Source: a virus. From it: a stretch of 22,582 nt of DNA. This document shows, in pieces, positions 1-22,582 of the stretch. Location: the IMG/VR virus record IMGVR_UViG_3300030329_003452, positions 15,308-37,889 of that record, one strand, 5' to 3'. A program made the position numbers and the translations under genes. The stretch's first letter is position 1. Each line of letters begins with the position of its first letter. The notes below the pieces were generated by a model that saw only the letters and a list, made by a program, of their open reading frames with translations, did no database searches and was not told the origin of the DNA.

Positions 1-212
1 CTAAACCTACCAATAGTATCAAAGTTTGGGAGCTTGCCTTCGTACATCATGGCTAGCAACTTGACAGCTCCCTCTCTTTGTTCATCTGGGAAGTCATGGG
101 CGTGATGTTCAACCCTATTAAACAATATCATTGCATATAGTTTATTGTCATCATCTCTTGCTGGCTCATGCTCTCCCAGTATTTTTATAATCTGTTCTTT
201 AATACCACTCAT
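1..212 (-). CDS. hypothetical phage protein, 3' part beyond window edge
   Basis: Reading leftwards, an ATG at 212 opens a frame with no stop through to base 1, so 70 residues are visible and the C-terminus lies outside the window. The start follows the RecT stop codon with one base between them (TAA-G-ATG), and the upstream sequence GAGGATTAAG gives a plausible ribosome binding site, so it is probably translated together with recT. The visible part begins MSGIKEQIIKILGEHEPARD and looks helical, with a charged middle section. I do not recognise a family. Its place directly after recT suggests an early recombination or replication role, but that is only context. Confidence 0.7.
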   Translation of the reverse strand, partial: MSGIKEQIIKILGEHEPARDDDNKLYAMILFNRVEHHAHDFPDEQREGAVKLLAMMYEGKLPNFDTIGRF

Positions 213-213
213 C

Positions 214-1119
214 TTAATCCTCTAAAGTTTTAGAATACTCTCTAAGTTCTTTTATTTCTTCTTCCTCTGATAGCTTCCTGTCTATTACTATCTGAGGATC
301 TCCACCAAGCGAGGTAATCAAATCACACAACTGATAGAACTCTCCGTTTTCTGTATCCGACAAACTTAATTTACTTCTTTTTTCCCTTTCTTCAATAGGG
401 AAATCTTCAAAGTGAACAGCCTCCTGCATAAGCTTAGCCTCACTGGAATTACCCTTAGGACATTTCTTATCAAGAAGCTGTCTAATCACCGTCTTAATAG
501 CCATTGCATCAAAATCGGTTTGCCATGGTGATGTCTTATAGGCATATGATTTACTAAACTGCTTTCCATGAGCCTTTATTTCATCTGTTGACATCAGTAC
601 CATGGCGTGACCACCGCCAACCATCTCTGCATAAGAATAGTAAGCAATGGTCTTGCCACGATCTCCTACCAACAATGGTTTATGTACGAAATTACTATTA
701 AATCCCTTGGTATATTCATATGTATCATTCTCGCATATCTTATCATACTCTATGCATTTTATCAGCCCAGAATTCCAAGCTAATTTTAATAAACCTCGGT
801 ACTCAATAAGGAATTCAACCTTACTTCCGTACGGAACCAAGGCGGCCTCGGAGAGAGGGCTATTAGGTTCAAGGCCGTACCTTGCACACTCACCTATAGC
901 CTTGAGAACTGACTTGGCTGAACATTGTTGTAGTTTAGGATTCATTTGTATAGCCATTAAGGAGGCTGAAATGAAACGATTAACATCATACCTTGATGGT
1001 ATCATGCCTGCGTAAAGTTCTTTCCTATCTTCTATCATTTTAACCACTGATTTATTTGTAGTGGTCAGTGCTTTTGATTTACTTTTTGATTTGTTAATTG
1101 CATCTTTAATATCAGTCAT
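214..1119 (-). CDS. recT: RecT-family single-strand annealing protein
   Basis: This 301-residue protein is a RecT recombinase. RecT proteins bind single-stranded DNA left by a partner exonuclease and anneal it to a complementary strand, supporting phage recombination and genome end repair. Typical RecT features are visible: the N-terminal MNPKLQQCSAKSVLKAI segment, the ECARYGLEPNSP motif, the core LVPYGSKVEFLIEYRGLLKLA, and the C-terminal SPWQTDFDAMAIKTVIRQL segment. The length is normal for the family (about 270-310). The ATG at 1119 follows AAAGGAGG by six bases, which fixes the start. It overlaps the gene before it (1112-1390) by 8 bases. With the YqaJ-type exonuclease two genes upstream it forms the classic exonuclease plus annealase pair, analogous to RecE/RecT or lambda Exo/Beta. 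Confidence 0.96.
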   Translation of the reverse strand: MTDIKDAINKSKSKSKALTTTNKSVVKMIEDRKELYAGMIPSRYDVNRFISASLMAIQMNPKLQQCSAKSVLKAIGECARYGLEPNSPLSEAALVPYGSKVEFLIEYRGLLKLAWNSGLIKCIEYDKICENDTYEYTKGFNSNFVHKPLLVGDRGKTIAYYSYAEMVGGGHAMVLMSTDEIKAHGKQFSKSYAYKTSPWQTDFDAMAIKTVIRQLLDKKCPKGNSSEAKLMQEAVHFEDFPIEEREKRSKLSLSDTENGEFYQLCDLITSLGGDPQIVIDRKLSEEEEIKELREYSKTLED

Positions 1120-1390
1120 CTAATTCCTCCTTTAAATACCAGATATACAGGGGTGTTTCATCACCTATATATGAACCCAGCGTGTTATAATGAAAATGAT
1201 CATATGCTTCCATTTCTGTTAAGCCCTCATCCCTTAAACATTGAATGCAATCTGCGTAGTCATAAACAACCTTGCATCCACTTCCCATATCCAACCCAAT
1301 AATTGCCTCATCATATCCATCAGCAAACCACAACTCCTCATCACACATTTCCTGTAGTCTTTCTCTTTTATTTTTTTTCTTAGCGCCCAT
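1112..1390 (-). CDS. small conserved phage protein of unknown function
   Basis: This 92-residue acidic protein lies between the exonuclease and recT and overlaps both, by 11 and 8 bases. It has a basic N-terminus (MGAKKKNKRERLQ) and then a segment reading ELWFADGYDEAIIGL, a middle YDYADCIQCLRDEGLTEMEA, and FHYNTLGSYIGDETPLYIW near the end. I know this arrangement (ADGxDxAIxG, a short helix with xxMxxEEA, YNxxGxYxGExTP) as a widespread small phage protein family without a known function. An AAGGAGG lies 13 bases upstream of the ATG, a long but possible spacing. Its tight embedding suggests co-translation with the recombination genes. Confidence 0.8.
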   Translation of the reverse strand: MGAKKKNKRERLQEMCDEELWFADGYDEAIIGLDMGSGCKVVYDYADCIQCLRDEGLTEMEAYDHFHYNTLGSYIGDETPLYIWYLKEELDD

Positions 1391-2219
1391 CTTTAACTAT
1401 GAACCTCCTTGTTTTTCCAGACTTTCTCCAGACCACTACTCTATCATCACCCCATGTAAGAACCTCGTTATCTTTCATGTACTTCATGACATTGGTAGTT
1501 AGTGTAGCCTTCTCTCTATCTAAATCTTTTTTCTCATCCCTAATAGTGAGCAGTCTGAATACATCTTTAATTATTTCATCATCAGCTTCAATACATGTAT
1601 CCTCTTTATGTTCTGGAAATCTTAACCTACAATCTCTTTCACATGTAGGTTCTGGTGGAACGCCAGCCTTGACATGGCTATTCCAAAAGACAACCATCTT
1701 CTTTCTCATGATAGCAATAAACTCATCATCTCTATCAAATCTTTCAAGTACCAATCTTCTATTATATCCAAGTACTAAAACTGCGATATAAGCATAAGGA
1801 GATTGTGTAATCATCATCTGATGTTGAAGTTGTGCGTAGTATGTGTCTGGAATACCATCCCAGTGACCAGCAGTTTTATATTCAACTGGTACCTTTTCAG
1901 CAGGACACCAGCCATCTAGGTTAGCACTCATGTAATGATATATTTGGTCGTATCTAATTTTGTTATCGTTATTTACAATCATACCATGCTCTATCTTTAG
2001 CCTCTTTTTAATAATAGGTTCAAGAGCATTTCCAAGCCATAAATGAAAGGCATCGCTTTCTTCTGCGTTCTTATTTACCTTATCATAATAAATATCAAGT
2101 GGTGTCTTCCATGGGCTAACCCCCAGAATAGCACCACAATCAGAAGCCCCAATAGAATCACATCGTTCTCGAAGCCATTCCTTGTTGCTCATTTGGTTTG
2201 TGTTAATGTGTAATTTCAT
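1380..2219 (-). CDS. YqaJ-like viral exonuclease (phage recombination exonuclease)
   Basis: This 279-residue protein belongs to the YqaJ/lambda-Exo branch of the PD-(D/E)XK nucleases, which resect double-stranded ends so that RecT can anneal the exposed strand. Visible motifs are GASDCGAILGVSPWKTP (residues 24-40), the acidic residue in LGNALE (E67), the catalytic aspartate in ANLDGW (D102), the E-x-K pair in VEYKT (E113, K115) and the YYAQLQHQM motif (127-135). A longer frame begins with TTG at 2225, but the ATG at 2219 is preferred: AGGGAGG sits six bases before it, whereas the TTG directly abuts that site. It is upstream of and overlaps the small gene before recT, so the three genes form one recombination cassette. 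Confidence 0.94.
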   Translation of the reverse strand: MKLHINTNQMSNKEWLRERCDSIGASDCGAILGVSPWKTPLDIYYDKVNKNAEESDAFHLWLGNALEPIIKKRLKIEHGMIVNNDNKIRYDQIYHYMSANLDGWCPAEKVPVEYKTAGHWDGIPDTYYAQLQHQMMITQSPYAYIAVLVLGYNRRLVLERFDRDDEFIAIMRKKMVVFWNSHVKAGVPPEPTCERDCRLRFPEHKEDTCIEADDEIIKDVFRLLTIRDEKKDLDREKATLTTNVMKYMKDNEVLTWGDDRVVVWRKSGKTRRFIVKDGR

Positions 2220-2275
2220 GATCAACCTCCCTTAAAGTAGACCAAATTTACATTATTATTATTTAATTTACAAGT

Positions 2276-2878
2276 TTAATCTGGAAGTATCATCTCAACC
2301 CCTCCATTATGTTGGTGTTCAACATTGGAGGTTGAGCGATTAGAAAACAATCTTAATTTGTTCATGAGTGTATTGAATAATGAAATAAAATTCTTGAAAT
2401 CCTTGGAGTTCTCAAAGCATTTAGTATAATCTATTTGAGATAATGCCTGTGACATTCTCATACTTTCAATCATTAAGGAAGAGGCTAGATAGTCCATGCC
2501 TCTGTTCATCATGGTAGACTGCTGGGCTAATATGTTTTCTTTATTAGCCCACCAATCTCTCAGAGTGTTAGCAGGAATTCCTAAGAGTTTTCCTACCATC
2601 GAATAGCGAGGAATAATATCGCCAGTGTCAAAGTTCTCTTGCTGAAAGACATCCAGAAACATTAAAGCAAAGTGCTTCTCATCAATTCTATATCTTCCCT
2701 TTTTAGCAGGGAGGAGAGGCTCAACTTCATTATCTTCCAAGGCAGACTTAAGGAGATGCTGTGCGTGTGGAGGAGAGATACCTATCGATTGAGCCTGTTC
2801 CAATACTTCACCAAGTTCCTTTTCAGATTTCTCTGACTTTAACTTGTCCAATATCTTATCAGCTTTTGATTTATCCAT
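2276..2878 (-). CDS. helix-turn-helix DNA-binding protein, small-terminase-like
   Basis: This 200-residue protein has a charged helical N-terminus, a helix-turn-helix-like stretch near the middle (YSMVGKLLGIPANTLRDWW), a helical C-terminal half, and a tail ending HNGGVEMILPD. Small terminase subunits commonly combine an N-terminal helix-turn-helix, a helical oligomerisation region and a short beta tail of this kind, so it may be the packaging-site recognition subunit. However, it lies 6.3 kb from the large subunit and on the opposite strand, inside the recombination and early operon. An early transcription or replication regulator is the main alternative. Start is the ATG at 2878 with AAAAGG about 12 bases upstream. 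DNA binding is moderately supported; the terminase role is inference. Confidence 0.6.
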   Translation of the reverse strand: MDKSKADKILDKLKSEKSEKELGEVLEQAQSIGISPPHAQHLLKSALEDNEVEPLLPAKKGRYRIDEKHFALMFLDVFQQENFDTGDIIPRYSMVGKLLGIPANTLRDWWANKENILAQQSTMMNRGMDYLASSLMIESMRMSQALSQIDYTKCFENSKDFKNFISLFNTLMNKLRLFSNRSTSNVEHQHNGGVEMILPD

Positions 2879-2902
2879 GCGTAAATATAACCTTTTATGG
2901 CT

Positions 2903-3076
2903 TTAAAACCAACTCGTATTTTTTAGACGAGCCTTTCTTTTATCTCGTGCCTCTTTGTTATATTCTCGCATGCATGATTTACAATAGTGTTGTGCATACT
3001 TACGCCCAAGGAGGACACCGAAGTCCTCCCTAGGTTTGTCCTCTTTACAGCGAGAACATTTCTTTTTTACGACCAC
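2903..3076 (-). CDS. 57-residue Cys4 zinc-binding peptide
   Basis: A short frame with a GTG start at 3076 and a TAA stop at 2903. It contains a clear CxxC pair near the N-terminus (CSRC, C7 and C10) and a second CxxC (CKSC, C32 and C35), followed by a very basic tail (EARDKRKARLK). This is the usual layout of a small treble-clef or zinc-ribbon nucleic-acid-binding protein; the N-terminal halves of some phage HNH endonucleases look alike, but no HNH residues follow. The frame is closed by a TAG two codons before the GTG, so there is no longer version. AAAGG lies about nine bases upstream. It overlaps the preceding membrane-peptide gene by 10 bases, which suggests coupled translation. Confidence 0.68.
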   Translation of the reverse strand: MVVKKKCSRCKEDKPREDFGVLLGRKYAQHYCKSCMREYNKEARDKRKARLKNTSWF

Positions 3077-3192
3077 TTGCTATCGCCTTTCATATCTCTG
3101 TACCATTGTCTTATCTCCATTATTGCATAGGCTGATAAGATAATCATAATAATGCAAAAAGCCATAAAAAATATGTAGGTAAATACATTCAT
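3067..3192 (-). CDS. 41-residue single-span membrane peptide
   Basis: The ATG at 3192 overlaps the TGA of the upstream gene (ATGA), with GAGG six bases before it. The peptide starts MNVFTYIFFMAFCIIMIILS, a hydrophobic stretch of about 22 residues, followed by a charged, tryptophan-containing tail (EIRQWYRDMKGDSKWS). It is therefore probably a small inner-membrane protein with its tail in the cytoplasm. No family is recognisable from such a short sequence; small membrane peptides in early phage operons can act in superinfection exclusion or host takeover, but nothing here shows which. Overlaps at both ends are good evidence that it is a real gene and not chance. Confidence 0.65.
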   Translation of the reverse strand: MNVFTYIFFMAFCIIMIILSAYAIMEIRQWYRDMKGDSKWS

Positions 3193-3497
3193 GCACGCCT
3201 CACTTTCATGTTAGTGTCAAAATCAAGAGTAAATAAATGATACAGGTCTTTGCTATCATCACATGAAAACCCTTCGATTTTGATCTTCTTATTAAGTAAA
3301 AATTGGATTGCTATATCTCTTATTGATTCCATTGAGTAATCAAAAGGGATAACTACTGAATCATAGAATCTGGTGTCAGTTATCTTAACCCTAGACCCAT
3401 GATGGTCAGTAGGACTCAAGTATTTAACAACAAACATTCTAAAGTGATTCAGTTTGTACTTCTTCTGGCGAAGTTTAACCTCGTAGTTTTTAGCCAT
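3189..3497 (-). CDS. hypothetical phage protein, 102 residues
   Basis: The frame starts at an ATG at 3497 with the leader AAGAAAGGAAGGTCTAA directly before it, a leader shared almost exactly with the gene upstream. The protein is basic at its N-terminus (MAKNYEVKLRQKKYKLNHFR), then has alternating strands and helices (TDTRFYDSVVIPFDYSM, IRDIAIQFLLNKKIKIEGF). The pattern looks like a small mixed alpha/beta domain. I do not recognise the family and no catalytic motif is apparent. It abuts the upstream gene, whose stop codon is the base triplet just before its ATG, and overlaps the membrane peptide downstream by 4 bases. Confidence 0.75.
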   Translation of the reverse strand: MAKNYEVKLRQKKYKLNHFRMFVVKYLSPTDHHGSRVKITDTRFYDSVVIPFDYSMESIRDIAIQFLLNKKIKIEGFSCDDSKDLYHLFTLDFDTNMKVRRA

Positions 3498-3716
3498 TTA
3501 GACCTTCCTTTCTTGTTTTATTAATTTACCATGCTTCATGTTACATTCTTCTTCAATCCAAGCCATAGCAGTACATATTTCATCCCATATATCATCATGG
3601 TTATCTATACCTTCTGAAATACAATTTTCTCTGTAATCAGATAGTATAGCCCATATGTAATCTACTGATTCTACCACATCAAAATTTGTAGGTGGCTTTG
3701 CTTTAATTAATTTCAT
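3498..3716 (-). CDS. hypothetical phage protein, 72 residues
   Basis: A 72-residue acidic protein starting at the ATG at 3716, preceded by GGAAGGT with normal spacing. The sequence has an aromatic helical middle (VDYIWAILSDYRENCISEG, then DDIWDEICTAMAWIEEECNM) and a basic end (KLIKQERKV). The last codons of this gene (QERKV-stop) are themselves the ribosome-binding leader of the next gene, so the two are tightly joined. No known family or active-site pattern is seen. It is one of a run of small early proteins whose functions cannot be inferred from sequence alone. Confidence 0.75.
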   Translation of the reverse strand: MKLIKAKPPTNFDVVESVDYIWAILSDYRENCISEGIDNHDDIWDEICTAMAWIEEECNMKHGKLIKQERKV

Positions 3717-3745
3717 TTAGACCTTCCTTTCTTTGAAATAAACAT

Positions 3746-3991
3746 CTATTTAATTATCTCTATATCAACATCATCTTCATCAATCTTATAATCCCAATCA
3801 TCTTCTGTTGTTTCAGAAATAACTTCTGCAAAATACCCTTCTTCATCAGTAGTAAACCCCGATTCATCACTCTCAACACCTCCAAAAGATAAATTTTCAT
3901 ACTCCTCTTTATCAACCTCGCATATATACTCTGTTTTTTTGGCTACCCATTCTATTGCAGTTACTTTTATTTTCATTTTATTATTTTTCAT
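3746..3991 (-). CDS. strongly acidic hypothetical protein, 81 residues
   Basis: This 81-residue protein has a short basic N-terminus with beta character (MKNNKMKIKVTAIEWVAKKT) and then a highly acidic remainder ending DDWDYKIDEDDVDIEIIK. I count about 25 acidic and 9 basic residues. The ATG at 3991 is preceded by AAAAGGAGG at a long spacing of about 14 bases. The same leader recurs 223 bases upstream (see the repeat entry). A strongly acidic small phage protein of this kind may be a DNA mimic or an inhibitor of a host nuclease, but there is no sequence match that I recognise, so this stays a guess. Confidence 0.72.
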   Translation of the reverse strand: MKNNKMKIKVTAIEWVAKKTEYICEVDKEEYENLSFGGVESDESGFTTDEEGYFAEVISETTEDDWDYKIDEDDVDIEIIK

Positions 3992-4240
3992 TTTGAATTT
4001 ACTACCCTCCTTTTGTTATTAGTTTAATTTCCATATAATATTTATACTTACTAAAAAATTCTTTTTGTTTTTTTTGATACATTTTTCTTTGATATGTATA
4101 TTCTGGTTTAAAGTAATTATTTAATATACTACCTCTATCGTCACTTGCTTTATTATACCAATATATTATTTCTTCTTCTAATATCAAATAATCTATATAA
4201 CAACTTATTCTAGTTTTGAATTTATTATCCTCCTTTTGTT
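3991..4240 (-). repeat. 27-bp leader repeat, copies at 3991-4017 and 4214-4240
   Basis: Two direct copies on the minus strand share the pattern AACAAAAGGAGG, then RTARTAAATTCAAAA, 25 of 27 bases identical. Each carries a perfect Shine-Dalgarno core. In the copy at 3991-4017 the last A begins the ATG of the acidic 81-residue gene; in the copy at 4214-4240 the corresponding triplet is ACT. The segment between copies is the doubtful 61-codon frame. A duplication of a small gene with its leader is the simplest explanation. Confidence 0.75.
4002..4187 (-). CDS. 61-codon frame with doubtful start, possibly decayed gene
   Basis: The frame ends at a TAG (4002-4004) inside the ribosome-binding leader of the next gene. 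It encodes a basic, tyrosine-rich sequence (for example YWYNKASDDRG, YTYQRKMYQKKQKEF). The only usual start codon is a TTG at 4187 with no ribosome binding site. The frame is open upstream through a strong AAAAGGAGG (near 4229-4237), and at the position where the matching leader of the next gene has its ATG, this copy has ACT. The gene may therefore have lost its start codon, use an unusual start, or be a pseudogene. No family is recognised. Confidence 0.4.
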   Translation of the reverse strand: MILEEEIIYWYNKASDDRGSILNNYFKPEYTYQRKMYQKKQKEFFSKYKYYMEIKLITKGG

Positions 4241-4285
4241 TTTTTGTTCATATCTTAAATTATTACACTTATCTAAATAAACCTC

Positions 4286-4303
4286 AAATAACAATGTTGT
4301 TAT
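4286..4303. promoter_or_regulatory. perfect 8-bp inverted repeat at the recombinase 3' end
   Basis: AATAACAA-TG-TTGTTATT, touching the recombinase stop codon. As RNA it would form a weak AT-only hairpin without a following U-run, so a terminator is doubtful. A symmetric site next to a tyrosine recombinase gene could also be part of a recombination site (attP core or arm). The perfect dyad is certain, the role is not. Confidence 0.35.
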
Positions 4304-4866
4304 TATAATTGAAATTCGTTGTATGCCTTATCCATTTCTTCTTGGTCAACACCAATGTACTTCAGAGTTACTGAAGGACTAGTGTGATTCAAGAGTTTCT
4401 GCACTAAGGCAATGTTTTTAGTTTTTGCATAAATATGATATGCAAGTGTCTTTCTCATGGAGTGAGTCCCAAAGTTCTCAATCTTACAATGGTCTGAAGC
4501 CTTCTTAAGAATTCTCCAAGCATTGGTTCTATCTAGAGACTTTGATGGGTCTCTAAGTGAAAAGAACAAATAGTCCTCACCCTCTAGTTCATATTTATCT
4601 ATATGAATTTCTATCTCTGTGCGAATTAGCTTGTTTAAAGCAATCTTTTTTAATTTGCTGGTCTTCTGCTCATTCAAACTTAAATATTGCCGAAATGACC
4701 CATTCTTGTGCTTTATATCACATACTCGCAACTTAACTATATCTGATATTCTCAGGATGGTATTGATTCCCATACGAAACAGCAATGCATCTCTTGTATT
4801 GCGTTTCTCTAGGTATGCAATCATCCTTTGAAGGTCAGACTTTCTTTTGATTGGTTCCATTGTCAT
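4303..4866 (-). CDS. compact tyrosine recombinase (integrase family)
   Basis: This 187-residue protein is a tyrosine site-specific recombinase made almost only of the catalytic domain. All catalytic residues are visible: R39 (in ILRISDI), K68 (EQKTSKLK), H135 and R138 (THSMRKT), H161 (LNHTSPS) and the nucleophile Y170 (LKYIG). Full-length integrases of 300-400 residues also carry arm-binding and core-binding domains; here only about 25 residues precede the catalytic fold. The enzyme breaks and rejoins DNA through a 3'-phosphotyrosine, either integrating the phage or resolving genome multimers. The ATG at 4866 overlaps the upstream stop (TAATG), with GGAG about nine bases before. Activity is likely since no catalytic residue is missing; whether it drives lysogeny is not shown. 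Confidence 0.92.
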   Translation of the reverse strand: MTMEPIKRKSDLQRMIAYLEKRNTRDALLFRMGINTILRISDIVKLRVCDIKHKNGSFRQYLSLNEQKTSKLKKIALNKLIRTEIEIHIDKYELEGEDYLFFSLRDPSKSLDRTNAWRILKKASDHCKIENFGTHSMRKTLAYHIYAKTKNIALVQKLLNHTSPSVTLKYIGVDQEEMDKAYNEFQL

Positions 4867-5189
4867 TATTCATCTTCTCCATCATCTTTTATAAACTCTA
4901 CATTTACTTTATCAAATGTCCAAGTAAAAGACTCTCTACCATAATGCACTAACTCTTGAAACATTCTTATGTCTTCTTCGCCTACAGGTATTTGAATTGA
5001 TTTGTATTCTTCTTTACTGAAATGGTCTATTTGACCCATCACATATTCTAGAGCCTCAATCCAACCTTGATGCTTTTTCCACTCATCTAATTCTGCATCA
5101 CCACCACGGACTCCATCTTCATCATAATCATGTTTGTCTAACTCTTCTTTAAGAGTTGACTTTATCTCTTTTTTTAGTTTATCTAACAT
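4866..5189 (-). CDS. hypothetical acidic protein, 107 residues
   Basis: The frame extends to an ATG at 5204, but the better start is the ATG at 5189, because GGAAGGAG lies just before it and the upstream ATG has no ribosome binding site (the site falls inside its first codons). The protein starts MLDKLKKEIKSTLKEELDKH, a charged amphipathic helix, then an acidic loop (YDEDGVRGGDAELDEW), a helical part with GWIEALEYVMGQI, and an acidic end (VEFIKDDGEDE). It overlaps the recombinase gene by one base (TAATG), so the two are probably translated together; a recombinase accessory role is possible but only inferred from position. No family recognised. Confidence 0.75.
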   Translation of the reverse strand: MLDKLKKEIKSTLKEELDKHDYDEDGVRGGDAELDEWKKHQGWIEALEYVMGQIDHFSKEEYKSIQIPVGEEDIRMFQELVHYGRESFTWTFDKVNVEFIKDDGEDE

Positions 5190-5253
5190 ATAAACTCCTT
5201 CCATTCGTTATTCGGTTAGTATCATCAGAAGCAAGGTTACCACCCTACACTTT

Positions 5254-5284
5254 ATAGGCCTCTGAAGATCAAAATGAGGCCTAT
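5254..5284 (-). promoter_or_regulatory. 9-bp perfect stem-loop between two left-arm genes
   Basis: ATAGGCCTC and GAGGCCTAT flank a 13-base loop, about ten bases after the stop of the 75-residue gene and 65 bases before the next start. There is no U-run after it on the minus strand, so it is a weak terminator at best; an RNA processing or stability element between operon parts is as likely. The sequence from about 5205 to 5293 holds no gene. Confidence 0.5.
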
Positions 5285-5293
5285 TTCAACTAT

Positions 5294-5521
5294 TTAATTA
5301 TAATTCTCATACTTTCTATGGTCTTCAACTATTTCAATATCATACTCCTTTCTCCAATCATCTATGGCTTCATCTACTGAATAACTTGACTGAAAGTATC
5401 CACTACCCCCACAACAATCTGCAACTGAATTATAATCATCTCCATCACAAACTTTATACATCACATCTCCATTTTCTAATGGAATAACATCAATTAATAT
5501 TCTTATTTTCTCTCTCGCCAT
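5294..5521 (-). CDS. hypothetical acidic protein, 75 residues, Cys-rich
   Basis: The ATG at 5521 shares its A with the upstream stop (TAATG) and is preceded by GGGGG. The protein has an N-terminal strand (KIRILIDVIPLENGDVMYKV), a CDGDDYNSVADCCGGSGYF segment with three cysteines, and a C-terminal acidic helix (DEAIDDWRKEYDIEIVEDH). Net charge is clearly negative. No known family is recognised. Position and acidity match its neighbours at 5521-6455, with which it forms a run of overlapping acidic genes. Confidence 0.72.
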   Translation of the reverse strand: MAREKIRILIDVIPLENGDVMYKVCDGDDYNSVADCCGGSGYFQSSYSVDEAIDDWRKEYDIEIVEDHRKYENYN

Positions 5522-6048
5522 TATTTAACCCCCATTTCTTTTAGTAGTTTTTTTAGTTTATTGTAAGAATCTGAAATGCCTTCAAATTCTACTTTATCTT
5601 CTCCCTCACCACCCTCTTCATCTTCAACATCACAAGTTACATGCCCTCCATAAAACATAGTTGAACTATGAGTGTCTTGCAAGTCTCTATCCCATAAATC
5701 AACACCATTATCATCAATAGAGTTAATTAGTTCAACACACGCCTCAACTAGTTTATCTACATCTTTCTCACTTGATATGACTTCTAGGTGAGTATAGGCA
5801 CAATCAAATTGCTCTGCACCATAGATACACGACCCATCATCCTCAGTAGCATCATGAATTTCTTCTTGCCCACTATAAAATACTCCATCCCATATAGCCC
5901 ATACCCCAGAGCTTTCACCACCTACTATTAGTCCATTTTCTTTAGCAAATTCCTCTGCTTTCTCCATAGAACTAAAATCTTGTTCATAGGAATCTTTAGC
6001 AGTATACATATCCTGAGTTAAAGATATTTGTAGTCTATATGTTTTCAT
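5521..6048 (-). CDS. strongly acidic hypothetical protein, 175 residues
   Basis: This is the most acidic of the left-arm proteins: I count about 42 Asp/Glu against 14 Lys/Arg. It begins with a strand-helix unit (MKTYRLQISLTQDMY, SSMEKAEEFAKENGLIVGG), continues through a glycine- and tryptophan-bearing part (SGVWAIWDGVFYSGQEE), and has a very acidic segment near residues 140-152 (DVEDEEGGEGEDK) before a lysine-containing C-terminal helix. The ATG at 6048 overlaps the upstream stop (TAATG) and is preceded by GGAAGGTAAGT, the leader also used by the next gene upstream. No catalytic motif is visible. The charge pattern would fit a DNA mimic or protein inhibitor, which is a hypothesis only. Confidence 0.75.
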   Translation of the reverse strand: MKTYRLQISLTQDMYTAKDSYEQDFSSMEKAEEFAKENGLIVGGESSGVWAIWDGVFYSGQEEIHDATEDDGSCIYGAEQFDCAYTHLEVISSEKDVDKLVEACVELINSIDDNGVDLWDRDLQDTHSSTMFYGGHVTCDVEDEEGGEGEDKVEFEGISDSYNKLKKLLKEMGVK

Positions 6049-6455
6049 TACTTACCTTCCTTTCTTGTATTCCATAGGTCAACTATGGTGTCATTATAAT
6101 CATATCCATAAGTTAGTTCAGGCATACTATGTTTATTTGGAGACATACCAAATATAAAGAAACAATCGTGTGCATCAAGCATTCCACAATCTGAAAATAG
6201 TTCTCTATATTTATGGTCAGTATCCTCATCAACTTTTACGAGAGTATTTTTAGATATTGAGTAGTGGTAGTATTCAGTTTCAAGACAATTTCCCCAAAAC
6301 TCTTCTAAAACCAATATAGTATCTTCATCAATACGAACACCATTATAGAATTGACCATCTCCATCTTCATAGTTACACGCTTCACAAATATTATCAAGCA
6401 CATCTTCGAGATTATCGAAGTTCATTATTTGTTTTTGTAAGTTAGATAATTTCAT
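6048..6455 (-). CDS. acidic hypothetical protein, 135 residues
   Basis: The ATG at 6455 is preceded by GAAGGGAAGGTAAGTA, nearly the same leader as the next gene. The protein has an N-terminal helix (LSNLQKQIMNFDNLEDVLDN), a strand-rich centre (GVRIDEDTILVLEEFWGN, EYYHYSISKNTLVKVDEDT) and an aromatic end (ELTYGYDYNDTIVDLWNTR). About 28 acidic to 11 basic residues are present. The stop shares its last A with the ATG of the 175-residue gene. No known family is recognised; several cysteines (about five) are spread through it without a CxxC pattern. Confidence 0.73.
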   Translation of the reverse strand: MKLSNLQKQIMNFDNLEDVLDNICEACNYEDGDGQFYNGVRIDEDTILVLEEFWGNCLETEYYHYSISKNTLVKVDEDTDHKYRELFSDCGMLDAHDCFFIFGMSPNKHSMPELTYGYDYNDTIVDLWNTRKEGK

Positions 6456-6494
6456 TACTTACCTTCCCTTCATTGTTTATTTTAAAAAGCATTT

Positions 6495-6536
6495 CCAGAC
6501 CCTAAGGTTTCTGGGAGACCTCATATGAGACCTCCC
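6495..6536. promoter_or_regulatory. two overlapping hairpins between left-arm genes
   Basis: CCAGA/TCTGG (6495-6514) and GGGAG-AC-CTCATATGAG-AC-CTCCC (6513-6536, a 10-bp palindrome plus outer 5-bp stem with a symmetric two-base mismatch) share bases 6513-6514, so the full stems exclude each other. In the leftward RNA the second-made hairpin (6495-6514) is followed, six bases on, by a run of five U. This could be an attenuator-like element in the 110-bp gap before the 6455 start, but the stems are short. The gap has no gene. Confidence 0.4.
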
Positions 6537-6565
6537 TCATCAGTGGATTTTATTGTTTTATTTCA

Positions 6566-7159
6566 TTAAATAGCCTCTCTTTCTGACTTAGTTAGTCTTA
6601 ATTTAGCATCATATTTATGCTTGATTATGTGGTCTGCATCAGCAGGGAACATTGATTGGTCTAGCATTATATTCATAACCTCTTCAAATGGAGTCATATT
6701 AAACTCTCTATTTAAAGCCATTAACTCATCTTTAGAGCTAACTACTCTAGTACTCTCAAAGTATCCTTTAACGCCCAATTTTACTATGCTTACAGGCATC
6801 ATTTCATCTTTTGTTCTATCCACCATTTCATTTATTGGATTAATTACAAAGCATTTATTTGGTAATTCATCAAATTTGACCACCAATTGCATATGTCTGA
6901 TTTCTTCAATAGGTATCTCAATACGGTCATGACCAACAAATGCTTCTAGGACATAGTAACTATATTCTTCTTCTATTCCTGTTACTTGAGAATTATCTAT
7001 TCCTGTTATTTGATAATTATCTATTCCTGTTACTTGAGCAATCACTTTTTGACCATCATTACCATAGATAAGATATTCCCTTACCTCATCCATATCAAGC
7101 ACCTCTGAATCTAGTTCAGGATGTCTGTCTAATAGAGTTTTAATTTCTTGATATTTCAT
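6566..7159 (-). CDS. hypothetical early protein with octapeptide repeats
   Basis: First gene of the leftward operon. The frame extends to an ATG at 7213, but the ATG at 7159 has GAAGGGAAA at about nine bases and a leader resembling that of the 6455 gene, so a 197-residue product starting MKYQEIKTLLDRHPELDSEV is favoured; the longer 215-residue form lacks a ribosome binding site. Near the N-terminus the sequence VTGIDNYQITGIDNSQVTGI is three copies of an 8-residue unit encoded by 24-bp DNA repeats. The C-terminal half is mixed (YYVLEAFVGHDRIEIPIEEI, FESTRVVSSKDELMALNREF) and ends in a basic helix (KLRLTKSEREAI). I recognise no family. The operon-leading position suggests an early host-interaction or regulatory role. 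Confidence 0.7.
   Translation of the reverse strand: MKYQEIKTLLDRHPELDSEVLDMDEVREYLIYGNDGQKVIAQVTGIDNYQITGIDNSQVTGIEEEYSYYVLEAFVGHDRIEIPIEEIRHMQLVVKFDELPNKCFVINPINEMVDRTKDEMMPVSIVKLGVKGYFESTRVVSSKDELMALNREFNMTPFEEVMNIMLDQSMFPADADHIIKHKYDAKLRLTKSEREAI
6974..7043. repeat. 24-bp tandem repeat, about three copies, inside a gene
   Basis: Copies start at 6974, 6998 and 7022 (the third incomplete), each beginning TATTCCTGTTAYTTGA. Period 24 keeps the reading frame, giving repeats of the type I-D-N-[SY]-Q-[VI]-T-G on the minus strand. Copies differ by a few bases only, so the expansion is recent. Confidence 0.9.
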
Positions 7160-7243
7160 ATCGTGTTTCCCTTCGTTGTTATTAGTTAATATATGTAAAT
7201 CAAAGTTAATCATGTAAGGAATGTAATTCTAAATACTAATATG

Positions 7244-7292
7244 ATGCAACAAAAATCTTTATATCAATTAAAATAGTTGCGCTGTCTCCTCT
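7244..7292. promoter_or_regulatory. dyad module, copy 1
   Basis: ATGCAACA (7244-7251), then GTTGC (7276-7280) followed by GCTGTCTCCTCT. This is the same order of words as copy 2 at 7404-7443, but with the arms 32 bases apart start to start instead of 21, a difference of 11 bases, about one helical turn. It overlaps the proposed leftward promoter, so a protein bound here could control leftward transcription. Confidence 0.5.
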
Positions 7293-7403
7293 GAAAATAA
7301 TTATATTGATATTATTATTATATGTATCAATGGATTAAGGTTAATGGTTTAGTGTGAATCTACAGAGTTCGTGAGGTAGAGAACATGTAGTCATGACTAG
7401 GTT

Positions 7404-7443
7404 AATGCAACATAATATGTATAATGTTGCATTGTTCTCCTCT
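7404..7443. promoter_or_regulatory. dyad module, copy 2, enclosing TATAAT
   Basis: Perfect 10-bp inverted repeat AATGCAACAT (7404-7413) and ATGTTGCATT (7424-7433) around a 10-base centre, followed by GTTCTCCTCT. A perfect TATAAT (-10 element, 7420-7425, plus strand, preceded directly by TG) lies at the centre, though no good -35 is seen. A dimeric repressor bound to the arms would cover such a promoter, so this reads as an operator. Confidence 0.6.
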
Positions 7444-7478
7444 ATGATATAATATTGTATCAATATTACTGCAAATAT

Positions 7479-7523
7479 CCATATATATGGGGGGTGGTAC
7501 CCCCCAGTCTTTGGGGTCACCCC
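7479..7523. promoter_or_regulatory. palindrome and GC-rich alternative hairpins
   Basis: CCATATATATGG (7479-7490) is a 12-bp palindrome. It runs into GGGGGG-TGGTA-CCCCCC (7489-7505), and then GGGG-TCA-CCCC (7513-7523). The G and C runs can also pair across the two hairpins, so several structures compete. The patch is far more GC-rich than its surroundings and is followed by alternating TA (7531-7541). No strong U-run follows on either strand. Candidates are an attenuator, a bidirectional barrier, or a replication origin structure. Confidence 0.5.
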
Positions 7524-7573
7524 TTCCCTTCTATATATATACAGCTCTCACACCAGACGGTAAAATAAAGTAG

Positions 7574-7603
7574 TTGACATAATATACATTTATATATTAC
7601 ATT
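7574..7603 (+). promoter_or_regulatory. candidate rightward promoter
   Basis: Consensus -35 TTGACA (7574-7579), with a -10-like TACATT 18 bases on (7598-7603, 4 of 6 matches). Other AT-rich hexamers lie nearby, so the -10 is uncertain. It is placed correctly for the rightward early genes. Confidence 0.5.
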
Positions 7604-7608
7604 TGAAT

Positions 7609-7692
7609 ATGAGATTAAAAGGAATAGTATGGATCATGTGTGTTTTAATAGGAATTTCCTTTTGGGCAATAGTTTTTAAGATTCTCTTCTAA
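7609..7692 (+). CDS. possible 27-residue hydrophobic leader peptide
   Basis: The frame starts at ATG 7609, just after the candidate promoter, and reads MRLKGIVWIMCVLIGISFWA with a short hydrophobic end, like a single membrane segment with a positive N-terminus. There is no ribosome binding site; if the promoter above is used, the ATG would lie at or very near the transcript start, as in leaderless translation. Random AT-rich DNA can give such a frame, so the call is weak. If real, it would be a small membrane peptide made first in the rightward transcript. Confidence 0.25.
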   Translation: MRLKGIVWIMCVLIGISFWAIVFKILF

Positions 7693-7698
7693 AGCATT

Positions 7699-7829
7699 AA
7701 GGGTCTTACTAGGGGCTTAATAGGGTCATGGTAGGTCTTAAGGATAAAGATAAGGATAAAGATAAAGATAAATATAAAGATAAGGTAAAAGAGAAAAATG
7801 GATTTGTTTACAAAAACTTGCGTAATTAA
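7699..7829 (+). pseudogene. relic of a replisome-organizer linker region
   Basis: This intergenic stretch matches the DNA of the downstream replication gene: AAGGGTCTTACTAG (7699-7712) against AAGGGTCATACTAG (8707-8720), then GGGGCTTAATA (7712-7722) against the same word at 8742-8752. In one frame it reads KGLTRGLIGSW-stop; in another it reads VGLKDKDKDKDKDKDKYKDK and ends at 7829. Replisome-organizer proteins of this type often have a KGLxRGL motif followed by a KDKD-rich linker between their two domains, whereas the intact gene downstream has only a short linker. It is therefore most likely a leftover linker from an older or second copy. A start at ATG 7728 could give a 33-residue peptide, but this is unlikely to be meaningful. 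Confidence 0.55.
7742..7785 (+). repeat. (GATAAA)n-type hexamer repeat
   Basis: About seven to eight head-to-tail units of GATAAR with one TATAAA variant. The strand is almost pure purine plus T, with all pyrimidines being T. In frame it codes alternating Lys-Asp. It could slip during replication and would melt easily, which matters if the origin is here. Confidence 0.8.
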
Positions 7830-7965
7830 GAATTTTTCAAAAAAAGGGGAAAACATCAATAAGGCTATCTCAAATAAAAGGTTTCCAGACTTCAGAGACC
7901 TTGATCCAAAAAAAATAAGAAAAACAACTCTAGGTAACAAGGAAATATATACCTACGATGAGTAG
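7798..7965 (+). CDS. hypothetical early protein, 55 residues
   Basis: The frame starts at ATG 7798, has a weak purine-rich binding site (AAAAGAGAAAA), and ends at TAG 7963-7965, overlapping the ATG of the next gene by 8 bases in the manner of the other genes here. The product is basic (MDLFTKTCVIKNFSKKGEN, then a proline-containing RFPDFRDLDPKKIRKTTLG, ending EIYTYDE). No family is recognised. The overlap with the next gene and normal amino-acid composition support a real gene, but its start lies within the end of the replication-gene relic, so it may also be a composite left by that rearrangement. Confidence 0.5.
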   Translation: MDLFTKTCVIKNFSKKGENINKAISNKRFPDFRDLDPKKIRKTTLGNKEIYTYDE

Positions 7966-8188
7966 GCTACTTAAAAGCCTCTTTCCTTTTGTGAGCAGCA
8001 AAAAACACAAAAGGGAACTACTTCTGCGTGAAGAAGCTATCAAGGGGTGTTTAAATAAAGAGCATTCTTTAATTGGCGAAATACTAGAAATAGTTGATAT
8101 GAACGAGCAAAATCAACTAAGCGCATTCTCTTTAAGGCAAAGCATTTTAAAAGTTATATACAGGAGGTTAGAAGAAAAACATGACTGA
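7958..8188 (+). CDS. hypothetical early protein, 76 residues
   Basis: The ATG at 7958 lies inside the end of the previous frame; only a weak AAGGA is seen, about 16 bases upstream. The basic N-terminus (MSRLLKSLFPFVSSKKHKR) is followed by helices (LLLREEAIKGCLN, HSLIGEILEIVDMNEQN) and a basic helical end (SILKVIYRRLEEKHD). It overlaps the next gene by 8 bases, and its last codons carry the GGAGG used by that gene. No family is recognised. Context is the short run of early regulators just before the replication protein. Confidence 0.68.
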   Translation: MSRLLKSLFPFVSSKKHKRELLLREEAIKGCLNKEHSLIGEILEIVDMNEQNQLSAFSLRQSILKVIYRRLEEKHD

Positions 8189-8375
8189 AGAACTACTTAA
8201 AACAAAAGATCTTTGTGATCGATTAAGTGTTACTCGTCAAACTATCCATAAGTGGAGAGTTGATGGTCTTCCTATTGCGTTTAAAAAGGGAAGGGTAATA
8301 CGATATAACTACCAGGCAGTTATAGATTGGCTACAAATACACAAGACTGAGAGGTCTATAGCAAAAGATGGCTAA
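8181..8375 (+). CDS. excisionase/MerR-type helix-turn-helix protein
   Basis: This 64-residue protein is a winged helix-turn-helix of the kind found in excisionases and AlpA-like regulators. Visible are LLKTKDLCDRLSVTRQTIHK (first helix, turn and recognition helix), WRVDGLPIAFKKGRVIRYNY (the wing, with the usual W-x-x-x-G-[LI]-P) and VIDWLQIHK (last helix). The ATG at 8181 is preceded by AGGAGG at 11 bases. Such proteins either act as recombination directionality factors with a tyrosine recombinase or as transcription regulators. A recombinase is encoded on the other strand at 4303-4866, so an excisionase role is reasonable, but a regulator of the nearby control region fits as well. Confidence 0.85.
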   Translation: MTEELLKTKDLCDRLSVTRQTIHKWRVDGLPIAFKKGRVIRYNYQAVIDWLQIHKTERSIAKDG

Positions 8376-8991
8376 ACGATTTTTAGACACAAACGTATTT
8401 GATAAGGAATGGTTTCAGGAGCTAGAACCTAAGTTTAAGCTGTTTTGGTTCTACATGATTAGTAAGTGTGATCATGCTGGAATCTGGAATGTGAATATGC
8501 GCATGGCTAATTTTGTTATAAATCACGACTATACAAGGGAAGGCGTCTTAGAGGCATTTAAAGACAAAATCGTTGAAATAGAGGATGATAAATGGTTTAT
8601 CGTAAAATTCATTAAATTTCAGTACGGTGATGATCTTAATCCAAACAATAGAGTTCATAAATCTGTTATCAAAATCCTGGAAGATAATAAGATTGACTCA
8701 GAGGATAAGGGTCATACTAGCCCCATAGAAGGGGCTACCAAGGGGCTTAATACATTCAAAGTTCCTACATTAAAACAAGTTATTGATCATTTCAAGGAAA
8801 AAGATTATACTAAACATGCTACAGAGGGAGCTAAGTTTTATCATTATTATTCGTCAGTAGATTGGAAGGTTGGCAAAAATAAAATGAAAAGCTGGCATGC
8901 AGCAGCCGCTGGATGGAACACTAGAATAAAAGATGTTCCCCCAAATAAGAAGGTTTATGTCGAAACTTCTCAAATAGACAATACGTACTGA
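8368..8991 (+). CDS. replisome-organizer-like replication protein
   Basis: This 207-residue protein has the two-part form of phage replication initiators. Residues 1-110 form a winged-helix-like domain (FDKEWFQELEPKFKLFWFYM, SKCDHAGIWNVN, then KWFIVKFIKFQYGDDLNPNN and RVHKSVIKILE). A short linker containing EGATKGLNTFK follows. The C-terminal part has the family pattern of A-x-K-F-Y-x-Y-Y, WKVGKNKMKSWHAAAAGW and an aromatic helix, thought to contact helicase-loading proteins or the helicase. In known relatives it recognises the origin and recruits the replisome. It overlaps the helix-turn-helix gene by 8 bases; the ATG has only a distant GAGAGG. No helicase or polymerase is encoded in the window, so the phage probably relies on host enzymes or on genes elsewhere. 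Confidence 0.8.
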   Translation: MAKRFLDTNVFDKEWFQELEPKFKLFWFYMISKCDHAGIWNVNMRMANFVINHDYTREGVLEAFKDKIVEIEDDKWFIVKFIKFQYGDDLNPNNRVHKSVIKILEDNKIDSEDKGHTSPIEGATKGLNTFKVPTLKQVIDHFKEKDYTKHATEGAKFYHYYSSVDWKVGKNKMKSWHAAAAGWNTRIKDVPPNKKVYVETSQIDNTY

Positions 8992-8996
8992 GCAAG

Positions 8997-9197
8997 GTGA
9001 AATTCACGATAAGGGAAACCAAATATATGAAAAACCAGCATCACTCCCTTGCTCCTTTAACTATGAATGAAAAAGAAATTAAAAAAGAGGCACTAAAAAG
9101 AATAAGAACTAATTACTACAGCAGAGCATGGAAAGAGAAGCAACTAGACCCAATTGAACAGCCGCCAGGGCCTGTATGTTTGCTTGCTGATGGCTGA
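8997..9197 (+). CDS. hypothetical small basic protein
   Basis: Frame of 66 codons between the replication protein and the terminase. The GTG at 8997 has AAGG touching it, too close to serve; a start at ATG 9027, with AAGGG 11 bases upstream, would give 56 residues (MKNQHHSLAPLTMNEKEIKK). The basic helix KEIKKEALKRIRTNYYSRAW followed by a proline-rich end (DPIEQPPGPVCLLADG) could bind nucleic acid. Its position just before the large terminase is where small terminase genes usually lie, but it is too short and lacks a recognisable helix-turn-helix. No function is claimed. Confidence 0.55.
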   Translation: MKFTIRETKYMKNQHHSLAPLTMNEKEIKKEALKRIRTNYYSRAWKEKQLDPIEQPPGPVCLLADG

Positions 9198-9224
9198 GAT
9201 TAAGTTTTTATCAAGTTTGATAAT

Positions 9225-10772
9225 ATGGCAAAATTTGCACCACACCCTGGAAAACAGACAGAATTCTTAAAAGCTCAAGCTAACTGGGTTTTTTATGGTG
9301 GGGCTAGAGGTGGTGGAAAATCTCTAATGCTTTCCTGGAAGGCCGCATTTACGCCCAGAAAATGGCATTATAAATACTTAAGAAAAAAAATAACAAAATC
9401 AGAATATGATATTTTAAAGAAAGAAGGTAAGAATGTTGAAAGCGTTGTCGAAAAAACATCCATCGATTATTCAGATTATATTGCCCTCCTGGTACGAAGA
9501 ACATACCCTCAACTTGAAAGGAACCTTAAACCTGAATGCGAAAAACTTTACCGTATGTATGGAGCGACCTGGCAAGAGAGAAACAAGTGCTATTTGTTTC
9601 CATCAGGAGCAAAAATATACCTTGTACACTGTCAAGATAGACGAGCCTTAGATAACTATATTGGTGGTAACTACAACTTTATAGGAATTGATGAGGCCAA
9701 CCAGTTTCCAGAAGATTGGGTTCTAGAACTATCTACCTCTGTACGTACCAGTAATATAGAATTACAACCACAAATATGTTTAACTTCAAATCCTGGAAAT
9801 GTAGGTCATATATGGCTTAAACGTAAATTTGTAGATGTATGTCCTCCAGTTGCCCATGGGAAACCAGTATATGCAGAAGAATTTGATGTATCATACCAAC
9901 CCACCAAAACAGCCCCAGTTTATCTAGATGAAGAAAAAATATCATACCAATACATAGCGGCTACCGTATTTGATAATCCATCAATTACCAAGAATGACCC
10001 AGCTTACGTTAAGAAACTAAAGAAGCTTAATCCGATCTTAAAAGCTATGTGGCTTGAGGGTAGATGGGATGTGTTTGCTGGAACATTCTTTGACAATTGG
10101 AACATGATGCATCATATCATGTCACCTAAAGATTTTATTTTTAATAAGCATTTTAGCAAGTCAACACACACACTATTTAGATTTTATGACTATGGAACTA
10201 AAAATCCATTTGTATGTATATTTGCCGCCATGGACAGAAATGACAACTTAGTCATATTTGACGAAATAGTAGAAACTGGAATGTCTGCATCAAAACAAGC
10301 TAAACATGTTAATGAGTATACCTGGAAAAAATATAAGTTAAAACCAGGGGATTTTGATGATGATATAGCTGACCCAGCTTATTGGGCCAAACAATCTGAA
10401 AAGGAAGGGATGTTATATTCACCACAAATGTTCTACGCTGATGAGGGAATCTATTTAAGCAAAGGAAATAATGACAGAAAGGTGGGAGCTAAGGTCATGT
10501 ATGAGTCTTTAGAGGTTCCAGATGATGGTGAGCCGAAATTAAGATTTACAGAAAATTGCTTGTATTGTATTGAAACAATACCTAATTTACCAGGGGCTGA
10601 AAGAGACCCAGAAGACATAGATACAGCATCAGAAGATCACGCATATGATGCGATCAGATACGGTGCTACACGTCTCTTAGCCTCAGTATCTAGGGAAGAA
10701 AAAAAGAAAAAGGGGTGGCGAGAAAAACTTAAAGATGAATTTGACAATCAAAGCAATTGGAAAGTAATGTAA
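9225..10772 (+). CDS. terL: terminase large subunit (packaging ATPase/nuclease)
   Basis: This 515-residue protein drives DNA packaging into the prohead and cuts the concatemer. The ATPase domain shows a Walker A GGARGGGKS (residues 25-33), an RRTYPQL motif (91-97), a Walker B ending in acidic D156-E157 (FIGIDEANQF) and the coupling motif LTSNPGN (186-192). The nuclease domain has RFYDYGTKNPF (D322), ADPAYW and a last acidic site in SEDHAYDAIRYG. Length is typical. About 50 residues lie between Walker A and the RRTYPQL motif, more than in the smallest relatives, and they are lysine-rich. The start is ATG 9225, the only usual one after an in-frame stop, although no clear ribosome binding site precedes it. 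The portal gene follows immediately. Confidence 0.96.
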   Translation: MAKFAPHPGKQTEFLKAQANWVFYGGARGGGKSLMLSWKAAFTPRKWHYKYLRKKITKSEYDILKKEGKNVESVVEKTSIDYSDYIALLVRRTYPQLERNLKPECEKLYRMYGATWQERNKCYLFPSGAKIYLVHCQDRRALDNYIGGNYNFIGIDEANQFPEDWVLELSTSVRTSNIELQPQICLTSNPGNVGHIWLKRKFVDVCPPVAHGKPVYAEEFDVSYQPTKTAPVYLDEEKISYQYIAATVFDNPSITKNDPAYVKKLKKLNPILKAMWLEGRWDVFAGTFFDNWNMMHHIMSPKDFIFNKHFSKSTHTLFRFYDYGTKNPFVCIFAAMDRNDNLVIFDEIVETGMSASKQAKHVNEYTWKKYKLKPGDFDDDIADPAYWAKQSEKEGMLYSPQMFYADEGIYLSKGNNDRKVGAKVMYESLEVPDDGEPKLRFTENCLYCIETIPNLPGAERDPEDIDTASEDHAYDAIRYGATRLLASVSREEKKKKGWREKLKDEFDNQSNWKVM

Positions 10773-10773
10773 T

Positions 10774-12702
10774 GTGGCATCAGAATATTTAAAACCTCAA
10801 GCTGATAAAGTTAAAAAAACATATGATTATGCAACGGACGCATGGGCCGATGCTTTAGAAAATTCTGAGCGTTCAGTTCGCTACCTAAATAACGATACTT
10901 GGACTTCTGAAGAAAAAGATAAAGCTAAAACACATGGCAAACCCACGCTTACCTATAACATCATCGTACCCATCATATCCACCCTACAAGGTAACGAACA
11001 GCTAAACGCTAAACGAGCCAAGTTTAAGCCCACAACACTTGAGTCTGTTGATCTCTGGAACATTGTTCAGGATCGTTGGAATCTCATTGTTGATGAACAA
11101 GAGGTTGAAGAAAAAATCCAAACCGCATTCGTAGACGCACTTACTACACGCATGGGTGGATGGATAGAGCGCTCAGTAGATATGACTGAAGAGGGATATT
11201 TAGATTTTAATTATCGTGTGATAAATAATATGAGGATTTATCCTGACCCAGAAACAAGGGCTTCCGATTACAAATTAAAACAATGCAGATGGATTATTAA
11301 AGAAGGTTGGGAGCCTCTAGATGTTATTAAACAAAAGTATACTATTCCACCAGAAGATTTAAAAAGCGAAGATCAGCTAGAGTGGTATGATGAATTAAAT
11401 GAAGTATTTTTAAGATTTCAGAATCAGGACTATTCTAGCAGTCCTCATTATGACAAAGAAAATGATCGATATAAAGTTCTTGAGATGCAAGAACGTGTTT
11501 TTGAAAAGATGGTTAAAGTGTTTGATGGAACCACTTACAAAGTTTTAACAGTAGAACAATACAATAAATTAAAGAAAAATACTGACCTACAAAAATTAAT
11601 GGAGTTTGAACAGGATGCAATCAGAGTCACCACTGTCATTCCTTATTTTGATAATGTCTTGGTCATGGATAAAAAGTTAGATCTTCCAGTTGCTAACTTC
11701 GATGTATTTCCAATATTTTCTTACAGCCACAACATCCAAATCAGCGAACAAACATCTCTTGTAGATTTACTTATAGATGTTCAGGATGACGTAAACAAAT
11801 CTAAATCACAAGCCAGAGACTATGTAACACAAATATTGTCTGGTGGCGTGTTTATAGATAAACGTGAAAAGGAAGCAATTAAACAGCTTAAACAAAAGGG
11901 GAATCAACCTCATCAGGTATATGAGCTTAATAATCCTGGTGCGATGCCTCAACAAATGCCTCCTGGACAAATGTCTCCTGATATTTTAAATTCAGCAGAA
12001 AACTCTTATGCTTATGCTATGAGAGTATCTATGGTAAACGAAGCTATGAGAGGGGAAACTGCTAGAAGTGGAGAGTCTGGAGTTTTATTTGAGCAGAAAG
12101 TCCAGAGAGCAGCAGCGGCCATTAATCCTTACTTTAGAAACGTTTCAAGGCTGCGAAAAGCTCTGGCTGAAGACTTTGTAGATATGTTTCCTTATGTGTA
12201 TTCAGAAGAAAACAGAATGTTGCTTGTTATGGAAGCTGACAACCAAATGTTTGCTGAGAAGCCAATCAATTTAGTAATGGGTGGCCAAATGGTAAACGAT
12301 GTAAGAAATTTATCTATCTATGTAGAGCTTGACGAAGGTAATGATAACATCACTCAAAAAGAAGATAACTTCAACAGATTACTTGCCTTGAACAACTTAG
12401 TAGCACAAATAAACCCAGCAATGATCGATTTAAAAACTCTGGTAATGAACGCTCCAGTTCATGGTAAGAATAATATTTTAGAATACATGCAGCAAGTGGA
12501 GCAAGCACAAGCACAAGCTCAACAAGCTGCTGCACAAACAGAACAAGCCAAACAGACGTTAGAGAATGCTAAAATACAACGAGGCATGCAACTTGATGAT
12601 GAAAAACTTAATCTAGAGAAAGTTAAGACAAAAATTGCTGCCCAAGAAGCTGCTGAAAAAAATCAAATTTTAAAAGCTAAAGAAGGAACAAGAGATGCGT
12701 AG
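10774..12702 (+). CDS. portal protein, P22 type
   Basis: This 642-residue protein resembles the P22 portal family, which forms the twelve-fold ring at one capsid vertex through which DNA passes. Family features are the early WTSEEKDKAKTHGKPTLTYN segment, NIIVPIISTLQGNE, the MRIYPDPETRASDYKLKQCR strand region, and a helical crown-like region. The C-terminal 100 residues are an Ala/Gln-rich coiled coil (EQAQAQAQQAAAQTEQAKQT onward), as in the P22 barrel. It starts with GTG at 10774, one base after the terminase stop, with no good ribosome binding site, so coupled translation is likely. It overlaps the next gene by 8 bases. The size and the tail genes downstream all fit a short-tailed phage. Confidence 0.92.
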   Translation: MASEYLKPQADKVKKTYDYATDAWADALENSERSVRYLNNDTWTSEEKDKAKTHGKPTLTYNIIVPIISTLQGNEQLNAKRAKFKPTTLESVDLWNIVQDRWNLIVDEQEVEEKIQTAFVDALTTRMGGWIERSVDMTEEGYLDFNYRVINNMRIYPDPETRASDYKLKQCRWIIKEGWEPLDVIKQKYTIPPEDLKSEDQLEWYDELNEVFLRFQNQDYSSSPHYDKENDRYKVLEMQERVFEKMVKVFDGTTYKVLTVEQYNKLKKNTDLQKLMEFEQDAIRVTTVIPYFDNVLVMDKKLDLPVANFDVFPIFSYSHNIQISEQTSLVDLLIDVQDDVNKSKSQARDYVTQILSGGVFIDKREKEAIKQLKQKGNQPHQVYELNNPGAMPQQMPPGQMSPDILNSAENSYAYAMRVSMVNEAMRGETARSGESGVLFEQKVQRAAAAINPYFRNVSRLRKALAEDFVDMFPYVYSEENRMLLVMEADNQMFAEKPINLVMGGQMVNDVRNLSIYVELDEGNDNITQKEDNFNRLLALNNLVAQINPAMIDLKTLVMNAPVHGKNNILEYMQQVEQAQAQAQQAAAQTEQAKQTLENAKIQRGMQLDDEKLNLEKVKTKIAAQEAAEKNQILKAKEGTRDA

Positions 12703-13264
12703 TACTATATCTAAAATATTTAGCAGGCGTAGCCCTACAAAAATTTTAAGAAAGATTGCTCTAGAAGCAAAAAAGAATATGTATTCTACCGCAGCCCTCA
12801 AAGAAGAGCAAAAACCTTATGATAGGATTAATGCTTATAGAAATATAATTAAGGCTAACAGACCTGATACACGAAAAAATCCTGATGGTTCAGAATCTAC
12901 CGTAATATTAGCTGATGCTGAGTATGATGGAAGGTTCTTTGCACATCCTATGCTTTTTCCTGGATATGATAACAAAGAATTAGAAGAGACTGAAGAGTGG
13001 CATGAATTTAAAAAAGGAGAAGAAGATTTAGCTTTTGATGAAGCTGTTAAGAGGGGTGAAGTTTTTGAATTTCCAACAGCTGAGGAGGCGCAAGAATTTG
13101 CAGAAGGAAATTGGAAAGATAAAAATAATTATGTAATTTATGACAATGATAGCTTATCTTCTTCTAAAGCTAAGAAAATGCTAGAAGACGGAAAAATAAA
13201 TGGGGAGCCTTTGACAGATAAACAGAAGCGATACTTTGGTTGGATCGCAGGAGGGAAAAAATAA
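12695..13264 (+). CDS. portal-distal structural or injected protein, 189 residues
   Basis: The ATG at 12695 overlaps the end of the portal gene and is preceded by AAGGAA. After a basic N-terminus (SKIFSRRSPTKILRKIALEA) comes a domain with ADAEYDGRFFAHPMLFPGYD, AFDEAVKRGEVFEFPTAEEA and QEFAEGNWK. I have seen this pattern (target of a G-R-x-x-x-x-P-T-x-F-P type, then R-G-E-x-F-x-F-x-x-x-x-A-x-x-F-A-x-G-x-W) in phage virion-associated and large polyvalent proteins, function unknown. The C-terminus GEPLTDKQKRYFGWIAGG is also a recurrent phage motif. It is probably a virion or ejected protein. Confidence 0.65.
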   Translation: MRSTISKIFSRRSPTKILRKIALEAKKNMYSTAALKEEQKPYDRINAYRNIIKANRPDTRKNPDGSESTVILADAEYDGRFFAHPMLFPGYDNKELEETEEWHEFKKGEEDLAFDEAVKRGEVFEFPTAEEAQEFAEGNWKDKNNYVIYDNDSLSSSKAKKMLEDGKINGEPLTDKQKRYFGWIAGGKK

Positions 13265-14064
13265 TGGCTGGTTTAATGGCTGAATATATTAAGCGTAAAA
13301 ATAATTACGCAATGAAGAAAAAGAAGAAAAAGAAAAATAATTACGCAATGAAGTATAAAAATAATATAACCACAGCAGGCACAGGTACACCACTTGAGCC
13401 ATTTAGTGTTCCTGGAAGAACTGAATTTGCAGACGCAGGTACAGATCCTGGAACAACTCCTGGAGCGCCTGAAGAGACTAAACCTTCTTCCCTTTCTTTT
13501 GAAAAGAAATACCCTGATGGAAGTGTTCGTCTATCTTATGATTATTATCTTGGCGAAAATGATGAAAAAATAAAACATGGAAAATATTCTAGAAATTATA
13601 GTGATGGTTCATTAGCGGGTAAAGGTCAATTTAAGGATGGCAAAAAAGTAGGTGTCTGGGAAGAATATAAAGACGGAAAGCTAGTTAGAACGTATGAGTT
13701 TGGAGAAGAAGTAGACGGCCGTCAAAAAAGGATAAATAACGTTTATTATGATGAAGAAGGAAATCCAAGAGATTTAGACAAAGAAAAATCAGATAGGGAT
13801 TGGGAAAATAGAACAAATTTCATTAACATACGTGCGATGGGAGGGGGTGCAAGGATTGATTTAGCCAAACTTTCTGATGAAGAATTAACAAAAAGAATAG
13901 CTTCACTTCTTGAGGATACTCCAGGTAAACAATCGCTATCAGGCGCAACTAAAGGGTGGATGGATGCACAAATTAATAAATTTCGTGAAGAAGTTCAAAT
14001 TAGAAAAGACGCTGGCAGATGGGGCGGAGACGCTGTTGACGAATATATAGAGAGAATTAGATGA
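13264..14064 (+). CDS. MORN-repeat-containing phage protein, 266 residues
   Basis: The correct start is the ATG at 13264, overlapping the previous stop (TAATG), with AGGAGG about ten bases upstream; the frame itself extends further to a TTG that is not needed. The N-terminus is very basic, with a 12-residue duplication (NNYAMK twice, separated by seven lysines). A linker rich in Gly, Thr and Pro follows (residues about 35-75). Then come MORN/YwqK-like repeats: HGKYSRNYSDGSLAGKG, QFKDGKKVGVWEEYKDGKL, and the less clear preceding YPDGSVRLSYDYYLGE. The helical C-terminus carries acidic and basic residues (LTKRIASLLEDTPGK). MORN repeats form beta sheets that bind protein or lipid. It is likely a virion or morphogenesis protein. 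Confidence 0.7.
   Translation: MAGLMAEYIKRKNNYAMKKKKKKKNNYAMKYKNNITTAGTGTPLEPFSVPGRTEFADAGTDPGTTPGAPEETKPSSLSFEKKYPDGSVRLSYDYYLGENDEKIKHGKYSRNYSDGSLAGKGQFKDGKKVGVWEEYKDGKLVRTYEFGEEVDGRQKRINNVYYDEEGNPRDLDKEKSDRDWENRTNFINIRAMGGGARIDLAKLSDEELTKRIASLLEDTPGKQSLSGATKGWMDAQINKFREEVQIRKDAGRWGGDAVDEYIERIR
13297..13353 (+). repeat. 21-bp direct repeat, 36-bp period
   Basis: Identical copies at 13297-13317 and 13333-13353 (starting AAAAATAATTACGCAATG), separated by a poly-purine stretch of AAG/AAA codons. The period is 12 codons, so the repeat keeps frame and duplicates NNYAMK in the MORN protein. Perfect identity suggests a recent slippage or recombination event. Confidence 0.9.
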
Positions 14065-14309
14065 TAGATAAAAAAATATCTTTGGGAACTTTATTAACTG
14101 GTGCGACTATAATAGGGACTTTTATTTTTACCCAAGGCTCAACCCAAACAAAGATAGAAGTTGTCGAAAAAGAGCAAACTAACACCGTTAAAAGGGTTCA
14201 AAAGAATGAAGGTGATATAACAGATTTGAAGGTTAGTGTTGGTAAAATAGAAACAAAACTTGATGATAGATTTAACAGAATAGAAGAATTAATTATGGAT
14301 TTAGAGTAA
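14061..14309 (+). CDS. membrane-anchored coiled-coil protein, 82 residues
   Basis: ATG 14061 overlaps the previous stop (ATGA). Residues about 5-24 are a hydrophobic segment (ISLGTLLTGATIIGTFIFTQ) after a lysine-containing start, followed by a coiled-coil-like remainder (EVVEKEQTNTVKRVQKNEGD, then VGKIETKLDDRFNRIEELIM) with heptad spacing of I/L/V. The form is like haemolysin XhlA-type or spanin-like proteins, but with the membrane segment at the N-terminus. It sits in the head module and not next to the lysozyme, so it may be a virion protein that contacts the membrane; a lysis role is an alternative. Confidence 0.65.
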   Translation: MIDKKISLGTLLTGATIIGTFIFTQGSTQTKIEVVEKEQTNTVKRVQKNEGDITDLKVSVGKIETKLDDRFNRIEELIMDLE

Positions 14310-14602
14310 TGGCAATAGAAGTTCCAGATAAAATTGAACAGAATATGCTTAAGGGTATCAATAGAGATTATCTTTCATCTTTAAATACCAAACAGCCAGG
14401 AGCGCTTAATATGTTAGCGGAGAGAATGAGAATAGGATTTGAGTCTTTATCTGAAAATGCTAAAACATTTTTAGATAAAAAAATCATAACGTATATTCAA
14501 GATTTTACACCCATTCCTAAACCGAAACCTCTAGATTTAATTTATCCAAAAGATAATATTGAAGCTGATCAAGCTGCATTAGCTCTAAAAGTAAAACAAT
14601 AA
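14309..14602 (+). CDS. hypothetical virion-module protein, 97 residues
   Basis: The ATG at 14309 shares its A with the previous stop (TAATG). The protein is helical in its first two thirds (DKIEQNMLKGINRDYLSSLN, LNMLAERMRIGFESLSENAK), with a proline-rich segment (FTPIPKPKPLDLIYPKDN) and a short alanine-rich end. No family is recognised. It stands directly before the scaffold gene, so it may be an accessory of head assembly; this is inference from order only. Confidence 0.62.
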   Translation: MAIEVPDKIEQNMLKGINRDYLSSLNTKQPGALNMLAERMRIGFESLSENAKTFLDKKIITYIQDFTPIPKPKPLDLIYPKDNIEADQAALALKVKQ

Positions 14603-14611
14603 GGGGAAACT

Positions 14612-15547
14612 ATGAGTGAAGATTTAAAACAAGAAATAACAGAATTAGAAAATCAATTAGATGGAGTAGAGCCAGAAGCAAAAGAAGAGGCAGCTCCTGA
14701 TGATAATAAAGAAATTTCTACAGATAATGTAGTAGAAAAAGATGGCGAAATCTACTTAAAGGATGATTCAGCTGAAGAGAAAACAGAGGAATCTGTTGAA
14801 CAGCCAACTGAAGAATCTAAAGTAGAGACCGCTGTCGAAGATCCTTACAAAGATAAATCCAGAGAAGAATTAATTTCTTTGATTAACGAAAAGGAAAAAA
14901 TTGTCTCTGAAGAAAAAGGAACGCAACAGGTACAAAAGAGTGTTGACCAAATGTCCGAGAGGGAACTCTTTGATGAAATATCAGGTGATGAACTTGCTCA
15001 TGGGTTAATGATAGAAAAAGAAAAGTTTTCTAACATGAGTCCATTAGATGATTCGGCTGCATATCAAAACCAACAGAAACTAATTAATCAATTAGAAGTT
15101 GATTTGGTTGACAAAAGAACCCAGGAATCCCTGCAATCTCGCTTTGACAATTCTGCTAATGCGAAATATATCGCAGATTATAAAGATACGTTAAAAGGGA
15201 ATGGCATAGATTTATCGGAAAAGGAATATGCGCAACTAGTTCGAACAGCTAGTAATTATAAAGTTAGTGGGAAATTTGATGATTCATCAATGCAGAAAGC
15301 AATGATTGATTTATACGGCCCTGAAAAGATGATGGCTTATTATACATCCCAAGGAGAAGGTAAAGCTCGTAATGAAATTGCGACCGCTTCTTCTAAAACT
15401 CATCCAAAGGTAGATGTCTCAGGATCAGGAAAGAATGCTAAGTTAGTACGAATAAATGATATGGGAGCCAGAGAGATGAACAAACAACTTGATAATTTAT
15501 CTGTTAATGAACTACAAGCCCTTAACCGTAAACTAAATAAAACTTAA
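14612..15547 (+). CDS. capsid scaffolding-like protein, 311 residues
   Basis: ATG 14612 is preceded by AAGGGGAAA. The protein is very rich in Glu and Lys over its first 100 residues (for example MSEDLKQEITELENQLDGVE and EEKTEESVEQPTEESK), with predicted helices through the middle and a C-terminal helical pair (DMGAREMNKQLDNLSVNELQ, ending ALNRKLNKT). Low complexity, acidity, helix content and its place just before the major capsid gene are the usual marks of a scaffolding protein that templates prohead assembly and then leaves. There is no protease motif, so cleavage is not implied. The role is supported mainly by position and composition. Confidence 0.75.
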   Translation: MSEDLKQEITELENQLDGVEPEAKEEAAPDDNKEISTDNVVEKDGEIYLKDDSAEEKTEESVEQPTEESKVETAVEDPYKDKSREELISLINEKEKIVSEEKGTQQVQKSVDQMSERELFDEISGDELAHGLMIEKEKFSNMSPLDDSAAYQNQQKLINQLEVDLVDKRTQESLQSRFDNSANAKYIADYKDTLKGNGIDLSEKEYAQLVRTASNYKVSGKFDDSSMQKAMIDLYGPEKMMAYYTSQGEGKARNEIATASSKTHPKVDVSGSGKNAKLVRINDMGAREMNKQLDNLSVNELQALNRKLNKT

Positions 15548-15564
15548 AAGAACAGGAGTAGAAT

Positions 15565-16821
15565 GTGGAAACTTCACAATCGTGGATAGCTAATATAGCT
15601 ATATTAAATAAGCTCCTTGCCAAAGAAACCTGGTATAATACATTTTGGGCCAAATTTTCAGGCCAAGTTGATATCTCGACAGATGACAACGGTAATAAAG
15701 TATATAAACCTTCAGGAAACACAATTGAAGTATTAAACGATTTTGTGTCCCAAGGAAGAGATAATATGTTATTACCTTTCTTAAGAGAGTTAACTGGTGA
15801 GCCTGTGTTTGGTGACACAGTATTAAAAGGAACTGGTGAGGATCAGTCTCTGAATTGGTTAAGAACTTACTGTAACCAATACAGAAAAGCAGTAATGAAA
15901 AGATCTGGACAAATGTCTGAGCAACGTCAAAAACTTTATAAGTTATTTGATGCAGCTAGACCTCAACTGTCTAGATGGTTTAGTAAATTCGAAAACCAAT
16001 CTATCTTTGCAACCTTTTACGAAGGTGTTTCACCTAACGTATCTAAAGGAACAAATTCAGATGGTTTAGGGGTATATAAAAGATATAACCCAAACTGGTA
16101 CGTGAATGATGGTGGTGTTGTAACTGCTGTCGGAACAGCTAAGACTACCAAAACAGCAGCTCAGCTTGACACAGCTGTAGGTAATGCAGACAGTAAAATG
16201 GACGCAGAAATTCTTAGAAAATTACGTACTACATGTATGGAACTTAGAATACCAACAATGTCAACAGTGGGCGGAAATCCTTTCTGGTGTATTGTTATGC
16301 ATCCAAAACAAATAGAATCTCTTTGGTCTGACACAATATTTCAGAATGCACAAAGAGAAGCATTCAGCACAAAAATGGTACAATCACCTGAATTAACAGG
16401 TATTGTAGGATATTATGCTGGATTTGCTATCTATGAGGATATTATAGGTATCAGAGGTTGGGATACAACAAATGATGATATGGGCTTCGGCACAGTATCA
16501 GAAATGTTTGATCCAACTGATGTAACAGATAACTATAATGCTATCGTATTTGGAAAAAGCGCTGTTGGTCGAGCAGTAGCAAAAGACCTACACTTCACTA
16601 ATGAAGTAGACGATCATGAAAACACTATTGAAATTGGTGGTGCTATGATCAATGGTTACAGTAGAAATGATTGGGTAACTGAAGCTGTCGCAGGCGATTC
16701 GTCTGGCGGTGGCGCTAGCAATGCATTCTCTAAAGGAAATGCAACTGCTGGTGTTGCTAACGCAATTTCTGCTATTAACCAATCATCTCTCATATTAATG
16801 ACAGATGAAACAGGTTCATAG
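15565..16821 (+). CDS. major capsid protein
   Basis: This 418-residue protein starts at GTG 15565, with AGGAG six bases upstream; an ATG two bases before is in a frame that ends after a few codons. Visible are an N-terminal arm (WIANIAILNKLLAKETWYNT), a loop region (QVDISTDDNGNKVYK), a core with QGRDNMLLPFLRELTGEPVFG, RTTCMELRIPTMSTVGGNPF, IVMHPKQIESLWSDTIFQNA, and a C-terminal end rich in Gly, Ser and Ala. The order and words such as GxPVFGD and F-W-C-I-V-M-H-P match a capsid family I know from short-tailed phages (DUF4043/N4-gp56-like major capsid proteins). It directly follows the scaffold gene. The last 40 residues (DSSGGGASNAFSKGNATAGV) look flexible. Confidence 0.87.
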   Translation: METSQSWIANIAILNKLLAKETWYNTFWAKFSGQVDISTDDNGNKVYKPSGNTIEVLNDFVSQGRDNMLLPFLRELTGEPVFGDTVLKGTGEDQSLNWLRTYCNQYRKAVMKRSGQMSEQRQKLYKLFDAARPQLSRWFSKFENQSIFATFYEGVSPNVSKGTNSDGLGVYKRYNPNWYVNDGGVVTAVGTAKTTKTAAQLDTAVGNADSKMDAEILRKLRTTCMELRIPTMSTVGGNPFWCIVMHPKQIESLWSDTIFQNAQREAFSTKMVQSPELTGIVGYYAGFAIYEDIIGIRGWDTTNDDMGFGTVSEMFDPTDVTDNYNAIVFGKSAVGRAVAKDLHFTNEVDDHENTIEIGGAMINGYSRNDWVTEAVAGDSSGGGASNAFSKGNATAGVANAISAINQSSLILMTDETGS

Positions 16822-16834
16822 AAAGGAGTAGAAA

Positions 16835-17257
16835 ATGGCTAGAAGTAGTATAACTAACTGGAGAGGTGGAACTGGTGGATTTTTTGATATCAGTGCAACC
16901 CATAGTGGTGATGGAACCATTACATCATGTGGCGTACAAGATAATATGATTATCTGCGATTTCACAGCTCTAGGTAGTGAAGAAACTATTACTATTAATA
17001 CCCCTTTTGCATTTGAAGTGATTGATATATGGTTAGTTGTTGGAAATGGTGAGAATGTTGCAAGTAAAACTCTTACCGTTAAAAACAACGCAACAGCTTT
17101 ATCATCTGCCCTTAGTATGGCAACCGACAAAGGTGTTGCAAGTACAGCTACACTCGATGAAGATCAAGCTAAATTCGCAGTGGGTGATGATGACCTTGTA
17201 TTAACATCATCAGCTCATGGCGATGGAGGCGCTACTGTATACATAGTATTCAGATAG
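16835..17257 (+). CDS. decoration-like virion protein A, 140 residues
   Basis: ATG 16835 follows AAAGGAG with six bases between. The protein is mostly beta strands: GGFFDISATHSGDGTITSCG, NMIICDFTALGSEETITINT, PFAFEVIDIWLVVG and TLDEDQAKFAVGDDDLVLTS. It is clearly homologous to the 141-residue protein at 18072-18497 (ATHSGDGT, a T-I-N-T-P-F-x-F motif, then I-x-D or L-D, and a final acidic G-D-D-L-[VI]-L strand). High expression signals and the position directly after the capsid gene suggest a capsid decoration protein. Identification is by position and paralogy and not by a known family. Confidence 0.72.
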   Translation: MARSSITNWRGGTGGFFDISATHSGDGTITSCGVQDNMIICDFTALGSEETITINTPFAFEVIDIWLVVGNGENVASKTLTVKNNATALSSALSMATDKGVASTATLDEDQAKFAVGDDDLVLTSSAHGDGGATVYIVFR

Positions 17258-17276
17258 AAAAGTGGTAAAATAAATA

Positions 17277-17308
17277 GAAGTGGGTAGTTATTGGTGGCTA
17301 CCCACTTC
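17277..17308 (+). promoter_or_regulatory. perfect 11-bp stem-loop after decoration gene
   Basis: GAAGTGGGTAG and CTACCCACTTC flank a 10-base loop (TTATTGGTGG). It lies 20 bases after the stop of the decoration gene and 18 bases before the next ATG. No U-run follows, so it is not a classical intrinsic terminator; RNA stabilisation or processing of the abundant capsid message fits better. Confidence 0.65.
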
Positions 17309-17325
17309 ACAAACTGGAGAAAAAA

Positions 17326-17469
17326 ATGGCAAAAAGAGCAAAAGATAAAAAAGGAAAATTTATAGCGGATGACCCATCTACACCAGATGTAAATGAGGCA
17401 TACGTTGGTGGTAAAAAACCTACAAAAACTAAAAAAACAAAAGAGCTTTTAGGTAGAAGGAATAGGTAA
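17326..17469 (+). CDS. very basic small protein, 47 residues
   Basis: ATG 17326 is preceded by TGGAGAAAAAA, and its stop shares its last A with the next ATG (TAATG). The sequence has a basic start (MAKRAKDKKGKFIADDPSTP), a short acidic turn, YVGGKKPTKTKKTKE and a basic end (LLGRRNR). The pattern KGKFxADDPxTPxxNEAY is familiar from small phage virion proteins near the capsid gene, probably DNA- or capsid-binding. It is too short for usual gene callers; the overlap and binding site support it. Confidence 0.68.
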   Translation: MAKRAKDKKGKFIADDPSTPDVNEAYVGGKKPTKTKKTKELLGRRNR

Positions 17470-18062
17470 TGGCAAGTTTATTAGATAATTTATTTAATGG
17501 GGGTGTTGTAAAAAGCAGTCAATTTCATAAATTAAACACAGCTATTAATGTAAGGGAGTTTATTAATCCTGCTCTATCTGCTGAACCTAATGGGGCAACT
17601 ATTAGCGCATTAGCTCACGGCCCTTACCTTACTATAGATGTCTCAAATTGGAGTTCTAGCAATCCTATTATAAGAATAGCAAACCCTTTTTCGTTTGCGA
17701 TTGTAGATTTTACAGTTCATGTTAGAACAGCTTTCACAGCATCAAGTGGTGATCCATATGTAGCTTTTCTTCCTGGATCTTCAACCCTTGGTGCGATTCA
17801 GTATGTAAATGTAGGGACATCTGGTTCCTTAGTAAGAAACACTATTTCAGGCTATTATAAGTCGTTACATCAAGAATTTCAAAGTATATTTGGAGTTGCT
17901 GAACCGCAAGCTGGTTGCACTAGATTGAATTCTCAATTAAATTTAAAAGCAACAGGAACTGGCTTGGGAGGAACTTTTTCAGGAACATTTAATTTTAAAA
18001 TATTACCCATAGCGGAAAGCAGGGTAATTTTAGGTGGGCATGAGTCATCTAATTATTCATAG
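17469..18062 (+). CDS. virion protein, 197 residues, related in part to A and B
   Basis: The ATG at 17469 overlaps the stop of the 47-residue gene. The protein has a short N-terminal part (MASLLDNLFNGGVVKSSQFH) and then beta-strand-rich sequence with Ser, Thr and Gly loops. NPFSFAIVDFTVHV near residues 77-90 resembles the PFAFEVIDIWLVV and PFDFKILDFNIL strands in the two decoration-like proteins on either side, so it may share a fold or part of one. A central insertion of about 60 residues (including GSSTLGAIQYVNVGTSGS and SGYYKSLHQEFQSIF) accounts for the extra length. Likely a head fibre or decoration protein; function is not certain. Confidence 0.65.
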   Translation: MASLLDNLFNGGVVKSSQFHKLNTAINVREFINPALSAEPNGATISALAHGPYLTIDVSNWSSSNPIIRIANPFSFAIVDFTVHVRTAFTASSGDPYVAFLPGSSTLGAIQYVNVGTSGSLVRNTISGYYKSLHQEFQSIFGVAEPQAGCTRLNSQLNLKATGTGLGGTFSGTFNFKILPIAESRVILGGHESSNYS

Positions 18063-18071
18063 GAGAAAAAA

Positions 18072-18497
18072 ATGGTAAGAGCATTAAGTAGCCAAGATTG
18101 GTATAAATCTAAAGGGGCGCATGATTTGATTGCGACACACAGTGGCGATGGTACAGTTCAAGTAAGATATATGGAATCAAATATATATATTCAGATTACA
18201 GATTTAGCAGCAAGCGAGACAGTCACTATAAATACACCCTTTGATTTTAAAATATTAGACTTTAATATTCTTTCAGTTGATGGGGTAACATCTAGAGTTA
18301 TAGCGCTTAAAAATGGTTCAGATACAATTGAATCATTAACAATAGCAAGCGATAACACTATGTATCGAGCAGATACTCTTGCAGACTATTTAGAGTTTAA
18401 TAAAGGAGATAACGATTTAATATTAGCAGCTTCAGGAGGTTCTGGTGATGCAGACTTTTTGGTAATGCTACCAATTATAGATTTAAGTAAATTATAG
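18072..18497 (+). CDS. decoration-like virion protein B, 141 residues
   Basis: The ATG at 18072 is preceded by AGGAGAAAAAA, which begins at the last base of the previous stop. It is a paralogue of the protein at 16835-17257, about the same length, with conserved IATHSGDGTVQVRYMESN, the ASETVTINTPFDFKILDF block and a closing NKGDNDLILAASGGSGD. Differences are strongest in the middle. Two related genes on either side of another similar one suggest duplication and divergence, so that the particle may carry more than one kind of decoration subunit. Confidence 0.72.
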   Translation: MVRALSSQDWYKSKGAHDLIATHSGDGTVQVRYMESNIYIQITDLAASETVTINTPFDFKILDFNILSVDGVTSRVIALKNGSDTIESLTIASDNTMYRADTLADYLEFNKGDNDLILAASGGSGDADFLVMLPIIDLSKL

Positions 18498-18510
18498 AAA
18501 AGGAGCAAAC

Positions 18511-18663
18511 ATGGTAGAATGGTTAATCAGCAACTGGCAAATAGTTACAATCGTTATCCTAATAGTGGATAAAATTGTAGCTCTAAGTCCGTCAAAAATG
18601 GATGATTTATTATGGTCATCTGTTAAAGGTTTAATTTATAAGCTTGTCGGAAAAAAGAAGTGA
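18511..18663 (+). CDS. small membrane protein, holin candidate, 50 residues
   Basis: ATG 18511 has AAAAGGAG six bases upstream. The protein begins MVEWLISNWQIVTIVILIVD, an aromatic-flanked hydrophobic span of about 17-20 residues, followed by a second weaker hydrophobic or amphipathic helix and a basic end (LVGKKK). It overlaps the lysozyme start by 4 bases (GTGA). A short, one-span membrane protein directly upstream of an endolysin is most simply a holin, forming the membrane lesion that releases the lysozyme. No sequence family confirms it, and other small membrane genes exist nearby. Confidence 0.68.
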   Translation: MVEWLISNWQIVTIVILIVDKIVALSPSKMDDLLWSSVKGLIYKLVGKKK

Positions 18664-19085
18664 TTGAAACTAATGTTTCAGATGAATTGTTGGAATCTAT
18701 AAAAAAGAATGAAGGTTTCAGATCTAGAGTTTACAAAGACTCTTTAGGGTTTGATACGATTGGATATGGATTTGCAATCAAGGATTTAGATCTGGATGAG
18801 AATATATCAGAACAGATATTAATTCAGAAACTGTTAAAGCTGGTAAAAAATACTCATAAGAAATTTCCATGGTTAGATGAACAGCCAGAGGTAGTTAAGG
18901 ATGTTATATATGAAATGTGTTACCAGCTTGGTGTGACAGGTGTATCTAAATTTAAAAAGACTTTAAAATATGTCGAACAAAACGATTACGAGTCAGCTTC
19001 TATAGAGATGCTTGATAGTCGTTGGGCGTTACAAACTCCAGCACGTGCTAATCTTTTAGCTGAAAAAATGAAGAGCGTGGTGTGA
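18660..19085 (+). CDS. GH24 lysozyme (endolysin)
   Basis: This 141-residue protein is a T4-type lysozyme that cuts the glycan strands of peptidoglycan. The catalytic triad is intact and spaced as in T4: E18 in KKNEGFR, D27 in VYKDSLG and T33 in DTIGYG, exactly 9 and 6 residues apart. The helical C-terminal lobe has YEMCYQLGVTGVSKFKKTLK and DSRWALQTPARANLLAEKM, the usual W-x-x-Q-T-P-x-R motif. There is no signal peptide or SAR-type N-terminal membrane segment, so it should need a holin to cross the membrane. It starts with GTG at 18660, overlapping the stop of the holin candidate (GTGA). Confidence 0.95.
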   Translation: MIETNVSDELLESIKKNEGFRSRVYKDSLGFDTIGYGFAIKDLDLDENISEQILIQKLLKLVKNTHKKFPWLDEQPEVVKDVIYEMCYQLGVTGVSKFKKTLKYVEQNDYESASIEMLDSRWALQTPARANLLAEKMKSVV

Positions 19086-19086
19086 T

Positions 19087-19392
19087 TTGGACTTCATTCA
19101 GATATTAGAATCATTTGGAATCCCAGTAACTATGTCAATAGCTTTTGGGTATTTCATATGGAAGCAAAACAATTTTATTCAAAAAACTCTTATGGAAGAA
19201 TTAGACCAAGACTTTAAAAGACTTGAGGGAATTATAATAAAATTAATTGATCAACAAAAATTAGTACAAATGGAACAAAAGAAAATGCGAGGTATATTTA
19301 AAGCACAAATAGAAGTGGTGGCTCGTCTCAGTGGAAACGGCCTTAAAGATAAATATATGCGCATTTTAGAAAAAGAACATAATGACGAATAA
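19087..19392 (+). CDS. BhlA/UviB-like holin candidate, 101 residues
   Basis: The first start codon is TTG at 19087, one base after the lysozyme stop, without a strong ribosome binding site. The N-terminus MDFIQILESFGIPVTMSIAF then GYFIWKQN is a membrane segment of about 18-20 residues with a short periplasmic or cytoplasmic end, followed by a long charged helix (EELDQDFKRLEGIIIKLIDQ onward). This form, including F-G-x-x-x-x-x-x-F-x-x-F-x-W/Y-K-Q-N, is that of BhlA/UviB-type bacteriocin-phage holins. Two holin-like genes thus flank the lysozyme; one may be a holin and the other an antiholin. Confidence 0.68.
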   Translation: MDFIQILESFGIPVTMSIAFGYFIWKQNNFIQKTLMEELDQDFKRLEGIIIKLIDQQKLVQMEQKKMRGIFKAQIEVVARLSGNGLKDKYMRILEKEHNDE

Positions 19393-19402
19393 AGGGGAAC
19401 AT

Positions 19403-19744
19403 ATGTTAATAGTAGATAAAGAGGCACAATCACATGCACCTACCTCGAAGTTTTTAACAAAAGAGGAACTATCAGGAGGCGGAGTTGACCAAGGTCATTT
19501 TCCAAGAAGATTAAATTATATCTTTAAATATAAAAGACCTATTGATATTCCAGAAAAAGAAGCTAAATTACTGGTAGGTAAATATGAATCAATATATCAT
19601 TCTGATGACCTTGGAAATGAGATTATTGAAAATAAGCCGAAACAGGAAGAAAAAATTATAAATGAAGTAAAGATAGAACAAACTAAAGAAAGTATGATAA
19701 ATGACGTGGTTACAAGTACTACAGGACATAGGAGCAATAGCTAA
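19403..19744 (+). CDS. hypothetical protein, 113 residues
   Basis: The frame extends back to an ATG at 19382 inside the previous gene, but the ATG at 19403 is preferred because AAAGGGGAAC lies just before it. The protein begins MLIVDKEAQSHAPTSKFLTK and has a small folded-looking N-terminal half (a Y-I-F-K-Y-K-R-P-I-D-I-P-E-K-E-A pattern, reading as strand plus helix) and a charged tail (KPKQEEKIINEVKIEQ). Its last 44 bases overlap the next gene in another frame. A short virion protein before a head-to-tail connector is plausible from order. No family is recognised. Confidence 0.6.
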   Translation: MLIVDKEAQSHAPTSKFLTKEELSGGGVDQGHFPRRLNYIFKYKRPIDIPEKEAKLLVGKYESIYHSDDLGNEIIENKPKQEEKIINEVKIEQTKESMINDVVTSTTGHRSNS

Positions 19745-20312
19745 CGACCCAGACTTAACGTCTTTAAAGGAAAGAGCTAAATATCACTTTGGAAAAGCCT
19801 TTAGTGATATTATTATGTCTGGAGAATATACACAAAATGATATTCCTGGTTATTTTAAATTGATTACTAGTGTCAATTTTGTTACAAATCCTTATGATCT
19901 TTCTAATCATGTTCTATTAAAAATAGATAAAATATTTTTAAATCCAACTTCTGATAATACATCTACATCCAAATTTGTATCAGTAAAACCAATAGAAGAT
20001 ATTATTCAGATGTCAAGTAATGATCATATGCGTCCAGGAAAACAGGATGTATTTATGTACCGAGCAGGTAACGATTTGCATGCTTTTACAAAAGATGGCA
20101 CAACAACACCAGCTTCTGCTGGAGATAGACAATCTACTATAAACCTAAACCAAAGCGGTAATGATACTTTCTACATGTATTATGTTGAGGATTTTGATTA
20201 TTCAGCCTTTGAAGATGATTATGAATTAAATTCAGGGCAATTGTCCTTTTCTTTTACAAGAAAATGTATTGGAATGGCAGGAGCTAATTTGATTGCGGAG
20301 GATGCACAATAA
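19701..20312 (+). CDS. head-tail adaptor candidate, 203 residues
   Basis: ATG 19701 lies within the end of the previous gene; the overlap of 44 bases is the longest here, and the ribosome binding site is weak. The protein has an N-terminal helical part (MTWLQVLQDIGAIANDPDLT, LKERAKYHFGKAFSDIIMSG) and a strand-rich rest with PGYFKLITSVNFVTNPYDLS and YYVEDFDYSAFEDDYELNS, closing with a helix. Opening with helices that could pack on the portal and then a beta part is usual for adaptor or neck proteins of short-tailed phages. The assignment comes from order and shape, not from a recognised motif. Confidence 0.55.
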   Translation: MTWLQVLQDIGAIANDPDLTSLKERAKYHFGKAFSDIIMSGEYTQNDIPGYFKLITSVNFVTNPYDLSNHVLLKIDKIFLNPTSDNTSTSKFVSVKPIEDIIQMSSNDHMRPGKQDVFMYRAGNDLHAFTKDGTTTPASAGDRQSTINLNQSGNDTFYMYYVEDFDYSAFEDDYELNSGQLSFSFTRKCIGMAGANLIAEDAQ

Positions 20313-21208
20313 TGAAAGTTAAAGATTTATTTAATTTATGTAGAGCAGACATATCAGCATTAAGTTCTGCCCAGGACGTGGTTAGATGTGCTAATAAAAC
20401 AATAAGAGAAATTAATTATGCAGTCCAAGGAATAAGAACAACAGACGAGCTTAAAGGTATAGTAGCCCAAACAACTTCAGCAACGATTGTTTTTGCTGAT
20501 GCAACTCCAAATACTTTTACAGTAAGTGGAGAAACATTTTCAACAAAAGGAGTTCAGGTGGGCGATCTTCTTATTTTAAAAACCGTAAACCCTGGAACCT
20601 ATATTGTAAATACAGTTGCAAGCGAAACGCAATTAACTGTATCTAATTCAGTGTATGGTGCCTGGGAAGAAACAGGCTCAAAAACAGGAGACTACTGGAT
20701 AGTTAGACCTCCATCTGTAATTGCAGCAGCATCTAAAGCTAATCAATATAGCTTTGATTGGACAAATTCTACAGTTACTCTTGGAACTAGAACAAAAATT
20801 GTAGAGCAAGTATTTATAAATGATTTAGAATTAGAAATGAAAGATCAGCCCTATGCTTATGATTCAGATAGAACTAAGGATTATGTGGCAACATTCATTG
20901 GTAGAAGCGTCATGCACCTACCATCCAACAGATTTACTGGCTCAGGGGATACTTTGAAATTTAGAATTGAAAAAGATATTTCTATTATAGACACTACAGA
21001 CTGGGATACAACAATTGATATTCCAGCACAATATGAACAAGTTCTAATATCAGGAACCAAATACTGCTTACTTGCTTTACCTAAATATAAAGATGCAGAT
21101 ATGTATACCATTGAACAACAAAACTACACATCTGAAATACAAGCACTCCAAAACAATGAGGTGAAGCGACTACCTGGCGAAGATATTGATGTAACCTATA
21201 GGTATTAA
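20312..21208 (+). CDS. tail adaptor-like protein, 298 residues
   Basis: The ATG at 20312 overlaps the previous stop (TAATG), and its own stop does the same with the next gene. The protein has an N-terminal helical region (MKVKDLFNLCRADISALSSA, QDVVRCANKTIREINYAVQG), then a beta-rich domain with short-linked strands (TFTVSGETFSTKGVQVGDLL, TVNPGTYIVNT, TQLTVSNSVYGAWEET), and a C-terminal part with RFRIEKDISII-type strands and helices (EQVLISGTKYCLLALPKYKD). This is how tail tubular or gp4-like adaptor proteins of podoviruses are often built, although I cannot name the family. It stands just before the P22 gp10-like gene. Confidence 0.6.
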   Translation: MKVKDLFNLCRADISALSSAQDVVRCANKTIREINYAVQGIRTTDELKGIVAQTTSATIVFADATPNTFTVSGETFSTKGVQVGDLLILKTVNPGTYIVNTVASETQLTVSNSVYGAWEETGSKTGDYWIVRPPSVIAAASKANQYSFDWTNSTVTLGTRTKIVEQVFINDLELEMKDQPYAYDSDRTKDYVATFIGRSVMHLPSNRFTGSGDTLKFRIEKDISIIDTTDWDTTIDIPAQYEQVLISGTKYCLLALPKYKDADMYTIEQQNYTSEIQALQNNEVKRLPGEDIDVTYRY

Positions 21209-22582
21209 TGGCTAAAAAGTATATATCAGATTTTACAGGTGGATTAAATGATGTAACAAGAAGTGATTTATTGGCAGATAACCAAGTTACGGAATGTATT
21301 AATTATGAAATAACAGGAACAGGTAATCTTGAAAAGCGTAAATCTACTGAGATATTTGATCCGTTCTTAGATGAGATTCTAGAAGAATTATTTAGCATAT
21401 CTACAGGAGGTAGTATATTATCTATATCTCAACCGTACTACCCTCCATTAAAATTAGAACAGCAAGCAAACGATTTTTTCCTTTTTGTTTTTGGAATTAA
21501 CAGTTCTTCGAACAGGGTATTGTATGCACTTTATGAAGAGGAAGTAGAGGATACTACTATTAATCCTTGGACATATCAGTATACAAATGAGGCTGGCTCT
21601 GTTGTTGATTTGTTACACTCTTATAAAAGTTTAAAAGCATCATTTGTAACAGATTTTTTAAACTTTGATGTAGGTTCAGAAAAGGCAAATTTTACGAATG
21701 GATCAGACCCAAATGGCTTCTTTTACGTGGACAATAAACGACAGGCATCATCAGGAACTTTAGGATTTGATCCTCCACTTAATCCCCCAATCATTAAATC
21801 TTTAAGGGACGATACATCTAACAGAAACCTTCCTGTATTTAGTTTTGAAAATTTTACTAGAGATGCTGATGTGGAATATGTATCAGAACCAGGATATATA
21901 CAGGTCGTTTATAGTTATGTAACTGAGGATGGCTTTGAAAGTAATCCTTCTCCTGTATCAGCCGTTGCTGATTATGCATTTTTTCATAAAGATTCAGACA
22001 GAATTAACACACAAAAATTAAATAAATTTATTGTTAGTAATTTATCTATACCTTCTACAATGGGGTCGGAGTATGTTAGCAGAGTAAAGTATTTCAATAT
22101 TTATGCAAGAGTATTTAAAAGTTTAAAGGCATTAGCTTCTAAAAATTTTGAATTTGTACAACAGGTTGGAGTTGTTTCTAAAAGCAGATGGGGTTCAAAC
22201 ACAGAAAACACTTACGAAATTGAGAGACCTTTAGAGCCAGGCAATATTGCAACATACGAAAATGATGCCGCTCCAATGTCAAAATTTGTAGCAACCACTG
22301 GAGGCGTAACATTTTTAGGTAATACAAAAAACGCCTTAGGAATACCAGGAGGAGATTTTAAGTATAAGGCACCTATAAGTATATATAATTCTAACAATCA
22401 CACATTTATAGATGCTCCAATACAATTAAGAGTATGGGATTCCCAAGGTAATCCAGATGATGATTCAAAGAAAATTTCAAGTCTTAAATGGAAAACGTTT
22501 TTTACCTTTAACCAATCTATGGATGCAGCCGATTTAATTTCTACTCCTAACAGAATGAGCGAGATGGCACGAGAACATATAA
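21208..22582 (+). CDS. tail stabilisation-like protein (P22 gp10-like), 3' end outside window
   Basis: The frame starts at ATG 21208, overlapping the previous stop (TAATG), and stays open to the window edge, with 458 complete codons. It begins MAKKYISDFTGGLNDVTRSD, then LLADNQVTECINYEITGTGN and LEKRKST. That opening (D-F-x-G-G-L-N, L-L-x-D-N-Q, N-x-x-x-x-x-x-G-x-L-x-K-R) is the usual start of P22 gp10-like stabilisation proteins and related podovirus tail hub proteins. Beta-propeller-like strands follow (VVYSYVTEDGFESNPSPVSA, FNIYARVFK). It would close the portal channel below the adaptor ring and carry the tail needle or spikes. Being incomplete, its full length and C-terminal domain cannot be judged. 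Confidence 0.8.
   Translation, partial: MAKKYISDFTGGLNDVTRSDLLADNQVTECINYEITGTGNLEKRKSTEIFDPFLDEILEELFSISTGGSILSISQPYYPPLKLEQQANDFFLFVFGINSSSNRVLYALYEEEVEDTTINPWTYQYTNEAGSVVDLLHSYKSLKASFVTDFLNFDVGSEKANFTNGSDPNGFFYVDNKRQASSGTLGFDPPLNPPIIKSLRDDTSNRNLPVFSFENFTRDADVEYVSEPGYIQVVYSYVTEDGFESNPSPVSAVADYAFFHKDSDRINTQKLNKFIVSNLSIPSTMGSEYVSRVKYFNIYARVFKSLKALASKNFEFVQQVGVVSKSRWGSNTENTYEIERPLEPGNIATYENDAAPMSKFVATTGGVTFLGNTKNALGIPGGDFKYKAPISIYNSNNHTFIDAPIQLRVWDSQGNPDDDSKKISSLKWKTFFTFNQSMDAADLISTPNRMSEMAREHI

Follow-up and report, generated by a model that had tools for sequence, protein, structure and literature searches.

The locus analyzed here raises the question of which protein acts on two related inverted-repeat modules in a viral genome, and to what end. 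Both modules lie within a 22,582-nt stretch of an IMG/VR virus contig (the window; positions 15,308–37,889 of IMGVR_UViG_3300030329_003452), in an AT-rich intergenic region between two divergent operons. The left operon, on the minus strand, carries a gene for a small recombinase and, further on, genes for RecE-like and RecT-like proteins, and the right operon carries those for a helix-turn-helix protein, the terminase, the portal and the head. No DNA matches to isolated phages were found for the contig, nor were close relatives of the 8368–8991 protein found when viral contigs were searched by pattern. A preliminary description had read the modules either as paired operators for one dimeric regulator of both operons, with a promoter at a TATAAT in the second module, or as iterons of a replication origin.

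Direct reading of the letters confirmed that the words ATGCAACA, GTTGC and CTCCTCT occur in the same order in both modules, that the arms of module 1 stand 11 bp further apart (the offset from ATGCAACA to GTTGC is 32, versus 21 in module 2), that module 2 has perfect 10 + 10 arms, and that both TATAAT and the 12-bp palindrome TAGTCATGACTA are real (Table 1). The TATCAAT words said to lie between the modules do so only in part: the one at 7325 is between them, but those at 7262 and 7458 fall inside module 1 and to the right of module 2, respectively. The arms of module 2 extend to 14 + 14 at 93% identity, and all three copies of ATGCAACA in the 37,889-bp record fall in this intergenic region. 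When the region was shuffled with dinucleotides preserved, none of 300 shuffles contained perfect arms of at least 10 bp with at least three G + C per arm. Within module 2, a core site can be delimited in which 10 of 11 arm positions are symmetric and the centre, TATGTA, is not self-complementary.

Table 1. Features of the window discussed in the text
Feature	Position	Strand	Description or basis
Mini tyrosine recombinase, 187 aa	4303–4866	−	PF00589, 2.4e-23; phrog_216; structure model
Module 1, wide pair of core half-sites	7244–7280	+	TGCAACA-N23-aGTTGCg; adjoins left operon
Module 1 word ATGCAACA	7244–7251		direct reading
Module 1 word GTTGC	7276–7280		direct reading
CTCCTCT block after module 1	7286–7292	+	direct reading
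12-bp palindrome	7388–7399		TAGTCATGACTA
Perfect 10 + 10 arms of module 2	7404–7413 / 7424–7433
Core site (module 2), 11-6-11	7405–7432	+	ATGCAACATAA-TATGTA-TAATGTTGCAT; geometry kept in 18 relatives
Core-site parts	left arm 7405–7415; central TATGTA 7416–7421; right arm 7422–7432	+
Module 2 word ATGCAACA	7405–7412		direct reading
TATAAT	7420–7425		in module 2
Module 2 word GTTGC	7426–7430		direct reading
CTCCTCT block 5 bp past core	7437–7443	+	direct reading
GC-rich inverted repeats in the interval from core to right promoter	7488–7520	+	direct reading; similar elements in relatives
Promoter-like TTGACA-N18-TACATT, right operon	7574–7603	+	promoter scan

The products of 2276–2878 and 8181–8375 had been suggested as ligands. 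A likelier one, overlooked at the time, is the mini tyrosine recombinase of the left operon, which matches the tyrosine recombinase catalytic domain only, the N-terminal core-binding domain being absent. Its six catalytic residues, R39, K68, H135, R138, H161 and Y170, do not vary across 18 aligned relatives drawn from environmental phages and Firmicutes, and the structure model (pLDDT 89) is similar to XerA, XerH and Cre. The gene stands 2.4 kb away from the core in the window, a distance that counts against pairing the two.

A terminase search gathered 77 environmental viral contigs as relatives of the phage; with one exception, protein identity is at least 66%. Apart from the window, nine contigs contain an exact TGCAACA-N12-TGTTGCA and two a copy with one mismatch, and seven further genomes, whose integrases have a small insertion in common, show the same geometry with different arms (e.g. 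TATAACA-N12-TGTTATG). Across these 18 relatives the 7-12-7 geometry is kept, the arms change symmetrically and the flanks diverge around them, which is the arm conservation that the preliminary description proposed to look for. All 19 sites, that of the window included, share A4-A5-C6, T11, A16 and T20-G21-T22-T23; 12 have G at position 2 and seven have A, and at position 25 there are 12 with C and seven with T. The central four bases are free (ACAC, ACCC, GCAC, GGGC, AGGT and others), and for this reason TATAAT is incidental; it is replaced in most relatives, and a promoter scan found no −35 element 16–18 bp from it, so that its reading as a −10 element fails. A pattern built from these very sites matches once each in 17 of 20 regions (156 kb) where shuffles expect 0.6. 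Arm type tracks integrase clade, although the sequences are kin, so the counts are not independent and this link may represent one event. The site occupies the divergent intergenic region in relatives with mapped genes, and in many relatives, though not in every one, it is flanked by CTCCTCG-like words on one side or on both. Two genomes (G011 and G022) have the recombinase gene and no recognizable site. At least one relative gives a circular assembly, with 110 bp of overlap between its ends. A weak hint of the host comes from the sole terminase relative in the genome collection (L103), which is a contig of 6.6 kb assigned to the bin of a Candidatus Marinimicrobia genome.

The same pairing of gene and site is seen at shorter range in Gram-positive hosts. 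The window recombinase is ∼36–45% identical to LambdaSa2-type recombinases of Streptococcus and Listeria prophages, where the 7-12-7 layout lies 88–122 bp downstream of the gene (466 bp in Listeria). In the prophage loci, complementarity between the arms is highest at a gap of 12 (0.79, the runner-up being 0.45); of 89 loci, 55 contain a single site and the other 34 lack one. Viral contigs scanned blind for the Firmicutes centre yielded 98 sites with enough flank, and in 87 of them the recombinase is encoded upstream on the same strand, nearly always at 91–200 bp. Two well-formed Firmicutes-type sites (L284, 9576; L275, 5631) have no recognizable mini-recombinase within 3 kb upstream. We left out of the counts a TGCAACA site in L351, since the recombinase encoded next to it has no significant match to that of the window. 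A looser pattern was found in 15 contigs, and the five of these without the recombinase family are probably chance matches.

On Gram-positive plasmids, the site precedes the gene, lying 127–185 bp upstream in five of six; none was found on the sixth, from E. faecium. The arms on the 8.2-kb Bacillus plasmid pPM8 of B. badius are the same as those of the window, a Macrococcus plasmid site has the central TATGTA of the window, and a Planococcus plasmid site matches five of seven arm positions only; chance would yield ∼0.05 such matches per 220 bp. Extra half-site pairs that recall module 1 occur ∼75 bp upstream of two plasmid recombinase genes (L371, L372), near the likely recombinase promoter, e.g. 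TATAACA-N13-TGTTATA on pPM8. Another site of similar 7-12-7 form, TGTAACA-caatggtaatta-AGTTACA, lies 1.5 kb upstream of the first on the Macrococcus plasmid (L374; ∼6106, 7584), and the two flank small genes.

These sequence comparisons make it very probable that the core is the cognate site of the mini-recombinase, and a landing site for this protein is the most likely reading of the modules, ahead of a promoter or repressor operator. Given the retained catalytic residues and the linkage of gene and site, we propose that the protein is active as a recombinase and binds the core arms. What survives of the paired-operator claim is the presence of two related, two-fold-symmetric sites between divergent operons, probably for one protein; the promoter at TATAAT and the two suggested ligands find no support. 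Module 1 is probably an accessory or autoregulatory site, and as a regulator it could possibly serve autorepression of the left operon. Similar wide pairs were seen in only two of the 18 relatives (L047 at 4528, N22; L027 at ∼947, N23, read from sequence).

What the recombinase would do at the core is suggested by the number of sites. Nearly all phage and plasmid cases have one site per replicon, and since there is one core per genome, a reaction would need two copies of the phage DNA, for which the likeliest job is resolving circular dimers or multimers to monomers. Two recombinase monomers would bind the inverted arms, two cores would synapse, and strands would be exchanged across the central 6 bp; the circular multimers could arise from RecE/RecT-like recombination of the phage, and monomers would be produced by analogy with loxP, cer and the TnpI irs. 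Module 1 would be a second site of the same protein, restraining its own operon or biasing the reaction. We favor multimer resolution because there is one site per replicon, the site occurs on small circular plasmids, and the centres differ between replicons, and we place a probability of roughly 0.55 on the core being the crossover site of a self-contained dif/loxP/irs-like system with resolution as the main function of recombinase and core. The near-constant centres of Firmicutes prophage sites argue against this reading, since pure self-resolution does not require them.

The core has several described counterparts. The sites of dif/XerCD and of the single-recombinase XerH/difH system are also 28 bp long with an 11-6-11 layout, although dif arms differ for XerC and XerD where those of the core are alike, and Xer proteins have the N-terminal core-binding domain that the window recombinase lacks despite the resemblance of its model to XerA and XerH. 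Cre/loxP of P1 is likewise a phage-borne single recombinase with symmetric arms and an asymmetric centre, and Cre too is matched by the model, but loxP is 13-8-13 rather than 11-6-11 and Cre has a core-binding domain. The closest described layout is TnpI/irs of Tn4430 and Tn5401, likened here by layout and not by protein sequence, which shares with the window a single tyrosine recombinase, an inverted-repeat core and further candidate sites for the same protein, and in which the recombinase controls promoters within the site (PMC7157771). It differs in having two direct accessory repeats, DR1 and DR2, next to the core, where the window has one wide inverted pair 161 bp away, and unlike these transposons the window has no transposase. 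If the resolution reading is true, a dif-sized site is served by a recombinase that has no core-binding domain, and one resolution module is common to phages and plasmids, with arms and centre diverging between replicons. The family matches over two thousand plasmid records, and the core offers a testable site for the large family of small ‘second integrases’ encoded immediately ahead of the late genes in Gram-positive prophages. Our literature search found no paper on the function of these proteins, nor any function for the conserved Firmicutes centre, the LambdaSa2 recombinases or catalytic-domain-only recombinases.

An unlikely alternative, though the one that fares best, is that the core is an attP: the mini-recombinase would insert the phage at a host site whose centre matches, and the prophage ends would lie in the divergent region. 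No other tyrosine recombinase was found in genomes of this phage family, an HTH_17 excisionase-like protein is encoded close by, and the variable centres could mirror different host sites. A related arrangement is known from Tyrovirus, where an 11-6-11 inverted-repeat site just downstream of the gene for the tyrosine recombinase gp50 is a putative attP whose role its authors left unresolved; gp50 differs in having an N-terminal integrase domain and in sitting among structural genes (PMC9703825). Yet no integrated copy or host–phage junction was seen among the relatives; of 245 genomes in the phylum to which the one matching metagenome-assembled genome belongs, which may not be the phylum of the host, none carries the integrase and only the matching genome carries the terminase. 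A candidate attachment junction in L048, with the core of L057 and different adjacent bases, was rejected because the DNA further out on either side is that of phage. Moreover, related recombinases are found on small plasmids and beside a separate integrase: Javan433, a prophage examined at both ends, encodes a 381-aa integrase and a repressor, for which reason its mini-recombinase is unlikely to integrate it.

Quite unlikely, in our estimate, is that a recombinase reduced to its catalytic domain and a 28-bp site form a portable module, one that would allow phages and plasmids residing together to fuse and exchange gene modules at a single fixed point. The idea comes from 35 related prophage loci (L161–L225, probably Bacillus), in which similarity runs at ∼75% up to the site and stops exactly at the right arm, dropping to background (∼0.32) directly past it, with different genes between the site and the HNH–terminase block. 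One reading of this break is exchange between phages at the site, another is relaxed constraint combined with ordinary mosaicism. Integron-like two-site cargo was dismissed for these loci, since no second site exists at the far end of the cargo.

Very unlikely is an operator pair, at which a recombinase-fold or other dimeric protein would act solely as a regulator of the divergent operons. The sites do lie between divergent promoters, the promoter scan shows a weak left promoter-like sequence that overlaps module 1, and a precedent exists in MrpR of SPbeta, which, like the proposed window recombinase, combines a tyrosine-recombinase fold with repeated phage sites, binding them through a 15-bp motif at several promoters (PMC10516654). 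However, MrpR has lost several catalytic residues along with recombination (PMC10516654), where the window recombinase keeps all six; there is one dyad per genome rather than one at many promoters, and on plasmids the site is linked to the recombinase gene itself. The iteron origin can be dismissed as scarcely credible, for although the intergenic region is AT-rich with repeats, there are two dyads only with no regular tandem array, and the site type travels with the recombinase gene.

Beyond the core, the TTGACA of the right promoter-like sequence is retained in those relatives that were read by eye. The inverted repeat upstream of it is CCCCCCAGTCTTTGGGG-like, and similar CCCAG..TGGG elements occur in L018-type and other relatives. 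In the rest of the record (L005, 4829–13816), one 2995-aa open reading frame spans 9 kb.
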